Position numbers and translations under genes: made by a program. A DNA stretch of 64,000 nt from Lepisosteus oculatus (Eukaryota; Chordata; Actinopteri; Semionotiformes; Lepisosteidae), in the NCBI RefSeq assembly GCF_040954835.1, contig NC_090698.1:42878157-42942156 (forward strand), read 5' to 3'. The stretch's first letter is position 1, and every line of letters starts with the position of its first letter. The notes below the pieces were generated by a model. That model had not been told where the DNA came from, did not search any database, and was given only the letters and a program-made list of their open reading frames with translations. Below, one piece after another: positions 1-64,000 of this stretch.

Positions 1-1627
1 ATTGTTATGAACCCAGGAACAATACCATTCATACAGTCAAGAAATCTATTGTGTTTGCTTACTATTTAAAATGGAAATAATACAGTATTGTGCATGCACC
101 CGGTGACTTAATGAAGTAAAACATAGACATAATTGTATTTATATTATGCATTAGGAATATCTTAAAATTAAATAAATTAATCTACACCTGTGATGGCCTG
201 GCGTCCCCTCCAGGGTGTACCCTGCCTTGCACCCATTGTATGCCCAGATTTACAGTAGATGTTGGGGATTTCATCTAAATTAGTGTAGAACTTTATTTTA
301 TTTTGAGTATGTATTTTATCTTATCCATTGGTTTTGCACTACAGACCCATTTCCTCTTCTGGATTATGGTGTCATTTGTGGACTACTTATTGTGCTGAAA
401 AGTACATTATCATAACCAGACACTTACATTAATTTAGTACGAGAATTCTTGCAGGTCTGGGTTTTATTTCCATTGACACAAGACAGAAAAGTACCCTATC
501 ATTTGTTTTAGTGGTGTTTAGCCAATCAATTTTTCAAATAAAGCAGGTCAATATCAATACAGCATAACTCTGATGTGAAAAAACAACAACTGAGCAACTA
601 CTCAGTGAATAACCAAATTATATCTGACTCTCCAGTTACTGTCAAATTCCTGGTTAAAATGAGAAAACTAATTTCTTTAATCATTAAATTTTTTATATAT
701 ATATTTGCAACTACGGTTGTGATGTGGCGATAAGGGTTAAGTCATCCATCTAATTGAAGCAAATTATTTGCTTTTTTTGTGTGGGGTGTTTCTGTGACCT
801 TCTCATGTCCAGAGATTTGAAAATTGCATTGTGTTGGCCCGACTCTCGCTTTGTAATCATAATCTTAAACACTGGCATTTATACAAAGAATGAATAATCT
901 GGCTGTCTGGAGAAAGCTTGAGTATAAAAAATAAGAAGAGCTTGCACAAAATTAAGAAAAGCAATTAAATCTAATAGTGAGAGGGGATCTTAAGTGACTT
1001 AGCTACTAAAAAGATTTACAAACAGTGCAAATTGACTCCTGGGACCTACTAGACAAAGTGTGCCCCAACAGTAATGTGAAGTATGTGTCCTCTAACCTTT
1101 GCTAGTGCAGTCTGTGGATAACTGGACCCCAGATTTGAATGGCTGTTTCACAGGCACTTCTGAGTGCATGACATGCCCAGTCCACATAAACATTAAACAA
1201 ACCCTCTACAGTAAAAGATCAGCCTTCCAATGCAAAAGGTTTGAGAGCTTGAGAGAGTCCTGTGGAGTACTGTCTCAATAACAATCCCATCAGGCCTCAC
1301 CACTGATTAAGCTGGCTATTCTACTTCTCTACTAAATCTTTGGAGCTCTTGGCTTGTCAAATGAGGGAAGGCTTAGCAGGTGTCATAGCTGTGGAATGTC
1401 TGCACGTGTCCTCATATTCCCTATAGAAGGGATGTAGTGGTAAGCAGATTGAATAAGTGGTTCTATAGAGGATGGGTATGAAGCAGAAGGTGATGACTAT
1501 TTAAAAACAATAAATATTTGTTAAATCAATGTAAATAATTGAGTGATAAGTATCTGTTTATAAATTTTATGAAAGCCTGGTGACAGTGAGACACCAGATA
1601 CCCAATTAATTGGCAGCATACAATTAT
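1..1627. other. Intergenic, no gene seen
   Basis: AT-rich DNA with one SINE tail (186-262). Short ORFs such as 1099-1281 have no recognisable motif. I saw no exon of crhbp, the expected next gene after s100z in human. Confidence 0.6.
186..262 (+). repeat. Fragment of tRNA-derived SINE family A (3' part)
   Basis: Contains the family's conserved tail region, CTGTGATGGCCTGGCGTCCC then CAGGGTGTACCCTGCCTTGCACCC. The tRNA-like head is missing. It shares this block with the longer copies at 3466, 34276 and 48563. Confidence 0.6.
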
Positions 1628-2110
1628 ATAAAGATAAATGGATATAAAAAACACAGCACAGAAACTACCCTAGCTAAAGTCACTAACAATCTTCTTAAGG
1701 TGTCTTTTCTGGTATCTAAATCCACATTGAACAATCTTCAGTATGCAGCTATAATCTTGAGGTCTAGTGCAAGTGATCACATTACTGCTATCCTGGACTC
1801 CTTGCTCTGGCTTCAGGTTTCGTGTTCAAAATTCTCATGCTCACCCATAAGGCTCTACGTGACTGGGCATCTCAGTATCTGCCTGACTTACTATTGTCCT
1901 GCTCCCCACTTTGTAACCTTATTTTGCCTAATTCTGTCTCCTCTCTGTTACCAAGCCCATCTACACTCTATGGGTGACAGGATCTGCTCCTGCTATACCC
2001 CAAGGCTATAGAATGTTATCCCTATGTATGTCTGAGAGTCACCTTCACTGAGCTCTTTCAAATCTAAACCAAAACCTTCTTTTTTAGAAGGGCTTTTATT
2101 TAACTGGATT
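1628..2110 (+). mobile_element. Degenerate LINE fragment (L2/CR1-related)
   Basis: The plus-strand translation carries a piece like the reverse-transcriptase region (HSTETTLAKVTNNLL, compare the common LINE TALVKVTNDLL). It is followed directly by a piece like the LINE C-terminus (LNNLQYAAIILRSSASDHIT, then KALRDWASQYLPDLL in another frame, then a serine-rich LSSFKSK-type end). The two parts are not adjacent in complete elements, so an internal deletion is likely. Several frame changes make it inactive. The family is named from protein memory only. Confidence 0.55.
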
Positions 2111-3465
2111 CTGTCTTCTTCTTATTATTATTATGATTGTATGATTTCTTAACATGATTTATTGTATGATTTTGCTGTTTTCTTTTTGCTGTGTTTTGAA
2201 TGGCAGTGTGAACACATTCCAATATTGTACAAAGATTGGAATATGAAATGAGCATGAAGGTTTTCCATTTTGATGGGTTGTTGTTATCATGAATGCAATC
2301 GTTCGGAGCTCAAAAGGGATTGACTTCCTTCCTAAAATCTCCAATTGCCATGCAATTTGGAAAATCAGCTTCAGAAATGAGCAGTGGCATAGGTGGTCGA
2401 TTGCTCTGCACAGATGTATTTTAAACTAATTTCAGCATTGCCTCTCATGACTTAGACATTCTTACCACCTGCCTGTTCAATGACTTGAAGAAACACCTAA
2501 CTGCAGAAGCAGTTTCAGAATGATGCTATTTACAGCTTGCTGCAACCATCTGAAAATCACTAGCATTCAGTAATGTAAATAAAAGGTGACACAGAAGTGC
2601 AGATATATACTGAGAGGCACCAGAAATATATGTTCAATATATTTCAAATTCCACCTTGTCTAGATAAATGCATATGGCCTCTATGTCAGAACACGTGCAC
2701 TGAAGCACTTAATTATCCTTTTCCGTCTCAGATGTTTTGTTTGTGACTGACTGCTGTCCATACTGAAAGTTGATTTTTCTCTTATTTTAATTCAGCATTA
2801 ACTGTATATGTGAAGATATTTTCAAATGAATTCCTCAGAAACCCACAAACTGAGGACACCTTGTTTGACCTCTGATTCTCAGTTTAGAACAGTGATACAG
2901 CTTAATAAATATAATACAATGTTGTACTTAGTACGGTGCAGTTAATAATAATAATCCTCCGCTGGTACCTGCTTTGACCAACTGGTCAACGCTGCTTTTC
3001 CAAAATGTCCAGTTCTCAGAAAAATGTAAAGCATCCACAGAACCAGGCTCTGGAGAGCTCTTGGAACCACTGTGTGCCCCTGTGAATTCTTTAACCAGTG
3101 GGTTCGTACCCTGGTAGGACAATAGCCTTTCTGAAGCTTTGTAACCTAACGATATATGCTTCCCACTGCATCAACCCATCACATAGTCTCAGTTTGAGCC
3201 CAACCATCGTCATACCTGGGATGGAAGAGCTGAGGTTAGGTGCCAGCTGCAGACTTGATTATGGAGGCAGACAGTGAGGTCATCCTGCTTCCTGGCAACC
3301 AACTTCCATGGTGAACTTTTGGGCTTGCAGAAGGTGTTGTTCTCCTAATGCAGAGTTCCAGAGAAGGGCATTCAGATGTCTATCTCTCCAAATAAAGGAA
3401 AGTGGACATGCTCCTATTCAAACACGTTTACATGAGAACACTCATACATAAATGTATATACTGTA
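2111..3465. other. Intergenic, nothing recognised
   Basis: AT-rich sequence without a convincing ORF, RNA gene or repeat family I can name. Confidence 0.5.
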
Positions 3466-3840
3466 GGGCAGTATGGTGACACTGTGGTCAGCATTGCTGC
3501 CTTGCAGCACTAGGGCCCTGGATTTAGGTCTTGACCTGAGGTGCTGTCTGCATGGAGTTTTTATGTTCTCCCCATGTTCATGTGAGTTTCCTCCAGGTGC
3601 TTTGTCCAATGATTGTATATTGATATGTATACAAGGAAAGACATATTGCTAGGTTAATTGACTTCTGAAAATATTGGCCCTGTCGAGAGTGTGTGCATGT
3701 CTGTGTGTGCCCTGTGATGGACTGGCATCCTATCCAGGTTGTATTCTGCCTTGCACCCGTTGCTTGCGAGGATAACCTCTGGCTCCTCCACAACCCTGAA
3801 TTGGATGAAACATCCATTTAATAAATAGATATATGAATGG
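3466..3840 (+). repeat. tRNA-derived SINE family A, near full length
   Basis: The head has a tRNA-like arrangement (GCAGTATGGTGACACTGTGG as box A region, then AGCATTGCTGCCTTGCAGCA). It is followed by the family body (GGAGTTTTTATGTTCTCCCC, TTAATTGACTTCTG, GTGCCCTGTGATGGACTGGC) and the tail ending in GATATATGAATGG. At least seven other copies or pieces occur in the window. Confidence 0.75.
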
Positions 3841-5054
3841 TTAAACTTTGAAAATGAGTGGAAAAGTGGAGAGTAAAATAGGGTTTAAAAGGTTTATTAA
3901 AATCTGTCAGGAAGTATTTCTGAAAGTTACATAACCATGTCTACTAATGCAGTAGTAGAACATGAAAAGTCAATGTCAAGGCTTCATGTAGCTAAAATGT
4001 GAGATCCTTGATGAATTAGTGTCAGATTGTTTTCAAAGAAAAAAAGAGATTCTGCTCCCAAGATTTAACACCCACTCTCTGGCTTTTCACCAAGCAAATC
4101 AAAGATACTGAAAAAATCCGAAATTAAAGAGAAAGGAATACAATCCTTTTGAATGAATGAAGTATCTTTGGCTGCTCTAGAAATTATTCCTGTGGTACAT
4201 CATTCTAAAACTAAAGAAAATGAACATGCCCTTTAGGATTGTTTAAATCTCCTAAACTTATTGTATTTAATACTTGTTTAAAACGTCATCACCTATGAGA
4301 GATCAGAGAAAAACCTCCTTAACAAATGTCTTGAGATGATGCCTTGAAAGGCACCATATAAAAACTACACACTCAAACATAAGAATTTTCATGCTCTCTG
4401 TATCAAGCACTTTATTGGTGATGAAAAGATGGGAACACAAAGATTCCAAGGAGTAATTAAACACATGTATTAAATTAGATTTACAGTAAAAATAATTAGG
4501 AATTTGCTTACATTGCAATCAGGATTTCATCCATAGCTTACAGTTGAAACCTTATTATTGGAAATATCTCAGACTTAGGAGCAATAATTACCCATTAAAA
4601 GTGAACATTCCTGGGCTTCATACATATACCATACATATACTGTAAAGATATATTACAATTGCATTCCACATAAATAATAAAATCTGGCATTTCAGTTGTT
4701 TAACATTCCAATATATAGTAATTTTATTTAAATAGAACTTTAGGGCTGCTCCGTAACTTTTTATAACAAAAGAACACCAGAAAGCAAAATAGTTTGGTGT
4801 TCACATTCAATCTCATAGCTAGAATGTGGTTACTTGTTTGAAGGATTAAATGTTCTTGTGACCGGAATGGGTCCTGTGGTGAATTTCACTGTGAAACATT
4901 CTTCAGCAGCTGATGGTGGTAAGGAGAAGAAACACTGTAAAACCTTTACTTGAAGACTAAAGACCATAGAGCTGTGAGTGATTACAGTTACAGAGAATGA
5001 GTGATAAAGTTTGTGGGTTTCCTGTTGTGTTACCTCAGCTATTTGTCACATTGT
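3841..5054. other. Intergenic, 3' flank of s100z
   Basis: No ORF or repeat supported. The region before 5055 may be partly transcribed beyond the s100z polyadenylation site. Confidence 0.5.
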
Positions 5055-5060
5055 TTTATT
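5055..5060 (-). terminator. s100z: Candidate polyadenylation signal of s100z
   Basis: AATAAA on the minus strand, about 170 bases past the s100z stop codon. It is the first such hexamer I see downstream. There is no transcript evidence. Confidence 0.45.
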
Positions 5061-5230
5061 TTTGGAAGAGTTTCCAGACTGTTCACATTGCCTTTAAAAC
5101 TGGAAGTTAAAAAACCAAAGTTACAGCTGCTATCTAATTTTGACACTTTACAAGACATTTTAAGAAAGTGTGAAAGTTTTACACAAAATACATCCTGCTA
5201 CAATTCTGAGAACCCCTTGCACTCAGGATC

Positions 5231-8200
5231 TTATTTTCCCTTCTTCTTCTGTTGTTCCTCAAAGAAGTCATTGCAAGCCACTGTCAGAGCAGCTACCAGC
5301 ACCACGAACTCATTGAAATCTACTTCATTGTCTTTGTTTGAGTCCAGGTCATTCATGATTTTGTCCACAAGCATCGGATCCTTTTGCGACTGAAAGAGAG
5401 AAAGAGCAAAGTTGATCATGTAAAAGATAGGACTAGAGAATTAATCAAACACTTTCCAGTCGCTTTTCAGTTCTGAATGAACTTGAAGTCTGAATGTAGT
5501 CTATGGGTGAGTGACAGAAGTGAAACTTCAGCACTGCATCAACATTTTTAGGGATGTTTATTCCAAAGCCAAAAACGTCAAAACAGATATAGTTTGTTTG
5601 TTAGAAGCTAAATGCAACATGGAAAACATGCCAGCATCACAGTAGCTGTTTGATTAATCAATTTCAATGGTTTTATACGAAAAGGTTTGTTTCATTATAC
5701 AGATGTTAATACACAAAGAACAGCAGGCTAATTCATTCAAGAAGTTCATTTAGCCTATAACATTACAAAAAAATCCATTCATAATAAAGCTCATGAGAAT
5801 AGATTGGATTTAGTGGCATTGAAGAATCACTGAACCATAAAATCTGGCATGCTAGGATATAGTTTTTTTTTGTTTTAATCAACAGATTTTAGTTGAACTG
5901 TGATGCCACATAGAATATTCTCTGCAAAAGAAAAGTTTCCAGTTCATAGAAACAAATACATCAGATCTAATAACATAACAGATTACAATGAGAAATCAAT
6001 GTGCCACAAACACTCAAAGACCTAACTTGTTGATAAGGCCATAGGAATAAGATTAGTAAGGCTGGGTAATCTGTACTGTATGTGTCAAAGTCAATCATGA
6101 ATTAAAGTGATTATAACTTCAATTTTCACCTCTCCCAGACCCAGGATAAGAAGCTATAAGCAACTTTTTATTAAAGCTTATTTTTAGAACCTGTCAAAAA
6201 ACAAAAAACAGAATTATTTTTCTTTTGTAAGTTCGGACTCGGCTCCCAACCATCTCACCAGTGAAAAGATTTGCCTGTGCTTTAGGGTGAACTCTCCAGC
6301 CCTAAGACTCGTACTCAATCCCGCCTGTGCCAGATTCTGATTGTGGCATAAGGAAGGTAAGTGATGGTGCCAACTACCCAGAAGAGGACCCAGAAGAGGA
6401 ATCTGCACTGAAATCATTTGAACGATCAACTGTTCATTCACAGGCTGAAGGCTGGCCTCAGCATCAGTTGACTCTGAAGCTGAACTTTTCTACGCTTCTT
6501 TACATAAATTGAAAATGCATCTCAAAGGCCTTGGTCCTGAAGGGCAGCAAAGAATGCATTGAACCGTCCCACATCAGGATCGATGACACAAAAGACAGGA
6601 CAGTACACTAGGGTCTCGACATCCGCAAATGAAACATTTGCAAATTTGCTCATTCGTGATTCATTCTGGCCGATGGGGTTTTGGATGGAAGAAGAATGAA
6701 ACCGAGCTGAAGTTTGTCACTCACAACGTTCAAATGGGTGGTGCAATAGACTAGAAACACAAGACGAAACTACTGTAGCTAGTTAGCGAGCCTCACCCGG
6801 CCTCCTGCTTAAGTACCTAATGCACAGCATCCGTGTCTCGACTTGGTCTTGTTTTTCTGTTGTAATCAACACTGGAGGTTCTGTCTCGGCAGATTGGGGA
6901 ATGACAGGCTGGGCACAACTTCACAGGCTCACACACAGTTTTATCGCCCTTCTCATTACAGTGTGGTGTGTTAACTAAGAGGCAGAGAGAGGCACAGAGG
7001 AAGGATTCATGATGTTTATATTAGATGATTATGATAATTATGTTATTACTGCAGTTTCTTTTAGTTTCTCAATGTTATTTAAATTAACTTAAAGCCACTA
7101 CATTAGTACTGTAAATATCAGATAAGGGAGATTTACTTATGTCTTTTAACCATACATTCTACAGTATGTACTGTAGTACGTTATGATAAAGGGATGGACT
7201 TGGTTATATGTGAATTTGGCTATTTACAACTGTTCTCTGCACTTGTTAATGTGAAAGCCCTATTGCATAAAAACAAATACCACATCAATGGAGGAAAATG
7301 TATTAAAGAGTCAAAGTGTCTGATAGAAGAGTAGCTCTTTCTTGCATCAATCAATCAAAAAATCCAGTTTTAGGAACTAGGTACTGTATTGGATGATGGT
7401 TCACAATGATCGTGATTCCTTAAGATAGAGTTCATTTACCAAAATGTCCTTCAAGGTAGGTGTGATCTTGGGGTTCTGATAAAATTGGAATCATTCAACA
7501 TAATGGGCTTTCACAGTTTGTGACCTAAAACTGAGTAATAGTAACCTTAAACTGCTGTGTGATGCTGTGCCTGCGGTGACGTGCTAGATGAGAAAAATGA
7601 CACTTGTGGATATAACAATTAAACAGTCCCTTTAAAGCAGATCTGTAGTCAGCACTTACAAATCTACTTTATAGCCTAACCTGAAGGAGGTGTACGGTTT
7701 CCTCATATGACTCACAAATATGACTCACTTTTTTGACGCAGACCAGTATTTTTTTTCTCTGTGTGTGTTTGTTTGGTACAAAGTGTCCCATTCGGGGAAT
7801 GACAACTGGGGCAGAGTCCCAGGGAGTAAGTAGTTAGTTGAGAATAATAATAAAGGCAAACTTTATTTGGAGTGCACTGTAGCAGAAGGTGACCCAGCCA
7901 TGTGGGCCATTAAGTCTCCAGAGATATGGCTGCAGCTGTGCCGCCATATCACTGCTGAGAAGAAGCAGTTTCCTCTTAGCACTCTTCTAGATGAGAGTCA
8001 TATGCCACAACACTTATCAGGCAACAAACACTCATTTCATTTCCTCAGAGAACATGTAACAGGTCCACTATCTGCACCAGAGCAGGCTTACAGTACATTC
8101 CATCAGTTGTGGATCAACAGATACAAAAACAAGAAAAGTGGTCTGTCTGCCCTTGTTGTTGACTGCAGATACAGCAAGGTTAAAATATTTACCTTTTTCT

Positions 8201-9829
8201 AAAGAAAAAAGCTATACAGGAATGAAATGACTGAACATTCTCTATAGTTTTCTCATCCATCTGTGTCATATGTGTGAACTTTGTAAATAAAACTTAACTA
8301 AGCTTAGAAAATATGTATTTAAAAGACTACGCCTTTGAAAATGTGTATACCTGTAATTTTGATGGCCTACATATGCATATTTGCTATTTAATTATATAAA
8401 CGTAAGATTGTTTTTCGGTAGGGTAAGAGGTTCATGAACCGTGTTTGTCTTTCAGATCCATACTTAATGGACATCTGTTGAATTTTTCTCATTAACTTTA
8501 AGTACGCCGAATTCTCCTTTTCTGGTTTAACACAATTTCAAGTCTGTTATTTGAAATCTTGTAACATAGATTAATGCCACTTATGTGAAAAGGTTGCGCA
8601 CAATAAATTGCAGTAGTGAATCTGCTGTCTGGCAGAAGAAATAACAAAATCCACAAACAGCAATAAGAATCAGACTTTTCAAGGTCGGTTATTTTTTTTA
8701 TCTTACTAACAAGCCCTTTGTGTTTGTTATAAATTAGCATACTGTAGATAACACGTTTTCTATCTTTATACATCTTACACTTCAGCGAAGTCTTTAAGAA
8801 CTGCCTGTATCTTATCCTATCCAGTGTCCCCCGGGAATACAAAACATAAACCTGAGCACTAACCTAGAAGAACACGATTTGAGAGGATCATGTTCCCAAA
8901 ATGAATGCCTTTTACGTAAATTTTAAAATACGTTTGCCTTTGACTTTTCATTACGTAAAGTGGGTTTTCCGATCCGCTGTAAAGCAAGAGTAAACATCAC
9001 AAGGACCAAATTAAGGCACTGATCCTAATAATTTAGCATGATGCATAGAATTTTGATTTGTTCCGACATTCTACAATTTGAAGTACGACGTCACAATTAT
9101 ATCTTTGTTAACAACATTTTCCGATATCGGTGTTTTATCAGGGTGCCTTTGTTGTCTAGGTGGCCACCAATGTTCCAATTAAAGATAAAAACACGAAATT
9201 GTACAAAATGATCGTGATTATATACAGTTGCCCGTAATACAATTTAGATTGGTGATCTTTAGATTCATTGCTTTATGAAATATGCTATAGAACATATAGC
9301 GGCGTTATTTATTTAACATAGAACATACAGTATATAGTGAATTCATTAAAAAAAATAGAAAAGGGGTGAACTTGGGAGGGAAGACGATCTGATTTCCTAC
9401 ACTGTGCTCGCTAAAGGAGGAACCAAACGGCATCTGTAAATGAAGTAGTTAATCGAAATATACAATTGTGTCCAAAGTGATAAAAATGTTTGTGGGTATT
9501 TTGTGGGTTCTTCCTTTGTGGGTATTCACTGTGTAAGACTATATTAAAAGCAAATGAAGGAAGGATAATCAATTAGGATCCTAATACTCAAACATGCGAG
9601 GACTGAGTAAAGTATTACTCAACTTGTCAATTGATAGTCTGCTATCAACAGATACAGTACTTGCATTCCCGGAAAATGCGACTCTTACCGTCAGAAAGTC
9701 GGTGAGCTCACTGTTAAGCAGCTGCTTGAGTTCGCCCTTGTTGAGTTTGTACTTGTCACCCTCATTACCGGAGTAGTTGTGAAAGACATTGATCAATGCA
9801 TCCATGGCTCTCTCCAGTTGGGTCGGCAT
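5231..9829 (-). CDS. s100z: S100 calcium-binding protein Z
   Basis: Small EF-hand calcium sensor, cytosolic and normally dimeric. Two coding exons are seen: 9689-9829 (residues 1-47, MPTQLERAMDALINVF...) and 5231-5389 (residues 48-99, ending EEQQKKKGK). Donor ACG|gtaaga and acceptor ctctctttcag|TCG are both phase 0, and the 4.3-kb intron lies between. The joined 99-residue length equals human S100Z, and the start MPTQLE and the end of the protein match it closely from memory. Residues 20-33 form the S100-type pseudo EF-hand; residues 63-74 (D63, N65, D67, E69, D71, E74) form a canonical EF loop with all ligands present. The start codon has a strong context (caccATG). It lies downstream of the PAR genes and on the same strand, as in human 5q13. 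Identification as s100z rather than another S100 rests on sequence and synteny. Confidence 0.95.
5390..9688 (-). other. s100z: s100z intron
   Basis: A 4.3-kb intron. Most is AT-rich. The stretch 6190-6990 is richer in GC and CpG than its surroundings and looks inserted, but I could not assign it to a family. ORFs at 7867-8202 and 8498-8842 show no known motif. Confidence 0.6.
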
Positions 9830-10127
9830 GGTGATTTTGAAAAGAGAACGGAGCTGGGAGGAAACAAAATAAAAACATGTATCTAAATAATTTAAGATTT
9901 AAATTTTAATTAAGCATTAAAATAATGTTTATTTAAATATTGAATTATATTCACTATAAACGAATCATATATTACTTCAGGGCGTGTAAGACAGAGATGC
10001 AAGATTAGAAGACTTTTTCTTACAACACGAAGGGAATGACACTGTTATTCAGGTTTAAAGTAGCATTCTACACAGACAAAGAATAACAGTTCAAACTATA
10101 CAACTTGAATCCAATTTTAAGACTTAC

Positions 10128-10152
10128 CTGATCTGAATCCAGGAAAAAATGA
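10128..10152 (-). other. s100z: Likely noncoding first exon of s100z
   Basis: On the minus strand a good donor (ATCAG|gtaagt) ends a possible exon at 10128, about 25 bases below a TATA box. The next acceptor (cctcccag|CTCCG) is at 9853, 24 bases before the s100z ATG. A short noncoding exon 1 followed by a first coding exon is the usual S100 gene plan. The upstream limit is inferred from TATA spacing only. Confidence 0.6.
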
Positions 10153-10177
10153 GATGAATAAGATACAATACTGCCTG

Positions 10178-10185
10178 TTTATAAA
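10178..10185 (-). promoter_or_regulatory. s100z: TATA box of s100z
   Basis: TTTATAAA reads on the minus strand as ctTTATAAAC, about 26-35 bases upstream of the inferred start of the noncoding exon. The placement relative to the donor at 10128 supports it. Confidence 0.6.
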
Positions 10186-13100
10186 GACACATATCTCAGA
10201 AAACACCACCTTAGTTTGACCTGATTTAATTAATTCCACAGGTGAGCTTCCAGTGGCAACCGATTTTTAATTAAACACGTCCTTTATGAACAACAAGAAA
10301 AAAATGTTCCTTAATGAACTGTTATTCCCCAAGTCTTGCAATTGTTTCTTAGGAAGCTAGTCATTATAAATTTATAGGACACAGTATAAACAGGAAGTCC
10401 TATTGCCATACCAAAAACTACCCTATTGCCTTGACTCTAATGAATGGGTTGAATACTGTTGTTGTGCTGTATTTTGGCCATTATCTTTCTTCAGTACAGT
10501 TTGATCATACAATTGCATTGCAATAATATCATATGACATCTCAAAAGTGCCTTATTTAATAACATATATAGATCATGTATATAAAAATGTATCCAAAACA
10601 GTAGTAGAAAAACAACTAAATTATCTATTAAAATTAAAATTATGTTTGATATTCTAATTATTTTACACCCCATCTGCAATAAAAAAATACTTAACATGCA
10701 ACAATAGTAGCCATTTACAATATTAAGGAGTTAAGGAGAGTACAGTATGTTGTCTATATGACTATAGCACAGAGCCTAGATTAGTGAATATATAATAAAA
10801 GGTCCTATGACAATTTGGGCAGGACTTTTTCAATTTGAATGCAAGCTCTATAGACCATGATGTGCTCTTGCTGTGTTTTAAAAAATAAAACATATATTAT
10901 AGCTGTTTATCAGTTCCTAACATTAATAGAGATAAGGGTGCAATATTAATCAGTTATTCATTTATTTCTAGACATAATGGCTCAGTTACCCAGATACAAA
11001 CAGCATGTTTGTGTTTTATGAAAATGGAACTTCATAAAATGTACAAAGAGTTAATGTTAAGTTCCTGTTGTCAGTTCATTATGACACCCTGTGACTCACT
11101 GCACCTACAGTAGTACCTAGGTATACCCAAGGGACACGTTAAACTTAGCCTTTTTGCTTTATGTCAGTCATTGCATCAGGCAATTTCCTAGAACTCATTA
11201 TTCCCCAAACTCCAAGACACAACGTCAGCTGAATCTCGGAACAGTTCTCATGCTGGTGCAGAATAGTTGATGATCTCTATGCTAGAGTTAGGGCCCTTCA
11301 ACAATTCATCACAGACAGTGAAAGGATCTTGTTGTGCATAAGTAATTGTAATATGAAGCATTTTATGTACATTAACATTAATGTGCTCACATCTGCACTC
11401 TAAGCATTCTAAAAGCTGAGCAGCATCAGTTATATACAGTATCAGCAGTCTTCCTAATTTTAGCATGTCTTAAATTATTTGGATAGGCCTATGTTTTTCT
11501 TGATCATGAATGGTGTAATATTCATTCAGGCCTTAAGTAGTAGCTTGTTTAAAGAAAACTATAATGTATGTAGTTAATATAGTTTTCCAAAACTATGGAC
11601 ATGAACTATCCTTTTACAGCATAAACCAGTCAAGTGAGATCATGGCTTTTTTTCCTAATGGGTCCATTTAGTTTATTCTCTTTTATTCATGCAACCAGTT
11701 AGGACTACATAAATATACTGGCTGTATTTTTAAAGCCAAATAGACACTTTTTGGAAGGCAACAGGAACATTTATTTTTCTCTGCACTTCTCCTGTGGTCA
11801 GATCCAGTAAAGATTCAAGCTTATTTTGTTTATCAGATTTCACAAGGTTTTTTTCTGTTTCACTATAAAATCAACTTAATTTACTCCATACTCCTTTGCA
11901 AACTATTAAAATACAGATGTTGTTGTTTAGGTTTTTACTAAATTACCTCCTTTTCTTATAAATGGAAAAGCAAAACAAAAACAAATGCTTTCTTTAAATA
12001 ATTGTGGATTGAAAACAAGTTACATGGTTTTTGTAAGTGACCTAAGGCTGCATGTTTAACCCAGATGTTACAAGTATCAAACTAGCCGAACATGTGGAAA
12101 ACAGTGCTTCCAAACAAAATCAATGTCACAACTCCAGTACACTCCTTAATACACAGTTTATCTTATTATATTACTATATATACTGTATGTTAAGGTTTCA
12201 TAATTAATAGAATTTGAAGATGCATTCACAGTGAGATATTCTTAACTTTTTTCTAAATGAATGTGAATAACCAAAAAAAGCTCCTGAAAAACATCCCCTT
12301 TATATTTTTCAGCTCAGATCTGAAGTCAGGATCAAAGATTTTCATCTACTAACACAAGCAGCTAACTTATTTTCTTACTATTTATTTTCTAAATCGCAAT
12401 GCTTTTAGTGTGAACCCTCCACATCTGTGATGCAAACAAGGTCTAATTTCCCAGTTAAATAAGTTGTTTCCTTTGGTCAATCAGGCTTTCCACTGAGTGG
12501 TATTTAATTAACAAAAGTTATTTTATTTAATTAATCAATCATGGTCAGTTATTATTTATTCCTGTTGTACAAATATTGCCTCAGTAAATGCACTAACGTA
12601 ATACACACTAGGAAATCAACAATAGAATAGAGAATGCATTGAAAGGACAAAAGCTTGCTTGCTCACAGCTGTGTGTAAAATCAATAATTCTTGCTATTTT
12701 TAAAAATTCATTACTTTGAATGGCACAACATAATTTATATAACACACAACATGCGTAGCTAATTTAAAAAATAGCCATTTGCATCTTTTTGGAAGTAATA
12801 TACTGTAATTCAGGAGGCATGCTAATTAACAATTTGGAAATGAAAATTTGGATGCCCAGTCATTGCATAAACCATTAATTTGTGCTAATACAGCATATGT
12901 TTCATTCACTATGTTATTAAAAGTTGTTGCTGCTTCAAGAGGAAACTGGCTGTGCTCTACCTATTGCTCACCATGACAGCATAAAACCGTAAAAACTGTT
13001 AAAAACATAGCCTTTGCTTGTGAAACTGTTCAAAACTACTTTACTGTCCATACTAGGTTACTGGAAATCATGTACACAGTTTTTCTCAGTCATTTGGGAA

Positions 13101-16100
13101 TGATTGAGTGAGTCTTGTCCTTTATGTCTTCTGCCATTACCACACTGACAAGCGTACAACCCTATCACATCCTTGTCTGTTATGTTGAAACGAAACAAGA
13201 TGGCACTTCACAAAATTCTCGACTATAGTATCTACAGCACCCATGTATTGTCTTTTTATTCCCAAAATGTCTGTTGGTCATGCTTGCATAGAAACATTCT
13301 TTATCAGAGCACTTGATACTCTGCCAGTTGCGGTGTTGTGTTGCTCTGCACACTTGAGGCAATGCAAATTGGTTTAATGACATTGGTTTAACCATGGGTC
13401 CACAGGATTGATAATTATTATATACTGGTGCCTTATTATATTAGCAGAACACTTGTAGGAGTACTCAGTGGAAGAAAATGAGAGTAGAGAATGGTATGAT
13501 CTTGCTGCTTCGGTATCACATCTGGTTGACAATGTCTACAGTTGTCTCCAGTATTCTTCATTTTTTTCAGGGAAATTAAATGTGGAAATATGAATATTCA
13601 AAGTTTTCCCTACATACAAAGTGCTCAAGATGACTTTGGCTCTCCACAGATCTCTGCGTCTCATCACCTTCTTCATGGTTGAAAAACCTGTCTCTGGGAT
13701 AGATGTCTCTGCCCCTTTTCATTTTTTTTACCACACTCCTACAGTTTACCACACACCTCTTTGTTTACTTTCTAGGCTTTAGCCTACATACTCTACTTAC
13801 AGTATCTATATATGGGGTAGTAGTTAAAGAATGGCTTGGAAGAAAGTATTGTAATACTTAAGCCCAGACAAAAAAAATCAACTTGACTGTAGTACCAGAG
13901 GTACAGAGTTAAGTATGAAGGCTGCCACTACACAATGCTTTTAATGTAGGTAAAACCTCTCTATTACCAAACAAAGACTGAAGTTTTAAACCCATCAAGG
14001 AATTGCTCCAGGTTTCAATAAAATTCAGACCAATAAAAATAGCTGGGCCTTCATTTTCTTTAGTGGCAATACCACATTAAAATAATTTCAACATTTTTCT
14101 ACAATGCCAAAATACACAAAACAAGACTTACAGTATATAAACTCACAGTGGGAGAGGTAAAGCGGGAACTTCATAATGGTCCTTTTTGTTACTTGTTATA
14201 CATTGAAACGTCTTCTATTTACCTCATACTCTTTCCACCAGTTAATTGCAGTAACAGTTTCATACAAGTGATTTGTTCCACACCTGTCTATCGTTAGTAA
14301 CATTCCTCGATGGAAAATTTCCTGTGGGTGAAAAGAAAAAGTGTCTTAAAAAAAAGTCATCAGGAGCTATGATTACAGTTTATGATTAGTAGTAGAACTG
14401 CTGGGTTTCAATTTATTCTTGGCCTCAGTCAGGGAGAAAATGACAGAGAGAGAACATGAATGTGATGTGAAAATCTCCAGCTCCGCCATGATACGCTATT
14501 TACACATATTTTCTTCCTTCAGGCCACACCTTGAATGTTCTACCAGAAACTGTTAGAGCCAGTCTATAGTACTATACTCATGCCTTCTTACCGATTTAGC
14601 CATTAAGCCTGGTGTATTTTTATCCTATGGCAAAGTTTGTTTGCTACTAGGTGTGGACAAAATATCCCATGTAAGAGGGCAGTAGGTACAGGCAAGATGG
14701 AGATCCTTGTCTAAAACTTATTACTTAGAAAGTTATGTGAAATTAGCTACTGCCCTCATACAATTGGCAAGTTGATAGTTTAAAACTAGGAAACTGAGGC
14801 CTCCAGGGATTGGTTTGATCTGCCGTCTGGGGAAAGAGGACAGATCCTCTGTGTGCAACTTTCACAATAGGGAAAGCAGAGGGAAACTAATAATCACTGG
14901 ACTGTGGAACTTGTAAGTGACAATATGTAATGTGTGGCAAGAGTCTCAGTTTCACTAAGCCAGAGAAAAACTCAGTGTTGTGTACAGTCTAAGAGAGACC
15001 TGTGTTTTGAAAGCTTTTTAATTTGTCTCATGGTTTATTTTTACCTTTGCCGTGCCTTATGGACATGTTTGTTTTACTGAGAACTGCCTGTATAACAGAT
15101 TGCTTTTTATTGTACCCCAGCCACAGGTGTGTCATACCTGTTAAACTTTGGAATCCATTTGTCTCTCAGTAGGTTCTTACTAGGACATCGGGACCAGAGC
15201 GCGCACACAGCAGCACTAGAGCAGAACAGATCAGAAGGATTTCTCATCTTTAAAAAAGGGGTGACAGACTTTTTCAACACGAGCCTCATCTTTCTATGCT
15301 AATCAGCCACATTTCTGGTGGGGTTGGATTTTCCATTATTACAAATGCTACATCATTTGGTCCAAATTAATTTGGGAGCCAGTTCAGTTACTCCTTTTCT
15401 TTTTATATTGTGATGTAACTCCAAATTAATACTATACAGTATATACCGTATGTTAGAGCTTCCTAGGAAAATTAAAAGAATTTGAATCTGCATGTCTGCC
15501 TACATTTGGGAGCTACAGTAAGCATGCATATGTACTGTATGTGGCCTAATACTTCTGATCTTATTGTTTTTCCTATCATTTGTGTTTAGATTCTGTTTGA
15601 ACTCCGACTTTATAACATTATAGACATTACATTTTTTACTATATTTAGCCTGTCAGGTCCTGTGAAATAAGCTGAATAAGATATAACAAAAACACATCTT
15701 TGACAGGCTTGTCAACTGAAGCTTTGTAAATAACATACCCCCCAGTGTCTTTAGATTCCCAATAAGGTGATTGTCTGCCCCTTGGTGTTGTAAGGTGGTA
15801 CTACAACAGAGGACAGTTTTGTCAGATCATATTTATGAACAGAAAACATTACTGCAGTAACACACATTTATTCTATTATTTTTCTGTTTGCTTAACTTCT
15901 TTTAATGCTTGTTACACGAGGTTCTTATAAAAGTATGCTTCAGTTGCATAAAACGTTTTTTGCTTATTCAAAGAATGTGAGTGCATTCATGGTTTTGACT
16001 CAGACAAGAAGACATGATAACATGTTAAAGCCTTGTTTAAGTAACAAACATTGATTGCTGTCAGCCTGGCTGAAGACAGCCTTCCTGTAAGATTAGCTGC

Positions 16101-18162
16101 TTATATAATGAGATGTTAAACCAAGAAAAACTCTTCAAAATTAGATAATGTCCAGGAAGGAAGAGTAGACCCATGTTTCACACTCAGTGGCAAAAGCACA
16201 CGAAGTTCTAGGAAGAAGCAGCCCATACATAAGAAGGATGACTGCAGGACTCTGTCCACATAAAATCATTTGGATGCCTGGAAATGTCTTCATAGTTAAC
16301 CATTGGAATTTTGTGGACCTGAAGTGGCAACAAATGAGCCTGGTGGAGTGTTTTATGTAACTGATGAATATGATAAAGGTTTTTTTTTGCCATGGACTTA
16401 ATGGAAGACATCATATTTAGAGATATTGCACTTATACTGTCAAAACCTATCTGTGAGGTGGTGGAATTGTGGGAATGTATGGTGGGAGCTCTTAAATAAA
16501 GCACCCATTCAAGCACACTGTTGTTATTCTGACTCTGTCTTTCTATATAAAAAATATGCAATAGCAATTTATGTTGTCTACAGTCTGAATTTGCATATAA
16601 GCTGTTATTTCAAATGTGATATACTAACAATTATATTGACAAAACCTGATAAGATGAAACAAAACGTGGTGTTATGTTCATTTTACATCATTTTTATCAA
16701 TGATTATTGTAAATATAAACATTGATATCACAAAGATAAAACCGTCTTCAGTGGTAGTGTTATTAATAAATAGTCAAAACATTGAGGGATTGTTAAGTGA
16801 TTTACCAGAGCACTTCAGTCATCCATTGCTGCAGTCTGTCACTTTAGTTTGCAGTTCCTGCCATTGCTAGGCATTACTAAGCACATTCTAATACTGGAAA
16901 AGGTTATTGTTATAACACAGAACAACGTACACCTACACACAAGTTGCCAACACTCCACAATAATACATAAGCAAAGAAATGATATTTCTCAAATATGCCA
17001 CAATATTTTGATGAACCATAACCTAAAAATGCAATAATGTAGTACAATGTGAAATAAAGAAAATGTATGTAAGAAACACATTACACAACTATACAACAGA
17101 ATCAGTTGTTAACAAGAGTTTATTTTTCCTGAGGTTCCTTTCTTTTAAGGTTTGGATTCAGATACAAGCAGCTCAAATATCAGTAGTGTTCATCAGAGAG
17201 GATAAAGTGTAGCCTTGTCTTGACTGTGATCTGTGTTGCTTTTTTGTCCTTCAATTCTGCTGAGAACTTAAGTCATTGCTAAGGATAAAGACAGCCCACA
17301 TGAATTTCTTCAGTTTGGCATTTTTGTGTTTCTAATGTTCTTTGAGAAAAGTATCTGCAATTCTTTTCAGTTACACTCTATTAGAAGTCTTAGGTCTTGA
17401 GTACAAAAGATGGTCTTACTAGGACTATTCTATCCTACTGCATATAGCTCAAATTTCAATTCAGGTTAACTGAATCCCTCAGAATTAAACCAACAACCTT
17501 TTATGAAAACTAATGCTTCCTGATATAAATCCTGAATATTATCCCTTAGAATCCACTTGTGTTTTCAGGTCCTTGGCTAGCCTCTGGTCCTGAAATTGTC
17601 CACTGGTTTGGCTTGGCTTAGCATTTTAAGCACTTCTATTAACAGTCTCCATAGACTCATGTGATCCTGATTAAAGGTTTAATGTTTCTAACCTGTCTTT
17701 CTTAGTACATTAGTTTCTAACCTTAGTACATTCTGAGTTACAGATTCACAGTACTAAACCAGATTGAATATTTCACAAAAGTAGTAATAAAAATAAAGTA
17801 GTTTAACTGATATTTTAAAATTTGTGTTGTCCCTTGGCAATGCTACAGTATATGTTCATTAGAATTATTCACATGTTTTAGTTTATATTTAAGTTTCAAA
17901 TTCCTACTAATGTTTCACATTTTGAAAAGATGCACTAGAAAACTTGACTTCTCTCTTCTATGCACTCATTAGCAGAAGCACAATTCTTAAAAGTTAACAG
18001 CAACACTGCAATATGAACAAACGCACCACTTGAAACCTGGGGAACCAGTAATGCACCACAAACCACCATTTGAAAACAGTTTAATAAGTACACATGATGC
18101 AACAAAATTGAGCAAAGTTAACTCATTTCAGTGAAGAAAGATGTTGCAGGAACCACAAAGTG
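10186..18162. other. 8-kb gene-free stretch
   Basis: Upstream of s100z and of the first ch25h-like gene, divergently transcribed from its two ends. No exon or clear repeat is recognised. The words TACAGTA/TACTGTA are frequent here. It could hold enhancers, but single-sequence reading cannot show that. Confidence 0.5.
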
Positions 18163-18169
18163 TATAAAA
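18163..18169 (+). promoter_or_regulatory. TATA box of first ch25h-like gene
   Basis: TATAAAA lies about 130 bases before the ATG at 18295 with no ATG between. A GGATTTCCC kappaB-like motif follows at 18175-18183, between TATA and the expected transcription start; that may be chance. Confidence 0.65.
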
Positions 18170-18294
18170 TGAGAGGATTTCCCAAATAGTCAGCAGACAG
18201 AAAGAAACCTGGAAGAGCGACTCTAAACTAAGAAAGAAAATATAGAAGTCATACACCTCTGAAGACAAATTAATTTCTCAAAATATCAAACAAA

Positions 18295-19203
18295 ATGGCA
18301 AGCTTGTGTCCTATTACATTATTAGGTCCATATCTTGACTATATGACTGAGCAAAAGATAGTTGGGTTCATACCAGAAGAATCTTTACTTCAGCCTCTGT
18401 GGACTTACCTTCGGACAAACCACCAGGAGGTGTTAAGATCTCCTCTCTTTCCTGTGATCATTTCAGTGTCCACATACTTTATGGCTTGCCTCCTCTACAT
18501 GACCCTGGATAGTCTCTCACTGGTGGTTCCAGGGATTAACAGTTACAGGATTCACCCTGACCAGCCAGTAAAGCTGCAGAGCATCCTGAAGGCGATCTGG
18601 CTCACTGTTTACAATCACGTGGTTTTTGTCTTTCCTGCAGCTGCTGCCCAGTGGTACTGGAGGCCACCTCTGCCATTGGAAGAAAAGGCACCGACAGTGC
18701 TGGAGTTCACCATGGGAATTCTGGGTTGCACACTACTCTTTGATTTCCAATATTACTTCTGGCACATGATTCACCACAAGATCCAATGGCTTTACGTGAC
18801 ATTCCATGCCATCCACCATGAATACTTTCAACCTTTCTGCTGGGTTACCCAGTACATGTCTGCTTGGGAGCTGGTCAGTGTTGGCTTCTGGACGACCATT
18901 GACCCCATAATTCTCCAGTGCCATATCCTCACAGGCTACGCCTTCATGGTGTTCAACATCTGGATCTCAGTGGATGATCACAGTGGTTACGACTTCCCCT
19001 GGTCTCTGCATAACTGGATCCCGTTTGGACTGTGGGGAGGCTCTGTGAAGCATGACACCCACCATCAGAAACCAATGACAAATTTCGAGCCCTTCTTCTC
19101 TCACTGGGACTGGCTGTGTGGCACCCATTCTGACCACAGCTGCTCACCAGCCATGGCAGACAAGAAGAGCACATTTTCCCAACCTTGCCATTCTAGCAAT
19201 TGA
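18295..19203 (+). CDS. ch25hl: Cholesterol 25-hydroxylase-like protein (first copy)
   Basis: Fatty-acid-hydroxylase superfamily member. The family uses a di-iron centre in the ER membrane, and CH25H converts cholesterol to 25-hydroxycholesterol. The 302-residue intronless ORF carries three histidine boxes: HMIHH (157-161), HAIHH (171-175) and HDTHH (253-257), with a further conserved DDHSGYDFPW at 227-236. Hydrophobic segments lie near 51-80, 100-120 and 138-156. The block LLQPLW..LR and the SPLFPVI stretch (31-55) match the CH25H N-terminus. The ATG (caaaATGg) has good context, and a TATA box and AATAAA (19346) frame a compact single-exon gene, as in mammalian CH25H. It aligns without gaps over residues 28-302 with the copy at 27328. 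Fish have several ch25h-like paralogs, so the exact orthologue and substrate are uncertain. Confidence 0.93.
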   Translation: MASLCPITLLGPYLDYMTEQKIVGFIPEESLLQPLWTYLRTNHQEVLRSPLFPVIISVSTYFMACLLYMTLDSLSLVVPGINSYRIHPDQPVKLQSILKAIWLTVYNHVVFVFPAAAAQWYWRPPLPLEEKAPTVLEFTMGILGCTLLFDFQYYFWHMIHHKIQWLYVTFHAIHHEYFQPFCWVTQYMSAWELVSVGFWTTIDPIILQCHILTGYAFMVFNIWISVDDHSGYDFPWSLHNWIPFGLWGGSVKHDTHHQKPMTNFEPFFSHWDWLCGTHSDHSCSPAMADKKSTFSQPCHSSN

Positions 19204-19345
19204 AAATGGGAGAAATCAAACTGCACACCTATTTTGATTCCTTCAGAGGTAACCTTGTAACATACCTGAAACGCATTTTTTATCATAAGTATATGTACTG
19301 TACAACAACATTACTAAAAGCCTGGTTTACAAATACTAAGAACAC

Positions 19346-19351
19346 AATAAA
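19346..19351 (+). terminator. Polyadenylation signal of first ch25h-like gene
   Basis: AATAAA about 140 bases after the stop codon, the first hexamer downstream on this strand. Confidence 0.55.
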
Positions 19352-19869
19352 TTAAGTCTGTTTTTTATAGGTGCTGTTTATATTTTTTTCTACAACTGTA
19401 ATACGAATGATACCATTACTTCAATATAAAATATGTAATGTAATCTATATGAGGACAACAGTACAGCAACACTTCTTGTGTTGTATGACGAACAACATAA
19501 TTCAGGAATAATGTGCAAGTAACTCTCGAATCCGTGCATCTTCCCACTTTCTTTATTAGCAGCATTGGAAGAGGCATTCTGTATTTGCAATGTTCAGTTT
19601 TTGACAGGTGAATTTTCTTAAAATTGTTATGCAACAAGCACAGCAAAATCCAGTCCCGGAGTCCAGCTTTATGGATGTTTTTGTAATTAGCAATTGAAAA
19701 GCTATGAAAACTGCTGCTTTCACTTCTTATCCAAACAATAAGCGCAATTAAGATAATTTTCTTTGGAGGATCATGTTTTCTGTATCTTAAGTCTTTGATG
19801 TCATTTGAGTACGGTAAAATGTGCACAAAAACTTATACTGTACATCTTATGCATTTTTATATAAAAACA

Positions 19870-20885
19870 GTAACCTAAGAGAGGAGGCCATCTAGTCTCT
19901 TGGAAGCTGGTAGCTAACCGATCTGAAAATCTAATCCAGCTATTTATTAAAAGATTAATTTATTATGTATTAAAAGAAGCAAAACAAAATGGCTGGGTAA
20001 CTTGTTCCATACTCCCACAACCCTTTGTTTAAAGATGGGCCTCCTACTCTCAGTTTTAACTGCAATTCCATGTAGTTCACACTTGTGTCCTCTTGTTCCA
20101 TGTTTCACTATTGTATCATTGTGTTGATTATGTCAATGCCTATGAGGATATTGAATAATTGAATCAGATCTCTTTAGTCTTCTCTGTTAAAGACTAAATA
20201 AAGTTCTTTGAGCAGTGCAAGATGTTTCTAAACACAGGTAATGCATCTAAAATGGAAGAATGTGTTCTTCTCTAGAACAAATGCAGTGCTGTTTTTGTAA
20301 TGAATTGACCAAACCTGCACACTGTTTTGCTAATGTGGTCTTACTAGTGCATTGAACAATTTTAACATCCATTGATTAAAATTCTACATTTTAACTTCAT
20401 TTCTTAACATTGTGCTAACCTTTTTATTGCTTTTCTGCATTGTGTAGATTGGAAGATGATGCCTTTTTTTTTATAAGTAGCCCATTCAGGCTCAGAGTTT
20501 CCCATTTTGTATCTATAGATTTAGCTGATTACATCTTATACCCTGCACTTGTTTACAATAAACATCTTCCACATGTTTGCACTGTCCTGCATATAATACG
20601 AATCATTTTTAAATTTAATTTGCTGCTTTTACAGTGTGTTTTTGATTCCAGAATTGACTTTTGAATTTTACTAATTACAATATACAAGAATCTAGAGCAT
20701 GAATAAAACTGAGGAAGAATAGTCCTAGTACAGATCTCTATGGTATTGCATTATTTACATCACACCAATCAGAGCCTTAATCTGTCTCTATTTTCTCTCC
20801 ATTAACCAGTTATCACTCAAACACTTGCATTTTCCTTAATTCCACCTGCAATTTGATATTTTTGGAGTTTAAAAATCAAAATCAA
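19870..20885 (-). mobile_element. Old LINE 3' region, antisense (CR1-like)
   Basis: Read on the plus strand, this matches the antisense strand of a LINE repeat I recognise from fish genomes. Blocks include GAGAGGAGGCCATCTAGTCT, CCATACTCCCACAACCC, GTGGTCTTACTAGTGCATTG, TTATTGCTTTTCTGCATTGT and ACAGATCTCTATGGTATTGC. Related starts occur at 32845 and 46518. Small deletions are scattered throughout and no ORF survives. The clade assignment is tentative. Confidence 0.6.
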
Positions 20886-21544
20886 TTTCAATCTTACAGT
20901 TTCCTACAGATTCAACACACAAAGCATTAAGCATTTCCTCATCTTGCCTGACATTAGTTTTTACTAAACAGCTCTTACCAGTTGGCCAACTGACGATGAG
21001 ACACAGGTGGGAAAGCCACTTTACCACACTCTCCCACAATGATTTTGGTTTCCTTGTGTCAGCGCCAAATTGATGACCTTTCAGGCAACACGAATGAGGA
21101 CATTTCTGAAAATCTGAAACTCAGAATTGGTACATATTTGATACTAATTACAAATGCCATTCAAATGTTAAAAAAATAATTTAAAATATCTTCTGATAGA
21201 GAAGTGATGAAAACCACAAGTCACGGTGGTTCCCCCCATTACCAGAAATGGGAATCATTGTCAAGAGCACACTCCTCTTGCTAGGCCCTTTGCATTTTTC
21301 TTCACAAATCTGACCTGTGTAGATTCTGACAGATTTTTAGTAAACTACTGCAATGCACAGCACCCACTGGAGAAACATCATAAATCCTTAAAACATCCTC
21401 ACAGCTGTAAGTTACATTACCAGCTTATCAGAGAACTGTAAGTCTAAAGTATGTAACTTGCTGAATTTCTCGTGAAAAAAAACACAGAGAACCAATTTGT
21501 CACTTGTCGGGAGAAGCATTTTTTATGCCAATGCTATGTTGAAG

Positions 21545-22120
21545 GCTGAACTAAGTCATCTGAGGGGGACTCACCAGCAGTGGAGCTAAGTCCTGTTCAG
21601 AGACGAAGAAGAAGATTAACATGACTGCAGCAGGCTAAATGTTGTGTATAACAAACCAACTGACATGGGGACCAATTGTGATGGCCTCGACTGGAGTGAT
21701 AGGATACTACAGAACCCTGCTTGCAGTTACTAATTGCAACCTGACAACACAAGGCTACATATCGATCAGCTCCTGAGACCTCATTCACTACTCTTCCTGT
21801 GGGCTCATCATCACTTGGAAACAATCCAGCATGTCAACACACATACACATGCTGCTTGAGCAACAGCAGCTTCCTTGCAAGATACGAATGTGACAGTTAT
21901 GCCATGGATGCCCTACTTCTCATACTTGAGGTGCCGTGTGGCTTCTAGGGCTCAAAGTCCAGGGAACTTTGCACTTGCCTGTCCAGGCTTTATGGGAGGA
22001 ATGAGACAGAATCTATAACCAGCTGAAAAAAGCATCACATCTTGTATTGCTTCCAGTGGTGGCCATACACATTGCTAGCCTGTGACTTTCGAAGTAGAGC
22101 ACCTGTTTTTTTTAAGCCTG
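21545..22120 (+). pseudogene. Decayed Tc1/mariner-like transposase
   Basis: The plus-strand frames hold ordered pieces resembling a Tc1-type DDE transposase: THQQWS-VLFRDE near 21570, WGPIVMAW (normally WGGISW-like) near 21665, LRPHSLLFLWAHHHLETIQH around 21775-21835, and NVTVMPW near 21890. They lie in different frames with stops between, so the gene is dead. I did not find clear terminal repeats. Upstream sequence near 20980-21120 may belong to it but is unclear. Confidence 0.55.
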
Positions 22121-22429
22121 TTGATCACAAATGTTAATCATGTCATATCCATTCAATAAAATATCAGTGCATCTACAGCAAAAAATAAGTTGTCATTTTC
22201 CTGTTAATAAGTTCTTTGTGAATTTGTTGAAAAAAGGATGATACGTTACTATGGTGGTTGGTTTACATTCTCCTAGGGTGAGAAGAACTGTCCACAGGCT
22301 AACGTTTCACATTGTGAAAGAACTTAGGAAAGTCTAACTGCTGTTGTTTCTTAACCATGTGGGCTTAAGTTCCTTTGTTTCAAAACCAGATATTGTTGCA
22401 TGGTGAGTGAATACATTCAAACAGTACAC

Positions 22430-22457
22430 GTACACATATACAGTACTATATGTGTAC
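22430..22457. repeat. Short perfect hairpin
   Basis: The arms GTACACATATA and TATATGTGTAC are perfect 11-base inverted repeats around a 6-base loop, CAGTAC. AT-rich and short, it may be of no functional importance. Confidence 0.5.
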
Positions 22458-23939
22458 AAGTTATAAAAAAGATTCTGAGGAGGCTGATTTACAGTGTATA
22501 AGAATAAAAAATGAAAAAGAATATGTTTTTATGTGAGGAACAGGAGCAGGTGATTCTGTTTTAGAATACAGTCAAATATTTGGCGAACAAGCAACATCAG
22601 GCCAGTAAATTGATTGAGAAAGGCATTATGCCCCCACTCTTTTATACTCATTTTATTCTCCTAGGTCATTGCACGTTTATATAATATATAAATATTATAT
22701 AGTAGAAAGACAGCCAAAGACCTGGAGGATGCAGTGATGTCTATTTTTATATCTTCACCAATCTGAAAATCATGAAACTACTGAAATCCATACACAATTG
22801 CACAAGCCCAGATCAAACATGGACCTTCTGATTGCTTTACAAGTTATTGGGATCCAATAAAAGTCCTAAGTGTGTCTCAGGGTGGCACCAGGATTTCCCA
22901 AACAGTGGCACACAGCTGGCTGAGCTGTGCAGTGGGTAGGGTGGGAATTGTCTGTGTTTGTACAGTATTGCAGTACTGTCAGTGTAGGATGTGTCTCCTA
23001 GGGTTGGTGCAGAAACTCTGTGCTCCCTGTGTCGTGTTAAAAATTGAATGCTGCAGGAGACATTATAATGATAGAAACTGTACACACAATGTGGGTCTTT
23101 CATCAGCTCCAACAGGGAAGACAATAGACATCAGCCCGTAACATTTTAAATCAACTGAAATAAACACCGAAGAATGGACCATTCTGAAGTGTTACCTGAG
23201 CAGAGATAAAGTGCAAACAAAAGACACCACAATGTGGCTGCAGAAAAAACACAGGCAAGCTGTGGTGGAGATACTGTATTGTATGTGGCTTGTACAGAGC
23301 TGCCTAACATTTGTACACAATTTCACCGCAGCTTTCTGAGCAAACCAGATGTCCACTACATTTCAAAAGTGACAGCAAAATTGTGTTTGCAGATACTTTC
23401 AGAAAAAAAAGAAGAATGCAAAACTTTTTAATTGCATACTTACATTATAACTACATATTATTCGATAATGCCTGTGATCATTTTGCATGTAGTCCAAATT
23501 TTTTTACCCTGTGTCAGCAGCAGTATCTTTGTTCTTGCAGGACACTGTGTCTTCTGGTTTTTGTTCTTTGAAAATTATTTTTAAGTTTGTTTGCATTTCT
23601 TAAACAACAGAATGTAGAATTGGTTACATGATTTAATTATTGTACAATTTTCCATAACCTCCACCTCCATCCGTTAATTCCTTCCTTACTACAAAACATT
23701 TTTGAAGTATTGAAATCTGTGACCTTGGATGAGTATCCCTGCATTTACTACTCAGTCAGAAAAACAACATTAACAAGGTTGTTTTCAACTTTCAGCAATC
23801 AAAGTGAAAATTAAATTAGCAGTATGCAGTACAGAGAAGAGGAGGTCTTTTCTGAAAATTAATAGCAGAAAGGATAATAACAACCAAATAATGAAGATGA
23901 CCCCAAAAGCCTCCTCATCTCAGTAATTCTTTTTTATGT
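22458..23939. other. Intergenic, nothing recognised
   Basis: Short overlapping ORFs on both strands near 22840-23570 have no family motif and read as chance. Confidence 0.5.
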
Positions 23940-24880
23940 TCTTTTTCTGCTTTGTACTTGAACTTGAACTTGAACTTTATTGCCATACGTAACCGGTACT
24001 GGTAGAATGGAATTCTTACTTACAGAAAGTCTCTCGATTGTAAAACAAGTGTAAAAAACAAAACAAAGTGCAAACAGTGCATCAAGACAATGTACAAACA
24101 AACAATCGACAATGTGCAAGTAAACATGTAGACAGTTTGAATGTAAACAATACAGACGTGTAAACAATGACTGGAGATGTGCAATAGATAGGAAATCATA
24201 AAGAGGTAGATGGTGATGGTGTAGGTGTGGTCCAAGGGGGATGGCTAAATGTGTTCGCCAGTCTCACTGCTTGTGGATAGAAGCTATTGAAGAATCTAGT
24301 GGTAAGTGTCCGTATGCTCTTATATCTCTTGCCTGAGGGCAGTGGGGTGAAGAGCTCATGCCCGGGGTGGTGAGTGTCCTCTGTGATAGAATTCTACCAC
24401 GGCAGCGGTCCTCATAGAGCTGTTTAATCTCGGTGAGACCGCAGCTGATGATCTTCTGGGCCATATTGACCATTCTCTGCAGTGCCTTTCTTTCTCGCGA
24501 AGAGGTGTTGCCATACCACACGGTGATCCCGTTGGTGAGGACGCTCTCGATAGTGCAGCGGTAGAAGTTCACCAACACATGTATTGGCATCCCCCATCGC
24601 TTGAGGCACCTCAAGAAATAAAGGCGCTGCTGAGCCTTCTTCATGATAGAGTCAGTGTTCACAGTCCAGGTTAGATCTTTAGAGATGTGAATTCCCAAAA
24701 ACCTAAAGCTGGTGACTGTTTCCACTTCCGTTCCATCAATACTGAGTGGGCTGTGAGTGTGTGGCCTGTGTCTCCGAAAGTCCACTATTAGCTCTTTCGT
24801 TTTCTTTATGTTCAAGTCCAGGTTATTGCTATGACACCACCTAAGCAGCTGTACAACTTCAACTGTTTCAGATTCTTAAC
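23940..24880 (-). mobile_element. 5'-truncated LINE with readable C-terminal ORF
   Basis: A non-LTR retrotransposon 3' end. The minus-strand translation LLRWCHSNNLDLNIKKTKEL, then FRFLGIHISKDLTW, KKAQQRLYFLRCLKRWGMP, FYRCTIESVLTNGITVWYGN and RKALQRMVNMAQKII is the typical end of an L2/CR1-group reverse-transcriptase protein. One frame change near 24385 separates it from the expected ending (ELFTPLPSGKRYKSIRTLTT, then FFNSFYPQAVRLAN, stop near 24197). The 3' end is a short GTTCAA-type tandem tail at 23958-23976. The 5' part is absent beyond about 24880. With only one break it is much younger than the other LINE relics here. Confidence 0.75.
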
Positions 24881-25919
24881 TCTCCCTCAATTAAGGGAAT
24901 AAATTAAGCTACAGCTGACCAAAAATGAAAAATAGCTCTTCTGGATGTGTCAAAAATGTTTTTGCTGTTCTTTCATCCCCGTATATATTTCACCCCTATA
25001 ATATATCCTCCTTTTGCCATTTTCACAAACCTACAGTAAATCGCAACATATTGTAAAGATTAAAAATGATGTTGTGTCAACCCAAAGTGTGTAAGGCCAG
25101 TCTTTTTTTCTCAGCAAAACCGTTAATTCTTTTGAGCATTTGTAACAAGATGATGGAACACAGCCACAGTGTATTACTACAACCCTTCAGACCACATTGG
25201 TAAACCTTCAATTTGAAGGTCGCTCCTTAAGATATGTAAAATGCTTTATTCACAAAACATACTGTTTTCCAAGCGTACTGTATATAGTTAAATATAATTT
25301 AAAATAATAATATTGTTCTTTGTCTAATATTACTTTGGACTACCTTGAAGCATCCGGTCGCTGTAAACCATTATTTATTAGAAGGGTTCACAAAATAAAC
25401 GTTTGGGGAAAGACAAATGAAGAACAAACATTACATTTCAAATATGTAATTACTTATGTACAATAGGTGGCATGAAGTAAACCAAAAAAACAACCAGCAG
25501 CTCTCAGAAAGCCCCTTAATCTTTGTTGTGTCAGCCTGGAGCCAGGGCAAGAGAACCCTAAATGGGTTTTCATTCAACAAAGGGTACATAACCAAGTACA
25601 TTTTAGAGACATCAATTAACCTTTTGGCTGCTCCAAAAAACCCAGAAAGAACATGGAAACTCCACACATAAAATGCTCCAGTTCAGAAAGAAAACCAGTA
25701 CCTAAAAGCTGTATGGCAACAGTGGTAAGAACATAGAGTAATATTGTTTTAATTTTATGGGAAATTTCAAAATACATTCTCTTACATTATGGGACATTTT
25801 GGACAATGAAGCTGTTTTTATATATTTTAATAAAATACTGACTACATTTGATTTCTGTATATATAATTGTGTTATGTACATAAAACATACCTTTACTGTA
25901 CCTGCAATATTAGCTCAAT

Positions 25920-25977
25920 GACCACAACCTGGAATAGGTAGAAGCAGTTAGCAAATGGATAGATTGATGGATTAGCT
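25920..25977 (+). repeat. Tail fragment of SINE family A
   Basis: ACCACAACCTGGAATAGG followed by AAGCAGTTAGCAAATGG and a degenerate GGATAGATTGATGG end matches the 3' end of this SINE family. Only about 55 bases remain. Confidence 0.45.
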
Positions 25978-26212
25978 CAATAGCAACCAACAGGGTACTT
26001 TTTTGGCAATGGTAAGCTCAGTGACTGCATAAAAATAGTTTGGTTACAGAAGTGCAATAAAATAATTGATGTATATTTCTGCATCAACACATTGGGTACA
26101 CATTTGTGAAGGTTTGCTCAACAAACAATAAGAACTTCTTAACTGCTTGCTTGCATTTGTTATGCTTATACATTATCATGGGATGCTAGATAAAGATTAT
26201 ACTTCCAATAGA

Positions 26213-26441
26213 GAGGATGCCAGTCCATCACAGTGCACACACAGACAGACACACACTAGGGTCAATTTTCTAAGCCAATGAAACCAATTTTCTAATTAAA
26301 TCAGTACAATTTTGGACTGCAGGAGGAAACCCATATGGAAACAGGCATACAAACTCCATGCAGATAACATCCCAGGAATTGAACACAGGGCTCAAGCACT
26401 ACAAGGATGCAATGCTAACCACTGTTCCACTCTGCTGTCTT
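26213..26441 (-). repeat. SINE family A copy
   Basis: Reverse orientation: GATGCCAGTCCATCACAGTG, then CACACACAGACAGACACACA, a degenerate middle, AACTCCATGCAGATAACATC, and the tRNA-like head reversed (TGCAATGCTAACCACTGTTC) at the right end. The extreme 3' tail is missing. Confidence 0.7.
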
Positions 26442-27177
26442 ACTTAAAAAACATTAGTGCATGATTTACTACATGGCAATCTTGACTGAAATTTCTACTA
26501 TTTAATACCAAAGATGGGCACATACTGTATCTCCTTCTTCATCTCTCAGCTAAAGAAACCCCTCCTTACTCTGGCTTTCCACTTCTGCTTTCCAGAGATT
26601 CACACTGTGTGCTTTGTCACAACCAGAATTACAGGGACATCTTCTGTTCTGCCTCCATGGCTTTCTCTCATTAATTCATGCTCCTTTCGACCTCTCGCTG
26701 GTCTCTGCCTGGTCCATCCTTTCCTTTCTCCTTTCTTCTCTTACTAATCACGACTAATCATGTTGACTGTATAAAAGTTAATCTTGGTTAGTTATACGTA
26801 AATGCACAAGTTTTGTTTGGAACAGTTAAGACATTACAGAGTAATAAAAACATGTTAACTTATGTCTAAAATGCAATTAAAGTTGACCACATTTACTGTA
26901 CAAAGTAGAGTTCTCTCACAACAATGTCATATTCATATTTGGATTGAAACCTTTGATATCAAATCTTCACCTTGACAATTGATGTGAGTAATGCAAGCTT
27001 GAAAACAGCTGAGAGCCTTGTTGAGCCTATCTTATTATGCTACTTATTACTGTGTTAATAAAATGAATTATTCCATGCCTTACAAATACTTATGTTTGAG
27101 TCCAAATTGTCAGTGGTGTAGCTCAGCCAGTGCCATTGGCCTCATTCCCAACAGAAATAAAAGAATTTAAAATAAGC

Positions 27178-27187
27178 TTTCGCTTTC
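27178..27187 (+). promoter_or_regulatory. ISRE/IRF core in second ch25h-like promoter
   Basis: TTTCGCTTTC is a perfect GAAANNGAAA interferon-stimulated response element core (reads GAAAGCGAAA on the minus strand), ending 26 bases before the TATA box. CH25H is a known interferon-stimulated gene in mammals, which makes the position meaningful. The first copy lacks this motif in its proximal promoter. Confidence 0.6.
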
Positions 27188-27213
27188 ACTCAAGGAGGTG
27201 GTGCCTAGGAGCA

Positions 27214-27220
27214 TATAAAA
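27214..27220 (+). promoter_or_regulatory. TATA box of second ch25h-like gene
   Basis: TATAAAA (gcatataaaaga) about 110 bases before the ATG at 27328. The spacing is similar to that of the first copy. Confidence 0.65.
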
Positions 27221-27327
27221 GATGAAGTGAAGGAGTAAACCACTTGAATTGAATCCTGACTTGGAACTACTATTGCTTCATATAAAACAAACGTTTAAAA
27301 GTTAGGTTTCTATCATTATATTTGAAA

Positions 27328-28236
27328 ATGACATGCAACAAACTACAGACAATTTATTGTGGCACCTTTCACGCCTTTCATGTGGAAAATGTCTCTTTCG
27401 ACCTCCCTGAAGAGTCTCTACTGCAGCCGTTCTGGAACTACTTACGCAGTAATTATCAAGACACCTTGCGATCACCTCTCTTTCCTATTGTCCTCTCTGT
27501 ATCTAACTACTTCTTGTCAGTGGCTCTCTACACGTTTCTGGATGTCTTGGCCCCAAGGTGGAATTGCATTAACAAGTACAAGATCCACCCAGAGAAGTCA
27601 GTTTCCTGGAACAATATATGGACAACCCTGGGCGTCACCACATACAACCACCTGGTCTACATCTTTCCTGCAGCAGTGGGTCAGTGGTATTGGAGACCCT
27701 CAACACCCCTGCCCAAAGATGCACCTGGTCTAGCTGAGTTTGTGTTTGGCATCATAGGCTGCACTATCCTCTTTGACTTTCAGTTCTACCTGTGGCATCT
27801 CCTGCACCACAAAATAGGATGGCTTTACAGAACCTTTCATGCCATCCACCACCAGTACTATGAGCCATTCAGCCTTGTCACTCAGTATCTGTCAGCCTGG
27901 GAGCTTTTTTGCGTAGGATTCTGGACCACAGTGGATCCTCTCATCCTCCAGTGTCACTGTCTCACCACTTGGGGATTTATGGTCTTCAACATCTGGATCT
28001 CCACAGATGACCACTGTGGCTATGACTTTCCTTGGTCCCTTCATAACCTGATTCCCTTTGGGCTTTGGGGAGGGTCGATCAAGCATGATGCTCATCACCA
28101 GCAGCCTCACACCAACTTTGCTCCTTTCTTCTCCCACTGGGATTGGCTGGGAGGTACAAGTTCAGCCCACTGCCATTCAGCTGCTCTGAAGGACAGGTCA
28201 ACAAAAAGAAAGCGACAGTTACAGACTTCTAACTGA
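27328..28236 (+). CDS. ch25hl: Cholesterol 25-hydroxylase-like protein (second copy)
   Basis: Intronless 302-residue member of the same hydroxylase family, presumably acting on sterols in the ER membrane. Histidine boxes are HLLHH (157-161), HAIHH (171-175) and HDAHH (253-257), all intact and at the same residue numbers as in the copy at 18295. DDHCGYDFPW at 227-236 is conserved too. The first true ATG is at 27328 (gaaaATG); an in-frame TTG six bases earlier is not used. The N-terminal 27 residues differ from the first copy, while residues 28-302 align without gaps, so this is a tandem duplicate that has diverged by substitution. The C-terminus is basic (STKRKRQ). An ISRE core and a TATA box lie just upstream. 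Which fish paralog it is cannot be settled here. Confidence 0.93.
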   Translation: MTCNKLQTIYCGTFHAFHVENVSFDLPEESLLQPFWNYLRSNYQDTLRSPLFPIVLSVSNYFLSVALYTFLDVLAPRWNCINKYKIHPEKSVSWNNIWTTLGVTTYNHLVYIFPAAVGQWYWRPSTPLPKDAPGLAEFVFGIIGCTILFDFQFYLWHLLHHKIGWLYRTFHAIHHQYYEPFSLVTQYLSAWELFCVGFWTTVDPLILQCHCLTTWGFMVFNIWISTDDHCGYDFPWSLHNLIPFGLWGGSIKHDAHHQQPHTNFAPFFSHWDWLGGTSSAHCHSAALKDRSTKRKRQLQTSN

Positions 28237-28294
28237 ACACGTACTTTGTGTAAGTGACAGGGAGAACTCAACGACGGTGTGTTATGTAGGTGGA

Positions 28295-28300
28295 AATAAA
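28295..28300 (+). terminator. Polyadenylation signal of second ch25h-like gene
   Basis: AATAAA 59 bases after the stop codon. Confidence 0.55.
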
Positions 28301-31300
28301 ACTTCCTTTAATTAGGAAAATCATAATAATGAATAGTGCCTCTTTCAGACAACTTAGCTATTTTAACTGGCAATAAAATATGCTCAGCTAAATTACATAA
28401 ATGTCTTCTGGTAGCTGCAAATATAATAGCTTTTAAAGTTCTTTCAAGGTTTATTTATTGACACTCCAAGAAAACAGTTCAGTATGTTCTATTCAGTCTT
28501 ATAACCAACTGGTCTTCAGTCTTGGCAGAGATTTCATAACCTGGTCTGAGAGTGTGAACTAAGGATGCATTTACTTAACTTTAAGTACAATATTAATTTC
28601 GGTAATCCATGCTACCAGTTGATGATTACATTAAATGTTATTTTAATACACTGACATATATATTAGGTTTCATTAAGGTCTGATGAATTTCTTAATTAAT
28701 TATTAATAACATACAGTCAACCTTTTCTGTGTAACCACAGTCTAAAACAAAATGCTGCCTCACCTTTTAATTTAGATGTAAATCTGATTTTATAGTATCA
28801 ATTCTAAGACCTACTCCTTAAAAACTGAAACTATAATTTGAATATTTCATAAATTAATATAATTATTTAAAACATTACTGCAGAGTTAATATTTCAAATG
28901 TTTTCAGTAACAGTATGTGCCGTATATCTTGGTGGTTTTTAAAGCTTGCAAATTCACAGGCAGGTTAATTACAATTCTGAAATGAAATCAAGAGATGTTT
29001 CCTTTCAGAAGGAAAGCTGTACTGTATTGGTTGGTTGGTGTTGTAAGAAAGAATCTGAATTTAATTTAAATGACACTGATGAAAGAAATTAAAAATCTCT
29101 GCCTAAGTTCAAACTTTGAGTCTAGTGTCTCTTTCTGGGGAGACAATACCTTAAAATAAAGTCATAACAGGGTGTTAATTTTCTTGTACAATTTCTTGTA
29201 CATCATATACAGTATAATATGAAGCATTTAAGTCACACAAAAAAATAAAACAAGCAGTTAGATATAATTTTAGCCATGAACAATGATTTAATTTTCTAAT
29301 GGCTACTAACAAACTCTGTGGCTCTCCAATACCAGGACCAGGTGTGAGTATACATTATCTTCTTTGGACCATGACTCCCCTGCTACAAGGTTCTTAAGAA
29401 GTATAATGATAACATTTGTTACAGTATATAGGGATAAAAGATTTGCCTTTTTTCTGGCTTTGAAGAATTTGCATTTTGGTCAGGCTTCCTGGCATTTAAC
29501 ACTAAAAAAGTGTTTTTTCAAAAGTATTCATAACATAAAGATATCAGCCAGAGGTATAACTGGTCCAGCTGGTTTTGTTTTGTAGCCATTATGACAGTGG
29601 TCCTTATATACAAACTGCATTTCTTAACCTACAGTATTAATTAGTGACCTCCCTGCAATTGCAGGAATAAGCCTGCAGTCCTGCCTACATTATTACATTC
29701 TTTGTGTTGTTTCTGTTGGCAGTTCCAGAGGCTCTGCAGGTAGAATTCTGCAGTTTGATGAAAAGGGAATAATACATATTTCACAATGAGAGCAAAACAG
29801 GAAGCAGAAACAAAACAGAACTCTCAATAATTACAGCTTGGTTCCTGTAGTGCTAACTATGGTTTTAAATGAATATCAATGGAAAAAGTACTTGTGCCTC
29901 AGCCTGCCAGTTTTTATGAATACTTTATTTTGTAACATAGCACATTACCACTCTAATTTAATATTTAACTGAGCTGTAGTGGTCAGCTTCAACATAAATG
30001 ATTGAATCCAATCTGCACTAATAGAAAACAGAGGAAATGGTGTTTCAGCTACACAAAGCACAGGAAAAGACTCTCACAGTTACATTTCAATCTAAGTGAA
30101 GGCAGGCTGTGATCTGTGTCCAAATTGTTATGAACATATTCAGATGGACTATAGTGAATTATGAAAGTCTCTGTTGGTTGTTAGTCCCCATGGCTCCTGG
30201 GACATATTGCCAACTAAACATTTTGTGTCTCAATATGCAGTGATTGTGCCAGCATTAATTAATCATTATTCTTTTATGCATAAGCAGTGTGGGACACATC
30301 CATGAATGAAGAGGTATTTAATTTGCACGCTGGGTTCCGATTCCAGACATTTCTATGAGAAGAAAAACACTTATTTTCAGCTGTACAAGAACAAAAGAAA
30401 GCATTCCACTCGCAATCTGGAGCAATTCAGGGAAAGCCTTTCCAAAACACATTTCAGCAGAGCTGAAAAAGAAAAAGCTGCCTTTGGAAGTACGGTCCAC
30501 CCTTCTCCACTTTTTAGTTCAAAGCTTAAAGCAAAGATTCTTCAGGGAAAAAAATTAAATATAAAGGAGCTTTATTTTTTGCCAATACTTCACCATTCGT
30601 CTTAAAGGTATCATTCGCTTACATAATGGTTGCTGCAATAATGCTATAATAGTGTATGTCTCAAATGTATAATTAAACAATTTGGTAACATACAATAAGT
30701 TAAAATATGTTCTATATACCATCCCTGATTAATCTGCAGGGCACTAGGTGAAGTGAAATTAATTAAATTAATCTACTTGTGTGCAGGTGCGCCTTTTGTC
30801 CTCTAGGTGTCCCTCAATTCTCAAAAATGCAATTGAGCGCGACAGGTTATCAATGTTCAGCAATTTTCTGAAAATCGGGATAATCATTACTTTTTCAGAG
30901 ATTTTTAATTGGGTAGAATGTTTGTTGTAGTGTAAAAAACCTAAAGCCAGATCTCTTCAAAGTAATTCTGCAGGGTCCATTTTTTAACTATAATTTCTAG
31001 AAGATACTAATAATGTGCATATTGTGTGTATTTTCACAATCAGAAACTGAAACGCTTGCTACTATTTTTCATTCATATTTTAATACAATATTTAATATAT
31101 ATTTTGTGATACTAGCTCAACAACTTACAGTTCACATAATAGTTATGCAACTTTTGATAAATTATTCTTCTATAAAATAGTTTTCTTCAATATATTGAAA
31201 TGTTTGAGTCCTTAGTTTGATAGCATTAGACAATTACAATAAAGAACACTCTAAAAAGTCTGTTTTCTGGATCACCACTTGGCTACTATACCAGGAGAAA

Positions 31301-32844
31301 GATAAATGTTATATAAAGCCTGTTCTTGACTGTTCTTTAACTTGCATTCGTCAATGATTACCTCTTTGTTTCAGGAACAGGGGATAAAATCTTCCTTCAC
31401 TGATATGCATCTCATTTAGGCCATGTTAACGGATCAAGATGTTTTGCCAAGTAGACCATCTTGTAAAACTTCATTTTTAAAGTTCTGAAGAAAGCTAACA
31501 CAATAAAAACAGTCAATGGGAACTTTTGTATCTCTCCTAAATCACCTATAATGGTGGATTAAAAGCAAAAGAGTGCATTAAAACTGAATGTTGTGGCAGT
31601 ACACATGCAGCATACAGTATGTTGTATATTTACTGTATTCAATCCTTCTGTGCTCTTTTTGGAAACATCTACTGAAATTTCTGATTTAAAGGAAAAAAAG
31701 GTTTTAACCCTCCAAAAACAAAACTATGACAGAAGATCTGTTTTTCTAGAAATTTGCTCAGAACCTTAGAAGGCCATTTGTAAGGTTCTTCGGGTGAGCA
31801 GTATTTTGTGAGCACAAAATGAATATCCTGTATAAGCACACTTAAGGAACACATAAATTATTACATTTACTGTATCCTCCTGTGGCTGAAAAACTGTGAT
31901 TTACATAGTAAATATTGGCCTTTAAGAATCAATATGCCTTCTCTGTTTGCTGTTATTTGATCTTAAACGGGATCACTTCTGCTTGTTCAGGAATAATTTG
32001 TGGCTTCTGTGGATCACAGCCTGGACACTACTTTATAAACACTCTTTTTTGGTTATTATTGTAATACACAACTCGGGCTCCTGGCAAAATATTCATTACT
32101 GTATGTTGTGTTTCCTTAGTTGGAGGCATGGGACTCGGCTAACTTGACAAGTGCCTCTGTCCGACAGAGTTAATTCCCGGTTCCCTTTGACTCAAAATGG
32201 GAAGTTACATCTCATAGAAAATGTGGTTCTAAATCCACAGCAGCAACACTAACAGAGCAAAAATACCGGCTGCCTTTCAGTACAATGTACCGAGGACCTG
32301 GTACTCAAAACCTGTATTTCCCACCTGACGGCATTATTCGGAATTCATAACTGAGTTCTTAGGATAGCAATCCAAAAATTAATTGCAAAATCAAATCATC
32401 ACTAACATTTTTTAATTTTATCTTTCAAGGTACTGATGATTTTTTCTGCTTTTGCTCTCAACAGTCATAAGTTAATGCAGTTTATACAGTATATATTACA
32501 TGTTGTGTAATCAACACTAAATAAGTTGTTAGTCATAAGCTTTCCCACCATATAGATCACAGATAAGATCTGAAAGATAAATACGGAAACTGACATTTGC
32601 AAGTTCCTGAATGTTTTCTTTCATTTTCAATAGAAATAATAAATAAAAAGGGGAGACCAAGGGTATAAGCACTCATCCCTGAGAGTTGGCAAGAGCAATC
32701 ATAGTGCCCAGGAATATGTGCTGTTAAATATGTGTCTTGCCAAAGATCAAAACACAACAGTGGTATAACGAACCTGGCTGGCTGACAGGAGGAAAAAAGA
32801 CCTCTGACCCTTTTATTTTAAGAATATAGTCTAACAGAGATTAG

Positions 32845-32935
32845 AACATAAAAAGGTTAAAAGCAAGAGGAGACCATTCGCACTATTTAACCCAAATTGC
32901 TTTTTGAGTTATTTCAAAACATATCCCTCAATAGG
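32845..32935 (-). mobile_element. Short fragment of the same antisense LINE
   Basis: ATTAGAACATAAAAAGG then AGCAAGAGGAGACCATTCG resembles the terminal part of the LINE seen at 19870. Similarity fades after about 90 bases. Confidence 0.4.
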
Positions 32936-34275
32936 GGGAGCCAAACTTAAGCTTATGTCTGTAATTATTTCAATTAAATTGCTCACAATTCCAAAATAGG
33001 TCAAGAGCAGATCCACTGTGTTCATAAAGATTTCACAGATTACTAAACCTAGGGCAAAAGCCTTCCCTTTTAACTGCAGACTGCCAAGGTAGTCTTAGAG
33101 GACTCTGCTTGTTGAAAAGCCCTGGTCTGGACCATACTGTACATATGCTGTGTAACAGAAATATAAGGACTAAATTAAAATGTTCCAAGTGCTACAAGTA
33201 TTTAATGTACTATTTGTGAATTATTTTGCAATAAATGGCTACCAAAATAATATACTTAAAAAAACATTACAGAGATATAGAAACTTCACATGAAGTTAGC
33301 AAACATTAAAATAGCACTGAATTTCTTTAAATATCCTGTAAAGATCCTGCAAAATATCCTGGTCAGCAGGCCTGCATCTTATTACTGATGGGCTTTCATG
33401 ATGTTTATTGTAGCTTTCTGTTTGAAATGAACTTGTTTATTTTAGCTTTCCGGCTTAAATGTACTGCTTAAAGTACTGTATTAGAATTGATGCTGTAAGC
33501 TGCATTAGTGCTCTGAAAGTTAAATAAACGTGGGCAAAATATTTCCTTCAGTTGTTCTTACACAGTATTTTGATAACTATTACAGATTCTTAAATACTTC
33601 TCAACAAAGGACATGAGGTTCTTTAGTCTCAATCTTTCCTAGTCACTCCCGCATCATTCCAAACAGGGCTGACGTATTACAACCCGATCGCACAGGGAAA
33701 GACTTTCTGGATTCAGGTATCCCAGGAAGATTTTTGTTTAGCTGCCAGCCCTTATTTATACCTCAGAAACTAAGCTCATGGGAGCCGAAGCTCCATCAAG
33801 AAACAGAAACAACAGGCTTAACATGCTGTGTTGATGGAACTCCTCCAGCTATAGTGATCATTAGAAAGAAACAATGACATATCTATATAAACAAACATAC
33901 AATGAAAATGAGCTATTGCTGTGCAAATATTTATGATATTAAATAGATTTGAAAAACTCGATATCTAAGTCACACTACAAAACCGCAACACTGTAAATTC
34001 ACTGATACTGACTGCCCAACAACGACTCACACTCTGACGAGCGGACACTCTGCCTGCCCATATGACAGAAGGAGCAGGAGAGGGGGTTGGTAAGAACAAT
34101 TTGGATTTTCTTTGCTTAATTTACGAATGTTTGATTTAAAAAAACAAATGTGTCGCTTTTAGTTTTTCCGTTTATGAACCAGTCATAAATGGTTTGGTCC
34201 AGCGAATCTTCGGTGTACTCTTTCTTCTCAGCATATTTTAGTGTTTTGAAAATATTATGATTATTATGTAAATGC

Positions 34276-34603
34276 AGAGCATGGTAGCATGGTGGTAGAG
34301 TTGTTAGCATTGCTATCCTGCAGAACTGGGGCCCTGGGTTCAATTCTGTGCCTGGTACACTATCTGTGTGGAGTTTGTGTGTTCTCCCCATCTTTGCAAG
34401 GGTTTCCTCAAACAGGCCAAAGACATACTGGCAGGTTAATTGTCTACTAGGAAATTTGTCCCTAGTGAGAGAGTGTGTCTATGCGCCTGTCCTGCGATGG
34501 ACTGGATGTATCCTGCCTTTCGCTTGTCGTTTGCTGGGAAAGGCTCCAGATCCCCCACAACCCTGAACCAGAAGGAGTGGTAAGAAAATGGCCGGATGAT
34601 GGT
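34276..34603 (+). repeat. SINE family A, near full length
   Basis: The head (AGCATGGTGGTAGAGTTGTT, then a box B-like GGGTTCAATTC) is followed by the body (GTGGAGTTTGTGTGTTCTCC, GGTTAATTGTCTACTAGG, CCTGCGATGGACTGGATGTA) and tail (CCCCACAACCCTGAACCAG). It lies in gene-free DNA between the ch25h-like and PAR2 genes. Confidence 0.75.
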
Positions 34604-36160
34604 GGCAGTTGGAGTGGAGGGGTTGTTGTGTTTTTTTGGGTTTGTGATAATAAAAAATTCATTTCAAAAATGCTCACAATTTTTGAACACACTCTACAAT
34701 AACTTACACCCCTCAAGAAAGTGGAAATGATATTTACTGTTTAAGTGTTTTAGCAGTGGTAGTTACTTCCTTGGAACCAACAGGCAAACGGACACAGAAA
34801 AATCTGAAATCTCACACCCACGTCATTAGATCATTAGATAGACACCCACTTTAACAACATGTCTAAAGTCATCAAGGCAGCTACTGTAGCATTCAGCTTC
34901 TGACAGGATTATTAACAGAGAGCTTTGGGTTTCCCAATCTTGGGGAGAACTCAAACATTAAGGTGATGTTACACAAAACTGAATGGATTACAATATAAAA
35001 CAGTAACAGACAAACTTAGAACACAAAGCAGATTTTACTTTTCAGTTAAAACCCAACCAGTAGCCACACATCTGGTTCAGTAGGCTGGTACCCCACACAC
35101 GGACCTTACTGCAATGTATAGTACCATTCCAGACACTGGCAGATGAAACAACAGAGCCTGAGTGGCATTTCAATCATGATGGAACAAATGAGACATCCAA
35201 CCATTATTGGAAATCCACCAATTTTGGTGATGGTTGTGGAAACCAGAAGCCAAATTGGCAAGCATTTGGTGCAAAGTGGGACTGACAGCAAGACGATTTT
35301 CACTCTGGATGGGCATATGGCTTTATCACAGAGATAAAAGGACAAATCAGAAACCACCCTCACAAGCATATGTCATGATATGCAAAATCCACACAGAAGG
35401 AGCACCAGGGCAGAATCAAATCAGAATCAAAGAGCTGAGGCAGCAGTGAAGAAATGTTACAAATGCCTTTTGATTACTTGTTCTTTTAACCAGGTTACAT
35501 CTGGTGATCCTCACCTTCACTCTAGCTCTATTTACTGTTGTTTTAGTAATGTAAAGAGATTAAAATGTAGTGCACTACTAGAGTTAACTATAGAATGTTT
35601 ATTAAGTATATGAAAATACCTCTCAAAACCTATGTGATTAGACTGCTCCAAGACCAGTTACTGCAGTCATGTAAATATTTAAGTCCCTGTATTTGACTGT
35701 AGAGATAGGAATATTTATAAAGCAATTAGTACATTTTAATTCAACACATTAGAATAATTTTATCAGTAAAGACCAGCATAACATACTTGCAGTGTAAACA
35801 TGATATTGCGCAAGTATAAAACTAGCCTCTAGCCTCTATCCAGCCTACAACCTAATTTAGTACTATTTGTTAGCTGCCCATGTATAGTTAAATGATTAGA
35901 AATACAACACTTTAGGTTCATGGAGTTTAAAAAAAACACTTGAAAAAAATGCCCATTCACCTTTGTTAGAGTTAACGTTTTAAACCAGTTCTGTTGTTTC
36001 TAAACTGCCCCGAACCAGTATTTATGAGTTTCATGGTGTTCTTTTCACTTCATGACATCATCTGAAATCCTGGGCTGGATTAGTCACATCTTATTCGTCA
36101 GTTTCTGTTTTGGTCTTTGCAGCAGATTTTGGCAGAATAGATAAATCTCTTTTGAGATAT

Positions 36161-36425
36161 CGGGGAGTTACGGTAGCTCTGTGGCTGGAAGTTTGGCGGT
36201 TCGTATCCCGTGGCCGGCGGAGGAATCCTACTCCGTTAGGCCACTGAGCAAGGCCCTTAAGCCCAACTGCTCCATGGGCGCCATATAAATGGCTGACCCT
36301 GCGCTCTGACCTTAAGCTTCTCTCCCTGTCGGAGTGTCTCATGGAGAGCAAGCTGGGGTACGCAAAAAGACAAATTCCTAATCCAAGAAATTATATATGC
36401 CCAAAAAAAGTGATCTTATCTCTCT
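36161..36425 (+). repeat. tRNA-derived SINE family B
   Basis: The head GTAGCTCTGTGGCTGGAAG with box B-like GGCGGTTCGTATCCCG is followed by GAGGAATCCTACTCCGTTAG, ATATAAATGGCTGACCCTGC, CTCATGGAGAGCAAGCTGGG and an A-rich end. It shares all these blocks with the copy at 52884, so the two define a family distinct from A. Confidence 0.72.
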
Positions 36426-38220
36426 CTTACCTTATTATCTACATAGAGAAATCACACCAGTTTAAATTTTTAAATACATTCTGACCACCAAAGCATTACA
36501 AAAAATTAAAGACAAATGTATACAGATTTAAGAATATTATCCACATTTAATAAAAGCAGGATTTGCGATTGAGAAAGTTAAGAAATGTTAAGAATGAACT
36601 TAATTTATACAACAGACTATCTAGATCTTAGTCCATATGTTTTCATTCATTTTACATTACATTCACATTAATACAGAAAGCAAATGCTACAACGATTTAA
36701 AATACAAAGCAAGTTCTGGCTACCTGGCTGCATTTTTATGTGATCACAGGGTTTACTTTAACATGCAAAACAGGTTTGAAGATGTACACCTGTAAACCCG
36801 AAACTTGTATTTCATAGAGTTCCAGCAGAAAGTAACTAAGATAAAGGCTGAGCCTTATGTTTCCTATTCATGTGGTCTGAAGATAAATAACTCCTTTATT
36901 TATATGAAGCATCTAAAAAAGATCAAGCGAGTATTGACTCTGAACTTTACAGTTAATGTGAGCCTCAATCCTAAATGTTTTACAACCCACTTCAAAACAC
37001 AGCAATCAAGATCCCAGTGATCATATAACAATTAAAATGTGCCAGCAGATTCAATCTTTAGCCTCAGCAATGTTAAAAATAAACAGGCAAATCATGACAC
37101 TAAATTGAGTAATTTTCCATTTAGCTATTTAAATATTTACTCATACTTATTTTAGCTACTCCATTGATAAAGGGTAAATTACTTAACAAAAATGTAATAC
37201 TATAGATTTAGTTCAAATTAAATACAGGCTTTATTTTAAAAAATGGAATACTGCTCAATTAAGCTGAATAGCAACAACTCACGAAGAATTGTTTCTAGTT
37301 TCAGTGCTAAATGTTGTGTAGTTGTAGCTGATACAGTAGATTTGACTTCTTGAAAGATAATGTACTTGATTGTTTCATTTATTCCACAAATCACTAAGCA
37401 ACTATGAAAAAATTAGGTTTGTTTTGGAGTTGAGAAAGTGACAAATTATTATTATAGTCTGCAGGGAAGAACACTCCTGTTTTGAAACTGTTCGTTAAAT
37501 GCTAAAACACTACTATGTAGAGAATATTTATGTAATTTTACTTTAGATAAACTAGGCATTAATAATATGGACACTAAAAGTGGAATGCTTATATATTAAA
37601 AAAAAACATTTGGTTAATGGTTTAAGCCTGTTCTATGACTCACTTTGTAATTAAGGACATTTCGGTAGGAATGTAGTCATGTTCTCATTCTCCATGACTA
37701 GCCCTCTTTCTCCCACAACCCACCCCCTGTTGTCAGCCCAAGCAGCATTCCCTGAGGAGCAGTAGCCCTAATTCCAGAGGCCTTTTCTGCAATGGCTCAT
37801 CAGGCAAATCCTGGAAATGAGGTTATCTGTAATATCATCAAGCGGAGAGTGAGCTATTGTAACCTAAGTGGCAAGCACATTAAACCACCATATTACTTTA
37901 CTTTAAGAGACTCTAAAATATAGAAACTATACATTATAATACAGGAGAGGGGATTCTACAAATACATAAATTAACAAAGCTGGCAATGAGAACCTGACAT
38001 TTAACCTGAATCTATAAAACTAGGAATACTTCCATTTTTTTAGCTTTAAAAATGGATCACGTCCATCTAAAACTGAATATCTATGAATGTGTTACAGTAC
38101 ATTTAAGGTTTCAAAAAGCAAGTGAAAAAAATCTGTGAAAATCACTTGTGAAGTACAATACATCAATAGGAATCAAGTTATTTGTATCGATTTAAAATAG
38201 TTAATGTATTAGCTAAATAT

Positions 38221-38226
38221 TTTATT
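38221..38226 (-). terminator. Candidate polyadenylation signal of first PAR2-like gene
   Basis: Minus-strand AATAAA about 440 bases beyond the stop codon at 38665. No nearer hexamer was seen on this strand. Confidence 0.35.
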
Positions 38227-38664
38227 GCTAAGATTTTTTGAGTGTACAATTAGGGACAATAAGAATGGCCAGTAAAATATATATACACAAACATCATTCT
38301 ATAAAAACTGAAAAAGCAAATACATGCTTCTGAGATGCACTTCAGCCAGGTTTGTAATAAAAATGAAGGACACACAAGATTTTTCCTTTTAGAGAAAGTT
38401 ACTCATTTACAACACATAAGAGACTGAATAAAATATTAGCATCAGTAAAAAATTGGCAATGAATACAATGTTGTACTCTAGCAAAATGAAAGGTTCCCCA
38501 ACACGGTGGGCTTTCAGACCTTGTAAAGTCAGACGTGTATTCAGTTTTTGTTTTGATTCCATTCATTTCTCTTCCATAATTCACTATAGACTTTAAAAAA
38601 AATAAAATGCAGTAAATAAATATAAAATTCAGAAATCAAGATTTTAAAAACCTCTTTTCCTTCA

Positions 38665-40686
38665 TCAGCAGCTACTTGTGTTTGTGCTTCCCGAACTTGA
38701 AGTATAGATGTCATTCCTCTTTGAATATTTCATTGAGCTAAAGGACACTCTCATTCGCTCAACAGTCCTAGCACTCCTGCAGATGAGGGTGTTTTTCACA
38801 CTGTCTCTGAACTCTTTGGAAACAAAGTAATAGATGAACGGATCTAAGCAGCTGTTCAAGCTGGCAAGGCATAGGGTGATAATGTAAAATCCATAGACAT
38901 TGTTTTCAAAGCCCTGCTTCAAGAGCGAATAGTGAGCAACAAGCATAATGTTACTGGGGGTGAAACAGATCAGGAACGTCACAAGGACGGTGATGATGAT
39001 GATGAAAGCCTTTCTGCGCTTCTTCCCGGTGTTCTCATCCGATATCGAGTCACTCAGTGTCCGAAGCAGCAAGAAATAAGCCGCTACAATTATCAGAGAT
39101 GGGATGAAATAAGCAAAGATGCCCATTGTAATGAAGTAACCAAAGGGATAATTTGTCTCGCCTACTTTGTTGACATCGTGGCAAGTGGTTATGTCTAGGT
39201 TCCCAATCTTGACAGTTTGGTCATAAAGATACAGTGGCGTTGTACTCAACCAGATTAAAATCCATATGGCAATTGAAAGGCAGACGGCAAACCGATTGTT
39301 TTTCCTCTGGGTAGACAGGGGATGGGCGATGACCCAGTATCTCTGCACACTCAAGCAGGTAATGAAAAGAATGGAACAGTACATGTTGGCATAGAAGAAG
39401 CCCACCAGCACCTTACAGAGGCCCTCACCGTAGATCCAGTTATTGCCGTTGATGTGGTAGGCAATCTTAAGAGGAAGCCAGATGACAAACAGGAGGTCTG
39501 ACAGAGCCAGGTTGGCCATGTAGATGGCGGCCGGATGCTTCTTCTTCGTTCGGAAGAGGAAAACCCAAATGGCCATGGCGTTGGTGGGCAAGCTGACAAC
39601 AAACACGATGATGTAGACGATGGGCAGGAAGACCGTGGTCAGGCCGCTCTGAAGTGTTTCTTCGGCAATTTTGTTTACCTTAAAGACGTTTTCCTTTTCG
39701 TCAATACTTGTGCCAATGAACCCACGTGAGCTACCTGCAATTAAGAAATTAGTTGATAAAGTGCCAATTTGAGATTGAGTATAAAGGAAAAAAAAAAAAC
39801 AACTGACCTAAAAAAGACCAGATAGCTTTTTCACAAAAGGAGGTTCCCAATGGAAGACGCCCTGGGTAACTACACGTACGGTAAAGTATGTTTTTTACAA
39901 TTGCCTAAATACAGTATCTTATGAAATGCTTTCCTGAGGACAGGCAATATGTACTTTCCTTCAGGGTACTGCTTTTAGCATTAACATTGCACTCATGAGC
40001 ATTACAAGCTCATGAGTCTCTTTACTTTTTTTATAAACATATTCCAAAATAATTTTTTTAAAAATGGTTTTATTCATCACAGAACGTTTTTGAAAGCAGA
40101 AAAGTGGAATCAAATAATCTCCATATTAAGAAACTGGTAACTACACAAAATACATTCTTTAAATTTATTTAAAGGATTTAAAAAAGAATCTTTCTTGCGA
40201 CAACTATGTGACGTAAGAATCTGTAAACTTCCTTAGTTCTCCGAGATACGGAAATCGCAGGACATACCTGTTTTTATTTTTGCAAAACGTTGTAACAAAA
40301 AAGGTTTTATTATTTTATGTTCAGCGTTATCCTTTTCTATAATTTAGCTACAAGTACTTTCAAAATAAACCTGCTAGTTACACGACTCTTAATTTGTGAG
40401 TATTTGAGTTAAGACAAGGAGTCCCGATATTTTTTATTTTAACATTCGTCTGGTAATTTAGCTTACTAATATAACTAACAATCGACTGTTTTCATTCCCG
40501 ATTAACTGCCATTTAACAAAACCTTGAGTTATTTGCAAGGTCAACGCGTAACACTAAGAAACGAAGTCAATCCTTTTCAGATGTATTAATCGTAAAGTCA
40601 CAAACCATAAGTAAAGTCTTACCTGCTTCATAGCTGGATATAAAGGAACTTAGCAAAAATATTACTTTAAATTTCACCGAAAACAT
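38665..40686 (-). CDS. f2rl1: Protease-activated receptor 2-like GPCR (copy A)
   Basis: Class A GPCR activated by protease cleavage of its N-terminus. Exon 1 (40623-40686) encodes a signal peptide (MFSVKFKVIFLLSSFISSY) and ends in phase 1 (GCA G|gtaaga). Exon 2 (38665-39734) begins gcag|GTAGCTCAC. The joined product is 377 residues. Just after the junction lies SSR|GFIGTS (cleavage after R25), the predicted tethered ligand. TM1 starts near 56. C128 and C206 (in the ECL2 motif ITTCHD) form the expected disulfide. SVQRY at 150-154 replaces DRY, as in human PAR2, and DPFIYY at 319-324 is the NPxxY variant. C340 in LICRS is a likely palmitoylation site. The protein ends TSSC. Residues 49-157 are identical to copy B, and flanking parts diverge. 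PAR2 rather than PAR3/4 by the SVQRYWVI, KKKHPAAIYM and tail sequences. Confidence 0.93.
40623..40686 (-). CDS. f2rl1: Exon 1 of PAR2-like copy A (signal peptide)
   Basis: A 64-base coding exon: ATG at 40686, a hydrophobic core VIFLLSSFIS, donor G|gtaaga at 40622. The phase (1) and reading frame fit exon 2 exactly, giving ...YEAGSSRGFIG. The intron is 888 bases. Confidence 0.85.
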
Positions 40687-40843
40687 GGCTGTACTTTTCT
40701 TCGCCTAACAGTGATACAAACAAAATGTGCTGTGCTTTCTAATCCAAACGCAACAAGCCGTCGTCAATTCCCCTCCGCAGCAATGCCTTTCTCTCGAGTG
40801 AAAATGAACATACACCCTGCCCCACCGCAGGCAAATATTCTTA

Positions 40844-40870
40844 CCTGCATTGCGTCATTACCTCGTGACC
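40844..40870 (-). promoter_or_regulatory. CRE-like promoter block of PAR2-like copy A
   Basis: Minus strand TCACGAGGTAATGACGCAAT, about 160-185 bases upstream of the start codon. It closely matches a block at the same place upstream of copy B, with AATGACG at the core (CRE/ATF-like half site). The surrounding DNA is locally richer in CpG than the window average. Confidence 0.55.
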
Positions 40871-41836
40871 ATATCCACCTGGCTCCTGGGTTTCGTTCGA
40901 GTCTTTGTGAATTTAAATCCAGCCGAGGATCTAGTTCATAGTAAATTCATAATACCCACATCACTTAATCATCCATGGGATTTATGTGTACTTTCACCTA
41001 ACTCCTCACAATTTCATTTTTTTTCTGCTGAACGACCTCTGAAAACAACATGGTATAATTGCTCGCTTTCTTTATTCTGCAATCTGTTCTTAAAATAACT
41101 TTTACAGTTGTAGGCACGTCACGATTAAGCGGGTATTCTGTTTGTAATTAATAAATGTAATACTGATATCAAGTATAATAGTATCACTGGTGACAGCGAA
41201 GCTAGGAGCGAAAATGGGAATAGTTCGCTTTGGAAATGGGATCCACATCTCCCACAATGTAGGAGGAAAGATTCATACAAATGCCACAGAATCAGCCAAG
41301 TGGTAAACAGCAACTCCAGTCCGACAGGTTTGTGGCTGGGGGTAGTACTTAAAGTCAGAAACAATATTCCTGACATTACCAGAGTTTTGTAAAACAACCA
41401 AATTTGCGCACCCTTAAGCTACTTTGATTTCGCTAGAAGGTGACACATAAAAAAAAAACTTTCATGAGAGAAGTTAAAAATGTTCTGGCATTTTGAATTA
41501 CACGGTGGATCTGCTGTTTTTTGCAAAGTTTCAAAAATAGTCTACTGTAAGGTAAGGCACTGGTGCAAAATAAACCTACATTATTGTGTCTCATTACTTA
41601 CAAAGACACCGCAAAGTTAAATTGAGCATTCTGTAATGTGCTATATCATAGGATGGTGAGCAGACATCTCATCTTCACTCACATATATTAAAACAACCGA
41701 TTTCATAACATTACTACATTAAAGCCACATGCAATAATGTTTTTCTTAAAGATTTGACGATGTAGAGACTGCTGTTAGTGATTCACAAATGCCTATTCAT
41801 TAAACACCACTTTTCAGTACAATGTTTTCATGGGTG

Positions 41837-42020
41837 TGTAACGGTTCTTGGGGTTTCCGCCCTTGCCTGCTCCTGCCCTGTCAGTTCGTCCCTCACTGCC
41901 TGGGCGCAAACCCGGGTCCCCGGCGTCCCGCAACAGGGAACTTGCCATCAGCACTAAAGGAGCCCCCCCACAGCCCGGGCAGCTGAGATCACTGTCATAC
42001 GCAGGGGTGTATTCGTTACA
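41837..42020. mobile_element. GC-rich short element with inverted ends
   Basis: A 184-base GC-rich island in AT-rich DNA, bounded by TGTAACG and CGTTACA. Its reverse strand shares GGGACGAAC followed by a GGCAGGAG block with a second element at 55553, whose ends are TGTCACG and CGTGACA. Either a non-autonomous DNA transposon or a short solo LTR; family unassigned. It lies within or next to the 3' flank of PAR2-like copy B. Confidence 0.5.
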
Positions 42021-42058
42021 TGTGTTTGTGTGAGAATAGGCTTAAACTGTTCAAATCC

Positions 42059-42064
42059 TTTATT
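42059..42064 (-). terminator. Candidate polyadenylation signal of PAR2-like copy B
   Basis: Minus-strand AATAAA about 500 bases beyond the stop at 42567, immediately before the GC-rich element. Confidence 0.35.
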
Positions 42065-42566
42065 GCAAATAAAATACAAAGCTTAAAATCATACAAGGCA
42101 GTTCAAACAATTCACATTTGACTAGTGCCTATACATTTTCCTTGAAAATGAGATGGTATATCTTAAAGGTTATAAACTGGTGCAATAAGTGCAAGACAGA
42201 AAGTGATTCACATTGCATTCAATTGCAAAAATTACCCATGTGGAGTGTATGAACTTAAAATATGAAAGAATACTAGAGCATGTACAGTAGGTCACTAATA
42301 AACACACCTTAAAATGTCGAGGTTTTATATCTCTTTCCTGTCAAAAAAAATCCTAAAACAAGGGTGTACAAGTCCTGACCAGACTTATACCAGAGCCAGA
42401 CCAGATAATCTTGTTCACTCAGTTTCTCCTTTAAAATATGTATATTAACTGTATTAAATAAAGAAAAAAAACATAAAAAGGTTATTTTTACAACCAGAGG
42501 GTACAAAAGTCTAACATTCAGAACAATTGTTTTCATTACAAAACAGGTGTGAATTAGCCTCTCTGT

Positions 42567-44332
42567 CTAACAGCTGCTAGTACGTGTTCCTGAATCTGAT
42601 GAATAGGACTTGCTGCTCTTTGAGTATTTCATTGCTGTGAAGGACACTCTCATTCTTTCTACAGTCCTGACACTCCTACAGATCAGGGTATTTTTCACAT
42701 TTTCGCGGAACTCCTCAGAGACGTAGTAATACAGGAAGGGATCAAAGCAGCTGTTCAAACTTGCGAGGCAGAGAGTGGCAATGTAAATGCCATAGCCATT
42801 GTTGACTTCGCCTTGCTTTAAAAGCGAATAGTGAACGAGCAGCATGACGTTGCTCGGGGTGAAACACACCAGAAACATGACGAGGACTGTGACGATGAGC
42901 AGGACCGCCTTTCGGCGTTTCTTTCCGATGTTCTCGTCCGTCATGGAGCTGGCGAGATGCCTGAGCATTAAAACATAGGCGATTATGCACACTACCGCCG
43001 GGATGAAATAAGCAAAAACGCCCATTGTGATGAAGAAACCAAAGGGATAATTGATCTGACTTGCTTTGGTGATGTCGTGGCAAATCGTAATGTCCACGTC
43101 CTTAATCTGGACGGTTTGGTCATAAAGATACAGCGAAGTGGTGCTCGCCCAGATTACAGCCCAGACTGTGATGGCGACGTAGACTGCAATCTTGTTGTTT
43201 TTCCTCTGGTGGGAGAGAGGGTGCACAATGACCCAGTATCTCTGCACACTCAAGCAGGTAATGAAAAGAATGGAACAGTACATGTTGGCATAGAAGAAGC
43301 CCACCAGCACCTTACAGAGGCCCTCACCGTAGATCCAGTTATTGCCGTTGATGTGGTAGGCAATCTTCAGAGGAAGCCAGATGACAAACAGGAGGTCTGA
43401 CAGAGCCAGGTTGGCCATGTAGATGGCGGCCGGATGCTTCTTCTTCGTTCGGAAGAGGAAAACCCAAATGGCCATGGCGTTCGTGGGCAAGCTGACAACA
43501 AACACGATGATGTAGACGATGGGCAGGAAGACCGTGGTCAGGCCGCTCTGAAGGGTGTCCCAGGCCGTTTGGTTCACTAGGGTACCATCAAGTGTTTCAA
43601 CGCCAAGAAACCCTCTTTGTTGGGAACATACTGAAATAAACAAATCACTTTTTAGGATGGCATATTCAAGTATTTTAACTCAAAATGTCATCAACACAAT
43701 ATACAGTACATATGATTAACATTAATAATTTAAAATGCATTCAAAACTGTCAGCTAAGTATGGAGACTAGAGTTAAAGAGGCTTAATGAAGTCATTACAA
43801 ATGTTGCACTTTTGTAACTGTTTTTAAAATACTACACTTCTCAGAACAACTTACAACCAGGTTAAATATTTTTTGGCTTATTCAAAACCACCTATTATAC
43901 CAAAGCTTAATTTTGCATTTAAACAGAATAATATTCAACATAAATATTCAACTTCTGAATTATACAAGATGAAATAAACTATGTTTAAACTAAAACTGAA
44001 ATGTAATGTATTAAAGTCTGAAATTCAAATTTAAAAATTAAACACATTGTGCAATGGAAAATAAAAGTGATGTATTAAAAGTGGTATCATCAAGTTAGAA
44101 AATCAAAATAAAATTAAACTACAAAATGAAGTGAATAAAATATTTTATTCATACATATTATTTTTTACTTATTTGAGGTGCGCACACACGATTGGTTTAA
44201 TCAGTTTTTTTCATCAAAGAAAAGGCAAGGTGGACAAACGCGTATTCACTACAACATTTAAAGTTACTTACCCTGTCGAGAACATATCACCAATAAAGAA
44301 AACAAATGAACTAGCCTCATTGAATAATTCAT
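42567..44332 (-). CDS. f2rl1: Protease-activated receptor 2-like GPCR (copy B)
   Basis: Tandem paralog of the copy at 38665, same strand, about 1.9 kb further upstream. Exon 1 (44272-44332) encodes the signal peptide MNYSMRLVHLFSLLVICSRQ and ends CAG G|gtaagt (phase 1). Exon 2 (42567-43630) starts ttatttcag|TATGTTCCC. The product is 374 residues. The predicted cleavage site is CSQQR|GFLGVE (after R26), followed by an NQT glycosylation site. Key receptor motifs are kept: ECL2 ITICHD, SVQRYWVI after TM3, DPFLYYY in TM7, LICRSVRTVERMRVSF in the tail, and end TSSC. The TM1-to-TM3 DNA is nearly identical to copy A; TM4 to TM7 is clearly diverged. Zebrafish also has two f2rl1 genes, but whether these are one-to-one orthologues is not shown. 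Confidence 0.93.
44272..44332 (-). CDS. f2rl1: Exon 1 of PAR2-like copy B (signal peptide)
   Basis: A 61-base coding exon from ATG at 44332 to the phase-1 donor G|gtaagt. A second in-frame ATG is at 44320. The hydrophobic stretch HLFSLLVI is a plausible signal core. The frame joins exon 2 as ...CSRQVCSQQRGFLG. The intron is 641 bases. Confidence 0.82.
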
Positions 44333-44530
44333 ATTTTGTGCTGCGCCTATTATTGGTAACGAAACTGTGTGTTACAGTTTTGAAATATAAGAATAAGCGG
44401 AATTGGACGAGCTCCAAAATAGAAAGATACTTTAAATTCAATTAAAATTTAAATGTAATACTCCGCTCTTTCATGGTCTTCCTCCGTGAGAGGACACACC
44501 TTACACGGCGAAAAACCTGGCCCTTGCTAC

Positions 44531-44557
44531 CTGCTCTACGTCATTCCCTCGTGATTG
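44531..44557 (-). promoter_or_regulatory. CRE-like promoter block of PAR2-like copy B
   Basis: Minus strand TCACGAGGGAATGACGTAGA then GCAGGTA, about 200-225 bases upstream of the start codon. It differs from the copy A block at only a few of about 27 positions, while surrounding sequence does not align well. The core TGACGTA is a CRE-like site. Confidence 0.55.
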
Positions 44558-47500
44558 CGCCAACCCGATTTTCCGTTCGCTTTGAGAACAGCCAGCAAGC
44601 CCAACGCAGACTACTGTCTAATCGTGTTGCACAATTCAGGACTTTCATCCAATCTATTTAGCTTTTTTCAGTTTAATTACGTGCCGTATTAAATTGGTTT
44701 GTACAGTACATGTTTTTTACAGGGAATAATGCTAAAGGCACAAAACGTATTCGTGCAGAAAATGAATATTGAAGTATGTATGAAGAAGTGCAGAAAACAG
44801 CGATCTAGTAGCTCTTTAGAAAATACAAAAATACCAGGAGAAAGAACTGGTTTTATTCAAATAAATATATGGTTTTATTTAGACAACGTCAACTGGGATC
44901 TTTGAATAGCCAATCAAGACAACTTTTTTTCACCAATTGGAGAAGTCTTAATATTGCACTCATTCCCCCCCAAAAAGGAATAAATTAGAGAAAGGAGAGG
45001 CCATATGAATACATCTAATGGAATCGTTTTAGAGTACAGTCAACATATTTAGAAAAGCCCTCCTATTACTAGTAGGTTTCTATTAGTACATTATTCTGGA
45101 AATGAAGGGTAAAGAGGGTATACTGTAGAATGTCAATTAAAGATTAAATATTAACATTATTTATGTAAAACTAAAAAGCTACCTTGTACAGTACTATCTA
45201 GGCAGGTTACTATGTCTGTGTTGTTGTCCAGCCCCATCAGAAAGTATCACCCTGCTTCATAGTTTGCAGAAAAACATGAACTGATACCATTACAGAAATT
45301 TAAGTATGTGAGAACTTTTCATAGCTGCTGGGAAGAAAGTGGTACACAACAAAAAACAGAATTCAAATTTTTGTCTAGTGATGATTATGCTTGTTGACAG
45401 ATTGCAGCCAAGCTACAGGTTACACCCAGTGCTGTGTGTGTGAGATCTGGGGGTGGGGTGGGAGCGATTGTGAAACTGATACTGTTGATGTAAACATAGG
45501 GTTTAATGAAGCTGACAATCCCCACATATAATAGCAAACAAGTGTTTATTATGCCAGAGACGTGCATGCGCCTATACATTCATACAACCAAAACAGTGGC
45601 AAAGCAAGACTTATACCATACTAGCTTCTACTCTAGCCTTACTGGAACAGGAAATGACACAAAAATGACTTAACACTTCACAAACACGTATTGTTAAAAT
45701 AGTTAAAACCTGCTATAACTAACTACCTGCTGTACTGATAATAGAAGACATTGACAGAGAACCCCAGACAAAATAATGAAAATACATTTTGAAATCTGCA
45801 TTTGTAGTAAATATCATATGTCATATTTAGAGTAACTGTTACAGTACATCAACACTTAAATACATAAAAAGAAATGAACGGAGTAAGATATATGATTAGT
45901 GTTTTACAAATTTCCTTCTAGGGATCTGCCTTTTCCAAACTATGAATTCTAAACTGTATGTGACTTTGCAATACTCACTGCCCTTCTGGACCTGGTTAAT
46001 GAATACTGTACATTCCGAGATTTTCTTTCATTAGCATTAGAGCCAGCCGGTCTCTTAATGGGTAATAGACATTGTCAATATGAAGAATATAACATTTCTG
46101 GAATTTCAGAAGCCTGATGTGAGAGGTTTCAAATCAGCTGTTTAGTCATTACAAGAATAACAAAACGTACTGTACAAATACAGTAGGTTAGCACGTGTGC
46201 AGCAATGCAAAGCTATTTTTGGTTAACTAGATACTGGTATTTCACAATAGTGTGATCTCAATGAGTGTCACTGATCTACAGGATGATTCTCTCCTGGCTC
46301 TTTATTAATAACTTATTAATAAGTAGACTAGAATCCTAAACAGTGTTCAGTATACAGTATGCAGTATACAATATACAGCAATGAAATTGCTCTATACTAT
46401 ATATGTTTCATATGGATCTATTAAATGTAAAATATTTATCTTGTTCATGTTATTGTATTGTTTATTCTGTTTATTCTGGGGTTTTAATTACTTAATGTGC
46501 TTAACAGACCATAATAAAAGTTACAAACAAGATAAGACCATATTGCCCATCTAATCCAATTTTTAATGGTTGTAGTTTATTTATCTGAGAGATTTTTCTT
46601 GACAGAAGACAAGTTATCAGCTTCAACAAGTGTTAAACAATCAGTTTACTAAGGCACACAACTAGATGTTTGGCTACTCTTCTTCTTCACCACTCCTAAT
46701 CTATTATTTGACACATCGATCTGGAACAGGATGAGCAAAAATGGGTCACAAGTGTTGGAGTCTTTAAGGTCGTGAAAGGCTTTCAGCTGCAAAAGTCCAC
46801 TCAAATCTAGTGACATTTGTTTTTGTCGGTTCAGTGAAGGCATGTACTATTCCTGAAAAACGGAGAAACAAACTTTGGTTCCAACCTGTTCGACCCAGGA
46901 TTCGTCTTACTAGTCTCCTGGAAGTAAGTTGGGGACAATCTTAAATGACCCATACTTCATTCACTTGAGGCAGCTGCATAATGCCATTGCCTACCCCTAC
47001 ATACTGTATCTCTGAAATTGTACATCTGTTTTAAAATAAGTTACTTCACGTCCCATTGATGGTCAGTCCAGCAACTGTTTCTGTTTTGTTTCCAAAACCA
47101 TTCCTGCTAATGAGATTGTTCATTGCTCCCTTGGTCATCGACATATTCTTGCTATGCATTCAAAAGAAGTCAAGCAAGAGTCAATATAATCCTCATTGTA
47201 ATGATGATACCATGATGATACCATTATGTTCTCAGACCAATTAGTGGGAGTGCCCCGTGTCTCACGTAAAGATTCAGATGCTACGAATTGAGAACTGCTT
47301 CTTTCTGACCTGCACTTGGTCTGGTCTGTCAATTTTCTGGCTCCATGAAGTGCACCTGATCTACATTCTAATGACCTTCAATGCTAACCCTGTTGCCAAA
47401 CCTTGCTGCTTCATTTGTTACTGTTGTAGCTTCATCACAGACTCAAGTAAGTCTCCAATGACCAGTTTTTCTGTGCTTTTGTCATGTCATTGACACTACT

Positions 47501-48562
47501 TCTGGCTGCTGAGGCTCCAGAAAGTCCTTTGTGTTGCCTTTTGGCATTATTACTATTGAAGCAGGTGCCTGCTTTTCCTGCTCTTCCACGGCAGGAATGT
47601 GTTGCAGCCTCCAGAGATTTTCAGCATGGTCAATATCCATCCCGCTACTAACACCATCTGTCTCAGAGCCCACTCTGCAAAGCAGTCTACTTGGTCCCAG
47701 TGTAAAAGATAATTGCAGAACAGATTAAAATAATTAATTAAGCCTGAATATATCCCGCCTATATACCGTGGTACCAACACATTCTGCTATCTGAGAGCTG
47801 CAAGAGAAGTAATGATGTGGCCTAGGAGTCTGCCCTTTCATCCTGGATGCTCCTCCCACTTGATACCACCCATGGGACTTTTTAAAAGGAAACTTCCTTT
47901 TTGCCACATGTGAAATCAACAATGACATTACCAACAGCAAGCATCTTTCTCACCAAAATTCAATATAAAATGAATAACATTGGATATATTGGGGTTAGAG
48001 ACCAGAACGTTTGCAGCTTATAAAAAAAGATACTGTATATAAGGAGTAGGGTCAATAAAAGCATACATTTTGTCCATGGACTTAAAGCATGGAGCCTTCT
48101 TCCATACTAATCAATAAATTAGAGCAGATCTTAACTTAGACTAAGTGGGTGTTTCACTTGTACATACCCAAATACAGTACATGATTGTACACTTATGTAT
48201 TTTAAAACTGTTTTACTGTCATCTGTCCCTTACTTTTATCTTGACTTACCAATCATAAAAAAAACAGTTTCATGTTAAACATTTAAAGGGTCATCTAAAA
48301 TAAATTTTACGCAAGGACTATTTATATTGTCTTACTTTGAGAAGTAGACAAGTTGTCCTTTATTGTCGATATTTATTGAGCAACCACACTATCATTTATT
48401 GATGCAAGCAGGAATCTTCTTATATGGATCTCAGAGATGCCCTACTAATTACTTCACTCCAATTGAAGTATTCACCCCTTACTCATATTGTTTACTATCC
48501 ATTAACCAGTACTTTACCCAATAATATGCTTTATCTTAAGTTAATACATCATGTAGTATGTC
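44558..48562. other. Intergenic upstream of PAR2-like copy B
   Basis: Apart from a LINE fragment at 46518, no family is recognised. The segment 46860-47900 is less AT-rich and has overlapping small ORFs on both strands. It may be a decayed insert, but no protein family could be read. Confidence 0.45.
46518..46640 (-). mobile_element. Fragment of the same antisense LINE
   Basis: AGTTACAAACAAGATAAGAC, CCATCTAATCCAATTTTTAA and TATCAGCTTCAACAAGTG correspond to the terminal part of the LINE at 19870, here slightly longer than the 32845 piece. Confidence 0.5.
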
Positions 48563-48897
48563 GGATGGCATGGTGGAACAGTGTTGAGAATTGCTGCCTC
48601 AGTTCTGAGCCTGGTGTGCTGTCTCTGTGGCGTTTATATTCTCAACATTCATGTGGGTTTTCGCCTGGCGCTCCAGTTTCCTTCCACAGTCCAAAGATAT
48701 GTATACTGCTAACCTAATTGGCTTCTGGGAAGATTGATCCTGGTGTGACTGTGTTTATCTCTGTGTTTGTGTGTACCCTAAAATGGAATAGTATTCCACA
48801 GAGGGTATGTTCTTCCTTACAGTTTTTGCTTGCTGGGACAGGCTCCTGCTCCTTCATACAGGTTTAACCCTGTATTGGATAAAATCATGTTGTCTGT
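48563..48897 (+). repeat. SINE family A, near full length
   Basis: GGATGGCATGGTGGAACAGT head, CTGTCTCTGTGGCGTTTATA and CCACAGTCCAAAGATATG body, and GCTTGCTGGGACAGGCTCC with CCTGTATTGGATAAAAT near the tail. It is older-looking than the 3466 copy. Confidence 0.72.
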
Positions 48898-50414
48898 TTC
48901 ATTAGGTAGAATTCTAATGCCATATTATTACTATAACTTTATTCAGCATGTAATTGAAGTAAGACATATTGGTGCATAACTAACTGATTCATTTTCATTG
49001 CCCTTTTTATGGACGGGTTTTCCACTGTCTCGAGAGACTTCTGAGTTTTGTTAATGGTCTACAAATTAGTATTGTTTCTTAAGTAGAAAAACATCACTCC
49101 TCTATGTTGATAGCATTCAAATTAGAACCTTGCCTTTGCTTAGCCTGAGGAAAGCTGTCAACCTCTTCCTTGTAAAACTCCTGGGTGAAAACTTGTTTCC
49201 ATTAATTACTGTAACACCTTTTTTTTCCATTATCTAAATATTTCTGCTTATTATTGCTGAGACACTTTTAATCCTTCAAAACCTACAATGTTCCATTCAT
49301 GACTCTCTGCACTTCAACATCCTGATTGAATTTACTGTAGTGTTGGTGATCCCTGAGTACTTTTTGTTATAGCATTGTTATTTAGTCATAAACATCTCAT
49401 GATAAAATACATAAAATAGAAAGGCCTTTGAAGCCAACCACTACATGTTGTCTTCCATTTTAAGATTAAACTCACAAGTCCCATAATGTCCACATGGAAA
49501 ATGAACCAAAACAAATGACTACTGTGCTGAATAGATGTTATCTTCTAAACCACACCTTGTCACCAATGGCATAACAGTAAAAAATTGAAATATTCATGAG
49601 ATACAGAACTTATTGCTAGGCACCCATTCAAATAATTTGGCTGTAACAGACTCTATTCAAAACAATTAAGTATAAACTGAGAGGCATCAAAAAGTATTGA
49701 TAATGTTAGGTCCAATACTCACTTGTTTTGTATGCATTTGTAAGTGCCTCTATATACAATTAAAATTAAAGCAATGTTTAAAATACAAAGTACTTTATTA
49801 TTAAGTACCAGTAACATCTAAGTTGTACATTATGTACTGTAGTTTATTATTCATTGAGCAAGAGAATACTACTGTAGTAATATACTAGAAGTGTAATCTT
49901 TAGAGCCAATGTGAGTTAGCATAATTTGAAAGGAAGCCTGTCTTTATATCAGATTACTGAATTACTGAACATTTACAAAAATGTTATCCTATTACGTCAG
50001 TTCCTGTTCTGCATTATACTATAATCTGTTTCATTCTCTTTTGTTATCGATGCCTACATTATTACTTTGGATTCATGCAAAACACGATAAAAGGATAATG
50101 GGCAGTGGTAAGTTCCCTGCGTGGTTTCATCTTGGATGGTAATAAAATAATTTATTTTGCCACCTTTTGTTACCTTTTGTCACCTTTTGTTCTGGATCAC
50201 GAGGAGTGCAGTTCTTCCTCCAGCCTGCCAAAATCTAGACAGGACCACACCTCCATAAAGCCAGCTGGTCGCACAAAAACATGAATTAATCAATGACTCA
50301 ATTTGTTTGTCTCTGCACAAGAAGGTCAAAGAGAACTCCAAGTAAAGTGAGTTAAAGATTTTGAAAAACCATACCAAAATTAATTCAAATGTATCAAAAT
50401 AAATGTTACAGAAT
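48898..50414. other. Intergenic, nothing recognised
   Basis: AT-rich. A short CCTTTTGTYA-type triple repeat sits at 50160-50191. Confidence 0.45.
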
Positions 50415-50765
50415 CCCTCCTTCGGATGAGCCGTAAAACCATGATCCGTACTCTCCATGGTCATTAAAAATCCCAGGGCATTTCTTGAAAAGAGTAGGGG
50501 CGTTAAATGGCCAAATTTCCTCCTGGGCTTTACCAGTCATGGACTCCTAATATTCCCCATCTATGAACTGTCTTCATCACTCTGCTCTCCTTCCCACTGA
50601 TAGCTGATGTGTGGTGAGTGTACTGGCGCACTTTGGCTGCCATCACATCATCGAGGTGGGAGTTATACTGTACATTGCTGGTGCTGGACGAAAGTCCCCG
50701 TTAGACGCAAGAGCTTTGAGTGAAGTATCCAGAAAAGCGCAATATGGTTGTAAGGATTATTAATA
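50415..50765 (+). repeat. Interspersed SINE-like repeat (third family)
   Basis: Blocks I recognise as a widespread fish repeat: GGTCATTAAAAATCCCAGGG, GAAAAGAGTAGGGGCGTTAA, TCATCACTCTGCTCTCCTTC, CTGATGTGTGGTGAGTGTAC, AAGAGCTTTGAGTGAAGTAT and AGAAAAGCGCAATATGGTTG, ending in a short TTATTAATA tail. It has no coding potential. The family name is not assigned. Confidence 0.6.
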
Positions 50766-51185
50766 GAATACATTAGATTATGAGTCATCAGAGGATTCTG
50801 TGCTGCATTCACAAGGCTAAAACGTACTGTATATCATCAGAAGATGCAGCAGATAACAACGTTACTTTTAAATTACCTTTAAATTTAAATTCAAGTGGTC
50901 AAAAGCTTTTCTGTTGTAAGCTAACAATGGATTTGAAAACATCCTTTTGGGCTGGTCCTATAACAAGTCCATGAGCACAGTATGGGGGCTATTGATATGC
51001 GCTGAAGGCAAACCATTAACAGTTGAGACAGGAATATCTGGCTCCATTTATTGGGCCTACCTGAGTGACCACACAAATGTGACTGATAGCTTGTCAGGGC
51101 AGCTACCGTGGACAATTAATAACACACCCAAAACAAAAGTATTGTTTTTCTTTCAGTTTGCACAGAAAAACGACAGACTTGGCAG

Positions 51186-51328
51186 CTGCAAATGAACAAA
51201 TAAAGGTTTATTCCATGATGAGAAGAAAAGAAGGCTGTGGAGCCTTCTTTGTGTGTCCGGAACTAAAGAAATGTGTTTTCTTTCTTCTTTTTTCAGCATG
51301 GAATAAACCTTTACTTGTTCCTTTACAG
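51186..51328. repeat. Fold-back element, 143 bp
   Basis: The left arm CTGCAAATGAACAAATAAAG and the right arm (reverse complement CTGTAAAGGAACAAGTAAAG) continue together through GTTTATTCCATG, about 45 bases each with a few mismatches, around a centre of about 50 bases. Single-arm relatives occur near 52602-52675 and 55840-55893. Family unassigned. Confidence 0.6.
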
Positions 51329-52601
51329 AAAAAAGACAGTCACACAGTAGAAATAACATAAAACAAAATATCTAACCTTTTAAAGGACTGTGTCCTCTGC
51401 GGGGATATAACCTTATAAAAATATATTAATTATGAAGATTGTTCATATACTATTTTCTTATTGGTTTTCTTTCTCCAAATATTTATTTATTTTGCATGTT
51501 TGTTTTCTGTAAATTCATAAACTAAATTCACAGTAAAAAAGAACTGAGAAAATTTCTTTAGCTTTCTTGATCATATCACTCACACAGAGTTTTAATCCAA
51601 TGGCAAACTTTGTAATGGTTTACACTGTTTTTTGGGAAGCAAAGAAAAAGTGTTTTAAACATTTTAAATACACGAAACAAGAAAAGACATTTGGTAACAA
51701 ACACTTCATTATTAACTTTTTTTTTCTGTTGTTGGCTTCCTCTGGGAGACTCGCCCTTTTGTTCCGGAACATTCCCAGCCTTTCAACCATTTATTTAGTT
51801 TGGTCAACAGAGGTGTCCTGTTAAAATAAGGCAGAATATTTTATTTTCCCTTTAAAGAAGTTCTTCACGTTTGTTATGTTTTTCTTTAGGAAATGTGATC
51901 ACTAGGGTGTGTAAATCTGTTACTGGTTGGGGAGGGGTATCAGCTACCTGTAGTGTTAACAGCATACAACCTTAACCTTTAGTCCTTCATAAAAAACATG
52001 AAAAGGCTTAATAAAAAATACTTATCATATCACTCAATACTTTTACCTTATGAAATTGTCAGTCATTGGTTTCAGTTTTATTGCTGCAGTACAATAATAA
52101 GCAATGGAAAAAAATTTGAGAGAGTTTTACACAATAAAATCTGTAAACATTTTCTTTATTGTATTCTTTCACTTTTTATATGTTTACATGCAAAAACACA
52201 AAAAGTGGTTGCATAAAATAAAACAAGGAAGGATTTTCTCAACAGCATGAAATACAAGAAGTCCGTAACAATGGTGAATGCATTCTGACAATCTGTACAA
52301 GTACAAAATCAGTTAAGCTCCTTCTAAGCTATCCTTACAAATGGAATGAATTTAGTAAAAACATGAAAATATTAACACATTCCACCAAAACGATGTTTGA
52401 ATTTCGGAAAGCTGAGATATCGTGTAATGTACTTGTTTACAGTTTGCAAAACAAAACTTTTTATAGTTGATCTAAATGCTTAGAGGTTAATACAAAGCTG
52501 GCTAAATATTTTTTTCTTTGCCTGTGTGTGCATTGTGAGCATACCGGTATTTGTTTACCCTGTCGTTACATATCTAATACAGCGAAATCAAAGGATATCA
52601 T

Positions 52602-52675
52602 TCTCCACAGCCGAAAAGTTGTGTTTTTTCTTCTCTTTTCAGCATGTAATAAACCTTTCCTTGTTCCTTTGCATT
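52602..52675 (+). repeat. Single-arm relative of the 51186 fold-back
   Basis: CTCCACAGCC, TTCTTCTCTTTTCAGCATG and AATAAACCTTTCCTTGTTCC follow the order of the outward arm of the 51186 element, with an extra insertion of about 15 bases. Confidence 0.5.
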
Positions 52676-52883
52676 CTCTAGCTATTAAGTCATTAACAGT
52701 GCCTGAACAAGATCAAAATGTAGAAGCATTTTTTGCTCACCATGTAACTGTAACATGGCAAAAATGGTAAGATGCAGTCCTCTGTACATATTCTTAGGGA
52801 AAAATATATTTTTTTAAAAAGCGCAGATTTCTTAGTATATTCCGTTTTTCCTTTTACAAAGCAGATTTTGTGAAGATCACTTT

Positions 52884-53150
52884 GGGGCGGAGTGGTGGCT
52901 CTGTGGCTAAGGATCTGTGCCCGTAGCTGGGAGGTTGCTGGGTCAAATCCTGTGGTTAGCAGAGGAATCCTACTCTGTTGGGCCCCTGAATAAACCCCAG
53001 CTGCTCCAGGGGTGCTGTACAATGGCTGACCCTGTGCTCTGACCTCAAGCTTCTCTCCCTGTCTGTGTGTCTCATGGAGAGCAAGCTGGGGTATGCAAAA
53101 AAAGACAATTTCCTAATGCAAGAAATTGTATATGGCTAATAAAGTGATCT
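52884..53150 (+). repeat. tRNA-derived SINE family B
   Basis: GTGGTGGCTCTGTGGCTAAG head, box B-like GCTGGGTCAAATCC, then GAGGAATCCTACTCTGTTGG, ACAATGGCTGACCCTGTGCT, CTCATGGAGAGCAAGCTGGG and an ATGGCTAATAAAGTGATCT tail. It is collinear with the 36161 copy. Confidence 0.72.
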
Positions 53151-55552
53151 CCATCTTTTTATGTATTAGTGTATTTAGAGAAAAAGATAAATGGTAGTGC
53201 CATCTATATATGACAAAATAACAAAAGCAGGATCTACTTTATTCCTGGTTTGCATTTGGCTATAATAGAAAGCAAATGAACACAAATCTAAGATATTTAA
53301 TGCTAAAAATGTAGCAAAGGCTGAAGGTATCTCTCCTTTTCTTGTGAAAAGCACATATAATGTCCTTAATAACTAATATGCCTTAAGTGTGATTTCAGAA
53401 TTTATTCTCCATTTACTGTATATAGTGTATAATAAAAAGAAGAAGAAAAAGAATCAAATACGTACATACACATATATGTAACGATAGAGATATTTCCCCT
53501 TTCTGATAAAATGTGACAGTGTTTCTGTATTCCACAGCTTTGACTGGTGTTGAGTTGCTTTCAGAAAAGCGTGCCTGTTCATCCTTTTCAGAATTGTATG
53601 TGGAATATATGTAGAACAAAGAACTGTACGATTTCCTGTGTCAACATTCATTTGACTGACAAAAACAGGATCTGTACAAGTGGTCTTAGTCACCAGTTGG
53701 CGCTGAAATGTAATGGAAATCCTGGAACACAGAACTATAGCTGTTTTTACAGTTCCTTTATGACAATTTGTGAAGTGCAAAAAAAACCAATAGAGTCTAC
53801 ATACTCTCAAGTGAGGCTCTAATAACTTCAAAGAAAGAAATGTTTACATCACACATTTTCTCTAAATACTAGAATTTGAATATTTTTAACATGATACATA
53901 ATTTAGTTTCTAAGAATGTCATGTTAATGGTTGATTTCCATTTGTGTACTAAAAGGAAGCTATTTAAATTAAACCTACATAATCTACCAATCTGCTAAAG
54001 AGCCCATGGAAATTTGCACTAATTGTTCAACGTTCATCACATTTTGTGAAGGAAATTGAATCTTCAGATGAATGATTGTGTGGTGCATTCATTGAATAAT
54101 TGAATTAAAAACAAGATTTGTAATATCTTGTAAACGGCTGGAACCTTCATCATAAAAGACGTTTTGGAAAATTTTAATCTGATTGACTATTCAGCTCTGT
54201 TTATTTGTTCAGGTATTTTAATGCTTGAGAAAAAAGCTCATTGAACAGTAGGAGTTGCGTGTCATCAATCCATCCAAAGAATGGATTCAAGAATCCCCCA
54301 TCTCCACAGAAGAAAGGATATTTTATTAAATCAATAAATGGACAGATGTTGAATTTTCTTTATTAAACAAGACCTTTATAGCTTACTGAAACATGTAGTC
54401 ATTACAATTTTTATTAATGCATTTTTAGTGCTTCATTTAAAAATCCTTACGATAACATAATTCAGTAAGTTACACCCATCCACCCATTTTCTAACTATTT
54501 TATGTCAGCAAGCAATGGGCACAAAACAGAATACACCCTGGACACCAGTCCATTGCAGGGTACACACAGATACATACAAAAACACACACACACACTCACA
54601 CCAGGGCCAATTTTACAGAAGCCAATTAACCTACATGTATGTCTTTGGACTGCGGAAGGAAACTTGAACACCCGGAGAAAACCAACATGAACATGGTAAG
54701 AACATGCCATCTCCATACAGAGATTTCCCAGTTTCTTTGAAGTTACTGTTTATGTATTCTCTGAGCTACTCCACTATCCCCAAGCACTCTACAAATTGCA
54801 TAAGACAGCTGCAAGATCTGTGGCTGATGCTGAAACTTTACAGAGGCCCTATACTGTACATTTGCTTCATCGGCAATAGGCAGAAAAAGCCCTCTGAAGT
54901 TTCCCACAGTCACTAACTTCTCTAGCACGTCCTGGCTTATTATTGGGGCTAGTAAAACAGAACCAGACAGTGATTATTTGTCCCCAACTCAACTCTGGAA
55001 CCTGAAGCTTGCAACTGAGGGAAAACAATACACTCTATTGTACACACTAAGGAATTAAGTTCCCACTCAATGTATATGCTGATATTCAGTAGATGCTATA
55101 CTTTCACTGCAACCATCCTAACTACAAGTCAATGAAGAGAGAGGACGTAGTGATCTGTGTTTGTAGAGGTGACTTCATAATGACAAGCCAAACTAATAAC
55201 TGGGGGTCGTACTGTCTGTGCCATCTATTTCAAAATCTCCAAACCAAATAAAACAGCTCAGGCTGAATCTGCTGAGTTAAGTGTCCCGATGATGATCATA
55301 ATTGTGGTATAAACCCATAGGTATACTGTAAACTGTCCCTGCAGGTAAATGTGGAAAAGAGCTACTGTATGTTCTTAGTGTGCGGTCTGACACTTTAGTA
55401 GAGTAGTTAATATGTGCACTTGATAGGTTCACACCTATATTACTAACTGTCAGGACTGCTACACCATGTTCTAATTTTGATAGGTACTTTTGTACACTAA
55501 AACTTGAAGAAACAGTCAATCTTGGATGAAGATACTTTTTCAGATGTGTGAC
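53151..55552. other. Intergenic with one SINE
   Basis: Contains the SINE at 54473-54731. The rest shows no gene or named repeat. Confidence 0.45.
54473..54731 (-). repeat. SINE family A, truncated copy
   Basis: Reverse orientation. It starts with the tail (CCATCCACCCATTTTCTAAC) and runs through TGGACACCAGTCCATTGCAG, GCCAATTAACCTACATG and TCTTTGGACTGCGGAAGGA. It stops near CCATCTCCATACAGAG, so the tRNA-like head is absent. Confidence 0.75.
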
Positions 55553-55784
55553 TGTCACGGATGTCAGAAGGGACGAACCGTGGAACGGCAGGAGAGCGGG
55601 AGGGGGGTTAGCCCGGGCTCAGCTGTTCAGGAAATGCTGTATAGAAACCTATGCCCTCAGGCCACAGACGTGGGGCGACCTGGTGCTAGGCGGGTCTCAG
55701 GATATCCGAACCTCAATGCTGAGCGAAGAGGAAACTAGGCACAGGACAGAGCAGGAGTGCCCTCTAGCTGTAGAGGGCGTGACA
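55553..55784. mobile_element. GC-rich short element with inverted ends and TSD
   Basis: A 232-base GC-rich insert bounded by TGTCACG and CGTGACA, flanked on both sides by GTGAC (a 5-base target duplication). It shares the GGGACGAAC and GGCAGGAG blocks with the element at 41837. Short terminal inverted repeats plus a 5-base duplication fit either a non-autonomous DNA transposon or a short solo LTR. It has no convincing ORF. Confidence 0.6.
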
Positions 55785-55839
55785 GTGACAACATTTCACA
55801 TAACTGAAAGATGATTTGCAGCTGTAACAAACAAAGTCG

Positions 55840-55893
55840 TCTTTCTGCTTTTTTCAGTTTGGAAGTAACCTCTGCCTTACTCCTTTTACACCT
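55840..55893 (+). repeat. Diverged single-arm relative of the 51186 fold-back
   Basis: TTTCTGCTTTTTTCAGTTTG, then GAAGTAACCTCTGCCTTACT and CCTTTTACA parallel TTTCAGCATGGAATAAACCT with substitutions. Weakest of the three. Confidence 0.35.
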
Positions 55894-56316
55894 ACTGTGT
55901 AATGCTATAATCATTTGGGGTGAAATTTAAAATTTTGCCAATGAAATCTAGTTCTTAATACTTTCTCAAGGGGTCTACTGATGCTATTAAATTTCCATCA
56001 TACATCATCTGAGAATTTATTAGTATTCTTAAAAACTCTCTAACAGATTGTGGATGTGGTTCTAGATGATTTCTATTTGTACAGTGAACAAATTAACCAT
56101 AAAAATTCTTGCCTCAAACCAACACTCCCCTAGGTTTACACTGCAATGAAAGCTCTTTTTCTTTCTCTGCCTTTAATGGGAGTATACACAATCAATAAAA
56201 TGAAAGGGTGTTTTCTCATTTAATTCGAATAAAGTGCCGCTTAGCTACCTAGAGACATTAACAGGACTGGGTGAAACATTTTTGCAAGTAATACAGCTAT
56301 GTCTGTGGCATTGCTC

Positions 56317-56674
56317 CATTCACCCATTTTCTTAACCACTTTACCCAGTACAGGGTCACAAAGGGAGCTGGAGCCTATCCCAGCAAGCAACAGGGGCAAG
56401 GTGCTATACACCCTGGATTGGATGCCAGTCCATTGCAGGGCACACACAGACACAAACATGTACACACTCTCACCAGGGGCAATTTTTCTAGAAGACAGTT
56501 AACCTACCAGCATGCCTTTTGACCATGTGAGGAAACCAGAGCACTTGGAGAAAAACCCACACAAACACAGGGAGGCCATACATACTCCAAGCAAATAGCA
56601 CCCCAAGAATTAAACTGAGAACTCCAGCTCTGCAAGGCAACGACACTAATCACTGTGCCACCATGCTGCCCTGC
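56317..56674 (-). repeat. SINE family A, near full length
   Basis: Reverse orientation, complete from tail (CCATTCACCCATTTTCTTAA) through GGATGCCAGTCCATTGCAGG to the tRNA-like head (AATCACTGTGCCACCATGCT) at the right end. It is the best preserved minus-strand copy in the window. Confidence 0.78.
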
Positions 56675-56929
56675 AGCCTCAGTCTCTTTTCCAAAAATAT
56701 TATCACTTTCCTATTCTTTCTCCCAGTTTAAATTGTTTGTGCACTCCATACTGTATATTTTCCTACAGTTAAGGTTTTCATTTCTTCTTGTGATGTATTT
56801 AAAGAGCTTCCAGAAATTTGAATTTCATGTTGGTCTGAGTAACATGAAATGTCTTCAAATACGTTTCTATTTTTAGTTAATGTACTGTTTGATATAGTGA
56901 ATTGGATTCCAGGCTGCTCTCAATACACA

Positions 56930-57110
56930 GAGCAGTGGGTTTGTCTTTGGACTCATATCTGGTGGGTTGTGGGTTCCTGTCCCTACTGCAGAAAGATGCT
57001 CTTGTGCTTTGAGGAAAGGTACTTTTTCCCAGTTGCTCCAAGTCCGCCAGGCTTTAAGATCTGGTATATGTAATCCCTTTTGACCTGCTGACTACTGAAT
57101 TATAACCCTG
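56930..57110 (+). repeat. Possible tRNA-derived SINE fragment
   Basis: CAGAGCAGTGGGTTTGTCTT and TGGTGGGTTGTGGGTTCC resemble the A and B box spacing of tRNA-like SINE heads. A weakly matching body follows (CTTGTGCTTTGAGG, CCCAGTTGCTCCA). It could be a diverged relative of family B. Confidence 0.4.
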
Positions 57111-60100
57111 ATAAGACACAGAATTCCTTGCACAAACTGTCAAATGACGCCACACTCTTGTTGTTAGAATAAGAGGGACCTCAAAATTCCTATGAGTAAT
57201 AGGTATACAAAAATTATAGTTTATATCCTGTGTGCAGTTGTGAAGTTAAAAACAAATGTTTTTATTACAAAATCTTTTGTCAGGGAGGCTTTCAGTATTA
57301 CAAAATGTTCTTCCTGTTTTGTTAACAGAGATCTTTAACATTGTCCAGGGACATGAAGGTCAGGTGTCATTTCACAAAACCTAGTCAGGATTAGTTATGA
57401 AAGCAAGCAAAAATAAAGAAAAATGTATAGATATAGTAATGAAAAGCAGATAGTATAGCTATCAAAAGATTCATTGTGTTTCCTGTGCATGAAAAAGTGA
57501 ACTGCTTAAGAAATCAACTTCCTGTCAGTGATATGACAAAAAGGGAACTCTTACGTATCACTACCAACTTTCTAGATAAATAGATCAAGATTAAAAGACA
57601 TTATTTACAGTCACTCAACAACTTAACACATAATCATAAAGCTAAATGTCATGAACAAACACATTCTATGTACATCCCATTATAGCAATAAATGTAAATA
57701 AAAAATATATAAAATGACACCACCATGCTCACCATGACACCTCATGCTTAAACTCACTTTTTGGTTCCACCTCCTACAAAGCTGAAAATTAAAAACCATT
57801 AATATTAAAAGGAAGAAATGGATTGCTTTTGGCAGGTGTTTGTTAATCAGGTACAATGAAAAGCAGCCTGGTCTTTCTGAGTGCAGTGCTGTAGAAGATG
57901 GAAATAATAATTACTCTTGAGAAGCCAAAATGTGAAAAAAAAACACCATTAACAACACAAGCTTGATTTTTCCAAGCTGTGATTTTTCCTTGATAATTTA
58001 TCAAGTCTTAATTCTATGCTACAGCTCTTCAAATAATTAAGGCTGATAACCAGCCAGGAATGATTACAGAAGAGGAGAAGCATCCATCTATTTTTTAATA
58101 GTATCATTATTGACCAACTTATGCCCTGACTAGAACTTGTACAGTAGGTAGGGTACTGTACCAGTGGGGGTTCTATCACCCAGTGTGTAGAGCCTGGTCT
58201 TTGACTGAGTAAGAAAAACAGAATCAGCAGAACTGATCAATTATAAAATCAGAATTAGGAATTGCAAAGTGCAGCAACTGCAGCAGCAGAATCAAAATCG
58301 CATCACATCATTTGTTCAATTAAGGACAAATTAATTATTCACTAAAACTCCAATAGGTGTGATAAAACCTGAAGAGAATTGATAAAATTGTGAGGATTAG
58401 GATGAGGATTAGGATTAGGAAACCTAATTATATTTTAGTGCTCTGATACTGTAAACTACAGTGCCAAGAAAACACTTGTGAACATGTGAGATAGTGAAAG
58501 GAATGTCTTACTGCAATACCCTTGTTTAACAAGGAATCACTATCAAATAACCAAAAGGATTTGTATTTACCAGTTCAATGGTTGTGAGTCTCGATGGTGT
58601 CTGGAAAAATAATAATTGTGAATAATTTTGTGTGAAATAATCAGTGAACTGATAGTTTACTTAGCACATCGAGTAAAATTAGGTAACAAGTAGACAAGGA
58701 CTGAACTTGGGCAGTACTGTCCTATATTATGGTCAGAAACTGTGAGTTTGGTCTTCTCCATATAGGTTAGGAAAAAGTCATGAGATGATAAAAAAAAATT
58801 CAGTAATAGAGTAGTTGATGCTCATCAGTATGGAGAGGGTTACAAAACAATTTTTAATAATTTGGAGCTCAATTCATCTGCTGTCAGAGACTATAAATGG
58901 AAAATATCCAAGACCATGGCAAATATGGTTGTCTTGACCACTTGTTTTACTATGTTTTCGACAAAAGCAGCCCTAAAATAATTCACAAGGTCAATAAAAA
59001 CTCCCAAGTAACATCTAAGAATCTGCAGGCCTCTTGCTTCAGCTAATGCCAGTGTTCATACTTTAGTCTCCAGGAAAGGATTGAATGGGTATGTTTTTCA
59101 TGGGAGAATAGCCAGGAAGAAACTGGTACATACTGTATCATAATGTTATGAAACACTTTTACATGACTATGATTATTTATATGTGTTTATCTTAGTGTTC
59201 CTTCAGACCTTCAGTTTAGTTTTATTGCTTTAAAGAGTTTCTCTGCTCCCTCAAACAAATGATTGTTGGCAGCTAACCAAATGTCTGATCTAAGACACGG
59301 CTATAAAAAGTCTCAAGTCTTAAGAGTCACACTGACATGAAGCTGAAAATGGATTTATCAAGAACTGAACCTGACAAAGTGTGGTTGCATTAGTTGTGGC
59401 TTATCTGTAGGTAGTCCACAAAGCGGTGGAGTCAAAAGGGATAAGGATGAACTGGTCCTGCAGAGTGAGACAAAAAGAAGGAGGTTTAGTTTATGATGGG
59501 TGATGGGAGAGCATCCAGGTGATGGTTGTGAGACAAAGAAAGGAGGAAACCTGAGCATCATAGGGAAGAAAAGAAATATTTGACAATTACCAGAATAAAA
59601 ACAATATGGAAGGTCAAGAGATGACCTAGAGAGAATATGCATTGAGAGAACAATATGGAATCCAAGACAGAGCTCTGTGGTCACCTATTGCAAGTGGAGC
59701 AGGCAGAAAGTGAGCCCCACTGGAAACCTAATACAGTATGTGTGCCCAGTGTCGTAGAAATGAGAAACTTTGAGAGGCTTGAGCAGTGTCAGAATTTCCC
59801 TGGTCAGTGACAGTGAAAGATATCAGAGAGATTGAGGAGAAATAAGATAGAGAAAAGGGAGGCAACATGAGATAAGTGAAGAGGAAGAACACACTGGTAA
59901 GTTCAAGTAAGCTATTAATAAAACCTGCAACTTAAATGTAATGTTTCACATGATGACCAGTTTATTATTTTTGGCATGTTCAATGTTTTTTTAATTACAC
60001 AATCAAAGAATGAATTACTGTATACACACAAAGGTATTTAAATCTGACATTAAATTTCCTAGTGTAAAAGCAATGAAGTATCCAGTATACACTTGTTATT

Positions 60101-60909
60101 GCTGTTGTAACAGAAAGAATAAGGTTCTGGATCCCGAGATGAAGTTAAACAGATGAGTTTATTGCATTCAAGGAACAATAAAGCCCAAGTATTGTTTCCC
60201 GCAAGAAACAACACAACTGAAGTATTGTTCGAAGTGCAGGTACAAACTTTCAGATTATACAGGGTTTTCTTGCCGCTTCTGATGTCACTCATTATTATGG
60301 TAAAGGGGGGAGGTCATGGTGTTTGGCCAGTTTACAGCCTTTTGGCCAAATGGTCAGGGATATAAGTAACCCTCTGGGGTTTCATGGCTGGCATCTGGAA
60401 ACCTTATCAGTTCTCCCTTTCCTGACATAAACTCCTGTTGCTTAGAACAATCTTCAGGCAGAACAGACTTAAGTTAACCCTTTTTATATCTTGTATCTTA
60501 CTCCATTGCCAAGTAAGAAATACTCTTGCATCTGTACACACTACAAGACATACATTGTGCATTAATGTGCCGGTGCTAATAACAGGTAACACATCCCTTT
60601 TACCCTTTTATTATTTGCACCTAATAATAAGAAACTTTATTATGACACAAAATATTACTAGATATGCAGAATATTAATAAGTAACAATAAATGAAAAGAA
60701 AAAAATCTTATCTTGCCAGTAATACTGATATGAGAGCATGCACACATAACCCATAAGTAATCACTAAAAAAAGTAATCTTGCTATTACTACTTGTATTGA
60801 AGAACATTTCAATACAAGCAGAATCCAAAAACATATTTCTAATACCTTCAAACATAACAATTATAAGTAAAATCTTGAACAGCTTCCAAAGATGAAGCAT
60901 ATCATAAAA
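57111..60909. other. Intergenic, no gene seen
   Basis: AT-rich to about 59300. The segment 59340-59900 is purine-rich on the plus strand and may be an old LINE remnant. 60110-60420 has a different composition and may be an old insert. I cannot assign either. Confidence 0.4.
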
Positions 60910-62240
60910 TGACTTTAGGTCCTTTGCAAAAGTTTTCACCCCCTTCTAATGAGGTCCCTCATTTGTTGAATTACAAAGGTCATTTCTTCAATTATAAGTC
61001 ATGTGTGCACCTCTTTTTCAAAGTGACCATTTTTAATAAAACATGAATTCTCATCATGAACACTTTAATGAGTGAAAGAAGATACAAAGAAAGAAGAAAC
61101 TACACAGAAAAATCCAAAACCAAAAATGTCCATTGGTCATTGTCCTGTTGAAAGAGGAATCTTCATCCTAGTTTTCAGACTTCAGAAGACTGAAGCTGAT
61201 TTTCCTCTCGATTGGCTTGTACTTTGCTCCATCTACTGCATTTCGCCCTCACTCTTGACTGGACCTAAAAACATACTGCTGCCACCACCATACTTGGCAG
61301 CTGGGATGATGTGGACTGGGAGATGTGCAGACTCAACACTTTGAAGTTACATCAGAGGTTCTCAACCTCTACTGCAGCCTGAAACCCTTTGATTCTCAAA
61401 ATATGTTATTGCACCCCATATCAAAAAGTGTCAAAGGAGGTCAGTTCTCTAAACCTTAGATACATCATAGCTATAGAATGAAAGAGACAGAATTACTGTA
61501 CTGTATATATAATTTTAGATTTGCAGTAAAATTAGGGATACATGAATGATTACATACTTCTTATGATTACCTTAAAATACATAGATTTGGAGAAAACAAA
61601 GTCGTTGTATTCACATACCTGTGCTTAAGTGATTTACCTTCTAAAACAGTCTGGCATGTCTCACACGCCAAAAAAGGAAATGTTGTACCCGCGGAGAGTG
61701 TGTGCACCCCAAGTTAAGAACCACTGATTTAGACCAAAAAAGTTCAAATTTTGCTTTGTCTGACCACTAAACCTTTTGACACACTTTTTCAGTATCAATT
61801 AATTTTTTTGTTGCAAAATCTAGGTGGGATTTGAGATGCGTTTGCTACTTTGCTATATGAGAATATGACTGAGATATTGTTGACTCATGATTAGCATGTC
61901 CCAGAATAATGTAGCTCTTTCAAAGTCGGCATTAACTTCACATCTCCAGCCAGTTTCTTCTTGCATGGCAGCTCAGTTTGGAAGAACAACCTGATCAGCA
62001 GTGTCTGTGAGGGATGATTCATTTTCTACTTCTTTTTGATAAACTTAACCATACTCAAAGGGATATTCAATGTCTTTAAATTTTTAAGACCTTTAACCTG
62101 GTTCTGCCTTTCTACATCTTTATGTCTACAGACTACCAGAAGCTGTTCAATGAATTGAGTGATTCTTAAAAGTAAATTCTTTACACCTGCACTAATTTAG
62201 GTTAGCCACAGTAAAGGGGGTAATTACTTAATATAGTATA
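60910..62240 (-). mobile_element. Decayed Tc1-like DNA transposon
   Basis: The left end (CCTTTGCAAAAGTTTTCACC CCC) and right end (AAAGGGGGTAATTACTT) form degenerate inverted termini of a type I recognise from fish Tc1-like elements. On the minus strand, AKYGGGSSM (near 61290) corresponds to the transposase KHGGGSIM motif. The plus strand holds the known antisense text GTCCTGTTGAAAGAGGAATC and TGTACTTTGCTCCATC. Many indels; dead. A separate insertion occupies 61353-61726. Confidence 0.7.
61353..61726. mobile_element. hAT-like non-autonomous element nested in the Tc1 relic
   Basis: The termini CAGAGGTTCTCAACCT and AGTTAAGAACCACTG are inverted and match a common hAT terminal pattern. The flanking octamers AGTTACAT and ATTTAGAC agree at 5 of 8 positions, a possible decayed 8-base target duplication. 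It interrupts the Tc1-like sequence and so is younger than it. Confidence 0.6.
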
Positions 62241-62484
62241 CAGTATGAATATGTTGGATTTGACTTTCCAGTGTTTGATGTTAAAAGGGGAACTGCAACA
62301 CTATTTTTATATTTCAGGGTTAGAAAGAATCAGCATTGATACTGTAAGTGCTTTTCAAAAAACAATAAAAGTAAAAGGTACACAGTGACTTCCACTTTAC
62401 ATCACAAAACAGACAAAATTTCCACAGTATCTCCAGGTACGCATTCCATTTGAGTGTAATAAAATTATATAACTGAACACATGA

Positions 62485-62490
62485 TTTATT
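62485..62490 (-). terminator. Candidate polyadenylation signal of the PAR1-like gene
   Basis: Minus-strand AATAAA about 210 bases beyond the stop codon at 62699. Confidence 0.4.
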
Positions 62491-62698
62491 TATGTAAATC
62501 ACTTTATCCCACCTCCCAGGTCTTCACCGGTAACTTAAAGAGAAATATAAAAGCTGCTAGACCTCCAGAACTCGACGAACACAAGTATATACTATATATA
62601 TATAAACTTTCTTATTACTATTAAGTCTAAAAATAAAAGTAAGACTTTTTCATTGTTCAAGAAAAATATATTTCTAAAACACATAAAGGCATAAAATA

Positions 62699-63777
62699 TT
62701 AATCCACAACCTTACTGTATATCAACTGCTCAAGGTTGGACTGCAAGGTTTCCTTTTTACTGTTTTGGTTGCTTCTTGAATGTGAACTGCTGGCCATCCC
62801 TCGGTTGCTCTTACACTGCAGGAGACTATAGACCTTCTTCTGATATTGTGAAGACCCAAAGTAGTAAATTACAGGGTCCAGACAGCAGCTCACACTGCCA
62901 ATACACATGGATAGAAGATAGACCATGTAGGACTTATCACTGTATCCAGTGGCAAACTGAGCATAGTGAATGAGCAAGACAATGTTAGTTGGCAGGAAAC
63001 AAACTACAAAAACAATGAAAACAGTAATGGCCATGAAAATTGCTCTGGACTTCTTGGTCCTGTTGTCTGCATTGGAAGCCTTGAGGCACCGAATGATACG
63101 GACATAACAAAAAGTGATAGAAACCAACGGTATGAAGAAAAAAATGGAGCTGAAAATTGGAAAGAAGTAAAGGTAGAAGCCTTTAAACTCTTCAATTCTC
63201 AGTGCATCGTGGCAGGTAGTAATGCTCAGCCGTGGTAAATAGGCAGTCTGCTCGGATAGGAGAATGGGCATGACCCCGCCAATGGCAAGGAGCCACATGG
63301 TGCAACACACAATCATGGCATTCTTCTGTCTGCGCCAGGTGAGAGACTTCATGGGATAAACCACAGCCAGTAAGCGGTCCACACTCATACACATCACAAG
63401 CAGAACAGAGCAGTACATGTTGCAGTAGAAGGCAGAAGTTACTATGCGGCACATTGCAGGTCCATATCCCCAGTTATTGCCATTGAAATGGTAAGAAATC
63501 TTAAACGGAAGGAGAAGGACAAACAGCAAGTCGGCAACTGCCAGATTCAGCATGTATATCGCTGCTGGCTTCTTCGGACGAATTTTCAAGATGAACATGA
63601 TGACTGCAATGGCATTCAGGGGACAGCTGATGATGAACACCAGGGTATAAACAGTAGGGATAAGAATGGTCGTCAGAGGTCCAGTGAGGTATTGCGTGGC
63701 TTCTTTTGATGTCGACATACTGGTGTTGCCATCTCCAATTCTGTTTGTGAAGACTGGGAAACCTTTGTCAATCAACT
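62699..63777 (-). CDS. f2r: PAR1-like thrombin-receptor-family GPCR, exon 2 (partial gene)
   Basis: Second exon of a protease-activated receptor. The acceptor tccatgtcag|AG TTG gives phase 1, the same as the PAR2 pair, so the upstream signal-peptide exon must lie beyond 64000. The exon gives 358 full residues: seven TM segments, NNWGYGPAMC and ECL2 ITTCHDAL (disulfide cysteines), SVDRLLAVVYPM (DRL, as DRF in PAR1), KKSRAIFM, DPVIYY, LLQC palmitoylation region, and a tail SNLEQLIYSKVVD that resembles the human PAR1 end. The exodomain is short: LIDK|GFPVFTNRIGDGNTS, then about 20 residues to TM1. I see no LDPR-type thrombin site, no SFLLRN-like ligand and no acidic hirudin-like stretch. K|GFPVF is the best candidate ligand. 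PAR1 by TM and tail sequence; PAR3 or a lineage-specific paralog is possible. Confidence 0.88.
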
Positions 63778-64000
63778 CTGACATGGAAAGATCAAATCAA
63801 CAAATTAAGTTAAAGAGGAGCCTATTTTAAGGTAGGCAACAGAAAATATTAATATTATAACAGAAGTAAATATTAGCTTATATGCTATGACTTTTTCAAA
63901 TGTAAAGTTTACATACAGTGCCAGTGGACATTTCTTAGCCTACACAAACTTAATGAGCTTTTTTTTAATTTTTGCTCTGTAGATATCAGTACACAGGAAT

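Follow-up and report, generated by a model that had tools for sequence, protein, structure and literature searches.

Mosaic gene conversion between tandem GPCR genes is already known from the CCR2/CCR5 pair of mammals (Vazquez-Salat 2007, as cited in PMC2720389 and PMC8877049). As far as the available parts of these sources go, that pair resembles the genes described here in that the two are neighbouring class A receptors, the structural parts (TM and ICL) were converted in the first report, and several lineages are involved. The bat CCR2/CCR5 tracts are extensive and varied in place, and in the accessible part of PMC8877049 they always include extracellular parts and never the N-terminus. Fish tandem opsins, on partial accounts, are likewise tandem GPCR genes with gene conversion. 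Among the protease-activated receptors, the closest described arrangement is that of zebrafish par2a/par2b (f2rl1.1/f2rl1.2), a linked PAR2 pair of two exons each with Par1-like paralogues at most 0.2 Mb away (PMC3408399, PMC12173237). According to the available text of the same sources, the transmembrane parts of the zebrafish Par1-like copies are highly conserved and their N- and C-termini are unlike; their placement in trees is strongly method-dependent (PMC3408399). A literature search found no report of gene conversion in PAR genes.

The window analysed here is a 64,000-nucleotide stretch of the Lepisosteus oculatus genome. It carries two tandem PAR2-like genes, copy A and copy B, with the following features.

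38665..39734, minus strand: copy A (PAR2/F2RL1-like) exon 2, with the exodomain end and R/GFIGTS, seven-helix core, C-tail and stop (open reading frame; 7tm_1 2.7e-55; splice acceptor and frame)
40623..40686, minus strand: predicted copy A exon 1, with start codon, signal-peptide-like MFSVKFKVIFLLSSFISSYEA and phase-1 donor GTAAGA (sequence; in-frame join to exon 2)
42567..43630, minus strand: copy B (PAR2/F2RL1-like) exon 2, with R/GFLGVE, seven-helix core, C-tail and stop (open reading frame; human PAR2 E 2.6e-130; 7tm_1 6.8e-51)
44272..44332, minus strand: predicted copy B exon 1, MNYSMRLVHLFSLLVICSRQ, phase-1 donor GTAAGT (scan for a signal-peptide frame with a phase-1 donor; in-frame join)
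39329..39654, minus strand: conversion tract in copy A, from TM1 to the start of ICL2, residues 49-157 (2/326 mismatches to copy B; same edges from the change-point scan)
43228..43553, minus strand: conversion tract in copy B, residues 47-155 (alignment to copy A; change-point scan)

In the predicted models both copies are open and have two exons, a signal peptide in exon 1 and a basic site before the tethered ligand. Protease cleavage would occur at R/GFIGTS in copy A and at R/GFLGVE in copy B. The scan for exon 1 of copy B returned four candidates, two of which are the chosen exon with its two ATGs; the alternative ATG lies at 44320. Compared with solved structures in the PDB, copy B is closest to human PAR2 (2.6e-130), followed by PAR1 (4.7e-64) and PAR4 (2.3e-53). 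The comparison was made with copy B, to which copy A is 75% identical. Residues as in human PAR2 number 90/108 in the TM1-to-ICL2 block and 103/216 in the 3' part, and by this measure no other part of the predicted protein is as well conserved as the block.

Direct alignment of 39329-39654 with 43228-43553 (offset 3899) gave two mismatches in 326 bases, at window positions 39469 and 39583 only. On the coding (minus) strand they read CTT/CTG (Leu) and ACC/ACG (Thr) and both are silent, which confirms the preliminary description of the repeat; its extent over residues 49-157 of copy A likewise agrees with the gene model. The tract edges are sharp to within one codon. The codon just upstream is already unlike (ACA/ACC), and the downstream end reads ATC/ATT, with the third base unlike, and then GCC/GTG. 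The reported sharp loss of identity on both sides is borne out by the four-fold sites, of which 2/49 are unlike in the tract, 33/57 in the 3' part and 4/7 in the short 5' part. The dS values are 0.042 for the tract, 1.20 for the 3' part and 1.69 for the 5' part, the last from 40 loosely aligned codons only. Identity is not equal along the coding region. In the 3' part 179/660 bases are unlike (27% divergence). Its dS of 1.20 is near saturation and gives only a lower bound on the age of the duplication. When at most two differences are allowed, the longest run of silent codons is 101 of 254; the shuffle maximum is 52, and none of 10,000 shuffles reached 101. With zero differences allowed the longest run is 43, equalled by 1/10,000 shuffles.

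Diverged flanks are kept on both sides of the tract in copies A and B, so a single crossover is insufficient. When 30000-64000 was scanned for ungapped repeats, the two genes matched each other within exon 2 only. A DNA search of the 1.2-Gb assembly with the tract found two matches, copies A and B, and no third copy. The window also includes a CH25H-like tandem pair; used as a control, it contains no such tract, its longest run with two mismatches being 26 nt. GC3 is 77/101 and 78/101 in the tract and 118/214 and 129/211 in the 3' part. The raised value is the pattern expected from biased conversion, although gene conversion does not require it. In the 3' part adjoining the tract GC3 is 46/73 in copy B and 36/73 in copy A; this is a weak hint that copy B may have been the donor, which we do not claim. 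The overall result indicated that recent ectopic (interlocus) gene conversion of about 326 bp very probably took place between two old tandem PAR2-like genes, as had been proposed. This reading is well supported by the sharp edges, the near-zero silent divergence inside and near-saturated divergence outside, the two genome matches and the similar neighbouring paralogues.

These paralogues begin near the end of the window with a PAR1-like array.

62699..63796, minus strand: P1, exon 2 of the first PAR1-like gene in an array of four copies extending past the window; its TM1-TM3 block is likewise homogenised across the array

Silent differences in the block and in the 3' part are 2/98 and 20/159 for P1/P3, 5/95 and 38/149 for P1/P4, and 5/93 and 27/142 for P3/P4. 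P2 is a broken copy and a mosaic, its exodomain being near-identical to P1 and its ECL2-to-TM5 region to P3; the P1/P2 comparison includes an out-of-frame tail. For P2/P3 and P2/P4 the silent deficit in the block is not significant (Fisher p 0.42 and 0.13). In two chemokine-receptor-like tandem groups (C10) the homogenised region is again roughly the TM1-to-ICL2 block; silent differences in block and 3' part there are 6/96 and 40/129 for C1/C2, 8/96 and 42/128 for C3/C2, 2/92 and 17/184 for C1/C3, and 15/80 and 51/125 for C4/C6. GC3 is not raised in the block of P1, P3 and P4 and is barely raised in that of C1/C2; it gives no general support for conversion and holds for copies A and B only.

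The receptor comparison started from 44 protein matches in the genome, of which 43 loci were used and the C30 locus (internal stop) was left out; where a match had internal stops, its longest open piece was used alone. The 47 receptor frames gave 1081 pairs, 11 close (at least 52% identity, four groups) and 1070 diverged, 1058 of the latter with enough columns. Nine of the 11 close pairs have fewer silent differences in the block with Fisher p < 0.05, the weakest being C1/C3 (p 0.041); close pairs within one group are not independent of each other, and neither are the 1058 diverged pairs. A change-point scan was performed with eight pairs, the P2 pairs being left out. By silent sites the 3' edge falls at codons 150-168 of copy B in 4/8 pairs (A/B, P1/P4, P3/P4 and C4/C6), and by all codon differences in 6/8, C1/C2 and C3/C2 being added. 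The silent-site edge lies at 195-196 in C1/C2 and at 226 in C3/C2. Long segments cover most of the gene in P1/P3 (43-335) and C1/C3 (24-301), and the C4/C6 segment begins only at codon 85-95. The edges across pairs are therefore not uniform. A shuffle test (n = 200) covered five of the eight pairs; one shuffle reached the segment in P3/P4 and none did in the other four pairs. All conversion evidence comes from one assembly of one individual of one species.

It is highly improbable that an assembly or polishing artefact placed the sequence of one copy at both loci. The 326-bp repeat exceeds short-read length, but the window together with the 30 kb that follow (94 kb) contains zero N, and P1/P2 repeats 2-4 kb long and 98-99% identical were resolved nearby, which points to long reads. 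Moreover, the tract copies differ at two positions, the genome search found no spare copy on other contigs, polishing would hardly bridge 27% DNA divergence, and related patterns occur in three further receptor groups. Extreme constraint on silent sites since the duplication, by splicing, RNA structure or an overlapping element and with no conversion at all, is scarcely credible. The block is indeed the best conserved in protein. Silent divergence was compared in 38 pairs (8 close, 30 diverged), each with an identity of 38% or more across 150 or more residues. The 30 diverged pairs show no general silent deficit in the block (pooled 806/1540, 0.52, vs 1170/2118, 0.55). Their odds ratios range from 0.41 to 2.58, with 20/30 below 1 and three nominally significant (two low, one high); among 11 more diverged chemokine-receptor-like pairs they range from 0.71 to 1.46 and none is significant. 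The slightly lower divergence in the block makes a slight constraint likely, and at TM3 (B codons 127-144) silent divergence dips to 0.41-0.46. However, such a dip cannot yield the 2/101 vs 60/144 of copies A and B. Besides, the Rfam scan of the window gave no family at gathering score, there is no intron inside the tract, and its edges are codon-sharp.

A further alternative concerns the cause of the pattern and not the conversion event. Conversion may strike anywhere in the exon, while selection retains events in the membrane core and purges those that mix ligand-binding parts (exodomain, ECL2) between receptors for different proteases. In its favour, copies A and B have diverged in the tethered-ligand region and ECL2, as have P1, P3 and P4, many edges lie at the exodomain and ICL2/TM4, and similar proposals exist for CCR2/CCR5, TLR1/TLR6 and EMR2 in the available part of PMC2720389. 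We consider it unlikely, though a serious contender. DNA identity is higher in the TM1-to-ICL2 block than in the 3' part in 1058/1058 diverged receptor pairs, so homology limits predict the same position and can explain it without selection on the ligand end. The exchange in P2 spans ECL2 to TM5, although P2 is a broken copy, and the bat conversions noted above always touch extracellular parts and spare the N-terminus (PMC8877049, as far as available). The preliminary description held that conversion homogenises the membrane half while leaving the ligand and ECL2 free to differ. This describes the outcome and is at most a possible cause; the homology limit alone would predict the position.

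Under the conversion reading, one copy would have suffered a break or stalled fork, with the sister gene, some 3.9 kb off, as the template for repair. The heteroduplex would be confined to the block held alike by protein constraint, TM1 to TM3 with short loops, and would end where the two genes cease to match, in the exodomain at one edge and at ICL2/TM4 at the opposite one. By restoring identity, each conversion would make the next one easier, while the exodomain, ECL2, TM5-TM6 and tail would go on diverging. As a wider proposal, tandem class A receptors in this genome may generally evolve in two parts. Conversion would repeatedly homogenise the TM1-to-ICL2 half, whose edge would often lie at ICL2/TM4, and the tethered-ligand end and the half running from ECL2 to the tail would diverge, independently in the PAR2, PAR1 and chemokine-receptor-like arrays. 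We put this forward tentatively, its chances being a little short of even. If true, it would be a general module of receptor evolution made by recombination.

Cone opsins have several exons, whereas the whole receptor core lies in one exon here. The linked zebrafish PAR2 pair is alike in arrangement, a likeness noted without a claim of orthology, and the available portions of PMC3408399 and PMC12173237 do not mention gene conversion. Whole-gene trees of PAR1 and PAR2 paralogues can blend two histories. The result also bears on duplicated receptors that keep a partial likeness while their sensing ends diverge. Compared with CCR2/CCR5, this genome has a single 326-bp tract in a PAR2-like pair, along with further receptor groups that have the block in about the same place. 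It is this recurring block that is the interesting part. One genome with internal controls shows that conversion can concentrate in about the same structural block of unrelated receptor groups, and the longest stretch of shared DNA offers a plain cause for its position.

Copies A and B, tandem PAR2 (F2RL1)-like genes, were modelled as follows.

38665-39734, minus strand: exon 2 of copy A, PAR2-like, carrying the tract
40623-40686, minus strand: predicted exon 1 of copy A
42567-43630, minus strand: exon 2 of copy B, PAR2-like, carrying the tract
44272-44332, minus strand: predicted exon 1 of copy B

Both copies join exon 1 to exon 2 in frame with GT/AG splice signals. The predicted proteins have 377 (copy A) and 374 (copy B) residues, each with a signal-peptide-like start, and their tether sequences are R/GFIGTS and R/GFLGVE, respectively. 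The best solved relative of copy B was human PAR2 (E 2.6e-130; PAR1, 4.7e-64). The preliminary description had reported two nearly identical 326-bp stretches at an offset of exactly 3899, namely 39329-39654 in copy A and 43228-43553 in copy B (the tract). The recount gave 2 mismatches in 326 (39469 and 39583), both silent on the minus strand. Its statement that near-identity is limited to the tract rather than covering the whole coding region was borne out as well, since a change-point scan without prior edges returned B codons 43-150 (numbering of copy B), which are the tract itself. Four-fold sites differed at 2 of 49 positions in the tract, against 33 of 57 in the coding region 3' of it (the 3' part) and 4 of 7 in the 5' part. 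The dS values were 0.042 for the tract (109 codons, one beyond the strict tract), 1.20 for the 3' part and 1.69 for the 5' part, the last from 40 loosely aligned codons. None of 10,000 shuffles attained the observed stretch of 101 silent codons, which has two differences (maximum 52), and one of 10,000 attained the difference-free run of 43 silent codons. GC3 was 76-77% in the tract versus 55-61% in the 3' part; no such rise was seen in the PAR1-like copies, and GC3 would support conversion for A/B alone. The tract divergence of 0.6% (95% interval 0.07-2.2%) is of the same order as that of the P1/P2 flanks (0.6-1.7%).

All comparisons of tracts and edges were made within one assembly (1.2 Gb, 813 contigs), in which the window is C3:42878157-42942156. 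Four HoxA13_N matches would be consistent, by usual Hox numbers, with a vertebrate outside the teleost genome duplication. A DNA search of the 1.2 Gb with the tract matched the loci of copies A and B. On contig C3, the protein search returned copies A and B, then the adjacent PAR1-like array of P1 (42940948, inside the window), P2, P3 and P4, and a more distant PAR-like gene at 43042093; exon 2 of P1 gave four DNA matches, all on this contig. No N occurs in the window or in the 30 kb that follow it, and the P1/P2 repeats of 2-4 kb with 98-99% identity are resolved there, which suggests long reads and speaks against a collapse.

P1 and P2 belong to a segmental duplication of young age, whose flanks are 98-99% identical (window 62916-64000 onward; C3:42942157-42962156). 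P2 is a mosaic, with a P1-like exodomain and a P3-like ECL2-to-TM5 region, and is frame-shifted after TM5. Its 3' end adjoins neighbouring DNA repeated in inverted orientation (73096-73380 versus 74951-75235 in continued window coordinates). P4 (C3:42987387-42991310) carries after its tether a long acidic stretch, YEPIDFTYLDV..., absent from P1-P3, which presumably resembles the hirudin-like part of PAR1. The exodomains of the array are strongly diverged (dS >1 over ~35 codons).

Six genes on one strand of another contig (C10:43281008-43349765), C1-C6, are chemokine-receptor-like, probably chemokine receptors by our reading of their sequences; two subgroups are homogenised in about the PAR block, the region matching TM1 to ICL2. 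Eleven pairs, in four groups, had an identity of 52% or more; 9 of them showed significantly fewer silent differences in the block (Fisher p < 0.05), and P2/P3 and P2/P4 did not. Silent differences in the block versus the 3' part were 2/98 versus 20/159 for P1/P3, 5/95 versus 38/149 for P1/P4, 5/93 versus 27/142 for P3/P4, 6/96 versus 40/129 for C1/C2, 8/96 versus 42/128 for C3/C2, 2/92 versus 17/184 for C1/C3, and 15/80 versus 51/125 for C4/C6. Edges were scanned in the eight pairs tabulated below. Judged by silent sites, four of the eight had their 3' edge between ICL2 and the beginning of TM4 (B codons 150-168); when all codon differences were counted, six did, and these represent every one of the four groups. 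In P1/P3 and C1/C3, the closest of the pairs, similarity spans most of the gene.

Table. Change-point edges in B codons (pair: silent sites; all codon differences)
A/B: 43-150; 43-150
P1/P4: 58-160; 52-160
P3/P4: 52-168; 52-160
P1/P3: 43-335; 43-335
C1/C2: 12-196; 12-163 (second alignment: 14-195; 14-162)
C1/C3: 24-301; 35-284
C3/C2: 24-226; 36-163
C4/C6: 95-151; 85-151

Constraint on silent sites could be considered as a cause, and a slight dip of silent divergence in the block, deepest at TM3, does exist among diverged receptor pairs (0.46-0.62 in the bins of the block and 0.51-0.75 in those past it, over 1070 pairs). Among 30 control pairs drawn from this genome and 38-54% identical, odds ratios of silent change in the block were 0.41-2.58, below 1 in 20, and nominally significant in three (two low, one high); pooled silent codons differed at 806/1540 in the block versus 1170/2118 in the 3' part. 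None of 11 further diverged chemokine-receptor-like pairs was significant for the block (odds ratios 0.71-1.46). A dip of this size falls well short of what the A/B tract would require; constraint is not its cause. As for the position of the block, its DNA identity exceeded that of the 3' part in all 1058 diverged pairs tested, which are not independent of each other. TM7 is nearly as conserved, but it is short and less homogenised (silent divergence in close pairs 0.27 at B codons 307-324 versus 0.03-0.09 at 55-162), which fits a requirement for a long shared run of sequence. Conversion would thus be confined mostly to the single long conserved block, and every event would renew it. Selection sparing the ligand-binding parts would give a similar pattern, and PMC2720389 reports proposals of that kind for CCR2/CCR5, TLR1/TLR6 and EMR2. 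The homology limit is the simpler reading, and the data do not separate the two.

Elsewhere in the window, the tandem fatty-acid-hydroxylase frames (18274-19203, 27286-28236), which we read as probably CH25H-like, contain no conversion tract. An open frame at 24264-24875, labelled ALKBH8_N by Pfam in its middle, looks like a fragment of a LINE reverse transcriptase. Two repeat copies (36181-36368 and 52923-53101) consist of two pieces, 74% and 94% alike.

In zebrafish, par2a and par2b are described as a linked pair (PMC12173237), with Par1-like copies at most 0.2 Mb from them (PMC3408399). Among the papers listed by searches on gene conversion or concerted evolution together with PARs, none treated PAR conversion, judged by titles and abstract openings. 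Mosaic conversion of tandem GPCRs is established in CCR2/CCR5 (PMC8877049), proposed for CXCR1/CXCR2 (PMC4052464) and also named in papers on fish opsins. The A/B event is very probably a further case of this known tandem-GPCR conversion; what merits scanning more widely is that the block recurs across four tandem groups within a single genome.
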